Assembly: GCA_026391455.1 (NCBI GenBank)
Contig: JAPLEH010000031.1
Location: forward strand, 1-64,000
Reading direction: 5' to 3'
Length of the DNA: 64,000 bases
Source of the DNA: Bacteroidota bacterium
GTDB lineage: Bacteria > Bacteroidota > Bacteroidia > Chitinophagales > Chitinophagaceae
Shown one piece after another: positions 1-64,000 of the stretch. Every line of letters begins with the position of its first letter. The first letter of the stretch is position 1. The position numbers and the translations under genes were made by a program. Under the pieces are notes generated by a model. That model searched no databases. It saw nothing but the letters and a program-made list of their open reading frames with translations, and was not told where the DNA came from.

Positions 1-1
1 A

Positions 2-178
2 TACTACAATTTAGAATTACATTGGGCATTAGAAAAGGAGTCTCCAAAAGTTTCTAATTATATTGACATTACTTGCTACAATTATGGACCTAAAACATAT
101 ATATGCATAGAACCAGATAAGGGTATATTTAAGTTGTATTACTCACCTAGTATTAAAGGTTTATGTTTAATTAATTAA
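2..178 (+). CDS. C-terminal fragment of an unknown protein, cut by the left edge
   Basis: An open frame enters from the left edge and runs 58 codons to a TAA at 176-178, with no start codon needed inside the window. The peptide begins YYNLELHWALEKE and contains the stretch YIDITCYNYGPKTYICIEP. I do not recognise the family. The sequence is clearly richer in A/T than the genes that follow, with many AAT, TAT and ATA codons, which would fit recently acquired DNA, but 58 codons are too few to be sure. It could also be a chance open frame. Confidence 0.4.
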   Translation, partial: YYNLELHWALEKESPKVSNYIDITCYNYGPKTYICIEPDKGIFKLYYSPSIKGLCLIN

Positions 179-570
179 TAGAGTGTGGAAAAGTTTTGGT
201 CTCCCTCCTTTGCCAACAAAAGCATCCTCCACAGGCGGACAAGCAGTTCAGCTTATAGCCCAACACTATTAACATAGAGTTGGGCTTATTGCTTCATAGG
301 CCTTCCCTCGGCTTCGCCTGGAAAAGAGCCTATTTGCAAACCGCTGTCATGGTTTTTGGCTGCAGTCAGTCGCCTTCATCCTGCCGCTACTCAATCTGTA
401 ATGCAGCTATTACTTTTCATTTCCGCCAGGCTGCGTCAAAAGAGCCAACGCCGTCAATACTACAAAGCGAAAAAGACATCATACTTCGAATTCCAACGAG
501 ACTACAGCGTCCATGCCATTAGACCTGCCGCTTAGGGTAAATCTATTTCCACATCTCCACATTTTCTAAT
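179..570. other. Intergenic stretch without a convincing gene
   Basis: About 390 bases between the edge fragment and the first minus-strand gene. It holds a hairpin at 257-286 (arms AGCCCAAC and GTTGGGCT, with an inner CTAT/ATAG pairing) that could end transcription of the edge gene, although no T-run follows. An 80-codon plus-strand open frame at 280-522 shows no recognisable protein features and is probably chance. The end of the stretch (about 545-570) is the A/T-rich CCACATCTCCACATTTTC type seen in other spacers of such genomes. Confidence 0.5.
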
Positions 571-1110
571 TTACTCACTCCCCTTCTCCCCCACAAACCA
601 CTGCTCTTTATTTTTAAACAGTACGTTAAAGGTGGTGAGTGAGCCATAGCAACGGGTGATGTATTGCTGGATATTTACTTTTTCTTCGTCACTGAGTGTT
701 TTGTTGCTGTTGATATTTTGTTCCAGTACGCGGAGGCGGTCGCGCAGCATCACGATCTTGTGAAAGAAATCATCGATGGGAATTTCTTTGGGCTTGAGAC
801 TTTTATCAAAAGGCTGGAGCAGCAATGTTCCCTTGATCCATTTATCACCCAATGGCACGGTTTCCGTAAGGCCACCCCACATACGTAAAATTTTCAGGAG
901 CGACTTTTCCAATTCACTGGTGGTTTCCACTTCGGCCGACACATTTTCGGGAATGATCTGATCAAGCTTATCATCCGTTTTGTCGATCTCTTTGATTCCA
1001 TGATTGATAAAGGAGATGAGGTAAGTAGCATATTTAATGCCCACGATCACGCCGGGGCCATAATGGGTGTGTTGCAAGCGCGTGCCGATGCCTAATGTCG
1101 TTTGATCCAT
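571..1110 (-). CDS. Hypothetical protein with an N-terminal Tudor/CarD-like segment
   Basis: A 179-residue protein. The open frame continues upstream to 1245, but the extra part translates an intergenic palindrome (PAGRQV), so the ATG at 1108-1110 (MDQTTLGIGTR) is preferred. Residues about 6-40 read GTRLQHTHYGPGVIVGIKYA and then FINHGIKEID. This resembles the small beta-barrel at the ends of some helicases and regulators that reads 'RVxHxxFGxGxVxxI...VxFxxxGxKxL'. The remainder is helical and charged. No catalytic motif and no signal peptide were seen. The cellular role is unknown; nucleic-acid or protein binding by the barrel is inference. Confidence 0.6.
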   Translation of the reverse strand: MDQTTLGIGTRLQHTHYGPGVIVGIKYATYLISFINHGIKEIDKTDDKLDQIIPENVSAEVETTSELEKSLLKILRMWGGLTETVPLGDKWIKGTLLLQPFDKSLKPKEIPIDDFFHKIVMLRDRLRVLEQNINSNKTLSDEEKVNIQQYITRCYGSLTTFNVLFKNKEQWFVGEKGSE

Positions 1111-1216
1111 ACGAGGGAGAATTAAAAATGTAAAATTAAAAATTAAAAATGGTAGTACAGTAAAACAGCTGGATCTTTTCAATGGATGCCCGTTACCAGC
1201 GGCTTCTTCTTTAACT

Positions 1217-1238
1217 ACCTGCCTGCCGGCAGGCAGGT
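1217..1238. repeat. 22-bp perfect palindrome (CCTGCCGGCAGG family)
   Basis: Perfect 22-bp palindrome made of ACCTGCCTGCC and its reverse complement, in the spacer in front of the hypothetical gene. Related units occur at 3598-3665 and 62843-62858. Here and at 62843 the unit is followed by GGTTCA. It looks like a dispersed intergenic hairpin element. Just downstream, about 1251-1266, CCCGACAGCTATCGGG is another near-palindrome. Confidence 0.7.
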
Positions 1239-1308
1239 TCACCATTCACCACCCGACAGCTATCGGGGAAAATATCCGCCGTCAGGTTCACCATTGACCA
1301 TTGACAAT

Positions 1309-3537
1309 TCACAATTGCCCCGGATGATACGTTTTCACCGCATGCTTCAGCACTTCATCTTTATAAAACAATACCTCTTTAAACTGTCCCTTACTGTACA
1401 TTTCTCCCTGATCAAAGAAATGAGGTGAGTTCATATCACCACTTTCTCCACCGGCCAGCAATGATTTGGCACGGATGCGTTTGCCAAACTCTACAGCACA
1501 AATAAAACTATTGCCATTTACCCCATACCGTTTTTTGGTACCGGGAAAACTTCGACTTGTATAAGAAGGAAGCATGCCCCAGGCAGAAGACGCAAAGCCT
1601 ACCGGAATACTGGGAGCGAGGTCATCGAAGCGATGCTCGATATCGGAGGAGATACGCTGAAACCGGTTGATATGCCCCCAGCTTATTTCCCAGGTGCCAA
1701 ACTTTTGCTGCAGCTCATTGATGGAGGTGAGCAGGGGTTGCAACAAATCTTCCGGTGTGGCCTTTTGTACAAAACGCTGCGTGCGCGTTACCTGGTCCAC
1801 AAATTCAAACTCATCCTGATCGCCACTGGCAGCTATTTTGGGTAATAGCTTCTCACCCCAATGAATGGCCAATGCGGTGGCCACTGAATTTTCACCGCAA
1901 CGATAATCCCATTTCTTCAAATGCGCAATGGGGCCCGAGAGCCAGGCAAATAAGGAATCGCCGGGTTTTACCGATTGATCATAGGCTTTTATCAATCCAG
2001 GTACCAGCACTTCAAATGCAGCCAGCCTCGTATCATATCCGGCGCGGATCACTTTATCGATGGTGTAGTTCTGCTCTTCTGATAACACCCGCACTGCATT
2101 GATGCCCCGGAAATTTTCTCCATCGGGCGCCATATAAGCGGGATACTTTTCTTTTTTCGGACTATTGCTTCCGGCTACGGTATAGGGGGTTGAATTGCAA
2201 TTCTGCAACCAGCCATTCACCGGGTTCACCGATTGTAAGGTCTCACCAATGGAATGATAGCCCTTCCACTCCGTGGCTTTCAGCGAACCATCCACGGGCC
2301 GGTTCCAATCGAATCGGGTGTTGCGCACCGGTACGCGGTTGCCATGCCAGTATGCAATATTGCCTTCGGCATCGGCATAAACGGTATTGTTCGAAATATT
2401 GCCCCGCAGGTCCAGCGTTTTTTTAAAATCAGCAAAGCTCCGGGCTTTGTTGCGCTGCCAGCATTGGATGAGTCCGTTCAGGATGCGGTTATCCGCCTTC
2501 ATACTGATCCACTCACCGGTCTTACGCTGTGCCATTACCGGCCCGTGATGGGTAAAATAGGCATGAATGGTCTTGGTATCCAGGGTACCGGCAGCAGTAC
2601 GATAAGAAATACGTATATCCCTCTCCGTTAGTTTCCGCTGTTGCCCTTCATACTGGTACGTGCAGGAGTTGCCGTTGCAATTTATTTTTTCGATATAGGT
2701 ATCGGCGGCATCCACGGCACTGCTGGTATGCATCCAGCCACAGTGGGCGTTGAATCCCTGATACACAAAAAACTGTCCCCAGGTAACGGCCCCGTAAACA
2801 TTCAATCCTTCTTCACTTACTACATGTACTTCGGGACGGAAATAAAATGTAACATGCGGATTGATATAAAGAATGGCATTTCGCGATTCGGTGATACTGG
2901 GTGAAAAGGCAAAACCGTTGGATCCCGTCAGGTCTTCGTCCGGAACAAACGTGCTTGCAGTCAACACCGATGGATCTTTTTCCAATGGAATAGCGGCCTG
3001 TGCAGGAGCGCTGTAAAATTGTTTCAACTCATTCACGGATACATCTGCGGTGCTGATCGCGCCAATGCTTCCATCGGTCCAGAGCATGGGATACCAGGGT
3101 TCAAAGCGCTGTAGCAAGGCCGGTTTTTTTTCCGGATGTTTTGCGATATAATAATTCACGGCATCGGCGAAAGCGATACAAAGTTTCTTCAACCAAAGGG
3201 GGCTTCGGGCATAATCAGCTTTGGCCTCTTCCTGGTTGATCACGAGGCGAATCAGCAGATCGTTGTACAACTCGTTTTCGCCCTTTACTTCACTCATGCG
3301 GCCCAGTTTTTCGATATAGTTCATTTCCACCCGGGGAAAATCATCTTCGCATTGCGCATAGAGCAGGCCAAACACGGCATCGGCATCCGTTTTTCCATAG
3401 ATATGCGGAATGCCGTATTGATCACGGATGATCGTTACCTGCTTTGCCTGTTTTTCCCATCGGGAGATCTCTGCAGGCGAAAAGGATTGTGCGCCGGTGA
3501 ATAATGGCAGGAGTAAAAGGAGGAAGATTTTATACAT
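1309..3537 (-). CDS. Penicillin acylase family protein (Ntn hydrolase)
   Basis: 742 residues, the usual size of this family, which hydrolyses amide bonds of acylated compounds (beta-lactams, acyl-homoserine lactones, acyl-amino acids) in the periplasm. Residues 1-16 form a signal peptide (MYKIFLLLLLPLFTGAQ). The alpha part carries IIRDQYGIPHIYG (about 36-48), where family members have 'vxRDxxGvPHI'. The new N-terminus after autocleavage should be Ser206 in TGSNGFAF, the equivalent of the GSNxW motif. QGFNAHCGWMHT further on fits the beta subunit. The substrate cannot be told from sequence. The gene stands apart from its neighbours, with about 450 bp of repeat-rich spacer upstream. Confidence 0.9.
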   Translation of the reverse strand: MYKIFLLLLLPLFTGAQSFSPAEISRWEKQAKQVTIIRDQYGIPHIYGKTDADAVFGLLYAQCEDDFPRVEMNYIEKLGRMSEVKGENELYNDLLIRLVINQEEAKADYARSPLWLKKLCIAFADAVNYYIAKHPEKKPALLQRFEPWYPMLWTDGSIGAISTADVSVNELKQFYSAPAQAAIPLEKDPSVLTASTFVPDEDLTGSNGFAFSPSITESRNAILYINPHVTFYFRPEVHVVSEEGLNVYGAVTWGQFFVYQGFNAHCGWMHTSSAVDAADTYIEKINCNGNSCTYQYEGQQRKLTERDIRISYRTAAGTLDTKTIHAYFTHHGPVMAQRKTGEWISMKADNRILNGLIQCWQRNKARSFADFKKTLDLRGNISNNTVYADAEGNIAYWHGNRVPVRNTRFDWNRPVDGSLKATEWKGYHSIGETLQSVNPVNGWLQNCNSTPYTVAGSNSPKKEKYPAYMAPDGENFRGINAVRVLSEEQNYTIDKVIRAGYDTRLAAFEVLVPGLIKAYDQSVKPGDSLFAWLSGPIAHLKKWDYRCGENSVATALAIHWGEKLLPKIAASGDQDEFEFVDQVTRTQRFVQKATPEDLLQPLLTSINELQQKFGTWEISWGHINRFQRISSDIEHRFDDLAPSIPVGFASSAWGMLPSYTSRSFPGTKKRYGVNGNSFICAVEFGKRIRAKSLLAGGESGDMNSPHFFDQGEMYSKGQFKEVLFYKDEVLKHAVKTYHPGQL

Positions 3538-3597
3538 ACAGCAGGTTTAGGTATGTGGTAAAGTTATTTGATAAAGGTGATTTTTTTAGTTAGGCTT

Positions 3598-3665
3598 GTC
3601 CGCCTACCTGCCTGCCTCCATTATATTTCGGTAGGCAAGCCGTAATGAAATGCAGGTAGGCGGAC
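3598..3665. repeat. Inverted repeat with 14-bp perfect arms
   Basis: GTCCGCCTACCTGC at 3598-3611 pairs perfectly with GCAGGTAGGCGGAC at 3652-3665 around a 40-bp loop that also contains GCCTCCATTATATTTCGG. The same loop text recurs at about 3804-3829 (CGCCTGCCTCCATTATATTT), so this unit is a mosaic of shared pieces. No gene lies inside it. Confidence 0.75.
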
Positions 3666-3697
3666 ACGTTGGTCTTCCCGTCTTCCGGTCTTTCCGT

Positions 3698-3938
3698 CTT
3701 CCCGACTTTGTCTTTGCGTAATGAACCACAATAAAGACATAGGACATAAGGTCAACATAGAAAAACGATATGCCATATCAAATCTCTTCTTTCGGACTTT
3801 ACCCGCCTGCCTCCATTATATTTCGGCAGGTAAATCTTCCCGACTTTGTCTTTGCGTAATGAACCACAATAGAGACATAGGACATTAGGTCAACATAGAA
3901 AAACGATATGCCATATCAAATCTCCTCTTTCGGACTTT
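3698..3938. repeat. Pair of 103-bp direct repeats
   Basis: Two copies, 3698-3800 and 3836-3938, both 103 bp long, differ by my reading at only three positions (AATAAAGAC/AATAGAGAC, ACATAAGG/ACATTAGG, CTCTTCTT/CTCCTCTT). They start with CTTCCCGACTTTGTCTTTGCG and end with TTCGGACTTT. The 35-bp space between them carries another CGCCTGCCTCCATTATATTT piece. The rest of the 3538-3991 spacer is C/T-rich (CTTCCCGTCTTTCCGTC). Near-identity suggests a recent duplication. Confidence 0.85.
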
Positions 3939-3991
3939 CGGACTTCCCGTCTTTCCGTCTTCCCGACTTCCCGTTGATCGCCCCATCCCGA

Positions 3992-5182
3992 TCACAAATA
4001 ACTCAGCCATTTTTTATTGCGGTGTTCTTTTTTATACCGGTCAAACCATTTGCATAGCGGGTAGAGGGCTATCACCACGGCGATCCAGATGCCATACACA
4101 ACAGCAAGATTATATCCTTCACCAGGTATAGCGAATTTGAACGGAAGGCCCGGTACTCCCTTCAAGCCTTCTGAAAAAGAATGCCCCTTTGCGAGATACA
4201 GGATGATATGAATGAGATTGAGCAGGTAAAAATGCAGGATATAATAAAAGAACGGTACACGACCATATACTTTGATGATCTCCGCCAACCGGCCACCCGC
4301 GCCTTTTACCAATGATAAAAACAGGAATGCAGGCCCCATCGTTGCGAGCATATATAATAAGGAGGGCGGATATTTCTGCACATTCATAAAAGATAGAAAA
4401 GTATAAAGGCCGTTACGTTGTGTGCTCCAGGGCAAAGGATCGCCGTACCGGTCGATCAGCCGAAGCACAACGAAAAGCAATAGGGAACCAATACCCATCC
4501 ACAGCAATATCCTGCTGCGTTTCGGTGCTTCAAAGGAAGTGAATACTTTACCACAACAATAGCCCAGCATCATCAGACCGGCCCAGGGTAAAAAGGGATA
4601 GAAGATACCCAGTATCCGGCCTCCGCCAATCGGCACGGCAGTAGGTGAATGCAGGAAGTTCCACCAGATGGGTACATTACCCTTTCGTGCAGCTTCCGCA
4701 AAGTCGAGTGTGTTGTGACCCAATACGATCAATAAACCCGCAGTAAGTATGACCGGAAAGGGCAACCAGATCATCAATCCGATTATGATCATACTGATAC
4801 CAATCGACCAGATGGTTTGCAGGATGATGAAATGAAATCCAATATCACCGGTAATGCCGAGTGTTATCAGCGTAACTTCTATCAATATCAGCCACAAACC
4901 CCGGGTAAGTAAGAAAGTACTCAGCTCGCGCTTGGTTTTCCTTCCCCGTTGCAGCCAGGCAGAAGCACCGGCCAGGAATACAAACACGGGCGCACAGAAA
5001 TGCGTGATCCAGCGGGTGAAGTATAAGAAAGGGTGAGTGGTTTCCGGGTTGAGCGGATCCGCTGTCATGGCATCAATATGAAAAAAATCACGGGTATGGT
5101 CCAATGCCATGATGATCATCACCAGACCGCGCAGGAGATCGATGGATTCAATTCTTTTCGTGGGCAGAAGCGCATTTTCCAT
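3992..5182 (-). CDS. HGSNAT-like (DUF1624) membrane acyltransferase
   Basis: 396-residue polytopic inner-membrane protein. It opens with RIESIDLLRGLVMIIMALDHTRDFF (residues about 10-34), the signature of the DUF1624/heparan-alpha-glucosaminide N-acetyltransferase catalytic family, and continues with about ten hydrophobic segments. Family members move acetyl groups from cytoplasmic acetyl-CoA to sugars or other acceptors across the membrane. The acceptor is unknown here. The start is the ATG of MENALLP; the spacer in front (5183-5301) is made of repeat text. The gene follows the dipeptidase in the same direction and could share its transcript. Confidence 0.85.
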   Translation of the reverse strand: MENALLPTKRIESIDLLRGLVMIIMALDHTRDFFHIDAMTADPLNPETTHPFLYFTRWITHFCAPVFVFLAGASAWLQRGRKTKRELSTFLLTRGLWLILIEVTLITLGITGDIGFHFIILQTIWSIGISMIIIGLMIWLPFPVILTAGLLIVLGHNTLDFAEAARKGNVPIWWNFLHSPTAVPIGGGRILGIFYPFLPWAGLMMLGYCCGKVFTSFEAPKRSRILLWMGIGSLLLFVVLRLIDRYGDPLPWSTQRNGLYTFLSFMNVQKYPPSLLYMLATMGPAFLFLSLVKGAGGRLAEIIKVYGRVPFFYYILHFYLLNLIHIILYLAKGHSFSEGLKGVPGLPFKFAIPGEGYNLAVVYGIWIAVVIALYPLCKWFDRYKKEHRNKKWLSYL

Positions 5183-5262
5183 ATTGTCAATTGTGAATGG
5201 TGAATGGTCAATAGTGAAAGGTTCAAGAGGTTCAAAAAGTTCAAGAGGTTCAAAAGGTTGGC
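5183..5262. repeat. Intergenic repeat text (TTGTGAATGG and TTCAAGAGG units)
   Basis: The spacer between two minus-strand genes starts with TGTCAATTGTGAATGGTGAA and then has two tandem 18-bp units of GTTCAAGAGGTTCAAAA type (5221-5256). Similar TTCAAGAGG text occurs at 62829-62906 and, in the other orientation, at 52389-52444. Text of the TTGACAATTCACAATT type is at 1290-1317. Confidence 0.6.
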
Positions 5263-5301
5263 TAACGCACGCTTATTTATTCACTATTCACTTTTCACTG
5301 T

Positions 5302-6483
5302 TCACGGTTTCTCGTTCGCCCGGAGTACCCTCAACAAATTCCCTCCCAGTATTTTTTCAATATCTTTTTTACTGTATCCTCTTTTCACCAGCTCTGCGGT
5401 GATCTTTGGAAAATCCTGTACGCCATCTAATCCTTCGGGCAATGAATTCACGCCGTCGAAATCACTGCCAAGGCCCACATAATCGGCGCCTACCAGTTTT
5501 ACAATATAATCGAGGTGATCGATGAGGAGAGATAAAGGTGGTCGCAATCCTTTTACTTCTTCCGGGTATTTGTTGAAGAGATATACCTGCATGAAATAAG
5601 GTTCCGGATTCACTTTGAGTAACGAATCCATTTCGGCTTTATGCCGGGTGGTAAAAGCATCACTCCGGGATTCAAAAGAAGGATCCAGAAAGCCGCTGTA
5701 AAAATTCAATTGAATCACGCCCCCATTTTTGGCGACAGCCCTGATCTGATCATCTTTCAGATTGCGCCGGTGCGCACAAAGCGCATATACGCAACTGTGA
5801 GACACGAGCACCGGTTTGCTGCTGGTAGCAATCGCATCCCGAAAAGTGGCTTCGCCCACATGACTCAGATCCACCAGCATGCCCAGCGCATTCATTTTTT
5901 GTATCACTTGTTTTCCGAATGCAGATAATCCTGCATGTGTCAATGAATCGGCCCGTGTGGTTTCATCCAATGCAGAACTGGCCCAGGCGGTGGAATTATT
6001 CCAGGTAATGGTCATATAGCGCACACCCCGCTGATAAAGGGCTTCCAGTTTGCCCAGATCATTCTCAATCATATGGCCGCCTTCCACGCCAAGCAGTACG
6101 GCCAGTTTTTTATTACGGGCAGCACGTTCTATATCGGCGGCGGTAAAGGCCTGCATCATGCGGTCGGGATTGCGGTGGGTCCAGGCCAGCACCGTATCTA
6201 TTTCGCGGTTGGCCCAGGCATAAGGATTTTGTTTATTCCCATCGCACCAGATGGAAAAGAACTGTGCATCCACGCCGCCTTCTTTCATACGCCGCAGATC
6301 GGAATGGGTCTTATGCAACAGATCCTGATCAAAACTAATTTTATCATCAATCGCAGTGGACGGAATATCATTGTGCGTATCGATGAGTATGGACCGGAAA
6401 TGGATCTTATTTGCTTTTTGTGCCGTTGCAAAAAAACAAGTTCCGAAGAGGAGCGATATAAAAAGGGAAGCAGGTTTGTACAC
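5302..6483 (-). CDS. Membrane dipeptidase, peptidase M19 family
   Basis: 393 residues; a zinc-dependent dipeptidase exported by a signal peptide (about residues 1-21, ending TCFFATAQ). The metal ligands known from renal dipeptidase line up: His37 and Asp39 in LIDTHND, Glu134 in GVEGG, His208 in VDLSHVG, His229 in VSHSC. GLGSDFDG near residue 345 is the conserved C-terminal motif. The start is a GTG that lies one base after the TAA of the upstream serine hydrolase, so the two are almost certainly co-transcribed and possibly translationally coupled. Likely substrates are dipeptides from peptidoglycan or diet; this is inference. Confidence 0.93.
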   Translation of the reverse strand: MYKPASLFISLLFGTCFFATAQKANKIHFRSILIDTHNDIPSTAIDDKISFDQDLLHKTHSDLRRMKEGGVDAQFFSIWCDGNKQNPYAWANREIDTVLAWTHRNPDRMMQAFTAADIERAARNKKLAVLLGVEGGHMIENDLGKLEALYQRGVRYMTITWNNSTAWASSALDETTRADSLTHAGLSAFGKQVIQKMNALGMLVDLSHVGEATFRDAIATSSKPVLVSHSCVYALCAHRRNLKDDQIRAVAKNGGVIQLNFYSGFLDPSFESRSDAFTTRHKAEMDSLLKVNPEPYFMQVYLFNKYPEEVKGLRPPLSLLIDHLDYIVKLVGADYVGLGSDFDGVNSLPEGLDGVQDFPKITAELVKRGYSKKDIEKILGGNLLRVLRANEKP

Positions 6484-6484
6484 G

Positions 6485-8029
6485 TTATTTCAGTTTAATG
6501 AATTCATAAGGGGTAAACTCTACAAAATCTGCCACCCGTACGGTGAGTGATTTCACTTTTGTACCGGCGGAGGTGAATTCCAGTTTTTTCATGCCAAACA
6601 AAGGATCGTTGTAGGTACAGAAGAACCGGTTACCACCGAGTGGTTCCAGCGTAGCATATCTTCCTTTATGGTGCTCAAACCGCATGATGAGTTTACCTTC
6701 TTCCTGTTTAATATTCATATTGCCATATACATTATGACGGTATTCACCGGTATAGGCAGCGATCGGAAGAGTTGTTTTGGGAGCCAGCGCAATACTGTCG
6801 CGGATACTTTTATATTCTTTTGCTTTATTCGCTTCATCGCCCCGATAGCCTCCCAGAAATATCTTGCTGTAATTGCGGTAGGGCAATCCCAGGTAAGCAT
6901 CTTCTATTTCATTGCGCAGCGCTTCGAAAAAATTATTGGCATCGGTATTGGTCAGCACGATGATACCCAATTTTTCTTCCGGTACCAGGCATACACTCGT
7001 CACGAAACCATTTACACCACCCGTATGGGCTACAATTTTTCTGCCTGCATATTCTTCGAGAAACCAACCGAGACCATACAGGGCAAAATGTGCTTTGTTG
7101 AACATATGCCCACCATTGCCCATGATGGAATGGGGGATCCGTGTTTGTGCGATGGCGCCGGAAGGAATGATCTCTTTGCCATCGAGTTTACCATTGTTGA
7201 GCAGGGCCATTACCCATTTGGTCATATCTGAAGCAGATGAAGCAATGCTGCCTGCCGGGGCCAGGTTATCTATATTTCCATACGGAATCTTTTTCAACTC
7301 ACCCATCACCACGGTATGTGCGGCAGACTTATTGGGGGCGGCTTGAATATTTTTGCTGAGGGCCATAGAGCTGTTCATGCCTAGTGGCTGAAAAATCTTT
7401 TCAGTAATATAATCAGCCCAAGATTTACCGGTTACTTTTGGAATCACTTCTCCGGCGGTCATAAACGCACTGTTGGTATAGCCCCACTTACTGCGAAAAC
7501 TATACATCGGTTTCAGTTTCGCCATTTTTTCCCGCACTTCTGCGGTGGACAGGTCTGAATCGAAATACATAAAATCGCCCTGGAAGGTTTCAAAGCCGAT
7601 ACGATGACAAAGCAGGTCGCGGATATTGGTTTCTTTTGCCACCCAGGGATCGTAGAGTTTAAAATCGGGCAGCCATTTTTGCACTTTATCATCGAGCGAG
7701 TAGGGAACGCCGGTGATTGTTTTCTCTTTTTCGAGCATGGCCATGGCAGTGGCGGTAAACGCTTTGGAGTTGCTGCCGATCATGAAGAGCGTATTTTCAT
7801 TCACCGGATCGGTACTGCCATATTCCTTTACCCCATATCCTTTCATGTAAACCACTTTCCCATTCTTTACAATGGCTACGGATACACCGGGAATCTGCCA
7901 GTCTTTCAATGCCCTGTTCACATAGGTATCGAGACTGTCTCTCACAAAGGCCGGAAGCGTATCATTTTGTGCATAGCAGTTAAGAGAAGAGGCTACTGCC
8001 AGCAATGCAAGAAGAAAGTTTTTTTTCAT
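6485..8029 (-). CDS. Serine hydrolase, class C beta-lactamase/PBP-like fold, with C-terminal extension
   Basis: 514 residues, periplasmic, with signal peptide (MKKNFLLALLAVASSLNCYA). The three active-site motifs are present: SNSK at 86-89 (SxxK), YTN at 184-186 (YxN) and HTGG at 335-338 (the KTG equivalent). A ~120-residue C-terminal part (from about 400) looks like the DUF3471 beta domain often attached to these enzymes. Family members are mostly D-aminopeptidases, esterases or peptidoglycan hydrolases rather than true beta-lactamases. First gene of the pair with the M19 dipeptidase, which suggests handling of D-amino-acid peptides. Confidence 0.92.
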   Translation of the reverse strand: MKKNFLLALLAVASSLNCYAQNDTLPAFVRDSLDTYVNRALKDWQIPGVSVAIVKNGKVVYMKGYGVKEYGSTDPVNENTLFMIGSNSKAFTATAMAMLEKEKTITGVPYSLDDKVQKWLPDFKLYDPWVAKETNIRDLLCHRIGFETFQGDFMYFDSDLSTAEVREKMAKLKPMYSFRSKWGYTNSAFMTAGEVIPKVTGKSWADYITEKIFQPLGMNSSMALSKNIQAAPNKSAAHTVVMGELKKIPYGNIDNLAPAGSIASSASDMTKWVMALLNNGKLDGKEIIPSGAIAQTRIPHSIMGNGGHMFNKAHFALYGLGWFLEEYAGRKIVAHTGGVNGFVTSVCLVPEEKLGIIVLTNTDANNFFEALRNEIEDAYLGLPYRNYSKIFLGGYRGDEANKAKEYKSIRDSIALAPKTTLPIAAYTGEYRHNVYGNMNIKQEEGKLIMRFEHHKGRYATLEPLGGNRFFCTYNDPLFGMKKLEFTSAGTKVKSLTVRVADFVEFTPYEFIKLK

Positions 8030-8068
8030 ACAATTGGTTTATGTTTTTTTCTTTTGAGTATTATCCAT

Positions 8069-8725
8069 CTATGCTGCCATTGCTTTCTTCTTCATGCCGC
8101 GGAAAAGTATCCGCATGATGAAGGGAATCAGCGGCGGTATCCAAAAGGCGATACGAGGGGCATAGAAATAGACAAAACAAAATATAATGAATATACAGGG
8201 AACAGAAAGGGCACGAATGGAAAAGAAGCGGGCCAGCGGTTGCCCGAGGTTTTCGCTTAGTTTGTGTTTGGGACTACTGATATAACGCCACATAAAAAAA
8301 TTGAGGAAACCAAGCGCAGCAATATTGGCCGCATAAAAAATGACAGGGGTCATTACATTTTCCAATACATATTCGCTGTAAAAGCCGGTGCTGAAAGGCA
8401 TCAGCGCTACGGTGAGCAGGAAAAGGAGATTGAGCCAGATCAGCCGGTCGGTAAAATTGATCACGTAACCAAACATGCGGTGATGAACGATCCAGTATTG
8501 GCCAATCAGGAGGAAACTAACGAGAAACCCGATGAACTTGGGGATCAGGTGTGCGAGTTTGTGCAACAATGCATTTTCGGTAACGCCCGCACTGGCGGGA
8601 ATTTCAGGAATCTTTATCTCGATCACTAAAAGTGTGATGGCGATAGCAAATACCGCATCGCTGAACAGGATCAGCCGTTCCAGTTGGAATTCTTTTCGCA
8701 GTTCATTGTGCAGACTATTGCCCAT
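8069..8725 (-). CDS. TMEM175-like (DUF1211) potassium channel family protein
   Basis: 218-residue membrane protein with about six hydrophobic segments. The first helix carries LFSDAVFAIAITLLVIEIKIP (about 21-41), the FSD...AIAxTLL signature of bacterial TMEM175 proteins, which form leak-type K+ channels. The ATG at 8725 gives a short charged N-terminus before the FSD helix, as is usual. It lies in the same direction as the serine hydrolase, 39 bp upstream of it. No regulatory domain is visible. Confidence 0.88.
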   Translation of the reverse strand: MGNSLHNELRKEFQLERLILFSDAVFAIAITLLVIEIKIPEIPASAGVTENALLHKLAHLIPKFIGFLVSFLLIGQYWIVHHRMFGYVINFTDRLIWLNLLFLLTVALMPFSTGFYSEYVLENVMTPVIFYAANIAALGFLNFFMWRYISSPKHKLSENLGQPLARFFSIRALSVPCIFIIFCFVYFYAPRIAFWIPPLIPFIMRILFRGMKKKAMAA

Positions 8726-8813
8726 AAGCAGGTGTATAAAAAAGAAACCCGTACAACATTAAAATTACAGGTATTACCCATAAAAAAGGAGAAATAAAAT
8801 GCGAACGAAATGA

Positions 8814-9581
8814 TCAGTCTTCCTCTTCTTCTTTGAAAATTTCGGGTCTCAGGCCATGTTTGAAGCGATAGAATGCTTCCTTTATATAAAATTGAAATTC
8901 GTATTCGCCTGCCATTTTGGTAAAGGTGAAGGAAGGGCGGTAGATATACATAAAACTGTCGAGCGCCGGACCGGAGAGCAAGGTAAGGCGGCGCACCAGG
9001 GCTTTGTTGAAACGATGGTCAATGAATTTATCTTCTTCCTGCTGTAATAAACGACGCTGGAAAGAAGCCATACTTCGGTTGCGTTTAAAACGGAACATAT
9101 TGATGATCTCATCCAGGTCGAAACCCGCACCCACCCCGTATTGCGGTGTTACCACTTTCAGTTTGGGTTTCTGGTAATTGAAGACCTTGGCATAATCAAG
9201 CCTGTTCTGAATGGAATCCTGTTTATAATTGCGGGGTTTGATCTTTACTTCTTTGAGTGTGGGTATACTTACCTGCAGGGAGATGTCGAACCCCAGGGTG
9301 TTGGCAATCTTCAGTACAGGAAATTTTACGGTGGGTTTGCCGAGATAGCTGAACCAGATGGAATCTTTTTCGGTAACATCAATCTGGTAATGCCCGTCGG
9401 AATTGGTAACCGTGCCCTTGCCCGATGTGGAAAGCACACTCACGGCTTCGAGCGGATAATTGCGGGAGCTGTCGTATACATAGCCCATTACCTTATAGTT
9501 GGTTTGTGCCCGTGCATGGAAACCGGAACAAAAGAGAATAGCCGTAAAAAAAGTTAGTATGTAAAAATGTGGCAGCCGCAA
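8814..9581 (-). CDS. Carboxypeptidase-regulatory-like domain protein, secreted
   Basis: 255 residues. A signal peptide (about 1-26, ending FHARAQ) is followed by a beta-sandwich domain, YKVMGYVYDSSRNYPLEAVSV to DGHYQIDV (residues 29-75), that matches the CarboxypepD_reg-like repeat common in Bacteroidota outer-membrane proteins. The C-terminal two thirds is basic and helical (MFRFKRNRSMASFQRRLLQ) and ends in an acidic EEEEED tail. Proteins of this kind are usually periplasmic or outer-membrane associated with unknown function. Confidence 0.75.
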   Translation of the reverse strand: MRLPHFYILTFFTAILFCSGFHARAQTNYKVMGYVYDSSRNYPLEAVSVLSTSGKGTVTNSDGHYQIDVTEKDSIWFSYLGKPTVKFPVLKIANTLGFDISLQVSIPTLKEVKIKPRNYKQDSIQNRLDYAKVFNYQKPKLKVVTPQYGVGAGFDLDEIINMFRFKRNRSMASFQRRLLQQEEDKFIDHRFNKALVRRLTLLSGPALDSFMYIYRPSFTFTKMAGEYEFQFYIKEAFYRFKHGLRPEIFKEEEED

Positions 9582-9720
9582 AATAGTTTTTGGTGTTAGA
9601 CGTCAAGATTACTGATAATCCCGCATTACCGGGAAGCAAATAACGAAAGAAAAAGCAAAAAGAAAGGTTAATTGAAAAAAGACAGGATGAAATCTATGAA
9701 TGAGCCGTTGAATGCGATTG

Positions 9721-10605
9721 TCATTTTATCACTGATTCAATGACGGGCGCGTAATGCGCATGTTCGAGTGCCTGTACCCGCTCCGCGAGTGAAGTTGCGG
9801 TGTCGGCGGGCAGTACCGGGCATTTGAATTGCTGAATAATCGATCCGTGATCATAGAGTTCATCCACATAATGAATGGTGATACCACTTTCTTTTTCGTT
9901 GTTGGCCAATACGGCTTCGTGTACAAAACGGCCATACATACCTTTTCCGCCGTAATGGGGCAACAGAGCGGGATGTATATTAATGATAGCACCTGGATAG
10001 GCCCGGATCAGGGAAACAGGCACTTTCCAGAGAAATCCGGCCAGCACGATAAAATCAATGCCGGCGCTTTTTAATTCGGGTAAATGGCCATCTCCGTTCA
10101 AAAACCGCTCTTTTTCGAGGATTAAAAGCGGAATTCCTTCTTTTTGGGCGATATCCACGATACCGGCTGCGGAATTATTGGAAACAATTAGGGCAACACG
10201 GTTTGCGGTTTTTTGCAGGTTATTATTAAAATATTGGATAATCTTTTGCGCATTACTGCCTGCTCCGCTGGCAAAAATGGCAATATTTTTTAGTCTAACA
10301 GATTCACTATCATTTGTTAAATGCTTTCTACCCAATCCCATTCTTCGCCCGATCTTTTGCAGGTAGCTGCTGAAAAAACGGAATTGCCCGAAGGGGATGC
10401 TGATGAGCAATACGGCCAGTGGCCAGATGAGGGTCACCAATACAATATACACCAGTACCCAAATTCCTTTTTGATCAATGGAAAGAAAGGGCATCAGTTT
10501 GCGGGCCACATAGCCGGTAAGGCTGCCACCAATGGCAAACGTACACAGAATGAGGGCCAACCGGGGGCCACTGACTTTCCATTTTTGCCTGAGTTTTTTA
10601 AACAT
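9721..10605 (-). CDS. purN: Phosphoribosylglycinamide formyltransferase fused to a DUF6787-like membrane domain
   Basis: 294 residues from the ATG at 10603-10605 (MFKKLRQKWKVSG); the frame is open further up to 10722 but that part has no recognisable content. Residues about 1-95 carry two hydrophobic helices (LALILCTFAIGGSLTGYVARK and GIWVLVYIVLVTLIWPLAV), typical of the small Bacteroidota DUF6787 membrane proteins. From about residue 106 the protein is a complete PurN, which formylates GAR in purine synthesis: ASGAGSNAQKI, NIHPALLPHYGGKG with the catalytic Asn and His, and HYVDELYDHG with the conserved Asp. The junction (TNDSESVRLKNIAIF) has no ATG, GTG or TTG start in frame, so this is a real single frame or a lost stop codon. 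Confidence 0.88.
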   Translation of the reverse strand: MFKKLRQKWKVSGPRLALILCTFAIGGSLTGYVARKLMPFLSIDQKGIWVLVYIVLVTLIWPLAVLLISIPFGQFRFFSSYLQKIGRRMGLGRKHLTNDSESVRLKNIAIFASGAGSNAQKIIQYFNNNLQKTANRVALIVSNNSAAGIVDIAQKEGIPLLILEKERFLNGDGHLPELKSAGIDFIVLAGFLWKVPVSLIRAYPGAIINIHPALLPHYGGKGMYGRFVHEAVLANNEKESGITIHYVDELYDHGSIIQQFKCPVLPADTATSLAERVQALEHAHYAPVIESVIK

Positions 10606-10800
10606 CGCGGCAAAAGTGAGGAAAAAACCATCACCGTCACTACCCTTTTTCACATCTGTTGAAGTTATTCCAGATGTTGACCATTTTATGACAAACAACA
10701 TATCGGGGTATGCCAAAGGCACCCTAAATGCCCTGAAATGCAGGCTGGTAGGGGATTAAAAAAAAGTTAAACCGGATGGCTTTTTGTTAAGTTCCTGACT

Positions 10801-10808
10801 TATTTTTG
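10801..10808 (+). promoter_or_regulatory. Candidate -7 box of the actA promoter
   Basis: TATTTTTG fits the Bacteroidota -7 consensus TAnnTTTG and lies about 47 bp before the actA start. A TTG at 10784-10786 could be the -33 element but its 14-bp spacing is shorter than usual. The 249-bp region 10606-10854 separates the divergent purN-fusion gene and the respiratory operon and is the only long gap before it. Confidence 0.4.
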
Positions 10809-10854
10809 CGCCTGATTAACGGATTTATCCACATTTTTCAGATCAATTGAGTCT

Positions 10855-12210
10855 ATGATTTCCTGTAAAACAACCGGCCAGCGACTGACGCTAATCTTTC
10901 TATCCCTGTTTACTTTTTGTTCTATACATATTTCAGCCCAGGATGTAGCAGCAGGTAAGACCCTGTTTGTGGGAAAATGTGCCAGTTGCCATAATATTTT
11001 TAAAGCCACCACCGGCCCTGCGCTGATGAACCTGGAAGAAAGGCATAAGTGGGCGGATCACAAAGAACTGCTGAAGTGGATCAATAATCCGGCTGGTTAT
11101 ATGGCGAATGATCCTTACACACAAGGATTGAAAGCACAATACGGCGGCCAGATGATGACAGCCTTCAGCGATATCACCCTGAAGAATGTGGATGATATCG
11201 TAGCCTATATTAATGACCAGGTTGCTAGTCAAGGCAAATCAAAAGACCCAGGAACAGTTAATAACGAACCCAAAGGCAATTCCAACGCTGTTATCTTCGG
11301 AGTGATCTCGCTTATACTCGGTATCATTGCCCTCATCCTGATGCAGGTGAACAGCAACCTGAAAAAAATGAGTGATGATGCAGAAGGTATCTCCCGTCCT
11401 GAACCCGTTGCTTTCTATAAGAATAAGATTTATATCGCCATGGCTGCGATCCTCTTCTTTGTAGTCGGCGGTTATTTGGTAGCCAAAGGCGCGATTGGCC
11501 TGGGTCGTCAAACCAACTATCAACCGGAACAACCGATTTATTATTCCCATAAAGTACATGCCGGCATCAACCAGATCAATTGCCAGTACTGCCACAGTTC
11601 CGTAATGGAAAGCAAACATGCCACCATCCCTTCGGTGAATGTGTGTATGAACTGCCACAAAGCCATTAAGACCTATGAAAAAGGTCCTAAACTCTACACC
11701 GAAAGTGGTGAAGAAGTAAATGGTACAGCCGAGATTGCTAAACTGTATAAATATGCCGGCTTCGATCCCAATAATGCTACGGTTTGGGATCCTACTAAAG
11801 CGAAGCCCATTGAATGGATCAAAATACATAACCTGCCTGACCACGTGTACTTCAACCACTCACAGCACGTAAAAGCAGGAAAAGTACAATGCCAGAGCTG
11901 CCATGGCGAAATCACTGCAATGGATGAAGTAAAACAGGTATCTGAACTGAGCATGGGCTGGTGTGTAAACTGTCACCGCCAGACAAAAGTGGACTTCAAC
12001 TACGACAGTACCGGCAACAAATTCTACAGCATTTACGAGAAGTTTCATAATGATTTAAAGACAAGTGAACTGAATGCAGTGAAAGCAGATAAAACACTGA
12101 CTTCAAAAGACCGTAAGTTCAAGATCGACAGTATCATGAGAACAGTGAGAATGGATAGCGTGCGGGTACAGGATATCGGTGGACTGGAATGTCAGAAATG
12201 TCACTACTAA
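10855..12210 (+). CDS. actA: Alternative complex III subunit ActA, multihaem cytochrome c
   Basis: 451 residues. ActA accepts electrons in the quinol:electron-acceptor oxidoreductase ACIII. A signal peptide precedes an N-terminal cytochrome domain with CASCH at 42-46. Two membrane helices (about 147-164 and 192-210) follow, then a pentahaem part with CQYCH (243), CMNCH (264), CQSCH, CVNCH and a C-terminal CQKCHY. That makes six CXXCH motifs; the classical ActA has five, so the N-terminal monohaem domain is an added module. It is the first gene of actABCDEF-cox. The 105-bp gap to actB holds AGCACATTAACAA direct repeats. Confidence 0.95.
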   Translation: MISCKTTGQRLTLIFLSLFTFCSIHISAQDVAAGKTLFVGKCASCHNIFKATTGPALMNLEERHKWADHKELLKWINNPAGYMANDPYTQGLKAQYGGQMMTAFSDITLKNVDDIVAYINDQVASQGKSKDPGTVNNEPKGNSNAVIFGVISLILGIIALILMQVNSNLKKMSDDAEGISRPEPVAFYKNKIYIAMAAILFFVVGGYLVAKGAIGLGRQTNYQPEQPIYYSHKVHAGINQINCQYCHSSVMESKHATIPSVNVCMNCHKAIKTYEKGPKLYTESGEEVNGTAEIAKLYKYAGFDPNNATVWDPTKAKPIEWIKIHNLPDHVYFNHSQHVKAGKVQCQSCHGEITAMDEVKQVSELSMGWCVNCHRQTKVDFNYDSTGNKFYSIYEKFHNDLKTSELNAVKADKTLTSKDRKFKIDSIMRTVRMDSVRVQDIGGLECQKCHY

Positions 12211-12315
12211 TTAGATAATTAGCAATATGCTGATTAGCTAAGATGAACCTCCTGAAATGAAAGGAACTCAATTAGCAGATTAGCACATTAACAAATCAGC
12301 ACATTAACAAGTATT
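12211..12315. repeat. A/T-rich intergenic repeat text between actA and actB
   Basis: Contains AGCACATTAACAA twice (12274-12310 area) plus variants such as TTAGCAGATTAGCACATT. It is of the same style as other spacer repeats in the window. No hairpin terminator was seen, so read-through from actA to actB is expected. Confidence 0.5.
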
Positions 12316-15300
12316 ATGAGTAAAAAGTACTGGCAAAGTTTCGGAGAGGTGAACGACCCGGAAAATTTCAAATCGCAGTCACAGGATGAATTCCGTGAAG
12401 AACTGCCTTTTGAAGGGTTTGATGACAAGGGTTTGATCGATGCGAAAGCTCCCCGCAGGGATTTCTTAAAGTACCTCGGTTTCAGTACCGCTGCTGCCAC
12501 CCTGGCTGCGAGCTGTAAAGTACCGGTACGGAAAGCTATTCCTTATGCCAATAAGCCCGAGAATATTATTCCTGGTGTGGCGAAATACTATGCCACTACC
12601 TATGTGCAGGATGGAGATGTGATACCGGTGGTAGCCAAAGTAAGAGATGGACGCCCCATTAAAATAGAAGGAAACGAACTGTCGTATACCGGCGGTGGTA
12701 CCACAGCCCGTTCACAGGCTTCTGTACTCGATCTGTATGATATGTACAGGGCAAAATTCCCGCTTCATAAAACCGGAGCTGGAAAGGATGCCAAAATGGA
12801 AGAGATTCCCACTTTTGAGCAGGTGGATGATATGGTAGGAAAAGCCATGGCTGCTGCAGGTGGTTCGGTGGTATTGCTCACCGGCTCTGTTGTATCTCCT
12901 TCCACGAAAGAGATCATTGCGAAATATCCCAACTTAAAGCATGTACAATACGATGCCGTTTCTTACAGTGGTATGTTGCTCGCCAACGAAGCCAGCGGAT
13001 TCGGCAGAAAGATACCCTCTTATGATTTTGGTGCAGCCAAAGTAATCGTGAGTCTGGGTGCTGATTTTCTCGGTACCTGGCTCAGCCCGGTAGAATTTGC
13101 TAAAGGATATGCCAAAGGACGCCGCATAGATGAGAAGAATCCTTCTATGAGCAAGCATTTCCAATTTGAATCATACCTGAGTATGACCGGTGCGAATGCC
13201 GATGAGCGTTACACACACCGCCCCTCTGAAGCGGCTGCTGTAGCACTCGACCTGCTCAATGCTGTGAACGGTACAGATGCCGGTGGTATGGATGCCAAAC
13301 TGGAAAAAGGAATTCAGGCAGCCGCTGCAGCATTGAAAGCCGCCAATGGTGAAGCACTGGTAGTCTCCGGAAGCAACGATAAACATGTACAGGTGATCGT
13401 AAACGCGATCAACAATGCAATCGGTGCTTATGGTAAAACCATCGACTGGAGCCGCCCCGTGAATTATCGCCAGGGTATCGACAGCGAAATGAACGATCTG
13501 ATTGCACAACTGGAATCCGGTGCTGTTGGTACCATCATGATCCAAGGTGCTAATCCCGCATATACATATTTTGATGCCGATAAATTCAAAGCGGCATTGG
13601 CTAAAGCAAAAGTGAAGATCTCCTTCAATGAAAAAATGGATGAGACCACTGAGCTTTGCGATTTCATTATCCCCACACATCACTACCTCGAAAGCTGGGG
13701 TGATGCAGAACCCAAAGCAGGTATCATCAGTTTTCAACAGCCTACTATTTTTCCGCTGTTCAAAACAAGACCTTTCCAGACCTCTTTATTAAAATGGAGT
13801 GCTCCCGCCGGTCAACCTGCGGCCAGCACCGATTACGATAGTTATTTCAAAACGTACTGGACCGCCAAACTCGGCTCAGAAGAAGCGTATCATAAAGCAT
13901 TGCAGGATGGTGTAACGGAATCACCCGCTACTCCTTCTGCCGGCTCATACAGCGGCGCTGCAGTGGCTGAAGCCACTACCGCTATTTCCGGTTACAAAAA
14001 AGGAAGCGGTCCTGAAGTGGTACTTTATCAGAAAGTATCCATCGGCACCGGATCACAGGCTGGTAACCCCTGGTTGCAGGAATTACCCGACCCCGTATCC
14101 AAAGCTACCTGGGATAACTATGCGATGATCTCCATTTCCAAAGCGAAGGAACTGGGCATCAAACTCGATAACGACTACGAATATTATCCGCATAAACCCA
14201 CTATCAAACTCACCGTTGGTAAAAGAGAAGTGGTACTGCCCGTGCTCGTATTCCCGGGTATGAATGCAGACACCATCGCTGTGGCGCTCGGATACGGAAG
14301 AAATGAAGCCATCGGTGTTACTGCCGCCGGCGTGGGTGTGAATATGTATCCCTTTACGAGCTTCAACGGTACAACGGTTGACTATCATGCAACCGGTGCT
14401 GCTGTTGTAAACAGAAATGAATCATACAAGATCGCACAAACACAGAAGCACAATTCATACGAGAACCGTGAAGAAGTGGTGCGCGAAACAACTTTGCATT
14501 CGTTCAAGAATCATCCGAATGTAATTGTTGACTTCAGCAATGAACTCACTGAAGCCTATTATAAAAACGCGAATGAAGATTTCCGTCAGGCTACATTATA
14601 TCCGCAGCATGATCAGCCCGGTATCAAATGGGGCATGAACATCGATATGAATGCCTGCTTCGGATGCGGTGCCTGTGTAGTGGCCTGCCATGCAGAAAAC
14701 AACGTACCAGTGGTAGGTAAGGGTGAAGTACTCCGCTACCACGATATGCACTGGCTGCGTATCGACCGCTATTTTGTTTCGGACGAAAAGAATGAAGATG
14801 ATCTGAAAGGGGTGGTATTCCAGCCAATGCTCTGTCAGCATTGCGATAATGCTCCCTGTGAGAACGTTTGTCCTGTAGCAGCTACCAACCACAGTTCAGA
14901 AGGATTGAACCAGATGACCTATAACCGTTGTATCGGTACCAGGTATTGTGCGAATAACTGTCCCTTTAAAGTACGTCGCTTCAATTGGGCGGATTATACC
15001 GGAGCAGACAGCTTCCCCAATAACCGCGATCAGAAACTGGTAGGTAAACTGGACAGCGTGATCGAACAAATGAACGATGAACTTACCCGCATGGTACTGA
15101 ACCCGGATGTAACCGTACGTTCAAGAGGGGTGATCGAAAAATGTTCTTTCTGCGTACAAAAATTACAGGCCGCTAAACTGGATGCGAAAAAAGAAGACCG
15201 CGTATTAAAAGACGGAGATGCGAAGACCGCTTGTCAGACCGCCTGTCCTTCTAATGCGATCGTATTCGGTAATGCCCACGATAAAGACAGTGCATTGACC

Positions 15301-15549
15301 AAAGTGCGCAGTGAAAACCCGCAGCGCCGCTTTGCTGTACTGGAGCAGCTCCACGTATTGCCCAATGTAACGTATCTCGCCAAAGTGAGAAACTCTGAAG
15401 AGGAAGCTACCAACTGGCCTCCGAAAGGATCTATCGAACATGGCGCTGAAGGGCATGAAGCAAAAGGTGGCCACGAAGCACATAAAGCAGAAGCAGCCAA
15501 AGGCGACACCACGTTACCCGCAGCTACCAAGCCGGAAGAGACGCATTAA
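12316..15549 (+). CDS. actB: Alternative complex III subunit ActB, molybdopterin-oxidoreductase-like iron-sulfur protein
   Basis: 1077 residues. Residues 47-52 (RRDFLK) followed by a hydrophobic stretch form a Tat-type signal, and LAASC ending at Cys67 resembles a lipobox, consistent with a lipid anchor. The large middle part is molybdopterin-oxidoreductase-like but this subunit is known to lack the cofactor in ACIII. The C-terminal third is a ferredoxin-like domain with CFGCGACVVAC (about 778), CQHCDNAPCENVC, CIGTRYCANNC and CSFC, enough for the one [3Fe-4S] and three [4Fe-4S] clusters described for the complex. The His/Glu-rich tail (EHGAEGHEAKGGHEAH) is low complexity. Confidence 0.95.
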   Translation: MSKKYWQSFGEVNDPENFKSQSQDEFREELPFEGFDDKGLIDAKAPRRDFLKYLGFSTAAATLAASCKVPVRKAIPYANKPENIIPGVAKYYATTYVQDGDVIPVVAKVRDGRPIKIEGNELSYTGGGTTARSQASVLDLYDMYRAKFPLHKTGAGKDAKMEEIPTFEQVDDMVGKAMAAAGGSVVLLTGSVVSPSTKEIIAKYPNLKHVQYDAVSYSGMLLANEASGFGRKIPSYDFGAAKVIVSLGADFLGTWLSPVEFAKGYAKGRRIDEKNPSMSKHFQFESYLSMTGANADERYTHRPSEAAAVALDLLNAVNGTDAGGMDAKLEKGIQAAAAALKAANGEALVVSGSNDKHVQVIVNAINNAIGAYGKTIDWSRPVNYRQGIDSEMNDLIAQLESGAVGTIMIQGANPAYTYFDADKFKAALAKAKVKISFNEKMDETTELCDFIIPTHHYLESWGDAEPKAGIISFQQPTIFPLFKTRPFQTSLLKWSAPAGQPAASTDYDSYFKTYWTAKLGSEEAYHKALQDGVTESPATPSAGSYSGAAVAEATTAISGYKKGSGPEVVLYQKVSIGTGSQAGNPWLQELPDPVSKATWDNYAMISISKAKELGIKLDNDYEYYPHKPTIKLTVGKREVVLPVLVFPGMNADTIAVALGYGRNEAIGVTAAGVGVNMYPFTSFNGTTVDYHATGAAVVNRNESYKIAQTQKHNSYENREEVVRETTLHSFKNHPNVIVDFSNELTEAYYKNANEDFRQATLYPQHDQPGIKWGMNIDMNACFGCGACVVACHAENNVPVVGKGEVLRYHDMHWLRIDRYFVSDEKNEDDLKGVVFQPMLCQHCDNAPCENVCPVAATNHSSEGLNQMTYNRCIGTRYCANNCPFKVRRFNWADYTGADSFPNNRDQKLVGKLDSVIEQMNDELTRMVLNPDVTVRSRGVIEKCSFCVQKLQAAKLDAKKEDRVLKDGDAKTACQTACPSNAIVFGNAHDKDSALTKVRSENPQRRFAVLEQLHVLPNVTYLAKVRNSEEEATNWPPKGSIEHGAEGHEAKGGHEAHKAEAAKGDTTLPAATKPEETH

Positions 15550-15643
15550 TGGAAGAATAACGATCAGGAAGTTGATTTTATAAAAATAAAAAGCCGATAG
15601 CAAAAGCAACTGCAGACACTAAAGGCTCAAAGCTAAAAACAAC

Positions 15644-17092
15644 ATGTCATTACTCAGGTACGAATCACAGGTAAGACCACCGCTGGTGGATGGCAATAAG
15701 GATTATCACCAGGTAACAGAAGATATCTGCCGCCCGGTGGAAGCCAAACCGTCCCGGTCATGGTGGATAGGATTTCTTATTTCAGCGGCATTGCTGGTTT
15801 TTGGTATCATCTCCGTAACGATGGAGGTGATCTACGGAACGGGGCAATGGAACCTTCACAAGACCGTGGGTTGGGGCTGGGATATCACCAACTTCGTATG
15901 GTGGGTGGGTATCGGTCACGCCGGAACCCTGATCTCTGCGATCCTCTTACTGTTCCGCCAGGGCTGGAGAACCGGGGTAAACCGTGCTGCAGAAGCGATG
16001 ACCATCTTTGCGGTTATGTGTGCAGGCCAGTTCCCCATCTGGCACATGGGTCGTGTGTGGAATGCCTTCTTCGTACTGCCTTATCCCAACACAAGGGGGC
16101 CGCTCTGGGTAAACTTTAACTCTCCCCTGCTTTGGGACGTATTTGCGATCTCTACTTACTTTACCGTATCTCTCTTATTCTGGTATTCGGGTTTGCTTCC
16201 CGATTTGGCCACGCTCCGCGATCGCGCCAAGAAAAAATGGGCGAAGATGTTTTACGGAGTTGCGTCTTTCGGATGGACAGGAAGCACCAAGCACTGGCAG
16301 CGTCATGAAGCACTTTCACTGGTGCTCGCCGGATTAAGTACACCGCTTGTATTGTCTGTACACACGATCGTATCCTTCGACTTCGCCACCTCCGTAGTAC
16401 CTGGATGGCATACCACGATCTTTCCACCCTATTTCGTTGCGGGTGCGATCTTCTCCGGATTTGCGATGGTACAGACCCTGCTGGTAGTAACCAGAAAAGT
16501 ACTGGCACTCGAAGACTATATCACCATTGAGCACATTGAGGTAATGAATAAGGTAATTGTACTCACCGGTTCAATCGTGGGTATTGCTTACCTCACGGAG
16601 TTGTTCATGGCCTGGTACAGTGCGGTAGAATATGAAAATTATGCGTTCTTCCAGAACAGGCTGAATCTGAATAGCCCCTATGGCTGGAGCTACTGGCTGA
16701 TGATGGGATGTAACGTATTGTCGCCCCAGATTTTCTGGTTCCGCAAAATGAGAAGAAACCTGCTGGTTACCTTCTTCATGTCTATCCTCGTAAACATTGG
16801 TATGTGGTTCGAGCGTTTTGTGATCATCGTTACCTCCGTGTACCGTGATTACCTGCCGAGTTCATGGGCCACGTATTATACCCCCACCATTTGGGAGGTT
16901 GGATTTTATCTGGGTACGTTCGGATTATTCTTTACCTGTTACTTCCTGTTCTCTAAATTCTTCCCGGTTATTGCGATCGCAGAGATCAAGCATATCCTGA
17001 AAAGAAGCGGCGAGAACTATAAAGAAAAGATGGGCGACATTGAAAGTAAAGACACCGAAGGGTTTGCCCACGAACAGGAGCATGACCATTGA
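15644..17092 (+). CDS. actC: Alternative complex III subunit ActC, NrfD/PsrC-like quinol-binding membrane protein
   Basis: 482 residues with about ten transmembrane helices; homologous to NrfD/PsrC. In ACIII, ActC and ActF form the membrane core, and ActC holds the menaquinol site next to ActB. Typical segments include KTVGWGWDITNFVWWVGIGHAG and VVPGWHTTIFPPYFVAGAIFSG. The start is the ATG of MSLLRYESQVR; the C-terminus is acidic and His-rich (EQEHDH). It sits between actB and actD with 94-108 bp spacers. Confidence 0.95.
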   Translation: MSLLRYESQVRPPLVDGNKDYHQVTEDICRPVEAKPSRSWWIGFLISAALLVFGIISVTMEVIYGTGQWNLHKTVGWGWDITNFVWWVGIGHAGTLISAILLLFRQGWRTGVNRAAEAMTIFAVMCAGQFPIWHMGRVWNAFFVLPYPNTRGPLWVNFNSPLLWDVFAISTYFTVSLLFWYSGLLPDLATLRDRAKKKWAKMFYGVASFGWTGSTKHWQRHEALSLVLAGLSTPLVLSVHTIVSFDFATSVVPGWHTTIFPPYFVAGAIFSGFAMVQTLLVVTRKVLALEDYITIEHIEVMNKVIVLTGSIVGIAYLTELFMAWYSAVEYENYAFFQNRLNLNSPYGWSYWLMMGCNVLSPQIFWFRKMRRNLLVTFFMSILVNIGMWFERFVIIVTSVYRDYLPSSWATYYTPTIWEVGFYLGTFGLFFTCYFLFSKFFPVIAIAEIKHILKRSGENYKEKMGDIESKDTEGFAHEQEHDH

Positions 17093-17200
17093 TTTAGAAA
17101 ACTAAAAGTCGAAGGATGATGTTTGTCTTTCACTTTTAAATTGAATATAGGAAGCCGGGTTTACCGGGATTTGGAATTTTTTATCTGGAATTTATATAAC

Positions 17201-17797
17201 ATGAGTGTACAAAAATTTATCACGGGTAATTTCTACGATGAGGAGGTACTGTTTCCGGCTATTAAGAAAACACGCCGGGCAGGTTACAAGATCCACGATG
17301 TGTTTACGCCCTTTCCCATTCACGGTCTGGATAAGGCCATGGGATTGCGCGACACCAGCCTGCACACTGCCGGCTTCATCTATGGTATTACCGGTACGGC
17401 CACTGCCGTTGGTTTTATAACATGGGCACTTACCATGGATTGGAAACTCAACTTTGGCGGTAAGCCCTTTTTCTCCCTGCCGGCATGGATACCTGTGACC
17501 TTCGAGCTGACCGTATTATTTGCAGCCGTAGGCATGGTACTTACATTCTGTTATCTCTGCCAGTTGGCTCCGTTTGTAAAGAAAGATCACTTCAACCCCC
17601 GTTCTACAGACGATACGTTTGTAATGGCACTGGAGTGTACCAATAAAACCAACGAAGAAGAAGCGATCCGTTTTCTGCAAAGTATTGGCGCTGCCGATGT
17701 GCAGGTGCAATACAAAGAAACCGGCTGGTGGCTGGGTCGTTATGATAAAGACACCAAACGCTTTGAAAAGAAAACGGAACTGGAATCAGCGCATTAA
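17201..17797 (+). CDS. actD: Alternative complex III subunit ActD
   Basis: 198 residues starting at MSVQKFITGNFYDEEVLFPAI. An upstream TTG in frame at 17123 would add text made of the TTGGAATTT spacer repeat and is rejected. Residues 1-60 form a soluble ferredoxin-like fold, followed by two helices (about 70-95 and 105-135: VPVTFELTVLFAAVGMVLTFC-like), as in other ActD proteins (DUF3341). ActD is a structural subunit that packs against ActC/ActF. It lies 41 bp before actE. Confidence 0.92.
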   Translation: MSVQKFITGNFYDEEVLFPAIKKTRRAGYKIHDVFTPFPIHGLDKAMGLRDTSLHTAGFIYGITGTATAVGFITWALTMDWKLNFGGKPFFSLPAWIPVTFELTVLFAAVGMVLTFCYLCQLAPFVKKDHFNPRSTDDTFVMALECTNKTNEEEAIRFLQSIGAADVQVQYKETGWWLGRYDKDTKRFEKKTELESAH

Positions 17798-17838
17798 TAT
17801 GCAGGAACAGACATTATTCATTTGAGACTTAATAAACG

Positions 17839-18513
17839 ATGATGAAAAAATTTGGGATAATAACAGGTATCGCGGCACTGGTGCTCCTGGTGGCTGCTTG
17901 TGGCGGACCACGCAGAAGCCCCGGAAGGGCCTATATGCCCGACATGGCCTATAGCCGCGCCTATGAGACCTATGCTTCTACAGATAAATTAATGGCAGAA
18001 TATGGTAACAAGGTCAGCTACACGGCTATGCCTGTTCCCGGTACTATTGCCCGCGGAGATATGTTGTTCAGCTATCCATATGCCAACGACTCAGCCGGAT
18101 ATGCCAATTCAGCCAGTGTAAAGAATCCGCTGGATATCGCTTCCATTGATATGGTAGAAGCAGAACGTAAATACCTGATCAATTGCGGTATTTGTCATGG
18201 TACCAAACTGGATGGAAACGGACCCTTGTATAAAGACGGAAATGGTCCCTATCCGGTAGCACCTAAAAACCTGGTAAGCGATGATCTGAAGAAAATGGCA
18301 GAAGGAACCATGTTCCACTCACTGACCTACGGAAAAAATACCATGGGCAGCTATTCATCTCAATTGAGTACCAAACAAAGATGGGAAGTGATTGCTTATA
18401 TCAAAATGAAGCAGGGCGGTGGAGCCCCGGCAGACACAGCAGCCGCAAAAGCTACTACAGCCAGTATGGTTGCACCTGCGATGGACACGACCAAAAAAGC
18501 AAAACAGCCTTAA
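17839..18513 (+). CDS. actE: Alternative complex III subunit ActE, monohaem cytochrome c lipoprotein
   Basis: 224 residues. The leader MMKKFGIITGIAALVLLVAA ends at Cys21 (lipobox VAAC), so the protein should be lipid-anchored on the periplasmic side. One haem c site, CGICH at 116-120, lies in a cytochrome c domain; TMFHSLTYGKNTMGSYSSQL (about 158-177) supplies the distal Met region. ActE relays electrons towards the oxidase. The Ala/Thr-rich C-terminal tail is low complexity. Spacing to actF is 54 bp. Confidence 0.94.
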   Translation: MMKKFGIITGIAALVLLVAACGGPRRSPGRAYMPDMAYSRAYETYASTDKLMAEYGNKVSYTAMPVPGTIARGDMLFSYPYANDSAGYANSASVKNPLDIASIDMVEAERKYLINCGICHGTKLDGNGPLYKDGNGPYPVAPKNLVSDDLKKMAEGTMFHSLTYGKNTMGSYSSQLSTKQRWEVIAYIKMKQGGGAPADTAAAKATTASMVAPAMDTTKKAKQP

Positions 18514-18567
18514 TCAAGGAAACAGCGCGACCGAATATTCATTTGTTGGATTTATAAAAGAACACTG

Positions 18568-19830
18568 ATGTCAATTAAAGAAAAATTTGTAATCCCCGGA
18601 CGGTTCAACACCATCTCCATCGCATTGATGGGATTGGGCGTATTAGCCATCATTGGCTTATACATTACCACACATGGCAGCGGGGGTACAGCAGAGGAAA
18701 AAGCTATGCATGATGCCCGGTTCTGGGCCAGCCTCCTGCAAAACAGCGTATATTTTCTGCTGGTGGTAAACGCATCCATGTTCTTTATTTGTGCCACCAC
18801 CCTGGCATGGGGCGGCTGGCAAATGGCCTTCCGCCGGGTGCCTGAAGCTATTTCTGCCGTGGTACCGGTTATTGGCGTAATCGCACTCGCGATCTTACTG
18901 GCCATTAACTATGGTGATAACCACACCATCTATCACTGGACTGATGGAGAGCATGTGAAGCATGACAAAATTCTCAACTTCAAGAAAGGCTTTTTAAATA
19001 AGGATTTCTTTACAGCCATGACCATTTTCACCGTGGCCGGCTGGTCCCTGCTCGGTTGGAAAATGCGGAAACTTTCCCGCAGTCTCGATGAGCGCCCCCT
19101 GCCTACAATCGCAGAAAGAAAAAATTATATCTGGAACAATACCGTATGGGCAGCGTTATACATAGTGGTGTTTGCCCTTACGATCATGTCCTCCATACCC
19201 TGGCTCTGGCTCATGAGCATCGATGCACACTGGTATAGTACCATGTACAGTTGGTACACCTTTGCCAGCACCTTCGTAGCCGGTATGGCCCTGATCGCAC
19301 TCTTTATCGTGTATTTGAAAAACAAAGGATACCTGGAGCTGACCAATGACGAACACCTGCATGATGTTGGTAAATTCATGTTTGCGTTCTCTGTATTCTG
19401 GACCTATCTCTGGTTCTCCCAGTTCATGCTTATCTGGTATGCCAACATTCCTGAGGAGACCACGTATTTCAAACCGAGGGCTTATGGACCTTACAGCGGA
19501 CTCTTCTGGTTCATGTTCATCATCAACTTCATTGCACCATTGCTGATACTGATGAGAAGAAATTCAAAAAGAAATTATACCACAATCACGTTCATGGCGG
19601 TTTTGATCATCTTCGGACACTGGCTCGACCTGTACCAGATGGTGTTTGTAAGCCCCATGACCGATTCCAAAACAGGGGAAACACATGTACCCAACCTGCT
19701 CTGGGATTTTGGTGTGGCATTAGGATTTGTAGGGCTGATCATGTTTGTAACCGGACGCGCACTGAGCAAGTACCCGCTGCTGGCCAAGAACCATCCTTTT
19801 GTAAAGGAAAGTGTGATTCACCATACATAA
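18568..19830 (+). CDS. actF: Alternative complex III subunit ActF, NrfD-like membrane protein
   Basis: 420 residues and about ten transmembrane helices, a shorter paralogue of ActC that pairs with it in the membrane core. Recognisable parts are HDARFWASLLQNSVYFLLV (about 48-66), WTYLWFSQFMLIWYANIPEE and the final GVALGFVGLIMFVTG helix. It is the last act gene; coxB follows after 58 bp with no terminator, so complex III and its oxidase form one transcription unit. Confidence 0.94.
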   Translation: MSIKEKFVIPGRFNTISIALMGLGVLAIIGLYITTHGSGGTAEEKAMHDARFWASLLQNSVYFLLVVNASMFFICATTLAWGGWQMAFRRVPEAISAVVPVIGVIALAILLAINYGDNHTIYHWTDGEHVKHDKILNFKKGFLNKDFFTAMTIFTVAGWSLLGWKMRKLSRSLDERPLPTIAERKNYIWNNTVWAALYIVVFALTIMSSIPWLWLMSIDAHWYSTMYSWYTFASTFVAGMALIALFIVYLKNKGYLELTNDEHLHDVGKFMFAFSVFWTYLWFSQFMLIWYANIPEETTYFKPRAYGPYSGLFWFMFIINFIAPLLILMRRNSKRNYTTITFMAVLIIFGHWLDLYQMVFVSPMTDSKTGETHVPNLLWDFGVALGFVGLIMFVTGRALSKYPLLAKNHPFVKESVIHHT

Positions 19831-19888
19831 TAAAGTTAGCGTAGCCTGAAATTGGTATTTATTATTTGGACTTTAGATTAAATTATTT

Positions 19889-20944
19889 ATGCAAACATTG
19901 TTCATTGTTGCAATCTTAACGCTGGGTTTTCTGATCACATTTCAGATAGCCAAAGCCAGCGAGTACGTGGCTGTTTTGAGGGGAGAAGAAAGGGCCCGCA
20001 AACAGAGTAACCGTATCAATGGGTTTATGCTGCTGGCTTTTCTGATTATTGGACTTATCGGAGTGTACTATTGCAATGAAAAGCTGAAAGGAAAAATATT
20101 AGGTGCGCCCGCTTCCGATCATGGTGTATTGGTAGACCGGATGCTGTACATCACGTTGGGCCTCACCTTTATTGTGTTTATCATCACCCAGGTGGCACTG
20201 TTCTGGTTTTGCTATAAGTACCAGGAATCAGATAAAAGGAAAGCGTATTATTATCCCCATAATAATAAACTGGAAGTGATCTGGACGGTAATCCCGGCCA
20301 TTGCACTTACGATTCTCGTGGGCTTCGGTATATTTTACTGGTTCAAGATCACCAGCAATGCACCCAAAGATGCCATGGTGGTGGAAGTAGTGGGAAAACA
20401 GTTTGGCTGGGAGTTCCGCTACCCGGGTAAAGACGGTATCCTCGGAAAAAAATACTTTAAGAATGTAGATGCAGAAGGTGGTAACCCCGCCGGACAAATA
20501 TGGGATGATCCCGCAAACCATGATGATGTGTTTGTAGAACAGGAAATGCATTTGGTGGTGAATAAACCCGTAAAACTGGTGATCGGCGCGAAAGACGTGA
20601 TCCATGATGTGGGTCTGGCTCATTTCCGTATGAAAATGGATGCGGTACCCGGTACCCCCACTACGATGTGGTTCACCCCTACCAAAACCACCAAACAAAT
20701 GCGTGAAGAAACCGGTAACCCCGATTTCGTATATGAACTTTCCTGTGATCAGATGTGCGGAAGAGGTCACTTCAGTATGCGTGGCGTGGTAGTGGTGGAA
20801 ACACAGGCAGAATTCGACGCCTGGCTGGCATCTAAGAAGCCCCAGTATCTGACAGCACATCCGGACAAAGATCCTTCTGTGAAAAAAGATACGGCCAGCG
20901 CACCCAAACCTATTGCGGCTGCACTGAATGTGAAAGGAAACTGA
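19889..20944 (+). CDS. coxB: Cytochrome c oxidase subunit II (CuA)
   Basis: 351 residues. There is a first helix at residues 1-20, a further hydrophobic segment (FMLLAFLIIGLIGVYYC), and then the two usual subunit II helices (MLYITLGLTFIVFIITQVALF and LEVIWTVIPAIALTILVGFG). The periplasmic cupredoxin domain carries the CuA ligands: a His in HDVGLAHFRMKMD and SCDQMCGRGHFSM (about 285-297) with Cys-x3-Cys, His and Met. No cytochrome c domain is fused to the end, so electrons must come from ACIII or a separate cytochrome. The tail is Lys/Ala-rich. Confidence 0.96.
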   Translation: MQTLFIVAILTLGFLITFQIAKASEYVAVLRGEERARKQSNRINGFMLLAFLIIGLIGVYYCNEKLKGKILGAPASDHGVLVDRMLYITLGLTFIVFIITQVALFWFCYKYQESDKRKAYYYPHNNKLEVIWTVIPAIALTILVGFGIFYWFKITSNAPKDAMVVEVVGKQFGWEFRYPGKDGILGKKYFKNVDAEGGNPAGQIWDDPANHDDVFVEQEMHLVVNKPVKLVIGAKDVIHDVGLAHFRMKMDAVPGTPTTMWFTPTKTTKQMREETGNPDFVYELSCDQMCGRGHFSMRGVVVVETQAEFDAWLASKKPQYLTAHPDKDPSVKKDTASAPKPIAAALNVKGN

Positions 20945-20998
20945 TAAACGAATAAAAGAACAAAAGGCAGGAATAACCTGTTGTAAAATAAAAAGAAT

Positions 20999-22810
20999 AT
21001 GAGCGAAGCATTGCATGTACACCCCGGCACCACCGCGTTACCCGACGTTCATCACGATGAGCATCATCATGCACATCACAAGGAAACATTCATTTCGAAG
21101 TATGTTTTCAGTATGGACCACAAAACCATCGGGAAGCAATTCCTGATCACGGGTATTGTATGGGCTATTATCGGAGGATTATTCTCGGTATTGTTCCGTT
21201 TGCAACTGGGCTACCCCGATCAGTCATTCCCTATCCTGGAAACCGTTTTTGGTAAAGGAGCTAAGGGAGGACAGATCACGCCAGAATTTTACTATGCACT
21301 GGTGACCATGCACGGAACGGTGCTGGTGTTCTTCGTATTGACCGCCGGTTTGAGCGGCACATTCGCGAACCTGCTTATTCCTCTTCAGATTGGTGCGCGT
21401 GATATGGCATCGCCCATGCTGAACATGCTTTCTTACTGGTTCTTCTTTTTGGCCAGTATCGTAATGCTTTCTTCCTTATTTATTCAAACAGGACCTGCAG
21501 CAGGAGGATGGACCATGTATCCGCCACTAAGTGCCCTGCGACAGGCAGGAGACGGCTCTAAATTAGGAACGGATCTATGGTTGGTGAGTATGGCACTGTT
21601 CATTGTATCATCACTCCTCGGAGGTCTGAACTATATCTCTACGATCCTCAACCTGCGTACAAAAGGTATGAGTATGACAAGGCTGCCGCTGCCGATATGG
21701 GCGATGTTCTTTACCGCAGTACTCGGCGTATTGTCTTTCCCTGTACTCCTTTCTGGAGCGATCCTGTTGCTGTTCGACCGCAACCTGGGTACCAGCTTCT
21801 TCCTGAGTGATATTGTGGTGAACGGAGAAATATTACCCAATGAAGGCGGTAGTGCCATCCTGTTCCAGCACTTGTTCTGGTTCCTCGGTCACCCTGAAGT
21901 ATATATCATCCTGTTGCCCGCCATGGGAATGGTGTCGGAAATATTGTCGGTGAACTCCCGTAAACCCATTTTCGGTTATATGGCGATGTTAGGTTCACTC
22001 TTCGCCATCTGTATCCTCGCCTTCCTGGTATGGGCGCACCATATGTTCGTCACGGGATTGAACCCCTTCCTTGGTTCGGTATTCGTACTGCTAACGCTAT
22101 TGATCGCGGTACCATCGGCCATCAAGGTGTTCAACTGGCTCACTACATTGTGGAGGGGTAATATCCGCTTCACGCCCGCCACGCTTTTTGCAGTAGGTTT
22201 TGTGAGCCTGTTCATCTCCGGTGGTCTTACCGGTATCTTCCTCGGAAACTCAACGATCGATATTCACCTGCACGATACCATGTTCGTAGTGGCACACTTC
22301 CACATTGTAATGGGTGTGGCTTCGTTCTTCGGCATGTTTGCCGGTGTATATCACTGGTTCCCGAAAATGTTCGGACGCTACCTCAACAGTACACTCGGCT
22401 ATATTCACTTCTGGGTTACCATGATCGGTGCTTACCTGATCTTCTGGCCCATGCACTACCAGGGTCTGGCAGGTACACCCCGCCGTTATCTCGATAAAAG
22501 AGGATGGTCATCTTTCAATGGCTTCCCTGAACTGGATAAAATGATCACAATCGTATCCATCATCGTATTTGCTGTACAACTGATGTTCGTCTTCAACTTC
22601 TTCTATTCCATTTTCAAAGGAAGAAAAGTAACCAACCCGAATCCATGGGGTGCCAACACGCTCGAGTGGACCACGCCTATTCAACCGGGACATGGTAACT
22701 GGGAAGGAGAGATTCCTGAAGTATATCGCTGGCCCTATGATTATGCAAAAGATGGCCGCGACTTTATTCCGCAAACGGAACCCGTTGGTGAGAACGAGAG
22801 TAAGCATTAA
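20999..22810 (+). CDS. coxA: Cytochrome c oxidase subunit I
   Basis: 603 residues, twelve-helix catalytic subunit of the haem-copper oxidase. Key motifs are present: MHGTVLVFF (low-spin haem His), GHPEVYIILLPAMG (CuB His and the His-Tyr crosslink), AHHMF (CuB His pair) and VVAHFHIVMG (haem ligands). The Tyr in the HPEVY motif marks an A-type oxidase. The N-terminus is His-rich (VHHDEHHHAHHKE), a possible metal-handling tail. Spacing to coxB is 54 bp. Confidence 0.97.
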   Translation: MSEALHVHPGTTALPDVHHDEHHHAHHKETFISKYVFSMDHKTIGKQFLITGIVWAIIGGLFSVLFRLQLGYPDQSFPILETVFGKGAKGGQITPEFYYALVTMHGTVLVFFVLTAGLSGTFANLLIPLQIGARDMASPMLNMLSYWFFFLASIVMLSSLFIQTGPAAGGWTMYPPLSALRQAGDGSKLGTDLWLVSMALFIVSSLLGGLNYISTILNLRTKGMSMTRLPLPIWAMFFTAVLGVLSFPVLLSGAILLLFDRNLGTSFFLSDIVVNGEILPNEGGSAILFQHLFWFLGHPEVYIILLPAMGMVSEILSVNSRKPIFGYMAMLGSLFAICILAFLVWAHHMFVTGLNPFLGSVFVLLTLLIAVPSAIKVFNWLTTLWRGNIRFTPATLFAVGFVSLFISGGLTGIFLGNSTIDIHLHDTMFVVAHFHIVMGVASFFGMFAGVYHWFPKMFGRYLNSTLGYIHFWVTMIGAYLIFWPMHYQGLAGTPRRYLDKRGWSSFNGFPELDKMITIVSIIVFAVQLMFVFNFFYSIFKGRKVTNPNPWGANTLEWTTPIQPGHGNWEGEIPEVYRWPYDYAKDGRDFIPQTEPVGENESKH

Positions 22811-22908
22811 GTGAAGAAAAATACGTATCCGGGTTAATACGATACGTATCAGAACAGAAAGATTATAACGGAACAGAAAACCTGTTCCTTGTATATAAGC
22901 GAAGGCAG

Positions 22909-23787
22909 ATGAAGAAGATCAAGGATTATTTACAGTTAATGAAGCCTTCGCTGAGTATCATGGTGGTGTTCAGCAGCGTGATCAGTTACCTGCTGGCGCC
23001 GAAAGTAGTAGCATACAACTGGACCATGATATCATTGCTCTTTGCAGGTGGGATGCTGGTGACAGGAAGCGCCAATGCCATCAACCAGGTAGTGGAAAAA
23101 GATACCGATGCGCAAATGAAACGTACCGCCAAACGCCCTGTGGCGTCGGGTCGTATGTCTGCGGAAGAAGGTTGGGCTTTTGCCATTATCACCGGTGCGG
23201 CAGGCGTGTTCATGCTCGGCTATTATTTTAACTGGCTGGCCGCGGGATTGGCTGCCTTCAGTTTATTTCTCTATGCGTTCATTTATACGCCATTGAAAAA
23301 AGTAAATTCAATAGCCGTATTAATGGGAGCAGTACCGGGAGCATTGCCCTGCCTGATTGGCTGGGCCGCCGGAGATGATAAACTGACCTTGGGAGGCTGG
23401 ATATTATTCGCCTTTCAATTTTTCTGGCAGTTTCCGCATTTCTGGGCTATTGCCTGGGTGGCACACCGGGATTATTCCGCAGTAGGCTTTAAACTATTGC
23501 CGGCCAACGAAGGCCCGACAAAATTTACAGCCCTGCAAACGATCCTGTACTCGTTGCTGCTGGTGCCGGTTACCGTAGTGCCTTTTTTTACCGGCATGTG
23601 TTCGTATGACGATGTGCAGGGAATGATCGCTCTTGGACTTATTGTATTGGCCAACTTATTCATGATCGGACGGTGTGTGGCGCTCTGGCAAAAAATGGAT
23701 GTGTCATCGGCACGAAAGGTCATGTTCGGCAGTTATATGTATTTGCCGGTAGTAATGCTGGCCATGCTGCTGAGCAAAAGCATTTAA
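22909..23787 (+). CDS. ctaB: Protohaem IX farnesyltransferase (haem O synthase)
   Basis: 292 residues, UbiA-type prenyltransferase that converts haem B to haem O for the oxidase. The catalytic loop NAINQVVEKDTDAQMKRTAKRP (about 57-78) contains the N-x3-D-x3-D-x2-M-x-RT pattern. The second loop, near AHRDYSAVGFKLLP (about 186-199), contains the Asp of the family. There are eight or nine hydrophobic helices. Its place behind coxA and before the subunit III genes is normal for Bacteroidota. Confidence 0.95.
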   Translation: MKKIKDYLQLMKPSLSIMVVFSSVISYLLAPKVVAYNWTMISLLFAGGMLVTGSANAINQVVEKDTDAQMKRTAKRPVASGRMSAEEGWAFAIITGAAGVFMLGYYFNWLAAGLAAFSLFLYAFIYTPLKKVNSIAVLMGAVPGALPCLIGWAAGDDKLTLGGWILFAFQFFWQFPHFWAIAWVAHRDYSAVGFKLLPANEGPTKFTALQTILYSLLLVPVTVVPFFTGMCSYDDVQGMIALGLIVLANLFMIGRCVALWQKMDVSSARKVMFGSYMYLPVVMLAMLLSKSI

Positions 23788-23852
23788 ATAACAGGGAAAG
23801 AAATTCCAAATCACATTGGAACAAACCTGTAAAAAAGATAAAACTGAACCCT

Positions 23853-24215
23853 ATGTTTGAGCACCCTTTGGAAGAAAGGTGTTTTGTATTTGCAAAAGAG
23901 GTAAGAGGCTTTTGCAGAGAGTTGAAAAAAGACATATCGAATATAGAAGACATTAAGCAACTGGTAAGGGCCAGTGCGTCAGTGGGGGCAAATTATATTG
24001 AGGCGAATGAAAATTTGGGAGAGAAGGATTTGCGGTATAGAATAAAAGTGAGCAGGAAAGAGGCGAAAGAGAGTATGTTTTTTCTTGGGTTGATCATTAC
24101 ATTCGGTAATGATGAGCACGAAAAAAGAAAACAAATACTGATAGATGAAGCTAGTCAGCTCAGGAAGATCTTTTCGGCCATGTTGAAAAAACTGGGTGAT
24201 GGAAGCAAGCAATAA
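23853..24215 (+). CDS. Four-helix-bundle protein (S23/IVP-like family)
   Basis: 120 residues from the ATG at 23853 (MFEHPLEERCFVFAKEVRGF). Residues VRASASVGANYIEANE (about 46-61) and RIKVSRKEAKESMFFLGLI match the small family first described from intervening sequences in 23S rRNA genes (TIGR02436 type). Members form pentameric four-helix bundles of unknown function and often occur singly between unrelated genes. Here it interrupts the oxidase operon between ctaB and subunit III, in the same direction. No role in respiration is known; it probably arrived as an insertion. Confidence 0.88.
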   Translation: MFEHPLEERCFVFAKEVRGFCRELKKDISNIEDIKQLVRASASVGANYIEANENLGEKDLRYRIKVSRKEAKESMFFLGLIITFGNDEHEKRKQILIDEASQLRKIFSAMLKKLGDGSKQ

Positions 24216-24235
24216 GCAACATCACACACAAGTGG

Positions 24236-24285
24236 AATTTGGAATTTTTGTATTTGGAATTTTGTATTTGGAATTTGTAATTTAA
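24236..24285. repeat. TTGGAATTT spacer repeat before subunit III
   Basis: Three near-copies of (TA)TTTGGAATTTT stand immediately before the ATG at 24290. Similar text precedes actD (17171-17197), the second subunit III gene (24905-24920) and the subunit IV gene (25850-25878), always just before the start codon. Confidence 0.65.
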
Positions 24286-24289
24286 TAAT

Positions 24290-24859
24290 ATGGGAACAGT
24301 GAGTATGGAAACAAAAAAAAGAATGCACCCCCACAAGTTTACGCTGTGGGTGGCTATCGGAAGCCTGTTAATGATGTTTGCAGGACTTACGAGCGCATTC
24401 ATCGTAAAGAGTAACCAGGTAAGCTGGAAGCCGGTAGCATTGCCTAATATATTTTGGGTATCCACCGCTGTGATCGTGATCAGCAGTATCACGATACAAC
24501 TGGCACTGAGATCTTTTAAACAAAGGGAGATGAGCAAATACCGGACACTGGTGGCTACCACACTGGTGCTGGGTATCGCGTTCATCATATTGCAATGGAT
24601 GGGATTCAATGCCCTATGGGACCAGAAGATCACTTTCAAAGGTGCCGGCGCAGGACAATTCCTCTATGTGATATTCGGCTTACATGCCCTGCACGTGATC
24701 GGAGGTATCATTGCATTGCTGGTCATGTTTATTAAAGCTTTTATGGGTAGTACTAAAACGTATAGTTCAGTACCCATTGAAGTGGCGGCCACCTACTGGC
24801 ATTTTGTAGATCTGTTGTGGATCTACCTGGTGGTATTCTTTTTAATTGTGGGAGCATAA
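24290..24859 (+). CDS. Haem-copper oxidase subunit III (short form)
   Basis: 189 residues with five hydrophobic helices. FGLHALHVIGGIIAL (about 127-141) and AATYWHFVDLLWIYLVVFFL (about 165-184) are the typical end of subunit III. Bacteroidota commonly encode two subunit III genes in tandem; this is the shorter one lacking the first helices. An internal ATG (METKKRMHPHK) five codons on is an alternative start. Followed after 66 bp by the longer paralogue. Confidence 0.92.
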   Translation: MGTVSMETKKRMHPHKFTLWVAIGSLLMMFAGLTSAFIVKSNQVSWKPVALPNIFWVSTAVIVISSITIQLALRSFKQREMSKYRTLVATTLVLGIAFIILQWMGFNALWDQKITFKGAGAGQFLYVIFGLHALHVIGGIIALLVMFIKAFMGSTKTYSSVPIEVAATYWHFVDLLWIYLVVFFLIVGA

Positions 24860-24925
24860 GTTATCCCGCGACGAAACGGAACGTTTTTTAGAATCAGGTA
24901 TTTATAAATTTGGAATCTTTTTATT

Positions 24926-25801
24926 ATGGCTAATACAGCGACAGCACATCAGACCAAATGGTGGAATGGGGGAAAAAGCCCCTTCAACCTGGAGTATGGT
25001 AAACTGATGATGTGGTATTTCTTGATGAGTGACGCATTTACCTTTGGCGCATTCCTGATCTCGTACGGTTCTATCCGTTTCAGTCAGAATTTCTGGCCCG
25101 ATCCCAACGTGGTGTTCAACGCGTTTCCTGGTGCCGGTCACGCCAACCTCCCGCTCGCGTTTGTGAGTGTGATGACCTTTATCCTCATCATTAGTTCGGT
25201 GACCATGGTGCTGGCCGTACATGCCGGTCATAAAGGAGACAAACAAAGTGTGATCAAATGGCTGTTCTGGACCATTATCGGGGGCCTTGCGTTCCTCGGT
25301 TGCCAGGCCTGGGAATGGCATCACCTGATCACCGGCGAACATATTGTACTCGCCGATGGCAAACTCAGTATGATGGGACAAACCACTACCGGAAACCCCT
25401 GGGGACAACTGATCGAAGACCAGGCCACACTGACTGCCGCCCTGAACAGTACCTCCCATGAAACCCTGGCCCATATTGTACACAGCCACGATCATACACA
25501 TACTATGCAGGATTTGCTCGCCAAATCAGATACCGAACTGAGAGGAATGGTAAACCTGGCTGAGATGCATGTAAGGGAAAAAGGACCCATTGCCTTCGGC
25601 GGATATTTCTATGGTATCACCGGTTTCCATGGTTTCCACGTATTCTCCGGTGTGGTGATCAATATCATCATGCTGATCATGACTCAGAAAAACGTATTCC
25701 AGAATAAAGGACACTACCTGATGATCGAGAAAGCCGGTTTGTACTGGCACTTTGTAGACCTCGTTTGGGTATTCGTTTTCCTTTGTTTCTACCTCATATA
25801 A
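24926..25801 (+). CDS. Haem-copper oxidase subunit III (long form)
   Basis: 291 residues. It has the core helices of subunit III, with ITGFHGFHVFSGVVINIIMLI (about 230-250) and the final YWHFVDLVWVFVFLCFYLI. A poorly conserved insertion (about 140-215) between helices contains HSHDHTHTMQDLLAKSD, a His-rich stretch. Together with the short form it surrounds subunit I. The TTGGAATCT-type spacer precedes it. Confidence 0.94.
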   Translation: MANTATAHQTKWWNGGKSPFNLEYGKLMMWYFLMSDAFTFGAFLISYGSIRFSQNFWPDPNVVFNAFPGAGHANLPLAFVSVMTFILIISSVTMVLAVHAGHKGDKQSVIKWLFWTIIGGLAFLGCQAWEWHHLITGEHIVLADGKLSMMGQTTTGNPWGQLIEDQATLTAALNSTSHETLAHIVHSHDHTHTMQDLLAKSDTELRGMVNLAEMHVREKGPIAFGGYFYGITGFHGFHVFSGVVINIIMLIMTQKNVFQNKGHYLMIEKAGLYWHFVDLVWVFVFLCFYLI

Positions 25802-25882
25802 TTAAATCCCAAAAGGGAAATACCAAATCCCAAATAACAGATGACCGGAATTTGGAATTTATAAATTTGTAATTTATTATTT

Positions 25883-26347
25883 ATGCAACATCCCGCATTT
25901 GAAGAAGTAAGTTTTCATCATCACACCGATGATGCCACGTTTAAGAAGAGGGTAATTAGAACAACGATACTCCTGTCGGTGATTACGGTGATCGAACTGG
26001 CAATTGGTATCATCATCTATAATATACACAAAGGAGAAAGCCCCAACCATACACTGGTGCTGATGTTCAAAGGAATGGTGTGCATACTTACGCTGGCCAA
26101 AGCCTATTACATTGTATCCGTTTTCATGCACCTGGGTGATGAGATCCGCAATATGATCATGACGATTGTAGTGCCCCTCATGCTCTTTATCTGGTTCATC
26201 GCTGCCTTTATCTGGGATGGTAATTCGTATAAGAACCTGCGGAATAAATACGATAAACATTTCGAAGAGACCACCATGCCCCGCGAGCACCATAAAGCCG
26301 CTGATCATCCGATGACACCCGCAGCAACGCCCGGAGGAAAAGAATAA
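25883..26347 (+). CDS. Cytochrome c oxidase subunit IV family protein
   Basis: 154 residues, three hydrophobic helices (IRTTILLSVITVIELAIGIII, MVCILTLAKAYYIVSVFMHLG, MIMTIVVPLMLFIWFIAAFI), which fits the small bacterial subunit IV. The first residues and the C-terminus are His- and Pro-rich. It is the last gene before the terminator at 26373, so it closes the act-cox operon. Confidence 0.88.
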   Translation: MQHPAFEEVSFHHHTDDATFKKRVIRTTILLSVITVIELAIGIIIYNIHKGESPNHTLVLMFKGMVCILTLAKAYYIVSVFMHLGDEIRNMIMTIVVPLMLFIWFIAAFIWDGNSYKNLRNKYDKHFEETTMPREHHKAADHPMTPAATPGGKE

Positions 26348-26372
26348 TTGTTGGATTTTTTTCGATACAGCC

Positions 26373-26422
26373 AACCATTGAATCGTCTTCCTGTTATACT
26401 GCAGGCGATTCAATGGTTTTTT
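26373..26422 (+). terminator. Rho-independent terminator of the act-cox operon
   Basis: AACCATTGAATCG (26373-26385) and CGATTCAATGGTT (26406-26418) form a perfect 13-bp stem with a 20-nt loop, and the right arm runs into six T residues (26417-26422). It lies 25 bp after the subunit IV stop codon. Confidence 0.88.
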
Positions 26423-26476
26423 ATTTCAGGCAAATCCGTATCGGAAAAGAAGAGAATATTATAAAACTTATACCAC

Positions 26477-27274
26477 GTGAACAAAGGAGCATTATATGCT
26501 GTGTTGATCGCGCTGCTGACCCCTCTGGTAGCCTATTTCATTGTAAAACAGAAAAGCGAAGAGGCCGTATCCATGCCCCGGCATTTTCTGCCCGACTCTG
26601 TATATTCAACTACCCGAAAGGGGAAGCAGGTTTCCGATACCACCTGGCATGTGGTGGGCGATTTTTCACTTACCAATCAGGACGGTAAAAAGATCTCCTG
26701 GGCCGATCTTAAAGGAAAAATCGTAGTGGCCGATCTGTTCTTTACGCATTGTCCTACGATATGCCCCGGTATGACCAGCAATATGAAAAGACTGGCAGAA
26801 TCGGTAAACAATGGCAAACGGGTAGGCGATAAAACCAATAAGCTCGTACATTTCCTCTCCTTCAGTATCGATCCGGATCGGGATTCTGTGCAAGCGATCA
26901 AGCACTGGGCCGACCGCTTTCAGGTCAACCCCGAGAAATGGTGGCTGCTTACCGGCAATAAAAAGGAGATATACGACCTCGCCATTCACGAAATGAAGAT
27001 GTTTGCCGAAGATGGCAAAGGCGTTGACACTAACTTCATACACAGCGATAAATTTGTTCTGATAGACAGCAATCGCCATGTGCGGGGCTATTACGACGGA
27101 TTGGATTCCGCATCGCTCGCACAACTTTCCAATGACCTGGTGCTGCTGACGCTGGAAAAAGACCCAAAAGAAAAAAGCTTTTTTGCAGGCAAACTACAAT
27201 TAATGGCAGTCGTGTTTCTGCTTGCCATTTTTGGCGTGGGCCTTCTCTTCTTTTTTATCAAACGAAAAAAATAA
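26477..27274 (+). CDS. SCO family copper chaperone/thioredoxin-like protein
   Basis: 265 residues from a GTG start (MNKGALYAVLIALL). N-terminal membrane anchor, then a thioredoxin-like domain with the copper-binding CPTIC motif (Cys92, Cys96) and the later His in NFIHSDKFVLID, the third SCO ligand. A second hydrophobic helix (about 241-261) lies at the C-terminus. SCO proteins deliver copper to the CuA site of subunit II, which fits its place behind the oxidase genes. Only 3 bp separate it from the DUF420 gene. Confidence 0.94.
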   Translation: MNKGALYAVLIALLTPLVAYFIVKQKSEEAVSMPRHFLPDSVYSTTRKGKQVSDTTWHVVGDFSLTNQDGKKISWADLKGKIVVADLFFTHCPTICPGMTSNMKRLAESVNNGKRVGDKTNKLVHFLSFSIDPDRDSVQAIKHWADRFQVNPEKWWLLTGNKKEIYDLAIHEMKMFAEDGKGVDTNFIHSDKFVLIDSNRHVRGYYDGLDSASLAQLSNDLVLLTLEKDPKEKSFFAGKLQLMAVVFLLAIFGVGLLFFFIKRKK

Positions 27275-27277
27275 CAC

Positions 27278-27865
27278 ATGATCCCCCAGGCAGTTTGGAA
27301 AAAAAATGACCGCAAAGCCTATTGGCTGATCGGTATTTTTTCAGTGGTGGTATTTACGGCAGTAGTGGTGCTGGGCAGGGTAAAACTGAATATACAAACC
27401 GGTTTCGATGTACATATTTTCGCCAAAGCCAATGCATTGATCAATTCCTGTGTGGCGGTTTTACTGGTCATTGCCTTATTTGCGGTGAAAAGTAAAAAAT
27501 ACATGCTGCACAAAAAACTGATGATGGCAGCGATGGTGCTCTCTGTATTATTCCTGGTAAGTTATATCTGCCATCACCTGCTTTCCGGAGAAACCAAATT
27601 TGGCGATACCGACCATGATGGTCTTCTTTCCGAAGCTGAAAAAGCAGTAGTGGGAAGCACCCGCATGATCTATTATATCATTCTCGGAACGCATATTCCA
27701 CTGGCGGGTATCATTCTTCCCTTTGTATTATTATCTGCCTATCGTGCCATGACCGGAGAATTCAATAAACACCGCAAACTCGTCCGCATTACCTGGCCCG
27801 TGTGGTTCTATGTAGCCATAACCGGGGTGATCGTGTACTGGATGATCAGTCCGTATTATAGTTGA
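27278..27865 (+). CDS. DUF420 membrane protein with an EF-hand-like loop
   Basis: 195 residues, five hydrophobic helices. FAKANALINSCVAVLLVIAL and KKYMLHKKLMMAAM are typical of DUF420. A relative in Bacillus (CtaM) is needed for caa3 oxidase activity, so a role in oxidase assembly is likely. An insertion between helices reads DTDHDGLLSEAE (about 110-121), a textbook EF-hand calcium loop (Asp at 1, 3 and 5, Gly at 6, Glu at 12). The last ~30 codons exist a second time, diverged, at 38200-38304, on the far side of the Ter gene cluster. Confidence 0.9.
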   Translation: MIPQAVWKKNDRKAYWLIGIFSVVVFTAVVVLGRVKLNIQTGFDVHIFAKANALINSCVAVLLVIALFAVKSKKYMLHKKLMMAAMVLSVLFLVSYICHHLLSGETKFGDTDHDGLLSEAEKAVVGSTRMIYYIILGTHIPLAGIILPFVLLSAYRAMTGEFNKHRKLVRITWPVWFYVAITGVIVYWMISPYYS

Positions 27866-27987
27866 TTTTACTAACGGGCGGAGCCATAAAAATTTTAAAG
27901 AATCGAAAAAAATAAAATCTTACTTTTATTTGCAAGCTATTGTTTGCGGGGTATCTGTATTTATTGATTAAGTAAAACTATTACGAG

Positions 27988-28611
27988 ATGGCTATCAATT
28001 TGCAAAAGGGTCAGAAAATCGATATCGGCCTTTCTAAAATTATTGTAGGCTTAGGCTGGGATCCTAATGAAGGAACTGGTTATGATTTTGATCTGGACGC
28101 CTCCGCTTTTTTGTTAAATGAAAACCGATCATTGGGAAGCGAAGGGCATTTTATTTTTTTTAATAATTTATGCGGAAAAGGCCATTCAAGGGCAGATGAA
28201 TGCAAAAATGCAGGATGCCAGAGTGGCGAATACGGTGTAAAACATACAGGAGATGATCCCGATGGAAAAAGCAGTGATGGCGATGATGACGAGTCCCTCA
28301 TTGTGGATCTGTCAAAAGTACCGGCCGATATTCTCGAAATCAATTTTGTAGTTACGATACATGATGCAATAACCCGTAAGCAAAATTTTGGGCAGGTTAG
28401 AAATTCGTATATACGGGTGGTGGACAATACGACCAGTCAGGAAATCGCAAAATATGAACTGGGAGAGGATTTTTCCATTGAGACAGGTGTGGAGTTTGGC
28501 CGCTTGTATAAGCGCGATGGGAAATGGAAATTTGAAGCATCCGGTATTGGGTATAAAGAGGATCTTTCATTCTTTCTTTCAAAATACTTTAAAGGGCAGA
28601 TCATAAAGTAA
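27988..28611 (+). CDS. TerD family protein with a Cys/His insertion
   Basis: 207 residues. TerD domains are calcium-binding beta-sandwich proteins of the Ter stress and tellurite-resistance systems. Conserved parts are LGWDPN...YDFDLDASAFLL (about 22-43), HTGDDPDGKSSDGDDDE (86-102), which supplies the acidic Ca2+ site, and RKQNFGQVRNSYIRVVD. Between FIFFNNL and HTGDD it has about 12-15 residues more than the TerD at 30139, with Cys62, His66, Cys72 and Cys77 spaced like a small metal knuckle. First gene of the island; the A/T-rich 122 bp upstream (27866-27987) should hold its promoter. Confidence 0.92.
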   Translation: MAINLQKGQKIDIGLSKIIVGLGWDPNEGTGYDFDLDASAFLLNENRSLGSEGHFIFFNNLCGKGHSRADECKNAGCQSGEYGVKHTGDDPDGKSSDGDDDESLIVDLSKVPADILEINFVVTIHDAITRKQNFGQVRNSYIRVVDNTTSQEIAKYELGEDFSIETGVEFGRLYKRDGKWKFEASGIGYKEDLSFFLSKYFKGQIIK

Positions 28612-28629
28612 AATACTGCGAAAAAGGCC

Positions 28630-29322
28630 ATGATTAAGTACCAGCAGTATAAGCATATCTCATTTGATTTGTGGCTAACCCTGATAAAATCAAACCCATC
28701 TTTCAAAGCTGAGCGTAACAAGGCTTTTAAGGAGATATTCCAACCGCAAGCACCCCCCAATCTTATTGATACCTGTATCAGAAAGTATGACCTGCTTGCG
28801 AACGCTATGAGTGAGAAGACCGGAAAGCACCTCAATGCTGCCCATATCTGGGCGCTCATACTGAACGAACTCGGGATGGATTTACAGAAAATGGATGAGT
28901 CCCGCTGGGAGCATTTTAACGCTGAAACAGAACGACTCTTTTTCAAATATCCCCCAGTTCTCATTGATATACAGACACCAGAACTATTTAAACAGCTGAC
29001 TGAGGAAGGTATTTCATTGAATATACTGAGTAACACAGCATTCATACCGGGAAAATTGCTGAGGCCGTTGCTGGTATACCTGAACATCGGCCAATACCTG
29101 CATTTTCAACTCTATTCAGATGAAACGGGTTATTCAAAACCGTCTTCGGAAATGTTTAAATTATTGATTCAACAGGCTGGGAGTATCCGGTCACTACAAC
29201 GGAATGAAATTTTACATATAGGAGATAACCCCTATGCCGATAAGTGGGGGGCAGAAAACGCAGGGATCAGCGCATATTTATTCGATTCTAAATCTGAACT
29301 ATTATCTTCGCGCTTCACCTGA
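28630..29322 (+). CDS. HAD-like protein of the Ter cluster
   Basis: 230 residues with the HAD Rossmann-like fold. Motif I is SFDLWLTL (about 10-17): the nucleophile Asp is there, but the second Asp (acid/base in phosphatases) is Trp. Motif II is LSNTAF, motif III the Lys in YSKPSSEMF, and motif IV HIGDNPYADKWGA. In haloacid dehalogenases that same second position is Tyr, so this is probably not an ordinary phosphatase. HAD proteins are known partners of Ter operons, where they are thought to act in making a nucleoside-like metabolite. It is 5 bp from the next gene. Confidence 0.85.
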   Translation: MIKYQQYKHISFDLWLTLIKSNPSFKAERNKAFKEIFQPQAPPNLIDTCIRKYDLLANAMSEKTGKHLNAAHIWALILNELGMDLQKMDESRWEHFNAETERLFFKYPPVLIDIQTPELFKQLTEEGISLNILSNTAFIPGKLLRPLLVYLNIGQYLHFQLYSDETGYSKPSSEMFKLLIQQAGSIRSLQRNEILHIGDNPYADKWGAENAGISAYLFDSKSELLSSRFT

Positions 29323-29327
29323 TAGCC

Positions 29328-30149
29328 ATGTACCAATCATTTTCACTATATAAAATCGAGGATAACAAAAAAATACCCTTTTCCTCTGAGGAGTATAGTA
29401 AATTTAAATTCGGAGATGGCGCAATTGCTTCAAAATTCGGGCAAAGCCTGGCATCCGAATTTATACAGCAGAATAAAGATATCCTTTTGTCCGGCAGCGA
29501 AATAGTAGTGGTGCCCAGCCCCTACAACGCTATTCCTACGGCATCTTATTGGATGTCCGCCGCATTTATTGATCGTGTAAACCATTTTCTTGCCAGTAAT
29601 GGGCTGAAATCACTCCTTACGTCTAAAATTCATCGTTACAAAACGTATAGTGCGGATTATGGCAATATGACCTATGAACAACGGCTAAATCTGATATCCG
29701 GGGATACCTACCATTTGGATAAAAGCTTTCTGGAACACCGAATCTGCCTTTTTATAGATGATATTAAAATAACCGGCAGTCACGAAAAAGTAATTCGGAC
29801 ACTCATAACAGATCAGGGAATAGAAGGACAATTTATATTCATATACTTTGCCGAACTCATAAATAAAGAAGTGGACCCCACTATAGAAAATGAGTTAAAT
29901 TACTACTACGTAAAGACGCTCGAAGACCTGATCAGCCTCATTGTGCAGGATTCGTTTGTATATAATACCCGGGTGATCAAGTATATTTTAAAAAAAGAAC
30001 CCCGGGATTTGGAAATTCTGATAAATTCAATATCTTTTAAATTAATTTCGGAGCTAGTAAGATTGGCAATTAGTAATAATTACCATGTAATGCCCGAATA
30101 TGAAAAAAGCTTACAATTTTTTATAAAACAAATAAAGTATGGCAATTAA
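29328..30149 (+). CDS. Phosphoribosyltransferase-like protein of the Ter cluster
   Basis: 273 residues. The segment ICLFIDDIKITGSHEKVIRTL (about 144-164) is a PRPP-binding motif of type I phosphoribosyltransferases (hydrophobic strand, DD, then a TGxTxx-like loop). EIVVVPSPYNAIPTAS (about 58-73) would be the PPi loop region. PRTases of this sort occur in Ter operons next to HAD proteins. Visibly A/T-rich. Its last 11 bp overlap the start of the next TerD gene (GGCAATTAA contains its GCA ATT), so translation is probably coupled. Confidence 0.8.
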   Translation: MYQSFSLYKIEDNKKIPFSSEEYSKFKFGDGAIASKFGQSLASEFIQQNKDILLSGSEIVVVPSPYNAIPTASYWMSAAFIDRVNHFLASNGLKSLLTSKIHRYKTYSADYGNMTYEQRLNLISGDTYHLDKSFLEHRICLFIDDIKITGSHEKVIRTLITDQGIEGQFIFIYFAELINKEVDPTIENELNYYYVKTLEDLISLIVQDSFVYNTRVIKYILKKEPRDLEILINSISFKLISELVRLAISNNYHVMPEYEKSLQFFIKQIKYGN

Positions 30150-30687
30150 TCTGCAAAAAGGACAGCGTGAATCAATAAACGCGCCGAAATTCACGATCGG
30201 ACTTGGCTGGGACACTAATGCTACCTCTACCGGAGCTGCTTTTGATCTGGATGCATCGGTTTTTATTTTGGGTAGTAACAAGAAAATTCTTTCTGACCAG
30301 CATTTTATTTTTTATAATAACCTTAAATCGCCCGGAGGCAGCGTAGAGCATACCGGAGACAACCTGACCGGTGATGGAGATGGTGATGATGAACAAATCA
30401 TTGTCGATTTATCTAAAGTGGAAGATGCAGCACAGGAAATTTGTATCGTGGTAACTATCCATGACGCAGAATCCCGTAAACAGAATTTCGGACAGGTGAG
30501 AAACTCCTTTGTGCGGATTTTCGATGGTAATACCGAGATTCTTAAATATGAACTCGAAGAAGATTTTTCCATTGAAACAGCAGTGGAATTCGGAAGGATC
30601 TACCGGAAAAATAACGAATGGAAATTCGAAGCGGTGGGAATGGGAATGAAAGGCGGACTTGAAGATTTTTTAAACAAATACAACTAA
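30139..30687 (+). CDS. terD: TerD family protein
   Basis: 182 residues, close to the classical TerD length of about 190. LGWDTNATSTGAAFDLDASVF (about 22-42), HTGDNLTGDGDGDDEQ for calcium, IVVTIHDAESRKQNFGQVRNSF and ELEEDFSIETAVEFGRIYR are all standard. It lacks the Cys/His insertion of the TerD at 27988. Such proteins bind Ca2+ and may assemble at the membrane with TerC. Spacing to the next gene is 10 bp. Confidence 0.93.
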   Translation: MAINLQKGQRESINAPKFTIGLGWDTNATSTGAAFDLDASVFILGSNKKILSDQHFIFYNNLKSPGGSVEHTGDNLTGDGDGDDEQIIVDLSKVEDAAQEICIVVTIHDAESRKQNFGQVRNSFVRIFDGNTEILKYELEEDFSIETAVEFGRIYRKNNEWKFEAVGMGMKGGLEDFLNKYN

Positions 30688-30697
30688 AAATAACACT

Positions 30698-31375
30698 ATG
30701 GCCATTAATTTATCCAAAGGTCAGAAAATTGACCTTCGAAAAGAATCAGGTGAAACGCTGACAAATTTTTGTGTGGGTGTAAACTGGGGCGCAATTGAAA
30801 CCGTTAAAAAAAGTTTTTTCGGCAGTAAAAAAGTCGTGGAAGATGTAGACCTCGATCTGAGTTGTATTCTTACAGATGCCAATGGTTCACTGGTCGATTA
30901 TATCTATTCTCCCGACTACAATGGGTTTCTTCAAAAAAATAATTTACCACTCGGTAAGCTGATTACCGTGGATGGTGCGCTCCGTCATAGCGGTGATGAC
31001 CGCAAAGGGGATGTAGGGGGCGATGACGGCCTTGATAACGAAGTAATCACGGTGGACCTCACTCGTGTGGCCCCAAGCGTGGAGAAAATATTTTTCTTCA
31101 TAAACATTTATCTGAACCAGGGTCAAACCCATGATTTCTCTAAAATACCTTACGCCCGTATCCGCATGTACGAAGGCACTTCCTCCAAGGTAAACAAAGT
31201 ACATTCCAGTTTCGACATTGCTACCGACAATACATATGCCAATAAAAGAGCGCTGATCATGGGCAAACTTTATAAGCGCAATACAGAATGGAAATTTGAT
31301 GCTATTGGTGACCCAACAGAAGATAAAATGTTTTTAGAGACAATCCAGAACATACTTAAAAATTACGCCAAATGA
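30698..31375 (+). CDS. TerD family protein (TerZ-like, divergent)
   Basis: 225 residues, the most divergent of the three TerD proteins. It starts MAINLSKGQKIDLRKESGE, has VGVNWGAIE (about 27-35) instead of GLGWD, then DVDLDLSCILTDANG, and for calcium RHSGDDRKGDVGGDDGLDNE (about 97-116). The end GKLYKRNTEWKFDAIGD is typical. The TGA stop overlaps the ATG of the first TerY gene by 4 bp (ATGA). Confidence 0.9.
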   Translation: MAINLSKGQKIDLRKESGETLTNFCVGVNWGAIETVKKSFFGSKKVVEDVDLDLSCILTDANGSLVDYIYSPDYNGFLQKNNLPLGKLITVDGALRHSGDDRKGDVGGDDGLDNEVITVDLTRVAPSVEKIFFFINIYLNQGQTHDFSKIPYARIRMYEGTSSKVNKVHSSFDIATDNTYANKRALIMGKLYKRNTEWKFDAIGDPTEDKMFLETIQNILKNYAK

Positions 31376-32010
31376 GAAGACTACCCGTTTACCTGCTTTT
31401 AGACACTTCGGGATCAATGAATGGTGAACCCATTGAGGCTGTAAAAAACGGCGTACAGGTAATGATCAGTTCGCTCCGGCAGAACCCACAGGCTATCGAG
31501 ACGGCCTTTATCAGTGTTATTACATTTGATTCAGAAGCCCGCCAGATTATCCCGCTTACTGACCTCGCCAGTTTTCAAATGGCAGATATCAGAGCTACCG
31601 GGGTAACCGCACTGGGAAATGCTTTGAAACTCGTGGCAGAAAAAATAGATACCGAAGTGGCCAAAACAACAGCTGAACAAAAAGGAGACTGGAAGCCACT
31701 CGTCTTTATCATGACAGATGGTATTCCCACCGATGACTGGCAGGTGGGATTAGCGGAATTTAAAAAAAGAAAAACGGCATTTACGGTAGCTTGTGCCGCG
31801 GGAAGCGGGGCTGATACGAACATACTGAAACAAATAACTGATAATGTAGTAAGCCTCGATACTGCTGACAGTGCCAGTATCGGTAAATTTTTCCTCTGGG
31901 TAACAGCATCTATCGGTGTATCATCCACCAAAGTGGAAGACAGCGGGAAAGATGTGCAGGGACTGAATGAATTACCTCCTCCACCGGCAGAATTGAATAT
32001 TGTTGTATAA
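31372..32010 (+). CDS. terY: TerY-type VWA domain protein (copy 1)
   Basis: 212 residues forming a single VWA domain, cytoplasmic (no signal). The metal-dependent adhesion site is complete: DTSGSM (11-16), the Thr of ATGVTALG (about 76-83) and the Asp of FIMTDGIPTDD. The C-terminus ends ELPPPPAELNIVV, a proline linker shared with copy 2. TerY is the scaffold-like member of the TerY-PP2C-kinase triad known from Ter systems. Starts on the 4-bp overlap with the TerD-like gene and ends 2 bp before copy 2. Confidence 0.92.
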   Translation: MRRLPVYLLLDTSGSMNGEPIEAVKNGVQVMISSLRQNPQAIETAFISVITFDSEARQIIPLTDLASFQMADIRATGVTALGNALKLVAEKIDTEVAKTTAEQKGDWKPLVFIMTDGIPTDDWQVGLAEFKKRKTAFTVACAAGSGADTNILKQITDNVVSLDTADSASIGKFFLWVTASIGVSSTKVEDSGKDVQGLNELPPPPAELNIVV

Positions 32011-32012
32011 CC

Positions 32013-32648
32013 ATGAGACGATTACCCGTTTATTTATTACTGGATACTTCCGGCTCTATGTATGGAGAACCCATACAGGCACTGAATAACGCACTGAGCA
32101 GTATGGTAAACACCCTGCGCTCAGATGCTCATGCGTTGGACTCTCTCTGGATAAGCATTGTTACATTCGACCGGGAGGTGAACGAGCTGGTACCCCTTAC
32201 CGAATTGGCCTCATTTCAACTACCGGAAATTGTATGCCCGCAAAGCGGCCCTACCCATACGGGCAAGGCACTCGAGATGCTATATCAGAAAGTAAAGAAT
32301 GAAGTAATAAAAGGAGACGCCACCCAAAAAGGGGACTGGAAACCACTCCTGTTTTTATTTACGGATGGCAAACCCAATGATTTACAACTTTACAGAGAAA
32401 TGGTTCCTAAAATACAGTCACTTAATTTTGGAGCTATTGTGTGCTGTGCCGCAGGCAATCTGGCCGATGATTCATTATTAAAAGAACTGACCAGCGATGT
32501 ACTGCATTTAGACACTGCCGACAGCGCTACGTTAAAACAGTTTTTTAAATGGGTTTCCGAAACCATCGAGCAGGGAAACAAAAGCCAGGGTACCGGTGAA
32601 AGCATGGCCTTACCTCCTCCTCCCAAAGAGATTACGATAGTAATTTAA
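32013..32648 (+). CDS. terY: TerY-type VWA domain protein (copy 2)
   Basis: 211 residues, a tandem paralogue of the preceding gene (both begin MRRLPVYLLLDTSGSM and end in ALPPPPKEITIVI-like tails). The MIDAS residues are DTSGSM, a Thr of GPTHTGKAL and the Asp of FTDGKPND. Sequence between the two copies has diverged, so the duplication is old. After it comes a 119-bp gap without a gene, containing the small hairpin TCCGCACGGA. Confidence 0.91.
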   Translation: MRRLPVYLLLDTSGSMYGEPIQALNNALSSMVNTLRSDAHALDSLWISIVTFDREVNELVPLTELASFQLPEIVCPQSGPTHTGKALEMLYQKVKNEVIKGDATQKGDWKPLLFLFTDGKPNDLQLYREMVPKIQSLNFGAIVCCAAGNLADDSLLKELTSDVLHLDTADSATLKQFFKWVSETIEQGNKSQGTGESMALPPPPKEITIVI

Positions 32649-32767
32649 ACAGACAGCGTCCGCACGGACCACCGGGGCCGTCGCAGATACAAATTTTCAA
32701 CACCGGACTTAGAGCATGTGTGCAACTGGAAGAACGTGCTAAATCCGAAAAATATGTTCAAAAGTCT

Positions 32768-33031
32768 ATGTTATTATATTTATTACTTAAACTATTTCTA
32801 ACCTTTTTGATTATTGGATTATTCCTGTACTCAAAACTGCTCCCGTACAAAGACAGACTTCATGGCCGCTACAAAGGAATGTTTAATTTTTGCAACCGTA
32901 TTTTCAGTCCGGTAATCACCTTTGTAAATGCACGGGTAAAACCGGTAAACGTAGGAACGGGCTTGTCCGTGGATATGTCACAGATAATATTACTGCTACT
33001 ATTGTTATTGCTAAACATAATAATCAGATGA
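32768..33031 (+). CDS. Small YggT-like membrane protein
   Basis: 87 residues from the ATG at 32768; an in-frame GTG at 32720 would add 16 charged residues. The first helix is MLLYLLLKLFLTFLIIGLFLY. The second part, FNFCNRIFSPVITFVNARVK then GLSVDMSQIILLLLLLLL, copies the layout of the YggT family (a helix, 'SPI..', a loop with 'DLSP', a Leu-rich helix). Its position inside the operon, one base before the third TerY gene, suggests a membrane partner of the Ter proteins. The assignment rests on pattern only. Confidence 0.65.
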   Translation: MLLYLLLKLFLTFLIIGLFLYSKLLPYKDRLHGRYKGMFNFCNRIFSPVITFVNARVKPVNVGTGLSVDMSQIILLLLLLLLNIIIR

Positions 33032-33032
33032 T

Positions 33033-34085
33033 ATGAGACGACTCCCCATTTACTTCTTAATTGATATTTCTGAATCGATGGTAGGAGATCAGATTCAGTT
33101 AGTGGAAGATGGCATGGCCACGATTATCAAGGCTGTTAAATCGGACCCATATGCTATCGAAACTGTTTGGGTTTCAATTATCGTTTTTGCCGGACAGGCA
33201 AAGACCCTCGTACCCCTGCAGGAAGTGGTCAGTTTTTATCCGCCTAAGTTTCCCATCGGAGGAGGCACCTCACTAAGCAAAGGTCTCGGGCATCTCATGT
33301 ATGAACTGCGACGCAATATCGTAAAAACGACCATGGAGCAGAAGGGCGACTGGAAACCGATCATTTTCTTATTTACCGATGGCGTTCCAACAGACGATAG
33401 CCAGGCAGCTATACAGGAATGGAAAAACAACTGGCAACGCACCGCAAATATGGTGGCTGTCAGCTTTGGGGACGAAGCAGATACCAGCATTTTACACCAG
33501 CTTACAGAAAATGTACTGTTATTTAAAAACACAACACAGGAAGATTACCGCAAATTTTTCAAATGGGTAACCGATTCCATCAAAACCAGCAGCATCAGTG
33601 TAGAAAATAACCAGTCTGGATTTGAAATGGCAAACCTCGACGGAGAAACATTAAGTAAGGCGGAGGTAACCAAAAGTCCGCAAAACAAACAATTTGCCGA
33701 CTCCAATTTTGTGGTTTTAGCAGGTAAATGCCAAAACACCAAACGCAACTACCTGATGAAATATAAGCGGGTGATTAATCCATCACAAATAGAAGGTCTT
33801 AGCCTGCAAACTGTTTCCTACCGGCTCGTGGGCGGCTTTCAGGTAGATAATACCTATACGGAACTAAGCGATGATAGCGGGTTCTCTGCAAAAGTAAATA
33901 CCGATGAGTTAATGGGTGCACCCGCCTGCCCCTGCTGCGGAAATCAATATGGATTTGCCATGTGTCAGTGTCAGAAAATCCATTGCATCGGAAATGAAGA
34001 AGTAAGTACATGCCCCTGGTGTGGCAATCAGGGTAAATATGGCTCCGGAGAAGGAGGATTTGATGTGAACAGAACACAAGGATAG
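33033..34085 (+). CDS. TerY-type VWA domain protein with Cys-rich C-terminal domain
   Basis: 350 residues. Residues 1-200 are a VWA domain like TerY (MRRLPIYFLIDISESM, GGGTSLSKG, FLFTDGVPTDD); DISES keeps the DxSxS ligands. A linker and a beta-rich segment (about 235-290) follow, then PACPCCGNQYGFAMCQCQK...CIGN...CPWCGN with eight Cys between 299 and 330, a probable double zinc ribbon. Such tails are known on TerY proteins of Ter systems. Located directly in front of the phosphatase and kinase genes, as expected for the TerY triad. Confidence 0.9.
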   Translation: MRRLPIYFLIDISESMVGDQIQLVEDGMATIIKAVKSDPYAIETVWVSIIVFAGQAKTLVPLQEVVSFYPPKFPIGGGTSLSKGLGHLMYELRRNIVKTTMEQKGDWKPIIFLFTDGVPTDDSQAAIQEWKNNWQRTANMVAVSFGDEADTSILHQLTENVLLFKNTTQEDYRKFFKWVTDSIKTSSISVENNQSGFEMANLDGETLSKAEVTKSPQNKQFADSNFVVLAGKCQNTKRNYLMKYKRVINPSQIEGLSLQTVSYRLVGGFQVDNTYTELSDDSGFSAKVNTDELMGAPACPCCGNQYGFAMCQCQKIHCIGNEEVSTCPWCGNQGKYGSGEGGFDVNRTQG

Positions 34086-34097
34086 TAATTGAAGCAA

Positions 34098-35660
34098 ATG
34101 GCCGATATTAATGATTATATGCAGCGCCTGCTGAAATCAAAAGAGATTGATGTAAGCGGCAAAAGAGCTCGTCTTGTAGATGAATTTATTGCCGATGAAG
34201 ACAATATCTTTACGTTTGAACAAATAATATCGAATCAGCAAATCTTAATAGATAGATTTATGAATAAACTAAAGGTATACGATATTATAAACCAGCATTT
34301 GCAAATTCCGAACGGAACCGTGGATAAATATTATGAGTATAAATTCGATCTGATAAAACTGGGCAAAGGCGAAATAATTTTTTCTGACCTCGAATACCCG
34401 GAAGATTTTGGTCTTACTTATAACAACGAAACAGAAACATTATCCGGCATACCCAAACAAAGCGGCGATTTCAAGATCAATTTTTTATTCAGGATCAAAG
34501 GGGAAAACCACCATACCGATACACATCGTAAACCCATTTCACTGATCATCAATGCAGACCCAAAATCCTTATGGAAAAATATTCCGAGTGATGAAGGTAA
34601 AGATGATGCCTGGAAAATAGCCAACTTCTGGAAGCCCGACAATGAAAATGCGTTTGAGAAACTTGGCCCCAAGAAAATTGTCGTTGCTTCCAAACGCGGA
34701 CGCAGCCATGCCAATGTAGGCTCGTTCAGGGATGATCACTTCGCGTATAAATTTTTAGAAAGTAATGGCTGGAGCATTGTGTGCGTGGCCGATGGTGCAG
34801 GAAGCGCCAAACTTTCGCGCCAGGGATCCAAAATTGCCTGCGAGGCCGTCATTGAGTATTTCGAAAATAATATGACTCAGGAAATCAGTGATAGTATTGA
34901 TGAAATAGCCCGTTTTTATGAAACGCGCAACCAGCCACCTGCCAATCAGCCTGAAATAGAAAATCCCGGATCTGCGGCATTGCAAAATAGTGAGGAAACA
35001 AAGGAACAAGCTGCGAATACTACCCCACTTACTGAAACGGAAACAACGATACAAACAGATCCGGCGGCTGAAATTCAAAAAAAAATAAAACTGTTTCTCT
35101 ATAATAATCTTGGTAAAGCATCTTTTGCCGCACATAAAAAACTGGCAGATTTTGCAAAGGAACAAAATTGCCAGCTCAAAGATTTGCATAGCACTCTCAT
35201 CTTTGCATTGTTTAAGAAATATGAATCCGGATATGCCGTCCTTACATTCGGAGTAGGTGATTGCCCGATCGGACTGATTAACCAGGACTTTACAGCACTG
35301 AAATTGATGAACTGGCTGGATGTAGGCGAATTTGGGGGCGGTACGAGATTTATTACCATGCCGGAAATCTTTACCAGCGAAAAATTTCCCACCCGGTTTA
35401 ACTTTGAATTCATCTCCGATTTTTCTTATCTGGTATTGATGACGGATGGTATCTATGACCCGAAATTTGTAGTGGAGGCCAATTTAGAGAAATTGGAAGC
35501 GTGGAAAGGGTTTATCAATGATCTGGATGGTACTAACGACGCGAATGCAAAAGTGGAATTCAACGCAGATAATCATGAAATTGCAAATCAATTGTCCGAA
35601 TGGATGGACTTTTGGAGCCCGGGCAATCATGACGATCGCACATTAGCCATTGTATTTTAA
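34098..35660 (+). CDS. PP2C-family protein phosphatase with N-terminal Ig-like domain
   Basis: 520 residues from the ATG at 34098; a TTG three codons upstream is an alternative. Residues 1-75 are helical. Residues about 80-152 contain YPEDFGLTYNNETETLSGIP, the 'LsyxxxTgxlsGtP' pattern of putative Ig (He_PIG) domains, unexpected in a cytoplasmic phosphatase. From about 197 it is PP2C: RSHANVGSFRDDHF, ADGAGSAKLS (Asp metal ligand), FGVGDCPIGLI, LMTDGIYD and NHDDRTLAIVF. A Glu/Thr-rich linker (about 285-330) interrupts the domain. It should remove phosphates added by the neighbouring kinase. Confidence 0.9.
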   Translation: MADINDYMQRLLKSKEIDVSGKRARLVDEFIADEDNIFTFEQIISNQQILIDRFMNKLKVYDIINQHLQIPNGTVDKYYEYKFDLIKLGKGEIIFSDLEYPEDFGLTYNNETETLSGIPKQSGDFKINFLFRIKGENHHTDTHRKPISLIINADPKSLWKNIPSDEGKDDAWKIANFWKPDNENAFEKLGPKKIVVASKRGRSHANVGSFRDDHFAYKFLESNGWSIVCVADGAGSAKLSRQGSKIACEAVIEYFENNMTQEISDSIDEIARFYETRNQPPANQPEIENPGSAALQNSEETKEQAANTTPLTETETTIQTDPAAEIQKKIKLFLYNNLGKASFAAHKKLADFAKEQNCQLKDLHSTLIFALFKKYESGYAVLTFGVGDCPIGLINQDFTALKLMNWLDVGEFGGGTRFITMPEIFTSEKFPTRFNFEFISDFSYLVLMTDGIYDPKFVVEANLEKLEAWKGFINDLDGTNDANAKVEFNADNHEIANQLSEWMDFWSPGNHDDRTLAIVF

Positions 35661-35669
35661 TTTACCGCT

Positions 35670-37178
35670 ATGCCAACAATAACAGTAAAATCGATAATCA
35701 ACGGGTCTACATACCAGTATGTAGACAATGGTGAACCGAAAAGCGGTACGGCTAAAAATGTATATTTCAGCCCCGACAAGAAATATGTGGTCGCGATTTT
35801 TAAAAAAACACCTGATTTTACACAAAAGCAACGGCTGATCAAAATTGCAACCGACCATCTCAACAGGATTAGAAACTCCGAAGGCGGTGATTATTATATT
35901 GACGAATTGTTCAGATGGCCCACCGATGTAGTGGAGTACAACAAACAAATAGGAATAATAGTACCCTTATATAAGCCGAATTATTTTTTTAAAAAAGGAT
36001 ACAGCAACCAGGATCTCATCAAAGGAGATGAAAAAAACGGAAAATGGTTTGCCGGTGCTAAATTCAGAAATAAGCAATTTCCGCTCAGCCTCGATGGAAG
36101 TGAACTGGGAACATGGCTCAGTTATTTTCAAATCTGTGTAAATATTGCAAGAGGCGTAAAGAAACTGCATCAAATGGGATTATCCCATTCAGACCTTTCA
36201 TACAATAATGTGCTGGTGGATCCCGTAGATAAATCTGCCGTTATTATTGACCTCGACAGCCTGGTGGTACCTGGTATATGGCCGGCTGATGTAATTGGTA
36301 CAGCAGATTTTATTGCTCCTGAAGTACTGGCCACCAAGCACCTGGATATTAAAGACCCGAAACGTAAACTCCCCAGCCGGCTCACCGATCTGCATGCATT
36401 TGCCTGCCTCGTATATATGTTTCTGTTGCACCGCCACCCATTAAAAGGAGGCAAAGTACATGATTTAGATACTGAAAAGGACGACTTGCTGAGCATGGGT
36501 GAAAAGGCATTGTTTATCGAGCACCCCACCGATGCCACCAACAGGCCAAAACTGAACCAGGTGTCGAAATGGGATCTGTTTTGGGCAGATGTGAATAAAC
36601 TGCCTTACACCATTACAGGCCCCTATCTCAAGGACCTGTTTGATCAGGTATTTATTAAAGGACTGCATACCCCCACGGAGCGACCCACAGCGGATCAGTG
36701 GGAGCAGGCATTATTAAAGACAACAGACCTGATGCAGCCATGCAGTAACAAAAATTGTGAGCAAAAATGGTATGTGTTTGATAACACCAATACACCTAAA
36801 TGCCCTTTTTGTGGAACCAAGCATACCGGTACATTACCAGTATTAGACCTGTATTATCAATTCAAACCAACGGTATGGAAACCGGAGAATCACCGGTTAA
36901 TGGTATATAGTAATCAGTACCTTTTTCAATGGCATGTAAACAGAAATGTAACCAGAAATGAACGGCTTTCGGCCGAACAAAAAATTCCGGTGGGGTATTT
37001 TACATTTCATAATCAAAAATGGGTATTGGTAAACCAAAAACTAACTTCGCTCAAAGACCTCACGGACGATAAAGAAATACCAATTGGTCAAATGGTGGAA
37101 CTTACGGATGGAAAGAAATTGCTACTCTCAAAAGAGGATGGCGGACGTGTGGTTGTAATAACAATGGCAAACAAATAA
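35670..37178 (+). CDS. Ser/Thr protein kinase-like protein with C-terminal zinc ribbon
   Basis: 502 residues. Kinase motifs: Lys45 in YVVAIFKK (VAIK), HSDLSYNN at 173-180 (catalytic loop, Asp175), IIDLDSL at 192-198 replacing the DFG region, and FIAPEVL (APE). A zinc ribbon follows: Cys358, Cys363, Cys378 and Cys381 (PCSNKNC ... CPFCG), and then a beta-rich tail of about 110 residues. Ter systems are known to join TerY, PP2C and such a kinase. The gene is 9 bp after the phosphatase and 5 bp before terC. Confidence 0.9.
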   Translation: MPTITVKSIINGSTYQYVDNGEPKSGTAKNVYFSPDKKYVVAIFKKTPDFTQKQRLIKIATDHLNRIRNSEGGDYYIDELFRWPTDVVEYNKQIGIIVPLYKPNYFFKKGYSNQDLIKGDEKNGKWFAGAKFRNKQFPLSLDGSELGTWLSYFQICVNIARGVKKLHQMGLSHSDLSYNNVLVDPVDKSAVIIDLDSLVVPGIWPADVIGTADFIAPEVLATKHLDIKDPKRKLPSRLTDLHAFACLVYMFLLHRHPLKGGKVHDLDTEKDDLLSMGEKALFIEHPTDATNRPKLNQVSKWDLFWADVNKLPYTITGPYLKDLFDQVFIKGLHTPTERPTADQWEQALLKTTDLMQPCSNKNCEQKWYVFDNTNTPKCPFCGTKHTGTLPVLDLYYQFKPTVWKPENHRLMVYSNQYLFQWHVNRNVTRNERLSAEQKIPVGYFTFHNQKWVLVNQKLTSLKDLTDDKEIPIGQMVELTDGKKLLLSKEDGGRVVVITMANK

Positions 37179-37183
37179 TCAAT

Positions 37184-38005
37184 ATGGATATAAGCGCACT
37201 TTTTCAGCAAATCATAGATAACCCCGGACCCTCGCTCCTCGTGATCAGTAACCTGATTATCATTGAAAGCCTGCTTTCAGTAGACAATGCAGCCGTTTTG
37301 GCAACGATGGTAATGGATCTTCCGAAAGAGCAACGAAATAAAGCCCTGAAGTATGGCATTATCGGGGCTTATGTTTTCAGAGGCCTGGCATTGGTTTTTG
37401 CAGCATTCCTCGTTCAGTTTTGGTACCTGAAACCAATCGGCGGGTTATACCTTTTGTATTTGGTATGGGACTGGTGGAAGGGAAAACAGACCGAAGACAA
37501 AGAAGATGATTTTATCGATAAGAAAGGGAATTGGCTGTACAGGATCACGGTTGGTTCACTCGGAAACTTCTGGGCAACCGTTGCACTGGTTGAATTAATG
37601 GACATGGCCTTCTCCATTGATAACGTATTTGCAGCAGTAGCCTTTTCAAAAAATATATTGATCATATGGATCGGAGTATTCATTGGAATTTTAGCTATGC
37701 GGTTTGTTGCGCAAAGCTTTGTGAAATTGATGGAAAAATATCCTTTCCTTGAAACCTGTGCGTTTATAGTAATTGCAATTTTAGGACTAAAATTATTATT
37801 GTCTGTTTATACACATTATTATCCCTGTAGTGATTTCTCCATCTTTATGGAAGGGAATCACGGGTGCCTGCAAGCGAATAATTTACCCGTACCGGAAGGG
37901 CATGCTATGGTATGGGGAGATTTGATAACTTCCTTCATTACAGTCGGAGTGTTTTTTCTTCCGATATTGTATTTTAAGGTGTTCAAAAAACCAAAGGCAG
38001 AGTGA
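37184..38005 (+). CDS. terC: TerC family integral membrane protein
   Basis: 273 residues, about seven hydrophobic helices. NLIIIESLLSVDNAAVLATMV (about 22-42) and LVELMDMAFSIDNVFAAVAFS (about 131-151) are the paired acidic 'ExxLSxDN' motifs of TerC, which sit in the membrane and are thought to handle metal ions (manganese for close relatives). The last gene of the operon; a terminator follows at 38131. Confidence 0.94.
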   Translation: MDISALFQQIIDNPGPSLLVISNLIIIESLLSVDNAAVLATMVMDLPKEQRNKALKYGIIGAYVFRGLALVFAAFLVQFWYLKPIGGLYLLYLVWDWWKGKQTEDKEDDFIDKKGNWLYRITVGSLGNFWATVALVELMDMAFSIDNVFAAVAFSKNILIIWIGVFIGILAMRFVAQSFVKLMEKYPFLETCAFIVIAILGLKLLLSVYTHYYPCSDFSIFMEGNHGCLQANNLPVPEGHAMVWGDLITSFITVGVFFLPILYFKVFKKPKAE

Positions 38006-38175
38006 TCCCTGTTTTGACAGGTGCCGGTGCATGTTTTTCAAAGAAATAATGCCGCGCTTATATGATTGAAGTGTTCAACATTTTGTAGCGGTCAACTATT
38101 TCGGGAATTTACAGCAGGATATAAAATAATAAAGGTGGATGTATCTTTAAAACGGATATGCCCACCTTTTTTTTT
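38006..38175 (+). terminator. Spacer ending in a rho-independent terminator
   Basis: No gene is seen between terC and 38130. AAAGGTGG (38131-38138) pairs with CCACCTTT (38162-38169) and the T-run continues to 38175 (nine T in all), so transcription of the Ter operon should stop here. The loop is 23 nt. Confidence 0.75.
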
Positions 38176-38304
38176 GCTGGGTATAGCGGCCTTTTAGGCA
38201 AACACTGCAAACCTGTCCGCATTACCTGGCCCGTATGGTTCTATGCAGCGGTAACCGGAGTCATCGTGTATTGGGTGAAAAGACCGTATGATACGACGGG
38301 ATAA
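38176..38304 (+). pseudogene. Remnant of a DUF420 gene 3' end
   Basis: Translating 38176-38304 gives ...GKHCKPVRITWPVWFYAAVTG and then VIVYWVKRPYDTTG and TAA, matching the end of the intact DUF420 protein (NKHRKLVRITWPVWFYVAIT, VIVYWMISPYYS). At DNA level 38200-38289 aligns without gaps to 27767-27856; I count 76 of 90 identical bases. Upstream of 38200 similarity fades. There is no start codon or room for the N-terminal part. This piece faces the same way as the intact gene, about 10.4 kb away, with the Ter cluster between them. Confidence 0.88.
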
Positions 38305-38310
38305 ATGTAA

Positions 38311-39036
38311 TCAGACACTCAGTATCTTTTCTGCCTGGTAGCCGATCAGCATCGATACAATGCCTGCCAGCAAACCTATATACACTTCGCCGGGGGTATG
38401 ATCGGATACCATGAACCGTGACGTGCAAACCAGCCCGGCAATAACCATCACCAGGGCGAGATAAACAGCATAGTTGATATCCTGAGAAAGGGCCATGAGG
38501 ACAAAGAAACAAACCACTACACCCATAGAGATGGCATGCAGGCTCACTTTCATTTTAATGTTCAGCATCAAACCGATAATGGTACTGAAAAATGCAGCGA
38601 AAGCAAATTGCACCGCATTGTGCGGAATGTCCACCACATCACGTGTCTTTCCGAAATTATTCCATACATAAGCGATCCAGAAATACCAGATCATACAAGC
38701 CATAAATGGGATGACCCGTTCTTTTTGTGTATGCAGATAAATACTGTCAATAAACTTGAGCCCTTTCAGCAATAATATAGTAATGAGCGGAAAAAAAGTA
38801 AAGGAAATGGCAGCCATCATCACCGTTCTGAATTTTTGTTCGGCTGAAAAACCGGCAAACAAATAAGGGTGAACGTAGACAAGGAACCAGATCACCATGA
38901 CCGGCACAAATACAGGATGAAATATCCAGGAGATCAGTCGGGCTAAGACTCGCAACGGAGCGGGCTGTGTTGGAAAATAGGCCGTTCTCACTTCCTGGAG
39001 CCCCTCCTGTTCATTCACCATTAAACTGCTGCTCAT
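38311..39036 (-). CDS. PAP2-like membrane protein (divergent phosphatase family)
   Basis: 241 residues, six hydrophobic helices. Late in the protein, SLHAISMG (about 179-186) and SRFMVSDHTPGEVYIGLLAG (about 211-230) resemble PAP2 motifs PSGH and SRx5Hx3D, with Glu where the Asp normally is. KERVIPF earlier could be the first motif. Members act on membrane lipid phosphates; with these changes activity is uncertain. Its stop codon is 6 bp from the end of the DUF420 remnant. Upstream, TTTACTTTGCA on the minus strand (about 39053-39063) is a possible -7 region. Confidence 0.65.
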   Translation of the reverse strand: MSSSLMVNEQEGLQEVRTAYFPTQPAPLRVLARLISWIFHPVFVPVMVIWFLVYVHPYLFAGFSAEQKFRTVMMAAISFTFFPLITILLLKGLKFIDSIYLHTQKERVIPFMACMIWYFWIAYVWNNFGKTRDVVDIPHNAVQFAFAAFFSTIIGLMLNIKMKVSLHAISMGVVVCFFVLMALSQDINYAVYLALVMVIAGLVCTSRFMVSDHTPGEVYIGLLAGIVSMLIGYQAEKILSV

Positions 39037-39261
39037 ATTGATCGGTTGAGATGCAAAGTAAAGAAATTAGCCGCAGCTATACACGACAAAAAGCGTGTAA
39101 AAACAGGTAAAAATTCGATCAGACTGTCTGGTACACAATGATATGATGACGGAATTGTACGCAATAGGGTTATAAACGGGAGCCGGAGGATAAAGAATTG
39201 CCGGTATTTTGTACATTTATCAACAGACAAGGGGTTTTCACGATATACCAAACATTCAACA

Positions 39262-39693
39262 ATGAAGCGAATAGCATTATTACTTGCCTTATTTTGTTTT
39301 GTTTTGTGCGCTGATGCGCAGAATATAAACAAACCTAAAATACAGGCCATGTACAATGCGATTAAAGCGGCAGGTATCCTGCATCCGGAATTCGTGATCG
39401 CACAATGCATGCAGGAAACGGGCAATCTGGCTTGTAAAAAATGTTGTTTGCGTTACCACAACCTGTTTGGATTTTACATTAAGGGCAACAAATGCAAAAA
39501 ATTCAGCTCCGACGAGGAGTGTATAGCTTATTATAAATCCTGGCAGGATAAACGTTATCCCAAATGGCGGAAAAAAAATCCGAAGGGAGATTATTACCAT
39601 TTCCTGAAAAGTGTGGGATATGCCACCGGCGATAAATACACCCGCGAACTGAAGCCCAAAGTGCAATGGGTGCGTAACAACCTGGTATTATAA
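39262..39693 (+). CDS. Secreted glucosaminidase-domain protein
   Basis: 143 residues with a signal peptide (1-19, ending CADAQ). ILHPEFVIAQCMQETGN (about 39-55) includes the Glu expected as catalytic acid, and NLFGFY, CIAYYKSW and KRYPKW follow the pattern of bacterial endo-beta-N-acetylglucosaminidase (FlgJ/LytG-type) domains. The protein is nearly only this domain. Four Cys around 57-78 (CKKCC...C) may form disulfides. Probably cuts peptidoglycan glycan strands. Confidence 0.85.
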   Translation: MKRIALLLALFCFVLCADAQNINKPKIQAMYNAIKAAGILHPEFVIAQCMQETGNLACKKCCLRYHNLFGFYIKGNKCKKFSSDEECIAYYKSWQDKRYPKWRKKNPKGDYYHFLKSVGYATGDKYTRELKPKVQWVRNNLVL

Positions 39694-39725
39694 AAAGAAT
39701 CTTCCAGTAAGTATTTTAGAAAACG

Positions 39726-39752
39726 GGAAACCCCGTACAATACGGGGTTTCC
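39726..39752. terminator. Hairpin between convergent genes
   Basis: GGAAACCCCGTA (39726-39737) and TACGGGGTTTCC (39741-39752) form a perfect 12-bp stem with a 3-nt loop. It lies between two converging genes and probably terminates both, though the T-runs on either side are weak. Confidence 0.7.
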
Positions 39753-39774
39753 TGGGTTTCTTCTAATGGAGCGC

Positions 39775-40170
39775 TTAGTAATGGCCACGTCCACGGCCAT
39801 CAAAATCGCGGTCATAATAATTCCTTTCACGGAATTTTTTTACGGTTCTCCGGATATCCCACTGACGCTGTTCTTCCAGTTGATCGATCTTGCGCATTTT
39901 GGCAAAACGGCTCATGAAGTAATTGCTGCGTACCATCTGAATGCGGTAATCATATTCCCGGTTGATTTTTGCTATTTCAAAAGCAAGACGCCGGTTGGGA
40001 GAAACGCGGTCATCATAGCGTGTGTTGTTTCCGAAATCATCATTGTCTTTGATAATAATTTTGGTGACGTCTTTTTCATCATCAAAATCGCGGCGGTCTC
40101 TGTTGCCGGGTTGTGCCTGCACAGCGGCGATGAGTCCGAGAGATACTAAAAGTGTAAAGATTTTTTTCAT
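39775..40170 (-). CDS. Small secreted charged protein, unknown function
   Basis: 131 residues: signal peptide (MKKIFTLLVSLGLIAAVQAQ), then a very polar chain rich in Asp and Arg (NRDRRDFDDEKD near the start, YYDRDFDGRGRGHY at the end), with a helical middle (KINREYDYRIQMVRSNYFMSRFAKMRKIDQLEEQ). No known domain was recognised. Likely periplasmic. The 209 bp upstream (40171-40379) hold no other gene. Confidence 0.75.
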   Translation of the reverse strand: MKKIFTLLVSLGLIAAVQAQPGNRDRRDFDDEKDVTKIIIKDNDDFGNNTRYDDRVSPNRRLAFEIAKINREYDYRIQMVRSNYFMSRFAKMRKIDQLEEQRQWDIRRTVKKFRERNYYDRDFDGRGRGHY

Positions 40171-40379
40171 TTTCTTACGTTTTAAATGGTGAATAAATTG
40201 TTCTGTACATGAGATGCAAACAGGGTGCCTTTGTTTACAAATAATATGTTAATGGTTTGGTTGTTAAAAGAAGGATACAGAAAGAAAGAGAAAACCCCTG
40301 TGCCATGCGAAAGCATAAGATCAGGCTTTTGCCGATTGGCAGAAGTGAACAGAAATAGAAAATAAAAAGAAGAAGATTA

Positions 40380-43300
40380 CTAACGGATAAGTACAACCGA
40401 ACCTTTCTTCAGCATCACAGATTCGCCTTCCAATTGATAACGGCATATCCAGATAAAGACATTGCCATCCTGTACAACGTTGTTGAATCTGCCGTCCCAT
40501 CCTTTGGAAAGATCAGACGTCTCAAATACTTTTTGACCCCATCGGTTATACACCTGAAATTGATATTGTTTTACTACGCCGAATAAAAACGGTTTCAGCA
40601 AATCGTTTTTACCATCATTACCCGGAGTGAACCCGGTGGGCATATAAAAACCACGGATACATTCTTTCGGGCGTACCAGTATACTATCAATGCCTCGGCA
40701 GGAGTTTTTATCCTGTACCTGTACCCAATACCATCCGGGTTGTGTAATGGTGAGGAATGACTGTGTACTTCCGGTATTCCAGCGATAACTGGTAAAACCG
40801 GGAGCTGCTTTCAACTGAATATCCCCATAATTGCAGATAGCCGTATCAGCAGGCAAAAACCCGGAAGGAAGTGGCAGTATGGTTCGGATTCGTGCAGTAT
40901 CAGATCCCCGGCAGTTGTTTATATCGGTCACAGTTACAAAATATACGCCCGGTCCATTTACAGAAATCGAAGCAGTAGTATGACCGGTATTCCATTGATA
41001 GGAGGTATAACCAGTTCCTGCATCCAACAACCGCGAAGTTCCGGTACAGAGTGTGGTGTCATCCGTCAAATTGGGTTGAGGAAGTGGAAAAACGGAATTG
41101 ACACGTAGTGTATCGGATGATTTGCACCCTTCTGCTGTTATTCCGGTCACGGTATAGTTGCCCACCGTGAATACCGAAATCAGTTGCGTTGTTTGCCCTG
41201 TACTCCATTGGTAACCCGTAAACCCGGGTCCTGCATTCAATACAGCACTATCTCCGTTACAAAAACTTTTATCCGCACCCAATTGTATAAGCGGAGGCCG
41301 GTTCACACGAATACGTACCGTATCAAATCCAAAACAACCCGGTGTCTTTTCTGCCATTACAGAATAAGCGGTATCCACGGATGGGCTTACCACTACATGT
41401 TGACCGGCTGTAGCACTGATCTGATAATTGGGTGACCAGGCATACTGAAGAAAACCCGGAGGCGCATCAAGATGAATAGTATCACCGGCACACATATTTC
41501 TGTCTGGCCCTATTGAAAGTGCCACTAATGCAGATGCGCTGATCACTACAGAGTCCCTGCTGATATTACCACAGGAGTCGCTTACCTCTACCCAATATAT
41601 TCCCGGCGTGCCGGCAGTAAGCACCGAATCGGTATTTCCGTTTTGCCAGAGATATGAAAGATAAGACGGTCCGGCATGGAGAATAATAGAATTATTGGGA
41701 CATAAACTGGTATCCGCCCCCAACTGCACCGGTGGTGTATTGGAAGCAGCAAGCACCCGAACGGAATCTTTCAATGGAGTACAACCGAATGGGAGTATTC
41801 CGGCAATTGTGTAATTCCCGAATGCACTGAAGCGGACAGTAATGGCGGTATCTGTTTGAAGCACCACCTGCACACCAGAAGGAATTACCCATTGCACCGG
41901 TTGTCCGCATCCTTTGTTTTTATGTACTTTATACGTATAGGTATAAGAGAGGTTACAAACGGCAGATGGCCCCGTGAGTTTGAAAAAACTACAGGAGTCA
42001 ATATAATCGGGACATTTATAACGCAGCTCCGGGTAAATAGAATAATGTAAAACCGGGTAAGAGACCGAAGTTAATAATGCCGGTGCATCAGTAGTCCAGG
42101 CAAAAGGCTCCTGTAAAATCGGAATAACCGTTTTTGTCATAGGTTGAGGATACAATACACAGGAGGTGGAAGGCTCAATACCCGATGAATCAATTTTCCG
42201 TACCACAATTTTTGCAGAAAGAGAAGTATAGTAGGCATTGAGGGTGCCGGTTTCGTTTCCGGCCATCACCAGACTTTCATCGGAATCGTAACCAGGATAA
42301 AAATACTGACCGAGCTGGATAGCACCATGGTGTTTTGCCCATATGATATTAAACGCCGAATCCAGTTTTGCCAGTTTGGTCTGATAAGAGATATAAGGTT
42401 GTAAGGGAAGAGGTTTAATGCCGGCTGATAAGAGATAAAACTTTTTGCCCGGTAATGGAACCAGTTGTGAACGGGAAGGATAATACTCATCAGGCTCTTC
42501 AATAGAAATGGCTTCAGAAATAATGCCGTCTGTGCCCGCTTTGATAAACGTGGACAACAGGTAGTTACCAGGTGTACCGGGCCCTGTGAGACTGTTTATT
42601 AAAAGCTGGGAACCGGAGGGGTGCATATCGCGGATAACGATTTCTGCAGCAGGAGCATAGTATCGTTGGGTCCATACGGGCTGCCCGGTGGAATAATCCA
42701 GTTTCAGGAGTACACTGGTGCCGTAATTGACATTACTTTCAAAATAATTAATATAGCCACCGGCATAAATATATCCGTCTTTTAAAAGAATATTCCGAAG
42801 GGAATTGCTGACAAAAGTGCCACCCCGTGCAAACTCCCGTTGCCAGATGATATTGCCATTGGTATCCATGCGCAGGATATAAAACCCGTTTCCCCACACA
42901 TACGCCGTAATGATCAGCCCTCCGTCCGGCATAGCCTTTAATCCTGATATTTGTAATGGGGTGATAGTGGGGCTGGTTAAATTTTTCGACCAGCTTACTG
43001 TTCCGCCGGACGTAACTTTCATTAAAAATGCAATATTCGATTCTGACTTTCCTGATACAAAATAAGTACCGTCTGTACACTCTGCAATATTGTCTGCCAC
43101 AGTGGATGTTTGGAGATAGCGGGAGGAGTCGATCAGCATCGCCCATTCGATACAACCGCTGGGCTTTGTCTTCATAAGGAAACCACGCTGGGGCAGATTT
43201 TGGAAACTGTTATTGGTACGGTCTCCTGCAATGAGAAATCCGCCGTTGCTGACAGGAATGAAATTGGTGACATATTCATTCACGGCTGGCGTGCCGTAAT

Positions 43301-43667
43301 ACATTTTGGTGTTGTTTGTATCTGGCGGAAAAGTACCCGGGTAAAAATAATAGCTGATGGCGGTATCGGAGCAGCCTCCGCCTGAAGCCACCAGTTTTAT
43401 TTGAGTAATACCACTGTTGATGGAGTAATTGACCAGGGTGTTTACTGGGAACGGGGAACTGTCTATGATGAACTGGTAGGAACTGGCATTAATACTGGCA
43501 CTGGTGAAGAGTATAACCGTTGGAACACTTAGTACGGAATCCCCACCGGGGTTGATTACTGCGGTAACACCACAGGGATTGGAACGGCTGCTCTGCTGAC
43601 CTGTGCTGTACAGGGAAAGCAATGAAAAGAGAAACAGAAAGATAGTTGGTGATAATCTGCGCATCAT
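40380..43667 (-). CDS. Large surface protein with T9SS type B (CHU_C, gliding-motility type) sorting domain
   Basis: 1095 residues. A signal peptide (about 1-24) precedes a ~500-residue region that looks like a beta-propeller/delta-60-type repeat (GGFLIAGDRTNN, GGLIITAYVWGNGFYILRMD). Five Ig-like repeats of about 85 residues follow, each with LGADxSLC...YxWxxGxT (for example LGADTSLCPNNSIIL and LGADKSFCNGDSAVL). The C-terminus, YMPTGFTPGNDGKNDLLKP to YNRWGQKVFETSD and WDGRFNN, is the CHU_C domain exported by T9SS. MMRRLS offers two adjacent start codons. Confidence 0.92.
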   Translation of the reverse strand: MMRRLSPTIFLFLFSLLSLYSTGQQSSRSNPCGVTAVINPGGDSVLSVPTVILFTSASINASSYQFIIDSSPFPVNTLVNYSINSGITQIKLVASGGGCSDTAISYYFYPGTFPPDTNNTKMYYGTPAVNEYVTNFIPVSNGGFLIAGDRTNNSFQNLPQRGFLMKTKPSGCIEWAMLIDSSRYLQTSTVADNIAECTDGTYFVSGKSESNIAFLMKVTSGGTVSWSKNLTSPTITPLQISGLKAMPDGGLIITAYVWGNGFYILRMDTNGNIIWQREFARGGTFVSNSLRNILLKDGYIYAGGYINYFESNVNYGTSVLLKLDYSTGQPVWTQRYYAPAAEIVIRDMHPSGSQLLINSLTGPGTPGNYLLSTFIKAGTDGIISEAISIEEPDEYYPSRSQLVPLPGKKFYLLSAGIKPLPLQPYISYQTKLAKLDSAFNIIWAKHHGAIQLGQYFYPGYDSDESLVMAGNETGTLNAYYTSLSAKIVVRKIDSSGIEPSTSCVLYPQPMTKTVIPILQEPFAWTTDAPALLTSVSYPVLHYSIYPELRYKCPDYIDSCSFFKLTGPSAVCNLSYTYTYKVHKNKGCGQPVQWVIPSGVQVVLQTDTAITVRFSAFGNYTIAGILPFGCTPLKDSVRVLAASNTPPVQLGADTSLCPNNSIILHAGPSYLSYLWQNGNTDSVLTAGTPGIYWVEVSDSCGNISRDSVVISASALVALSIGPDRNMCAGDTIHLDAPPGFLQYAWSPNYQISATAGQHVVVSPSVDTAYSVMAEKTPGCFGFDTVRIRVNRPPLIQLGADKSFCNGDSAVLNAGPGFTGYQWSTGQTTQLISVFTVGNYTVTGITAEGCKSSDTLRVNSVFPLPQPNLTDDTTLCTGTSRLLDAGTGYTSYQWNTGHTTASISVNGPGVYFVTVTDINNCRGSDTARIRTILPLPSGFLPADTAICNYGDIQLKAAPGFTSYRWNTGSTQSFLTITQPGWYWVQVQDKNSCRGIDSILVRPKECIRGFYMPTGFTPGNDGKNDLLKPFLFGVVKQYQFQVYNRWGQKVFETSDLSKGWDGRFNNVVQDGNVFIWICRYQLEGESVMLKKGSVVLIR

Positions 43668-43832
43668 GACTCATGGCTTGTCTGTGAAACGGGGATAAAA
43701 GTACCAGAAATGTGCCGCCCAGCCAAATCTCAGAGGGGCGATGAACTGGTTTTGAGTCCCGAAAATAAGTATTAACTTGTACAAGCAAGGACCCCTATTC
43801 CCACCTGACCCCATCGTCAAAAATCTTTATGC

Positions 43833-46800
43833 ATGAACCCTGCCGGGGCTCATATCAGTTCTGTAATGAACCATCTGTCAGACGTGGTGCTGTCACTCAA
43901 CACCCAGGGCAGCGTAAATTATATAAACAAGTCCGGAAAAGAGCTGCTTCATTTGAGTGAAGGAGACGATGTGTTGGATACAGGTAAAGGCGTTGATCTG
44001 CCTGCATTTATGAATTTGTTCAGAAAGGCGTTACAGAGTGGAAAAACCCAACAGGCACGGTACAATCTTGGTATGCCGGCGGCTTTGTATGAGATCACCT
44101 GTTTTCCTGCAACGGATGAAGTAACCGCCTTATTGAAAAAAATCCATCCCGAACCGGAAACAACCGCATTGCATCTCCGCTCCGAAAAGGAATTGTCTGA
44201 TACGATCATCAACAGCCTGCCCGGAATATTTTATATGGCCGATACCACACCGCGGTTGCTGCGCTGGAACAAAACGCTGGAACAAATTGCTGGCTATACA
44301 CCGGAAGAACTTGGCTCCATTGCACCCATCGAATTGTTTGATACACGCGATCATCCTGCCTTTAAAGAATCCATGGCCCGGGTGCTTACAGAAGGGAAAG
44401 CACAGGCCGAAGCACGCCTCATCAGTAAAGAGGGTACCATTACGCCATTTTACTTTACCGGTGTACGCATTTTGTATGAAGGGAAAACGGTGGTTTTGGG
44501 AACGGGAATTGACCTTACCGAGCAAAAAAATGCCGCCGAAGAGATTCGCTTTTCGGCAGAAGGCTATTATCTCACGGCACTTGCCACCAATGATATGATA
44601 TGGGACTGGAATCTGCATACAGACCAGATATGGTGGAATAAGAATTATAATAAACTATTCGGCTATCCGGAAAACAACAATCAGCACACCATTAATTCCT
44701 GGGTTGAAAGCATACACGAAGATGACAGGGAAAGAGTGGCTGCCGGGATCTATCTCGCCGTTCGTAAAGGTGAAAAATTCTGGGCCGATGAATACCGTTG
44801 CCTGAAACAGGATGGCACACTTATATATGTAAATGACAGGGGCTATATTTCGCACAATGCTAATGGAGAACCGGTACGGATGATCGGATCCATGCAGGAT
44901 ATTACAGAAAGAATACGCTCCGAAGAAGCACTTCGTGAAAAAGAAGAACGCTACCGCAATCTGTTTGAAAGGGCCAGCGATAGTATCGTGGTACACAATA
45001 TGGAGGGCGTTATACTCGATATGAATTTTGCTGCAGAAGGCTTCTCTGGTTACTCAAGGGAACAATTGCGCCGCATGAACCTGACAGATCTGCTTTTTGC
45101 AGAAGACCTGGTAATACTACCTATCCCCTTCGAAAAATTGAAAGCAGGAGCGACCACGATCAGCCGGCGAAGAGTGAAAACCAGAACCGGTGTGATACGG
45201 ATCATGGAGGTGAGCTCCCGCATGTTGCCCGATGGAAATGTAATGGCCATACTGCGTGATGTAACCGAAAAATCAGAAGCAGAAAGGGCCCTGCGTAACA
45301 GTGAGCTCCGCTTCAGAGCCCTGGCCAGCAATGTACCGGTGGGAATATTCGAAACCGATACCGAAGGACAAACCACCTATGTAAATGATAAAATGCTGGA
45401 GTATACCGGCGTTACCTTCGATGAACTGATGAAGACGGGCTGGCTCAAGTATATACACCCTGACGACAGAACAATATTGATTGAATCCTGGCAACACCGT
45501 GTAAAGGAAAAAGAGGAGTCCACACAACAATACCGAATCGTTTCCAACAAGGGAGATATACGCTGGGTACAGGGTAAAGCGATCCCGATCTATGATAAGA
45601 ATGGCACCTTCAACGGATACCTGGGTACGGTAAATGATATTACCAAAGAAAAACTTGCACAGATCGCCCTCATTGAAAGCGAAGAAAAATACCGGACACT
45701 CGTGGAACAGGCCTCCGATGCTATTTATATCGTAAATGAAAAAGGAAGAGTCGTTACCGTTAACCCCAGCGCCTGCCGTTTGTCCGGCTATTCAGAAGAA
45801 GAATTGCTGCAGATGAATATCCTTGATTTTGTATTTGCAGGCGATCTTGAAACCAAGCCTTTCCGGTTTGATGAATTGAAACAGGGAAAGACCGTAACGG
45901 TAGAACGCAGGCTTAAAATAAAAGAAAATAAAACGCTCGAAGTCGAATGTATTGCCAATATGCTTTCAGATGGCCGGATACTCGTATTTGCCAGGGATAT
46001 TACGGAACGCATACGGATCAGGAATGAAATATTGAAAGAGAAAAACTTTTCGGATGCCATCATCAACAGTTTGCCCGGTATTTTTTATCTCTACGACGAC
46101 AACGGACAATTTATCAGGTGGAATAAAAACTTTGAATACATTTCCGGATATACAGGTACACAGATCAGTGAAATGCACCCGCTTGATTTTTTCGATGATA
46201 CAGAAAAAGAATTGATCCGGCAGCGTATGGAAGAAGTATTCAGGTCCGGAAAGGCAGAAGTGGAAGCACATTTTTATACGATCTCCCGGGAAAAGATTCC
46301 CTATTATTTCAATGGCTGGAGAGTGATATTTGATGACAAGCCTTGTCTCATCGGCGTAGGGATAGACATTACAGAGAAGAAAAAGAATGAGCAGCTCCTC
46401 CTTCAATCCTATGAAGACATCCGGAGGCTGGCCTCCCACCTCACACGGGTACGGGAAGACGAGCGAAAACGCATCGGGCGTGAAATACATGATGAACTCG
46501 GACAACAGCTCACGGCCATTAAAATGGATATGGCCTGGATCGATAAACGAACGGATAATACCAATGAACTGATAAAAAATAAAATTAAAAATGTGATCAC
46601 CCTCCTCGACGGAGGTAACAAATCGGTGAGACGCATACTCACGGAACTGAGCCCGGGAATCAATGATAATCATGGGCTGCTGGAAGCACTGGAAAGACTG
46701 AATCATCAGTTTGAATCCACCACTTCAATACCCGTGGAATTTGTAACTACTCATACATCCATCCAGCTTTCACAGGATATTGCCAATTGTATTTTCAGGG

Positions 46801-47063
46801 TGTACCAGGAATCGCTCACGAATATTATGAAATATGCAGAAGCAAAAAAGGTGGAAAGTTCATTGCTGCTGAAGGAGGGACAGATCGTTGTGAAGATATG
46901 CGATGATGGAAAAGGGTTCGATACCCAGGGTATTCCGGCCAAAACATCATTTGGATTATTGGGCATGAAAGAAAGGGTATTGTCTCAGCATGGAAAATTT
47001 GAATTACGAACCGCAAAAGGGAAAGGCACCTGTATTACCATTACCGTTCCCTGCCGCGAGTAA
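43833..47063 (+). CDS. Sensor histidine kinase with seven PAS domains (HisKA_3/NarL type)
   Basis: 1076 residues, no membrane helix seen, so probably cytoplasmic. I count seven PAS units, at about 8-100, 120-235, 245-365, 375-485, 493-615, 620-735 and 745-855. Units 2 and 7 are close relatives (both contain IINSLPGIFY...RWNK), as are 4 and 6. The kinase core follows: RVREDERKRIGREIHDELGQ, with His886 as phosphorylation site, and an ATPase domain with NIMKYAEAKK, CDDGKGFD and GLLGMKERV. Partner of the response regulator 16 bp downstream. Confidence 0.95.
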   Translation: MNPAGAHISSVMNHLSDVVLSLNTQGSVNYINKSGKELLHLSEGDDVLDTGKGVDLPAFMNLFRKALQSGKTQQARYNLGMPAALYEITCFPATDEVTALLKKIHPEPETTALHLRSEKELSDTIINSLPGIFYMADTTPRLLRWNKTLEQIAGYTPEELGSIAPIELFDTRDHPAFKESMARVLTEGKAQAEARLISKEGTITPFYFTGVRILYEGKTVVLGTGIDLTEQKNAAEEIRFSAEGYYLTALATNDMIWDWNLHTDQIWWNKNYNKLFGYPENNNQHTINSWVESIHEDDRERVAAGIYLAVRKGEKFWADEYRCLKQDGTLIYVNDRGYISHNANGEPVRMIGSMQDITERIRSEEALREKEERYRNLFERASDSIVVHNMEGVILDMNFAAEGFSGYSREQLRRMNLTDLLFAEDLVILPIPFEKLKAGATTISRRRVKTRTGVIRIMEVSSRMLPDGNVMAILRDVTEKSEAERALRNSELRFRALASNVPVGIFETDTEGQTTYVNDKMLEYTGVTFDELMKTGWLKYIHPDDRTILIESWQHRVKEKEESTQQYRIVSNKGDIRWVQGKAIPIYDKNGTFNGYLGTVNDITKEKLAQIALIESEEKYRTLVEQASDAIYIVNEKGRVVTVNPSACRLSGYSEEELLQMNILDFVFAGDLETKPFRFDELKQGKTVTVERRLKIKENKTLEVECIANMLSDGRILVFARDITERIRIRNEILKEKNFSDAIINSLPGIFYLYDDNGQFIRWNKNFEYISGYTGTQISEMHPLDFFDDTEKELIRQRMEEVFRSGKAEVEAHFYTISREKIPYYFNGWRVIFDDKPCLIGVGIDITEKKKNEQLLLQSYEDIRRLASHLTRVREDERKRIGREIHDELGQQLTAIKMDMAWIDKRTDNTNELIKNKIKNVITLLDGGNKSVRRILTELSPGINDNHGLLEALERLNHQFESTTSIPVEFVTTHTSIQLSQDIANCIFRVYQESLTNIMKYAEAKKVESSLLLKEGQIVVKICDDGKGFDTQGIPAKTSFGLLGMKERVLSQHGKFELRTAKGKGTCITITVPCRE

Positions 47064-47079
47064 ATGAACCCCACATAAT

Positions 47080-47718
47080 ATGAAAAAAATACTTCTGGCA
47101 GACGACCACAGTTTTATCCGGTTGGGGCTTATTCAAATTCTCAAAGATGAATACCCCACTGCGGAAATTACCGAAGTGGCCGACGGAGATGAACTGGTAA
47201 AACAGGTATCCCTCGGCGATTTCGACATCGTGATCTCCGACCTGGATATGCCCGGCCGCAGCGGGCTGGAAGCATTGGAACAAATAAAGCTTTTGAAGCC
47301 GCAATTGCCTGTATTGATCCTTAGCATTTACCCCGAAGAATTATATGCGGTACGTGTACTGAAAGCAGGGGCCTCCGGATATTTAAATAAGAATGCCGCA
47401 CCGTATGAACTGGTAACTGCCGTGCAACGCATTTTACAGGGCCGTAAATACATTACTCCCGAAATAAGTGAAAAACTACTGATCAATATAGAGTCAGATA
47501 AAAAACCACACGAGAAACTATCCAACAGGGAATTTGAAATTTTTAAACTCCTCGCCAGCGGAAAATCATTGTCACAGGTAGCCGAATCCATGTCGCTCGC
47601 ACTTACTACTGTAAGCACACACCGCAGTCGTATACTCAAAAAACTGGATGCAACCTCCAATTCCGAACTCACTCGCTATGCCATCGCACACCAGATTATC
47701 CGGGATATAGATCTGTGA
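47080..47718 (+). CDS. Response regulator, NarL/LuxR family
   Basis: 212 residues: receiver domain (MKKILLADDH..., phospho-acceptor Asp54 in ISDLDMPG, Lys in GYLNKNA) and C-terminal LuxR-type helix-turn-helix (LSNREFEIFKLLASGKSLSQ ... LALTTVSTHRSRILKKL). Preceded by the seven-PAS kinase at 16 bp, forming a two-component pair. It may bind the palindrome 47761-47778 just behind its own gene; that is inference. Confidence 0.95.
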   Translation: MKKILLADDHSFIRLGLIQILKDEYPTAEITEVADGDELVKQVSLGDFDIVISDLDMPGRSGLEALEQIKLLKPQLPVLILSIYPEELYAVRVLKAGASGYLNKNAAPYELVTAVQRILQGRKYITPEISEKLLINIESDKKPHEKLSNREFEIFKLLASGKSLSQVAESMSLALTTVSTHRSRILKKLDATSNSELTRYAIAHQIIRDIDL

Positions 47719-47760
47719 CCGATAACCGGCATTGACCAGGATCATCACTTTTTTGCAAAA

Positions 47761-47778
47761 TGTAGTAGCGCTACTACA
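47761..47778. promoter_or_regulatory. 18-bp perfect palindrome, possible operator
   Basis: TGTAGTAGCGCTACTACA is a perfect 18-bp palindrome located between the LuxR-type regulator and the receiver gene 70 bp downstream. A further half-site, CTACTA, is at 47793-47798. NarL-family sites consist of TACnnnT heptamers, which this resembles. It is a candidate binding site for the regulator encoded just upstream. Confidence 0.5.
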
Positions 47779-47848
47779 CCCGATTAACTGAAACTACTAT
47801 TGTGCAGGCTCTCTCAATTTGTGTTCTTTGCACACGAAATAAAACACT

Positions 47849-48238
47849 ATGCAGGTACTCATCGTAGACGGTTCAGTTCAGATTATAGAAAGGATGCAGC
47901 AGGAGCTTGCCGATATGGAGCATATCACCACGGTGTTTGGGGCGGTGGCCTACCGGGATGGGGTGGAGTTTTTCCGGGCAGTAAAACCGCCGGTGGTATT
48001 GCTGGATAGCCGGCTCAAAGACAATGAATGTATACGCCTCATGCAGGTAATCAGAAACGAAGTACCCCATACAAGGATTATCGTAATGCTCAATGGAGAG
48101 GATAATCATATACAGGAAAAATACAGACTGGCGGGTGCGAACCTCCTGTTTGACAAGTATCACGAGTTTCAAAAAATACCATCTGCGGTAAATTCTATCG
48201 GAGCAGAAGTAATATATGGAGCTGGAAAAATATTATAA
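47849..48238 (+). CDS. Single-domain receiver-like protein
   Basis: 129 residues, only a receiver fold. Asp53 in LLDSRL is the likely phosphorylation site; of the usual acidic pair only Asp7 (LIVDGS) remains; Lys103 in FDKYHEF is the conserved Lys. The switch residue region is IIVMLNGED. No output domain. The end overlaps the following PAS gene by 23 bp, so the two are probably co-translated. Confidence 0.82.
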   Translation: MQVLIVDGSVQIIERMQQELADMEHITTVFGAVAYRDGVEFFRAVKPPVVLLDSRLKDNECIRLMQVIRNEVPHTRIIVMLNGEDNHIQEKYRLAGANLLFDKYHEFQKIPSAVNSIGAEVIYGAGKIL

Positions 48239-48608
48239 AACTATTCAGTCACTTACCGATCCGATATATCTCTGCGATCAGTCAGGCTATATCAGTATGT
48301 ACAATAAGGCGGCAGCAGAGCTATGGGGAAGAGCACCGGAACCCGGAAAAGAAAAATTTTGTGCTTCTGTGCGGGTGCGTAATGCTGATGGCACAGAAAT
48401 GCAGATGGAAAAATACCCGGTAGTGCAATCCTTACGCTACAACACCCAGGTTCAAAGCGGAGAGGTGATTATGGAAAGACCCGACGGCAGTTTTCGGTGT
48501 GTGGTACAATTTACCACCCCCATCTATAATGTATGGGGTCAGCTTGCCGGCGTGGTAAACCGAATGGTGGATGTGACCCGGAATATGGACAACCAGGCAA
48601 TTGCCTGA
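48216..48608 (+). CDS. Stand-alone PAS domain protein
   Basis: 130 residues, a single PAS domain: SLTDPIYLCDQSGYISMYNKAAAELWG (about 11-37) to VWGQLAGVVNRMVDVT. No kinase or other output part. It starts inside the receiver gene (23-bp overlap). It may serve as a sensory partner for the preceding receiver or for the seven-PAS kinase upstream; function not shown by sequence. A strong terminator stands behind it at 48687. Confidence 0.85.
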   Translation: MELEKYYKTIQSLTDPIYLCDQSGYISMYNKAAAELWGRAPEPGKEKFCASVRVRNADGTEMQMEKYPVVQSLRYNTQVQSGEVIMERPDGSFRCVVQFTTPIYNVWGQLAGVVNRMVDVTRNMDNQAIA

Positions 48609-48686
48609 AAAATAGTACTCCTGAAAGACTGATAAAATTCAAACCCTATGTTTTGGTTGAAAGGCTAATGGTTGGTTAAAACGAGG

Positions 48687-48712
48687 CCGCCCCGAAAGGG
48701 GCGGTTTTTTTT
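48687..48712 (+). terminator. Rho-independent terminator
   Basis: CCGCCCC (48687-48693) and GGGGCGG (48698-48704) with a GAAA tetraloop, followed by eight T (48705-48712). It closes the regulator/PAS gene group. The rest of 48609-48907 has no gene; AAATCTTTG at 48824-48832 with TTTTG at 48802-48806 might be the promoter of the peroxidase gene. Confidence 0.9.
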
Positions 48713-48907
48713 GGACTTTGCAGGTAGCGGCTCCCATTTATAGGGAGAATGTCCGCCAGCCTTGGGAAAACCGGATTTAGGCCCAAAAACACATAAAAAA
48801 ATTTTGTAAACAGAAGGAAAACGAAATCTTTGTGCGTCTCTACCACATAGATTAAACCGGGCCAATACCCGTAAGTCTCAACCCCTATTACAAGCCAAAC
48901 CAGAAGT

Positions 48908-50110
48908 ATGACAAAAATTCAAACCACCATTTCAGCAATTGTTGCGCTCGTTGTAATAATTGTCAGTTGCTCTAAAAATGATTCCGGCTCAGGCGGCGGC
49001 ACCACCACCGACCCCTACACCGCAATCAAAGCCACTTTTGGCACAAAAATCGACCCCAACAACCTGCTCAACTATGCCAACCAGGGCAAACCCGCCTATA
49101 TCGTAAAAGAGAATACTGGCGGAAACCCCATTACCAATGCAAAAGCTACGCTGGGCAGGGTATTGTTCTACGATAAAAACCTGAGTATTGACAATACGGT
49201 GTCCTGTGCCAGTTGCCATAAACAGGAGTTTGCATTTAGCGATACAGCTATTGCCAGCAAAGGTGTACAGGGAGGTACTACAGCCCGCCATTCCATGCGA
49301 TTGGTAAACGCACGCTTTAGTGTTGAGGCCAAATTCTTCTGGGACGAAAGGGCGGCTACCCTCGAGCAACAAACCACCCGACCCATACAGGACCATGCCG
49401 AAATGGGCTTTAGTGGCCAAAGCGGAAGGCCCGGACTGTCAACCCTGCTGACCAAATTGCAGGGGATCAACTATTACAACGAACTCTTCAAATTTGTATA
49501 CGGAGACATCAACGTAACCGAAGCCCGGTTGCAGGAATGCATGGCTCAGTTTGTACGCAGCATACAGTCTTTCGATTCAAAATACGATGCCGGTCGGGCA
49601 ACGGCCCCCAATGACGGCGCTCCCTTTGCCAACTTTACCGCCCAGGAAAATCAGGGCAAACAACTCTTTCTTGCACCACCCGTTTTCGGCCCCGGAGGGG
49701 TACGTACCGGTGGAGGTGTGGGTTGTAACGGCTGCCACAATGCCCCCGAATTTGATATTGACCCGAATACCCGTAATAATGGAATCATTGGTAAAATTGG
49801 CGGCGGCGGTATAGATATTACTATCACACGTGCTCCCAGCCTTCGGGATCTGGTAAGCGCGAGTGGCCAGTCCAATGGTCCGCTTATGCATACCGGAAAC
49901 CTGGCAACTCTGCAAAATGCCATCGGGCATTACAATACGATCAATATAGCTCCGGGAAATACCAATCTGGACCCCCGCCTTACACCCGGCGGAGTAGGTC
50001 AGCAACTGAATATGACAGGCGCTGAAATGAACGCAATACAATCCTTCCTGCGTACGCTGGGTGGTACCAATGTATACACCGACCCCAAATGGAGCAACCC
50101 CTTCCTGTAA
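48908..50110 (+). CDS. Di-haem cytochrome c peroxidase/MauG family lipoprotein
   Basis: 400 residues. The leader MTKIQTTISAIVALVVIIVS ends at Cys21 (lipobox IVSC), so it is anchored to a membrane facing the periplasm. Haem sites are CASCH (100-104) and CNGCH (near residue 276). TLGRVLFYDKNLSIDNTVSC before the first haem and HTGNLATLQNAIGHYN late in the protein are conserved in this family. Such enzymes reduce H2O2 or, in the MauG branch, oxidise protein residues; which applies here cannot be told. A Gly/Ser linker follows the lipid anchor. Confidence 0.92.
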   Translation: MTKIQTTISAIVALVVIIVSCSKNDSGSGGGTTTDPYTAIKATFGTKIDPNNLLNYANQGKPAYIVKENTGGNPITNAKATLGRVLFYDKNLSIDNTVSCASCHKQEFAFSDTAIASKGVQGGTTARHSMRLVNARFSVEAKFFWDERAATLEQQTTRPIQDHAEMGFSGQSGRPGLSTLLTKLQGINYYNELFKFVYGDINVTEARLQECMAQFVRSIQSFDSKYDAGRATAPNDGAPFANFTAQENQGKQLFLAPPVFGPGGVRTGGGVGCNGCHNAPEFDIDPNTRNNGIIGKIGGGGIDITITRAPSLRDLVSASGQSNGPLMHTGNLATLQNAIGHYNTINIAPGNTNLDPRLTPGGVGQQLNMTGAEMNAIQSFLRTLGGTNVYTDPKWSNPFL

Positions 50111-50130
50111 GCAACGACTAAATGATATGT

Positions 50131-50164
50131 AAACGACCCTGCCGGAATTACCGCAGGGTCGTTT
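50131..50164 (+). terminator. Rho-independent terminator after the peroxidase
   Basis: AAACGACCCTGC (50131-50142) pairs perfectly with GCAGGGTCGTTT (50153-50164) around a 10-nt loop. Only three T end the right arm, so its strength is moderate. In the following spacer ATTACTTTGCA at 50321-50331 is a possible -7 region for htpG. Confidence 0.7.
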
Positions 50165-50353
50165 CAGTAATGGGATACCCTTATGTAATGGTGTGATGTA
50201 CTGCTGTCAATCTGGCAACATTCCATGCATTGGAACAAAGCTTGATGTAACAGTCCGGTATTTTCCCTGAAATGCTGACCGGGATCCGGGAAATGAGTCA
50301 GGGATTCAATGTTATATCCAATTACTTTGCAGCAGTCATAAAACAAATTCACT

Positions 50354-52237
50354 ATGGTACAGGAAAAAGGAACCATTTCCATCAACACTGAGAACATTTT
50401 TCCCATTATTAAGAAGTTTCTTTATTCAGACAATGAGATCTTTCTCCGGGAGCTGATCAGCAATGCAGTCGACGCTACGCAAAAAATGAAAAGGTTGGCC
50501 ACGCTTGGTCACTACCCTGGTGAGCTCGGAAATACGCAGATCAAAGTGGCAGTGGATAAAGAAGGCAAGACCATTACCATCTCTGACAACGGTATCGGTA
50601 TGACCGCCGAAGAGATCAGGAAATATATCAACCAGGTAGCGTTTTCCGGCGCTACTGAATTCATGGAAAAATTCAAAGAAGCAAAAGACGCCAATGAGAT
50701 CATTGGCCGCTTCGGGTTAGGTTTTTATTCTGCTTTTATGGTGGCAGACAAAGTGGAGATACAAACCCTTTCTTACCAGGAAGGAGCGGAAGCCGCAAGC
50801 TGGACCTGCGATGGCAGTACGTCCTTTGAAATTTCAGCAGGCAGCCGTACCGAAAGGGGAACAGATGTGATCCTGTACATTAATGAAGAATCCGCAGAAT
50901 TTTTAGAAGAACACCGCATCCGCGAAATACTGAATAAATACGCCAAATTTTTACCGGTGCCGGTACAGTTTGGAACCAAAACAGAATCGGTACCCGATGG
51001 TGAAGATGAGGAAGGCAAACCCAAATATAAGTCGGTGGAAGTGGATGATATCATCAACAACACCAACCCCATCTGGATCAAATCTCCGACCGACCTGAAG
51101 GATGAGGACTACCTTTCTTTTTATCGTGAACTGTATCCCTTTGCAGAAGATCCGCTGTTCTGGATTCACCTCAATGTGGACTATCCCTTCAACCTGACCG
51201 GGGTATTGTATTTCCCCAAACTGAAAAACGATTTTGAAGTACAAAAAAATAAGATACGCCTCTTCAGCCGCCAGGTGTTCATTACCGATGAAGTTAAAGA
51301 TATCGTACCGGAATTCTTATTGCTGCTGCATGGTGTGATAGACTCTCCGGATATTCCGCTCAATGTAAGCCGTTCATTCCTGCAGGCCGACAGTAATGTA
51401 AAAAAGATCAATAGTTACATATCCCGCAAAGTGGCCGACAAACTGAGTGAACTCTATAAAAAGGACAGGAAGCCCTATGAAGAGAAATGGAATGATATCG
51501 GCATTTTTGTAAAGTATGGTGCTATCTCCGATGAAAAATTCTATGACAAGGCCAAAGAATTCCTCTTGCTCAATAACACAAAGAATGAGAAATACACCCT
51601 CGACGAATATGCGGCCAAGGTAAAAGATTTTCAAACCGACAAAGATGGCAAACTGGTATATCTCTATACCGCCGATGCAGAAGGACAGGACAGCTACATA
51701 CAAGCTGCGTTGAAAAAGGACTATGATGTATTGCTGATGAACACACCCATCGATAGCCATTTCATTCACCACCTGGAAACGAAACTGGAAAAAACATCGC
51801 TCAAGCGGGTGGATGCAGATGTGGTCGATAAGTTGATCGTAAAAGAAGATGCTGCCAAACACCAGCTTAGCGAGGAAGAAGTAAAAACGGTAAAGGCCAT
51901 ATTTGACAAAGCGATCAGCAACCCTGCCATGAAAGTGGAAGTGGAAAGCCAGGAGGCCGAAGCCATGCCCGTTACCATTACCATGGAAGAATGGATGCGC
52001 CGTATGAAAGATATGAGTCGCCTCGGTGGCGGAATGAATTTTTACGGAAGCATGCCGGATAATTATAAGGTAACGGTAAATGCAAACCACAAACTCATCA
52101 GCAAACTCATGCAAGCCGATGAAGCACAGCAAACCGCTATCGCCAAACAAGCCTATGACCTCGCTATGCTTGCACAGGGATTACTGAAAGGCGCCGATCT
52201 GACTGCGTTTGTGGAGAGAAGTGTGGAGGTGTTGTAG
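50354..52237 (+). CDS. htpG: Molecular chaperone HtpG (Hsp90)
   Basis: 627 residues, the normal bacterial Hsp90 length. N-terminal ATPase domain: FLYSDNEIFLRELISNAVDA (Glu catalytic, Asn nucleotide contact; about 16-35), ISDNGIGM (DxGxG), GRFGLGFYSAFMVAD. The middle domain carries LPLNVSR-type SPDIPLNVSRSFLQ with the catalytic-loop Arg. The C-terminal dimerisation part is shorter than eukaryotic Hsp90. The gene stands alone, between a terminator and a repeat-filled spacer. Confidence 0.97.
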   Translation: MVQEKGTISINTENIFPIIKKFLYSDNEIFLRELISNAVDATQKMKRLATLGHYPGELGNTQIKVAVDKEGKTITISDNGIGMTAEEIRKYINQVAFSGATEFMEKFKEAKDANEIIGRFGLGFYSAFMVADKVEIQTLSYQEGAEAASWTCDGSTSFEISAGSRTERGTDVILYINEESAEFLEEHRIREILNKYAKFLPVPVQFGTKTESVPDGEDEEGKPKYKSVEVDDIINNTNPIWIKSPTDLKDEDYLSFYRELYPFAEDPLFWIHLNVDYPFNLTGVLYFPKLKNDFEVQKNKIRLFSRQVFITDEVKDIVPEFLLLLHGVIDSPDIPLNVSRSFLQADSNVKKINSYISRKVADKLSELYKKDRKPYEEKWNDIGIFVKYGAISDEKFYDKAKEFLLLNNTKNEKYTLDEYAAKVKDFQTDKDGKLVYLYTADAEGQDSYIQAALKKDYDVLLMNTPIDSHFIHHLETKLEKTSLKRVDADVVDKLIVKEDAAKHQLSEEEVKTVKAIFDKAISNPAMKVEVESQEAEAMPVTITMEEWMRRMKDMSRLGGGMNFYGSMPDNYKVTVNANHKLISKLMQADEAQQTAIAKQAYDLAMLAQGLLKGADLTAFVERSVEVL

Positions 52238-52449
52238 TACAAGCTTCTAGCTGTGAGCTATCAGCCGCGAGCCTTGAACAGCCAGCCGCAAGCCGCAGGC
52301 TACAAGCTGTTTACCCCTTTGGGGCAAGGAAACAGCCAGCTGAAAGCCAACTGCCAATTGGGAACTGTTAACCGCCAACTGTATTCAACTTCTTAAACCT
52401 CTTGAACCTATGGAACTTATGCAACCTATTGAACTTATGCAACCTGCTC
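52238..52449. repeat. Repeat-rich spacer behind htpG
   Basis: No gene. The first part repeats variations of AGCTGTGAGCTATCAGCCGC, then comes a hairpin GCTGTTTACCCC/GGGGC...AAACAGC (about 52306-52337), then CCAACTGCC units and finally AACCTCTTGAACCTATGGAAC (52394-52444), the reverse orientation of the TTCAAGAGG family. Confidence 0.55.
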
Positions 52450-52665
52450 TCACGCTGCATTATTCCGCTCTTGGGGCAGTTCGGGTTTTACTTCCGGGTT
52501 GAATACAAGAAATTCGGGTGGCTCAGGGGCCATCATTAAAAGTTCTCGGTATTTAAGTTTAAGAGTGCGTTTAAATTTTCCCAGATAACCGGGAATACGC
52601 AGATCGCTGGTATTAATGGGCACCGCTTCAATGAGATCGTTGCCCAGGTACATCATTAACTTCAT
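52450..52665 (-). CDS. Small conserved-looking hypothetical protein
   Basis: 71 residues from the ATG at 52663-52665 (MKLMMYLGNDLIEAVPINTS); the frame extends to 52761 but the earlier part reads intergenic DNA. Basic middle (YLGKFKRTLKLKYREL) and Pro-rich end (APEPPEFLVFNPEVKPELPQE). No domain recognised. Codon use resembles real genes of the window. A function cannot be given. Confidence 0.6.
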   Translation of the reverse strand: MKLMMYLGNDLIEAVPINTSDLRIPGYLGKFKRTLKLKYRELLMMAPEPPEFLVFNPEVKPELPQERNNAA

Positions 52666-52981
52666 AGTATTGGATATTGAACACCTCAAAACAAATACAT
52701 TGCAAATAGATATGCAAGGCAAAAACCCCCTTTTTGGAATAGGAATTATACGTATTTGCAACTAAATATTGCAAATGAAGCCCCTAACAGATCTGATTGT
52801 GGTGGCCATGCCTTTTTTTAGCCCTTTTACCCAGCCAGAACCCGATTCTACCCTTTCTCTGAAATAACGATGAAATAACGTAATACATTTATCAGGCCTT
52901 GCTTTTGCAGGGGGCGTTTTTGCTGGCACCCATTCAGTATGAAAAGTGCCGGCTACACGCATCAGCAGAAAAACTTCAAAT
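52666..52981. other. Intergenic region between divergent genes
   Basis: About 316 bases holding the promoters of the small minus-strand gene and the VWA gene. A 9-bp direct repeat GAAATAACG-AT-GAAATAACG is at about 52861-52880. A minus-strand frame in this area (52762-53043) overlaps the VWA gene start and looks like a shadow. Nothing else was seen. Confidence 0.4.
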
Positions 52982-54142
52982 ATGAAATTGATCACGAAAA
53001 CCCTGGCTGCCGGCGTTTTGCTGTCTGCCTTTTGCTTTTCCACCCCTGCACCAGATAAAAAAGCTCCGGTTACGTTGCCCGCTACTTCGAAAATTCAGGT
53101 TGCCATATTACTCGATGTAAGCGGTAGTATGGAAGGGCTTATTGAACAGGCCAAAGCTCAGTTGTGGAATATGGTGACAACACTTGGCAAGGCGGAGTGT
53201 ACCGACAAATCGAAACCGCAGGTGGAACTGGCCCTGTATGAATATGGACGAAGCGGCAACGATGCGGCCAAAGGATATGTAAAACAATTAAGTCCATTTA
53301 CCAATGACCTCGATAAAGTGTCACAGATTTTATTCAACCTGAAAACAGATGGGGGCTCTGAATATTGCGGACAGGTAATATACACTTCCATGGAAGAACT
53401 GGCCTGGAATCCTGCACCCGAAAATTATAAAGTGGTATTTATTGCCGGCAATGAAGATTTTTTACAGGGCAACCTGCATTATACGAAGGCCTGCAGCAAA
53501 GCGGCTGACAGGGGAGTGATCGTAAACACCATTTACTGCGGCGATTACCAGACCGGTATCCGGGAACACTGGAACCTGCTGGGCGAATGTGGCAAAGGCA
53601 GCTATACCAACATCAATCATAATGCACGCGATGAAGATATTCCCACACCCTACGACAGCACCCTGATCGTGCTGAATAATAAACTAAACACCACTTATAT
53701 CGGCTATGGCGCCACGGGCGCTGCCTATATGGAACGCCAGTTCAAAGTGGATGCATATAATTATCAGGTAAGTACAAAAGCCGGCATTAAACGTGCAGAA
53801 GCAAAAGCCCGTTCCAACGTATATAACAATGCCTCCTGGGACCTGATCGATGCCAGTAAAGCAGATACCACCGGAAAATTATTTACTAAACTGGACAAAA
53901 ACACCCTCCCCGATAGTTTAAAAACTAAAACCCCTGAGCAACTTAAACAACTGGTGGACCAAAAGGCTAAAGAACGAGGCGAAATCCAGCAGTCTATTCT
54001 TTCTATGAATGCCAGCCGGGATAAATTCATTGCGGAACGAAAGGCCCGCAACGCACAAACAGCCAACCAGGCCACCCTGGAGACTGCCGTTGAAAAAACG
54101 ATCCGTGAGCAGGTACAGCGATTCAAAATGAAAATCGATTAG
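52982..54142 (+). CDS. Secreted VWA domain protein
   Basis: 386 residues from the ATG at 52982 (MKLITKTLAAGVLLSAFCFS); twelve codons further upstream (MPATRISRK) are unlikely. A signal peptide is followed by a VWA domain with the MIDAS DVSGSM (about 46-51) and later FIAGNEDFLQG. The C-terminal third is helical and charged (KLDKNTLPDSLKTKTPEQLKQ to VEKTIREQVQRFKMK), a likely coiled coil. Different from the cytoplasmic TerY proteins of the island: it is exported and has no Ter neighbours. Function unknown. Confidence 0.85.
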   Translation: MKLITKTLAAGVLLSAFCFSTPAPDKKAPVTLPATSKIQVAILLDVSGSMEGLIEQAKAQLWNMVTTLGKAECTDKSKPQVELALYEYGRSGNDAAKGYVKQLSPFTNDLDKVSQILFNLKTDGGSEYCGQVIYTSMEELAWNPAPENYKVVFIAGNEDFLQGNLHYTKACSKAADRGVIVNTIYCGDYQTGIREHWNLLGECGKGSYTNINHNARDEDIPTPYDSTLIVLNNKLNTTYIGYGATGAAYMERQFKVDAYNYQVSTKAGIKRAEAKARSNVYNNASWDLIDASKADTTGKLFTKLDKNTLPDSLKTKTPEQLKQLVDQKAKERGEIQQSILSMNASRDKFIAERKARNAQTANQATLETAVEKTIREQVQRFKMKID

Positions 54143-54168
54143 GCCTCACCGTTAGCTGGTCATTTGAT

Positions 54169-54255
54169 AAAAAATGGATTGCTCCGGACCCGGGCAATCC
54201 ATTTTTTTGCCTTATACAGGATAAATATCCCCGGTTTCGGGGATATTTATTTTTT
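54169..54255 (+). terminator. Two tandem rho-independent terminators
   Basis: First: AAAAAATGGATTGC (54169-54182) with GCAATCCATTTTTT (54194-54207), with seven T. Second: ATAAATATCCCC (54221-54232) with GGGGATATTTAT (54239-54250) and six T (54250-54255). Both follow the VWA gene and separate it from the surface-protein genes. Confidence 0.88.
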
Positions 54256-54307
54256 CTGATCCGTACTATCATTGTGCCTGAGTTTTCCATTAACCCAGAC
54301 CATAAAC

Positions 54308-57300
54308 ATGAGAAAGATAGTCTTCCTGCTGGTAACCTCCATGCTCGTCTTTACAGCGGCCAGGTCCCAGTCCTTCAGCATTAATACGGATGGCAGCGTG
54401 GCCGATACCAGCGCAATTCTCGATATTAAAAGCACTAACAAAGGAATATTGATACCCCGGATGACAAAAGCCCAGCGAAACGCGATTTTTCAACCGGCGG
54501 CTGGCGTGCTGGTGTATCAGTCAGGCCCGGACAGTACAGGCTTTTATTATTACAATGGCTCCACCTGGTCATGGCTGGCAACTGCCACCACTGGCGCAGG
54601 CTGGCTTACTACCGGAAATGCGGGTACAGATACCGCAGTGAATTTTATGGGTACCACCACCAATATGCCGTTGCGTTTTAAAGTGAACAATCAATGGACT
54701 GGTCAGTACGATAATAATCAGTCAAATTATTTTATAGGAAGAGAAGCCGGCATGAGAAACACTTCTGGCATTCTGAATGTGGGCATGGGAAGTTATGTAC
54801 TGTCAAACACCACCAGCGGCAGTTTTAATACAGGATTTGGTGCGGGAGCATTGATCTCCAATATTACTGGCAGTCTGAACACCGCCATGGGAAATACAGC
54901 ATTGGCCAATCATGAAATTGGTAACGGTATAGTGGCTATTGGCAGTAATGCCATGAATGGAGACAGCGCCGGTAATGATAATGTGGCGGTTGGATCACAG
55001 GCCATGTTTCAGGGCAGAAAATCTGCTTACAATACAGCCGTTGGTACCAACGCCCTGTATAATACCGGAGTAAACAGAGTAGGTCCGTTTGACGGCGATT
55101 ATAATGTTTCAGTAGGGTATAATAGTTCTTTTCGTCTCAACAAAGGATTCAACAATGTGGCGGTTGGCGCTTATGCATTTGCTAATGACAGTATCGGTAT
55201 TGGAAACGTAGCACTTGGTGCAAGCGCAGCCAATGGACATAGCAGTGGCAATCAGAACATTGCCATTGGTTATTTTGCCATGTCAGGACTTACACGCGGA
55301 TCCAATAAGATCGCCATCGGTAGCCGGGCACTGGATAATGATACCTCAGCTAATGGCAATATTGCTATGGGATATCTCTCCATGTTCATCAACCGAAGAG
55401 GATTAAGCAATGTGGCTATAGGCACTTCTGCTCTGTATGGAAATTTTTCCGGTAGCCGGAATGTGGCAATAGGAGACTCTGCTCTTTTCAGCAATAACTT
55501 TTCAGTACCAAGCGGCGATCATTTTACCAATAACACGGCTATAGGGTATAAGTCACTTTTCAGCACCCACCCCTCAAGTGCTAGTATCAACCTGGGTATC
55601 AATAATACAGCCATCGGTTCCGAAGCATTGCTTTCCAATACTACAGCCTCAGATAATGTGGCGGTAGGAGCTGCAGCTTTGAAAGATAATACGATAGGTT
55701 ATAGCAATACGGCCATAGGATCAAAAGCTATGGAAAATGCCAAAGTGTTAAATACTACGGCAGTGGGAGCAAATGCCCTGCAAAATGACAGCACGGGTTC
55801 AGGCAATAATACTGCTATTGGCGTTTTGGCAGGCTTGTCCAATTCCAGCGGAGCTTTTAATTTTTACGGGGGAGTCGTATCGGGTTATCACAACGAAACC
55901 GGCTCCAGTAATGTGGCTATTGGCAATGAAGCAATGGCCTATCGTAATAATGCCGACAGTAATGTAGCCATTGGTGCACGTGCATTGGGTGGCGGCTTCA
56001 CCACCAAAACCGGCGATTTCAATACGGCGATAGGTATGGAAGCGCTGACTACCAACAACGCTTCGTATAATACGGCCTTGGGTTATCGCGCAGCATACCT
56101 GAACCTGAATGGAACGGGTGTTACAGCAATCGGCGCAGAAGCATTGCGTTCCAATTTAGCTTCACGTAATACAGCAATCGGATTTCAGGCAGCAAGAAGT
56201 AACTCCAATGGAACATTGCTCTTTGCCGCAGGTGATAGTTCCCTCTATGCCAACACAAACGGTAATACCAACCTGGCTATTGGTAGCAGATCGGCCCGCA
56301 GCAATACGACCGGTAGTTTAAATATCGCAATTGGTAATAACGCATTGGCTGCAAACCGACTTACAAACCAGAATGTGGCGATAGGCCATGATGCCATGAT
56401 GGTAATGGATCCATCCCTCTCTATCAATGCGGCCAACGTGGCCATCGGTTATCAGGCCCTGGAAAATGTAAACCCTGCAGCAGTGGTAAACAGCGGCAAT
56501 CAAAATACAGCCGTGGGTACCCGTAGCGGCGATGCGATGACTACCGGTTATTACAATACAACGCTTGGCGCACTCAGCGGCGGAGCTTCTCTTAATACGG
56601 GATTTCAGAATACACTGATCGGGCATACCAGTACGGCCGGAGGCAACAATAATACGCAGGTAGGATTTAGTACCAGTTCCAGCGGCGACAATAACACATT
56701 GCTGGGATCCACCAGTAATATCAATGGATTTCGTACAAATGCAACCGCCATTGGTTATGCAGCCGAAGTGGCGGCCAATAACAGTATCGTGCTGGGCAGC
56801 GTGAATGGGGTGAATGGTGCTACCGCTACGGTGAATGTGGGTATTGGTACCACTACTCCGGGAGTAAGGTTTCATGTGGTGAAAGATGGAGAAGTAGCTT
56901 CACACGTATTGCATGCATCTGCGATGGGTGTATTTGAAAATGATAATACCGGCTATCTGCAACTGATGAACCCCACCACCGCTCAGGCAGGTTTGATTTC
57001 GGGTACCTCTGTTACGGGCATACGTTCCGGTGTTTTTTTCAACGCAGACAGCTCCATGCAATTCCGAACCGGTGGAAATACGAACCGCATCACGCTGGCT
57101 AATGATGGGATGATGGGTATTCGTACCACCGCACCGGCAAGCTATGCAGATATAAACGGTTCAGTGGGTACTGCCATTCAAACCACCACACTCAGCCAGA
57201 CACTCGATGAGTTTGATCATACACTCATCATACTGAATACAGCCGGAGCTATCACCGTTACCCTGCCAGCAGCAATTCTGGCCAGCAGAAGAGAATATGT

Positions 57301-57436
57301 AATCGTAAACCAGGATAATGCCGCCAAAACCATCAGTTCGTACCAGGATTTCACCGGTGCCGCTGTTACTACCATTCCTGCAAATGCAAGTATCACCTTA
57401 CAAAGCAATGGCGCAGCCTGGTACCGTATCCGCTAA
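54308..57436 (+). CDS. Large repeat protein with YadA-head-like (Hep_Hag-type) repeats
   Basis: 1042 residues from the ATG at 54308 (MRKIVFLLVTSMLVFTAARS). The N-terminal region reads INTDGSVADTSAILDIKSTNKGILIPRMT, common in Bacteroidota surface proteins. Residues about 150-840 consist of short repeats centred on N(T/V)A(I/V)GxxAL; I count roughly 35. This is the pattern of YadA/trimeric autotransporter heads, which fold as left-handed beta rolls. There is no YadA membrane anchor and no T9SS tail; the end is another beta-rich domain (ITVTLPAAILASRREYVIVN). The next gene, 21 bp downstream, is a T9SS cargo. Confidence 0.82.
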   Translation: MRKIVFLLVTSMLVFTAARSQSFSINTDGSVADTSAILDIKSTNKGILIPRMTKAQRNAIFQPAAGVLVYQSGPDSTGFYYYNGSTWSWLATATTGAGWLTTGNAGTDTAVNFMGTTTNMPLRFKVNNQWTGQYDNNQSNYFIGREAGMRNTSGILNVGMGSYVLSNTTSGSFNTGFGAGALISNITGSLNTAMGNTALANHEIGNGIVAIGSNAMNGDSAGNDNVAVGSQAMFQGRKSAYNTAVGTNALYNTGVNRVGPFDGDYNVSVGYNSSFRLNKGFNNVAVGAYAFANDSIGIGNVALGASAANGHSSGNQNIAIGYFAMSGLTRGSNKIAIGSRALDNDTSANGNIAMGYLSMFINRRGLSNVAIGTSALYGNFSGSRNVAIGDSALFSNNFSVPSGDHFTNNTAIGYKSLFSTHPSSASINLGINNTAIGSEALLSNTTASDNVAVGAAALKDNTIGYSNTAIGSKAMENAKVLNTTAVGANALQNDSTGSGNNTAIGVLAGLSNSSGAFNFYGGVVSGYHNETGSSNVAIGNEAMAYRNNADSNVAIGARALGGGFTTKTGDFNTAIGMEALTTNNASYNTALGYRAAYLNLNGTGVTAIGAEALRSNLASRNTAIGFQAARSNSNGTLLFAAGDSSLYANTNGNTNLAIGSRSARSNTTGSLNIAIGNNALAANRLTNQNVAIGHDAMMVMDPSLSINAANVAIGYQALENVNPAAVVNSGNQNTAVGTRSGDAMTTGYYNTTLGALSGGASLNTGFQNTLIGHTSTAGGNNNTQVGFSTSSSGDNNTLLGSTSNINGFRTNATAIGYAAEVAANNSIVLGSVNGVNGATATVNVGIGTTTPGVRFHVVKDGEVASHVLHASAMGVFENDNTGYLQLMNPTTAQAGLISGTSVTGIRSGVFFNADSSMQFRTGGNTNRITLANDGMMGIRTTAPASYADINGSVGTAIQTTTLSQTLDEFDHTLIILNTAGAITVTLPAAILASRREYVIVNQDNAAKTISSYQDFTGAAVTTIPANASITLQSNGAAWYRIR

Positions 57437-57457
57437 GAATGAAATAAAAAAGTTTGA

Positions 57458-58987
57458 ATGAGAAAAACAGCAGGCATATGGATGTTGATATTGTTCGTGC
57501 AAATCGCAAAAGCACAACAATTGCTGCATGCCCGTAATATTAACCTGGTATCACAACCCAATACCCAATTGGTAACAAGAGGAGGAATCAGCTTTACAGG
57601 TACTGCTGCATTCACTCATAAAGGAACCATTACATTGCTTGCCGGCCCACTCACCGGTACAGCCAATTGGCTCGATAGTACATCCGGCGTAATGAATACT
57701 GCCTCTGCGGGAAAGGTAGAGCTTAAAGGTATTTCTGTTTCACAACAGGTATATGGCCCCACCCGTTTTGACAGTCTTACTGTACAAAATACCGGAACCC
57801 TTTTCCGTCAGAGCAATGAGATCCGGCAATGGCTCCAACTAACCAACGGTCTGATCAATTTTTCTACTGCCAATGACAGTATCTATGTTTCCAATCCGGC
57901 CATTACGGCCATCAACTATAATACAGATTCACTGGCCATCAGCAGTTGGATCAATGGTAAATTATCCCGGAGAACCAACACTACTTCCGGCACTTATTTT
58001 TTCCCCGTGGGCAAAATGCTGGCCGCAGACAGTCTTTATGCGCCTGTGAAATTTGATAAACAAAACAATGCAGTCGCCACGTATTCCGTACAATATTTTC
58101 CGGCCATTCCATTCGACAGGAGTAATAAAAACCCCGTGATCGATCATATCAGCAGCGTGGAATACTGGGAGATCACCAGCCATAATTTTGCTTCTTCTGG
58201 TGATGATGATGCTGTACTGAGTTTATCCTGGCGCGACTACAGCCTGGTCAATGCACTGGCTATTATTCGTGATAGTTTGTTGGTGGCACATTATTACTTT
58301 GATGGAGCCAATTTTCAATGGCAACCGGAGTTCAATGCTGCATTGCCCAATAACGTGAATGGTAATGTGAACTTCGGCTATATTAAAACCAATAAGATCG
58401 TAGGTGATTTCAGTATGCCACACCTGCGCTTTTCCATTGGCACCAGAAGTACACAAAACCTGTTGCCGCTCACGCTGCTGGATTGGAATGTGACCAAACA
58501 AGATCAAACTGCTTTGTGTAAATGGGTGGTAACGGATGACAGAGAGGTAGACATGTATCAGGTAGAACGCTCCCCCGATGGAATACATTTTACAAGTATT
58601 GGCATCAAACCATCATTGCAACGAAGCGGAAATAGTTCTTATACCTTCACAGATAATGCCCCATTACCCGGACATAATTATTACCGGCTGAAAGCAACCG
58701 GCAATGGTCTTATTAATTTTTCGGGTATCCGTCATCTTTATTTTGATGTATCCACCGATTGGCTGATTTATCCCAATCCTGCAAAAGATATCATCAATAT
58801 CAAACTGCCGGTTTCATTACAGCCGGCTACTATTACCATTACTGATGCTGCCGGCCATATGATAGCCCAACGTACAACCACGGGTGCATTGCTGCAACTA
58901 AATATCGCGGCATTGTCTGGCGGCTTGTACTATGTGGATTACAATGTACAGGGCAAACGGCAGGTGAAAAGCTTCATAAAAAATTAA
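57458..58987 (+). CDS. Secreted protein with T9SS type A sorting domain
   Basis: 509 residues. Signal peptide (about 1-19, ending QIAKAQ), a beta-rich middle (ISFTGTAAFTHKGTITLLAG), a fibronectin-like or beta-sandwich segment (LLDWNVTKQDQTALCKWVVT...YQVERSPDG), and the C-terminal T9SS type A domain: LIYPNPAKDIINIKLP ... GGLYYVDYNVQGKRQVKSF. It follows the repeat protein by 21 bp and is likely co-expressed; it may help anchor or export it. Inference. Confidence 0.9.
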   Translation: MRKTAGIWMLILFVQIAKAQQLLHARNINLVSQPNTQLVTRGGISFTGTAAFTHKGTITLLAGPLTGTANWLDSTSGVMNTASAGKVELKGISVSQQVYGPTRFDSLTVQNTGTLFRQSNEIRQWLQLTNGLINFSTANDSIYVSNPAITAINYNTDSLAISSWINGKLSRRTNTTSGTYFFPVGKMLAADSLYAPVKFDKQNNAVATYSVQYFPAIPFDRSNKNPVIDHISSVEYWEITSHNFASSGDDDAVLSLSWRDYSLVNALAIIRDSLLVAHYYFDGANFQWQPEFNAALPNNVNGNVNFGYIKTNKIVGDFSMPHLRFSIGTRSTQNLLPLTLLDWNVTKQDQTALCKWVVTDDREVDMYQVERSPDGIHFTSIGIKPSLQRSGNSSYTFTDNAPLPGHNYYRLKATGNGLINFSGIRHLYFDVSTDWLIYPNPAKDIINIKLPVSLQPATITITDAAGHMIAQRTTTGALLQLNIAALSGGLYYVDYNVQGKRQVKSFIKN

Positions 58988-59129
58988 TATAGTGTGCATT
59001 TGCTAAGGGTAAGCGGTTGATTGCGCATAAGTGTTAACACGTGTGTACAACTATGTTCTGTTGGTTTTTTGTGTATGTCAATAATATTTCCCAATTTGAC
59101 AATACACTCACAAAACCAATTGAACACTT

Positions 59130-61796
59130 ATGCGTAAACACTTCCGGCTGTTGCCCGTGGGCATAGTATGCCTGCTGGTAACGACCTGCACACAAGCACA
59201 GGTTAGTATCACCTCTACCACCACTCCGTACACTCAAAATTTCAATACACTAATTACAACCGGCACGTCCTCCGTATTGCCTACCGGATGGCGGCTGCTG
59301 GAAACGGGAACGAATGCCAACACCACATTGGCGGCAGATGCGGGCTCCACTGCCACGGGCAACACGTACAGCTATGGCACTGGTACAGCTACTGACAGGG
59401 CCTTTGGCGGATTGTTATCGGGCTCACTGGTTCCCACACTCGGCGTACAGATCACCAACAACACCGGTGCCACTATTACTTCTCTCAGCATCAGCTACAC
59501 CGGAGAAGAATGGCGGTTGGGTACAGCCGGTCGTGCCGACCAGCTCGATTTTCAGTACAGCCTCAATGCTACTTCGCTTTCCACCGGTACCTGGACGGAC
59601 TTCAATGCACTGGATTTTGCAACACCTGCCACTGCCACTACAGGTGCAAAAGATGGAAATGCTGCTGCCAACCGCACGGCTAAATCCGCTGTCATCACCG
59701 GACTCAGTATTGCCAACGGCACCACGTTCTGGCTTCGCTGGAATGATTTAGATGCATCGGGTGCAGATGATGGTTTGGCCATTGACGATTTTTCCATTCA
59801 ACTCAATGGTGCCGATGTTACGCCTCCCACAGCAACCACATTTACTCCTGCTAATGGTGCCACAGGTGTGGCGGTAAGCGGAAACCTCATTGTTGCATTC
59901 AGTGAGAATATACAAAAAGGTACAGCCGGTACTATCACTGTAAAAAGAACAAGTGATAACGTAACCGTGCAAACAACCGCTGTTACTGCTGCTGCCGTAA
60001 CGGTAAGCGGCAATACGGCCACGATACCCTACAGTGCCCTGGCCAACAGTACCGGTTATTATGTGAACATAGATGCGGGCGCTTTCCGAGATCTCGCTGG
60101 TAATAATCATGCAGGCATAACCAGTACCACCACCTGGGCCTTTACCACTGTAGCTGGTAGTGGCGGAGGCGGTACACTCAATTATTATTTTGGAAACCTT
60201 CATGCACACAGCAGCTACTCCGATGGTAATGCAGATAATACCACCAAGATACCTGCAGATGATTATGCCTATGCGAAAACAGCGCTTTGTATGGACTTCC
60301 TCGGTATCAGTGAACACAATCATGCTACGGCTGGTATGAGCATTACCAACTGGCAGCCGGGCCGTACACAGGCCGCCGCCGCCACCACGTCCACCTTTGT
60401 GGGTATGTATGGTATGGAATGGGGCGTGATCAGCGGAGGAGGACACGTGATCGTTTATGGCATGGACTCGTTAATCGGATGGGAAGCAGGCAACTACGAT
60501 ATCTTTGTTGCGAAAAGCGTGTACACCGGTACCGGTGGTTTGTTTGATATACTCAACCGTCATGGAGGTAATGCACTGGCCTACCTGGCACACCCCAACA
60601 GCACCGATTATAATAATGTATTGGGCAATGCCTTTGATGTCAATGCAGATAATGCGATTGTTGGATCTGCAGTGGAAAGCGGCCCGGCATTTTCAACAAA
60701 TACCACCTATACCAACCCCGGCACCTCCATGTCTTATCTTTCTTATTACCGTAATATGCTGTCCAAAGGTTATCACCTCGGGCCAACAATCGATCACGAT
60801 AACCACAATATGACCTTTGGACATACGGCCAAAACAAGATTAGTGGTACGCGCGGCGTCACTTTCGGAAAACAACCTGCTCGATGGTATGCGCAAGATGC
60901 GTTTCTATGCTTCGCAGGATTGCAGCGCTAAAATTGATTTCACTATTAGCACCGAAACAATGGGAAGCGTGGTTACTAAAGCTGGCGCACCGCTTATTTC
61001 GGTTACATCCACCGGCACCACTTCTGCGGTCAGTTCCGTATCCGTTATGTTTGGCGTACCGGGCAGCGGCACTGCGGCTACTCTGCTTACCAGCAGCGCA
61101 TCGGGCACGTTCACCTATACCGATAATGCACTTGCAAACGGAAGCCAGCGGTATTATTATCTTGATATAACGGAGGCAGACGGCTCCCGTATCGTAACGG
61201 CTCCCATTTGGTATACACGCAATGATGCAGCAAAAGGAGTGGCTCCCGAATCGCTTACTTCTTTCTTTGCGATCAACGAAAAAGACAGGGTGATACTGAA
61301 GTGGACCACCGAAAATGAAGAAGCCGGCCAAACCTTTGAGGTGCAGCGCTCCACGGATGATGGCAAAAACTTCAGCACACTGGATATGCAAAACGGAAGA
61401 GGTGCATCCGACAATATGCAGACCTATGTGTACAATGACATGCAGCCTTTTGCCGGTGTGGCCTATTACCGTCTGGTACAACGAAACGCCAATGGCGCAG
61501 TACGATTCACCGATCAGAAAGTAATTGACCGCAGTGAAACCAAAGCTTCTTACTATACACTTTATCCGAATCCTGTACAGGGCATACTGAATATCCGTGT
61601 GGGATCCGCAACAGGCAACCGGATGATGGCAGAAGTATTTGATATGAGCGGACGAAGAATGATCACCAAAACCTATGATGTAATCGGCGGTCAGCAAACG
61701 GTGGGACTTGATATGAGCCCATTGCACAACGGCAGTTATATCATTAAAATAACACTGGATGGAAAAACCCGCGCTCAATTGGTAAATAAATTCTGA
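59130..61796 (+). CDS. Secreted PHP-domain phosphoesterase-like protein with Big_5 and T9SS type A domains
   Basis: 888 residues. Signal peptide (1-23, ending TCTQAQ). Residues about 24-230 form a jelly-roll-like beta domain; about 230-345 an Ig-like (Big_5) domain, TPANGATGVAVSGNLIVAFSENI. From about 350 a PHP metallo-phosphoesterase core follows: NLHAHSSYSDG, GISEHNH, YGMEWG, YLAHPNS, IDHDNHN. The C-terminus is T9SS type A (YTLYPNPVQGILNIRVG ... GSYIIKITLDGKTRAQLV). It should act outside the cell on a phosphoester, substrate unknown. Confidence 0.88.
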   Translation: MRKHFRLLPVGIVCLLVTTCTQAQVSITSTTTPYTQNFNTLITTGTSSVLPTGWRLLETGTNANTTLAADAGSTATGNTYSYGTGTATDRAFGGLLSGSLVPTLGVQITNNTGATITSLSISYTGEEWRLGTAGRADQLDFQYSLNATSLSTGTWTDFNALDFATPATATTGAKDGNAAANRTAKSAVITGLSIANGTTFWLRWNDLDASGADDGLAIDDFSIQLNGADVTPPTATTFTPANGATGVAVSGNLIVAFSENIQKGTAGTITVKRTSDNVTVQTTAVTAAAVTVSGNTATIPYSALANSTGYYVNIDAGAFRDLAGNNHAGITSTTTWAFTTVAGSGGGGTLNYYFGNLHAHSSYSDGNADNTTKIPADDYAYAKTALCMDFLGISEHNHATAGMSITNWQPGRTQAAAATTSTFVGMYGMEWGVISGGGHVIVYGMDSLIGWEAGNYDIFVAKSVYTGTGGLFDILNRHGGNALAYLAHPNSTDYNNVLGNAFDVNADNAIVGSAVESGPAFSTNTTYTNPGTSMSYLSYYRNMLSKGYHLGPTIDHDNHNMTFGHTAKTRLVVRAASLSENNLLDGMRKMRFYASQDCSAKIDFTISTETMGSVVTKAGAPLISVTSTGTTSAVSSVSVMFGVPGSGTAATLLTSSASGTFTYTDNALANGSQRYYYLDITEADGSRIVTAPIWYTRNDAAKGVAPESLTSFFAINEKDRVILKWTTENEEAGQTFEVQRSTDDGKNFSTLDMQNGRGASDNMQTYVYNDMQPFAGVAYYRLVQRNANGAVRFTDQKVIDRSETKASYYTLYPNPVQGILNIRVGSATGNRMMAEVFDMSGRRMITKTYDVIGGQQTVGLDMSPLHNGSYIIKITLDGKTRAQLVNKF

Positions 61797-61813
61797 TTAC
61801 CTGTTAGCACAAG

Positions 61814-61844
61814 AAAAGCCCTGGCCATAGCGTCAGGGCTTTTT
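61814..61844 (+). terminator. Rho-independent terminator
   Basis: AAAAGCCCTG (61814-61823) and CAGGGCTTTT (61834-61843) with a 10-nt loop and five T. It closes the secreted phosphoesterase gene, 17 bp after its stop. Confidence 0.85.
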
Positions 61845-61873
61845 CATTTATATTTGACGATTAACTGCTGAGA

Positions 61874-62818
61874 ATGTCTGCTACCGGATTTTTATTTGCA
61901 TTTGCCGCTACTGCCTGCTGGGCCATTGCTGCATTCCCGCTTACTACGGCCAGCCGACTTATTCCGGTAAGCAGTATGAATCATGTGCGCTTATTACTTG
62001 GTACAGTTTTGATCACGATAGCAGCATGGATAACCGATTCCGAAAACTTTCTCCAGATATTTTCCTTTCACAGTCTGTATGCATGGATATGGCTGGGCTT
62101 ATCCGGAATAATGGCATTGGTGGTGGGCGACTTTTTCAGTTTCCGCAGCTATGCTATACTAAGCCCTCAAAAGGGAAGCATACTCACAACACTCTCTCCT
62201 ACTTCCGCACTTTTATTTGGCATACTGCTCGTGGATGAGCATATCAATTGGGTGGGCATAGCAGGTATGATCATTACCATTGCCGGCGTAATGAGCATCA
62301 GTCTTGGTCGCTCCCAGCGCAATGCCATTCCCGATCATGGTCACGGATCTATTACCAAAGGTATCGTCTATGGTATCCTGGCTGCACTTTGCCATGGTGG
62401 TGCCCTCGCCTTATCCAAAAAAGGATTTTTGGTACAGGCAGCAGCCGGTCATCCCGTGGGTTGGTCCGGTGCCACATTCATTCGTATCGCCTCGGCCTGC
62501 GTATTGGTGTATGCTATTACGCTGGTAAGAGGACAATTCAAAGAGGTATGGTCACACCTGGGAGATAGTAAAGAAGGTATCCGAAATACCATTACCGGGA
62601 GCATCTTCAACCCGGGGTTATCAGTGGCACTCTCCATGATCACGATACTGTATATCAATGTAGCCGTGGCTCAAACTATTTTCGCCATGGTACCTCTATT
62701 TGCTTTGGTCATTGCATTTTTCATTTATCGTGAAAAAGTTACACTCCGCTCCCTGCTGGGAATATGTATTTCCCTGATTGGCGTGGCGTTGTTGATTTGG
62801 AGAAACAGGTTGGGGTAG
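61874..62818 (+). CDS. EamA/DMT superfamily transporter
   Basis: 314 residues with about ten transmembrane helices arranged as two EamA repeats (MSATGFLFAFAATACWAIAAF at the start of the first; KGIVYGILAALCHGGALALS at the start of the second). The region between is polar (GRSQRNAIPDHGHGS). DMT proteins export or import metabolites such as amino acids; the substrate cannot be predicted. Convergent to the Nfu gene. Confidence 0.9.
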   Translation: MSATGFLFAFAATACWAIAAFPLTTASRLIPVSSMNHVRLLLGTVLITIAAWITDSENFLQIFSFHSLYAWIWLGLSGIMALVVGDFFSFRSYAILSPQKGSILTTLSPTSALLFGILLVDEHINWVGIAGMIITIAGVMSISLGRSQRNAIPDHGHGSITKGIVYGILAALCHGGALALSKKGFLVQAAAGHPVGWSGATFIRIASACVLVYAITLVRGQFKEVWSHLGDSKEGIRNTITGSIFNPGLSVALSMITILYINVAVAQTIFAMVPLFALVIAFFIYREKVTLRSLLGICISLIGVALLIWRNRLG

Positions 62819-62828
62819 GGGGTGTAAA

Positions 62829-62906
62829 AGTTCAAGAGGCCGCCTGCCGGTAGGCAGGTTCAATAAGTTCAAGAGGTTCCATAGGTTTAAGAAGTTCAAG
62901 AGGTTG
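62829..62906. repeat. TTCAAGAGG repeat with an embedded CCTGCCGGTAGGCAGG palindrome
   Basis: AGTTCAAGAGG occurs three times (62829, 62867 and 62893 areas) in this 78-bp stretch. A perfect 6-bp-arm inverted repeat, CCTGCC-GGTA-GGCAGG (62843-62858), sits inside the first unit, as if inserted. It links two repeat families seen elsewhere in the window. Confidence 0.65.
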
Positions 62907-62916
62907 GTGATACAAC

Positions 62917-62941
62917 AAAAAAGCGGCCATAGCCGCTTTTT
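62917..62941. terminator. Bidirectional terminator between the transporter and Nfu genes
   Basis: AAAAAGCGGC (62918-62927) and GCCGCTTTTT (62932-62941) with a 4-nt loop. An A-run on the left and a T-run on the right let it work for both converging genes. Confidence 0.88.
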
Positions 62942-62965
62942 AATAGTGTATATCGTATAAAAATA

Positions 62966-63562
62966 TTATTCTGCTTCTGCCACCACTTCTTTTACTTCAG
63001 GTATCATCCGCTTCATCATTCCTTCAATACCGGCCTTTAATGTGATCATGGAAGAAGGGCAACCACTGCAGCTTCCCTGCATGGCCAGGCTTACGGTGCC
63101 TGCTTCATAGCTTTTAAACTGAATGGCACCGCCATCCATCTCTACGGCAGGCCGTACATAGTTATCCAGCAATTCCTTGATGCGCTTCACCACATCATCA
63201 TCGTCTGCACCCACTTCATTAGTGCTGGTTTGTTTTACCGCAGCCAGTTCTTCTTCATTAATTACCGCTTTTCCTTCCTCGAGGTATTCTTTTAAAAACT
63301 GACGAATGGAAGGGATCACATCCTGCCAGTCGGTCTCGGAGGTTTTGGTAAGCGTAACAAAATTGCTGGCAATGAACACAGCCTTAATAAAAGGGAAACC
63401 GAACAACTCAGTGGCCAGCGGCGAAGGCTTGGCGCTTTCTGCATCGGGAAAATCAATGCTCTTACCGGGATAAAGCAGCTTATTGGCCACAAATTTCATG
63501 GTCTCCGGATTGGGAGTCATCTCCGTATAAATGCTGATAATGGGGTTACCTGTTTTGATCAT
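62966..63562 (-). CDS. NifU-like (Nfu) iron-sulfur scaffold protein
   Basis: 198 residues. N-terminal Nfu_N domain: IYTEMTPNPETMKFVANKLL (about 10-29). The C-terminal NifU domain carries the cluster-binding motif CSGCPSSM (about 165-172), followed by LKAGIEGMMKRMIPEVKEV. It delivers Fe-S clusters to target proteins and would serve the cluster-rich ActB and similar enzymes. The acidic C-terminus is short. ATG at 63560-63562. Confidence 0.95.
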   Translation of the reverse strand: MIKTGNPIISIYTEMTPNPETMKFVANKLLYPGKSIDFPDAESAKPSPLATELFGFPFIKAVFIASNFVTLTKTSETDWQDVIPSIRQFLKEYLEEGKAVINEEELAAVKQTSTNEVGADDDDVVKRIKELLDNYVRPAVEMDGGAIQFKSYEAGTVSLAMQGSCSGCPSSMITLKAGIEGMMKRMIPEVKEVVAEAE

Positions 63563-63673
63563 ATCTCACTGTTTTTTGACACCAGCTTAGCGGGTAAGAC
63601 TGGAACGGCTGTAAAGTTAACAACTATTCCGGGCTGTTGTTTACGAAGGTGGGAAAGAGGCAGTGCAACGCTT

Positions 63674-64000
63674 CTACTCTTTGAATTTGCCGCTTTTTTT
63701 GCCATACCGCACCCCTGCATACACCAGCGCCAATATGCCTAAAATGATGGCCAGTAGCAGGTTCCGGCAGTTTTCATTGTGCCCCGTAAGCTGGGGATAA
63801 TAAAAAAGGAGAATCAGTGTAATGCCGATGAGCCAGATGAATTGGGTGGTATGCTCTTTTAATATCCAGCGTTTCCAGTTAAAATGCATACTGCGCAGTG
63901 TACGGCCCAAACCGCTGAGCCGGGGAAACCACCGGTTCACTTTGGAGCAGTACACATCAAAATCATTTCCGTATTTGCCCCGGAGAAAATGCTCTTCGGC
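63674..64000 (-). CDS. C-terminal part of an isoprenylcysteine/phospholipid methyltransferase-like membrane protein, cut by the right edge
   Basis: The frame is open to the edge, giving 108 residues; an internal GTG at 63953-63955 is not the true start. It begins AEEHFLRGKYGNDFDVYCSK and then VNRWFPRL, the 'EExFLxxxFGxxYxxYxxxVpRWiP' end signature of ICMT/NnrU-type methyltransferases. Two further hydrophobic helices follow (FIWLIGITLILLFYY and LLLAIILGILALVYAG), which is longer than the simple family. The missing N-terminal part would hold the first helices. Substrate unknown. Confidence 0.7.
   Translation of the reverse strand, partial: AEEHFLRGKYGNDFDVYCSKVNRWFPRLSGLGRTLRSMHFNWKRWILKEHTTQFIWLIGITLILLFYYPQLTGHNENCRNLLLAIILGILALVYAGVRYGKKSGKFKE

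Follow-up and report, generated by a model that had tools for sequence, protein, structure and literature searches.

Within the window, a stretch of 64,000 nucleotides from a Chitinophagaceae genome, a Ter-type (tellurite-type) operon of ~10 kb (27988–38005) stands between two copies of the same gene end, one functional and one decaying. Sequence comparison supports a reading in which insertion of the operon took place, without an integrase, where a DUF420 (ctaM) gene ends. The features of the locus are listed in Table 1.

Table 1. Features of the Ter operon locus and its borders (positions in the window)
Feature	Position	Strand	Basis
Intact DUF420 gene (CtaM-type cytochrome oxidase assembly), last of the cox–SCO cluster	27278–27865	+	Pfam DUF420, 8.9e-41
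Upstream repeat copy, functional DUF420 3′ end	27767–27860	+	94 bases, 84% identity to downstream copy
Candidate promoter of the Ter operon	27929–27959	+	TTTG, 19 bases, TATCTGTA; read from sequence
TerD-domain protein 1	27988–28611	+	Pfam TerD, 6.4e-61
HAD hydrolase	28630–29322	+	Domain match
PRTase_3 (ComF-like phosphoribosyltransferase)	29328–30149	+	Pfam, 2.3e-78
Two further TerD-like proteins (30139–30687 and 30698–31375)	30139–31375	+	ORFs; other Ter clusters have homologues
Three VWA-type proteins and a small membrane-like ORF (32720–33031)	31372–34085	+	First protein, Pfam VWA
PP2C-type phosphatase and protein kinase	34089–37178	+	Pfam PP2C_2, 1.9e-29; Pkinase, 4.2e-11
TerC-family membrane protein (YkoY subfamily)	37184–38005	+	Pfam TerC, 6.5e-52; TIGR03716 above cut-off
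Terminator-like hairpin followed by a T run, closing the operon	about 38131–38172	+	−17.4 kcal/mol, z = −2.95
Downstream repeat copy, decaying remnant of the DUF420 3′ end	38200–38293	+	Sequence comparison
Junction between gene-end fragment and PAP2-like gene	38294–38310		In-frame TAA, 38302–38304
PAP2-like gene (−) and glucosaminidase gene (+)	38311–39693		Conserved pair elsewhere in relatives, relocated here

The intact copy belongs to a gene whose assignment to CtaM follows from its DUF420 domain and its position within a cytochrome oxidase cluster, with cox and SCO neighbours. DUF420 proteins include CtaM, which is required for cytochrome aa3 and caa3 activity (PMC9145763). The cox–SCO–DUF420 block upstream of the operon is conserved in those relatives whose sequence is long enough to judge. 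One genus member (G020) carries two full-length ctaM genes (C19:196–726 and C3:90825–91349). Inside the cytochrome oxidase cluster of the window lies a small ORF of low GC content (39%; 23853–24215), which resembles 23S rRNA-intervening-sequence proteins at a score just under the Pfam cut-off and has a homologue at the same place in another relative (G030).

The two gene ends form a direct repeat over 94 bases. Ungapped alignment of 27767–27856 with 38200–38289 gave exactly 76 of 90 identical bases, the figure that the first-pass annotation had estimated by hand. A search of the whole 5.5-Mb genome matched these two places only (E = 4.4e-22; E = 6e-21 in a self-comparison of the contig), far from the chance similarity that had been named as a possible objection. 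The copies are also nearer to each other than either is to any relative, the intact end reaching at most 75/90 and the fragment at most 69/90. The downstream copy has the orientation and reading frame of the gene end and reads KHCKPVRITWPVWFYAAVTGVIVYWVKRPYDTTG up to a stop codon; a 5′ part, noted as lacking in the first-pass annotation, was found nowhere in the genome. The same annotation had the copy keeping its frame to a stop codon. This holds, as does the orientation, but the stop is not the one of the gene: homology ends at 27860, two bases short of the intact stop codon (27863–27865), and the in-frame TAA of the fragment, which precedes the PAP2 stop by 6 bases, is therefore not its counterpart. 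The fragment extends four residues beyond the last aligned codon, further than is seen at any of 108 loci from relatives, a set that includes duplicates; the C-terminal length of the intact gene, unlike that of the fragment, is the commonest among them.

The homologous block is sharply bounded on both sides, and neither end of the fragment is complete. Since the copies are 84% identical, share no exact run longer than about 20 bases and lie within one 185-kb contig, an assembly artefact is unlikely. A functional small protein made from the fragment is likewise unlikely, because conserved residues are gone and the sole upstream ATG falls inside the terminator hairpin. When 1.24 Mb of the genome was compared with itself and the resulting list sorted by eye, there was no comparable pair elsewhere, that is, none more than 5 kb apart with one copy ending a conserved gene and the other outside open frames and not a multi-copy repeat.

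The DNA between the copies has the gene content of a Ter-type operon, with TerD paralogues and TerC accompanied by HAD, PRTase_3, VWA, PP2C and kinase genes (Pfam), and is closed by the terminator-like hairpin, as first described. Its candidate promoter presumably belongs to the Bacteroidota TTTG-N19-TAnnTTTG type. The starts of the three VWA-type proteins are 63–73% identical to one another. A comparison of base composition, suggested at the outset, sets the island apart, with a GC content of 41.3% versus 46.1% and 46.0% on the two flanks. The absence of an integrase also held: no transposase, integrase, recombinase or integrase remnant is present among the scanned genes between the copies. 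No convincing repeats or terminal inverted repeats were found at the ends of the island itself; with no convincing inverted repeat there and a duplication of 94 bases, the locus does not have the form of a transposon insertion.

The PRTase_3 marker gene is absent from 41 of 41 other genus genomes; this absence and the conserved upstream block support the earlier proposal that the island entered at the DUF420 3′ end. Across the family the kinase gene is patchy, occurring in 33 of 396 genomes and in 15 of 103 genera. The gene set is that of Ter stress-response operons and is ordinary for the family, and its order recurs in other Chitinophagaceae, where it is often similar if the cluster is complete; the present operon differs in genomic location alone. 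Ter clusters in other family genomes stand in different contexts, at unrelated sites. Neither ctaM nor a ctaM end is present in any of the 40 family loci retrieved that have TerC or Ter-type kinase genes, which argues against joint movement of gene end and operon.

The surroundings of ctaM were compared across relatives. The genes 3′ of DUF420 vary and include those for a PLD-domain protein, response regulators, an M36 peptidase and others, and, in two relatives, an AI-2E transporter, whose homologues in the present genome lie on other contigs only. A second DUF420 end, which would have weighed against an insertion, was not present at any locus of a relative: 119 partly overlapping loci, covering about 705 kb downstream of ctaM, yielded short chance matches only. 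In ten genus relatives there was no integrase among the first downstream genes, and thus no sign there of an integrase hotspot at ctaM. The first-pass annotation had expected DUF420 to be followed directly by the PAP2-like gene in relatives that lack the operon. Among the genus genomes and loci of relatives examined we found no such case; the PAP2–glucosaminidase pair instead adjoins another conserved block in genus relatives. Here the block is found on a separate contig (C52:136541–142320) without the pair, and other ORFs now lie at its edge. Pair and block are thus split between contigs in this genome and joined in relatives, which points to a lineage-specific rearrangement of the right flank. 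The fragment may therefore not be at its original address.

Decay between the two copies is asymmetric. Their residues differ at 7 of 30 aligned codons. At six of these seven, no more than 1 of the 100 distinct relatives has the residue of the fragment, while the residues of the intact copy at the differing positions occur in 12 to 100 of 100. The conserved residues replaced in the fragment are R166C, L168P, V179A, M189V, I190K and S191R. Synonymous differences between the copies amount to 6.5 of 19.7 sites (path averaging), a value below that of almost all congeners; by the same measure relatives average 15, with the single closest at 6.5. Rare residues combined with a low synonymous difference indicate that the fragment is evolving without constraint, and its visible divergence looks mainly like decay after insertion. 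The same pattern disfavours a donor of a different species, which had been offered as the source of a replacement gene end and hence of the difference between the copies. A simple two-rate model of our own, resting on 30 codons, places the divergence at insertion at 0.13–0.16 (95% range 0–0.66), a range within which a modestly diverged donor is possible. In general, decay-driven divergence between flanking gene ends can pass for a foreign donor. Because a functional gene end and an unconstrained copy stand 10 kb apart, the amount of decay also indicates, in relative terms, how long ago the Ter operon was acquired.

These observations suggest one-ended homologous recombination, also termed homology-facilitated illegitimate recombination, at the ctaM end, an account that we give about an even chance as a whole. 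A Ter stress operon of the Chitinophagaceae type would have entered the lineage by horizontal transfer at the ctaM 3′ end, on incoming DNA in which the operon was joined to a ctaM end from this lineage or a very closely related one. On the left side, homologous recombination would have taken place within ctaM; on the right side, the event would have been closed by illegitimate recombination within the ctaM end already present. The ctaM gene upstream would have remained whole, with the displaced last 94 bases left past the operon, where they would have been released from selection and begun to decay. Exchange between related strains, one of two routes put forward in the first-pass annotation, thereby survives for close strains as part of the account, although neither parent was found: with no ctaM–Ter donor and no ctaM–PAP2 relative, neither side of the proposed cross has been observed. 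One-ended recombination is the most economical route, because there is no recombinase among the genes and there are no terminal repeats. The junction at 38199/38200 is abrupt; after this much decay and without donor sequence, no microhomology can be read from it.

The sharp bounds of the homologous block, and a divergence at insertion that may have been zero, would also suit a pair of staggered breaks in the ctaM end, ~94 bases from each other, with foreign DNA ligated into the gap during fill-in and the segment thereby duplicated. Such an event would resemble a very long target-site duplication and would make a donor ctaM unnecessary. It would, however, turn the intact stop into chance island sequence that falls at exactly the commonest C-terminal length, and would give the ancestral gene a C-terminus exceeding that in any of the 108 relative loci. 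As the intact C-terminus has the commonest length and that of the fragment is unusually long, a natural end, donor-borne or original, is favoured over a chance end, and we consider staggered breaks improbable.

Some integrative elements supply a new 3′ end to the gene that they target. The present layout, with a restored gene on one side and the displaced end on the other in the same orientation, is that of such elements, and a direct repeat of the target gene end is found at both borders. The Ter operon could then be what is left of an element that integrated at the ctaM 3′ end by means of an integrase since lost, with the repeats as its attachment sites. This origin is doubtful. The interval contains no recombinase gene, and neither an integrase gene nor a remnant was seen between the copies; the repeat is diverged; the site was not seen to be reused, with no integrase among the first downstream genes in the ten genus relatives and no second ctaM end in any locus of a relative; and Ter clusters elsewhere occupy unrelated sites.

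A third possibility is that this lineage once held a second ctaM or a larger duplication, of which deletion and the relocation of the PAP2–glucosaminidase pair left 94 bases, the Ter operon having arrived independently. The genus member with two ctaM genes provides a precedent, and both the rearranged right flank and the truncation of the fragment at its two ends are in keeping with such a history. Several independent events would nonetheless be needed to account for a fragment that lies precisely on the far border of the Ter operon, which makes this course unlikely.

The proposed one-ended recombination at ctaM has a counterpart in type VI secretion (T6SS) loci. In effector–immunity modules of the Vibrio cholerae T6SS and in Rhs genes, displaced 3′ ends have been proposed to result from homology-facilitated illegitimate recombination (PMC5361080). 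As in the V. cholerae immunity arrays (PMC5361080), new genes follow a conserved anchor, the old gene end lies downstream and no integrase is involved. There, however, the anchor lies in an effector cassette that is often exchanged, whereas ctaM is a housekeeping respiratory gene that underwent a single event. The event is of a known kind; what sets it apart is confined to the anchor gene and the clean preservation of the decaying copy. The layout indicates that insertion at a gene for respiratory assembly need not lead to loss of that gene. That Ter operons in Bacteroidota move generally by an integrase-free, gene-end-replacing route, repeatedly leaving displaced gene ends, is very improbable on present counts, with one case seen and 40 other Ter or Ter-like loci checked for a ctaM end only.

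Elsewhere in this genome (contig C14, 24036–39363), one gene encodes a protein of 2682 residues whose N-terminal part matches DUF6443. Partial copies of the 3′ part of this gene lie after it, at 32583, 34837, 37001 and 39130, interleaved with other ORFs. This layout resembles that of an Rhs-type gene with displaced ends.
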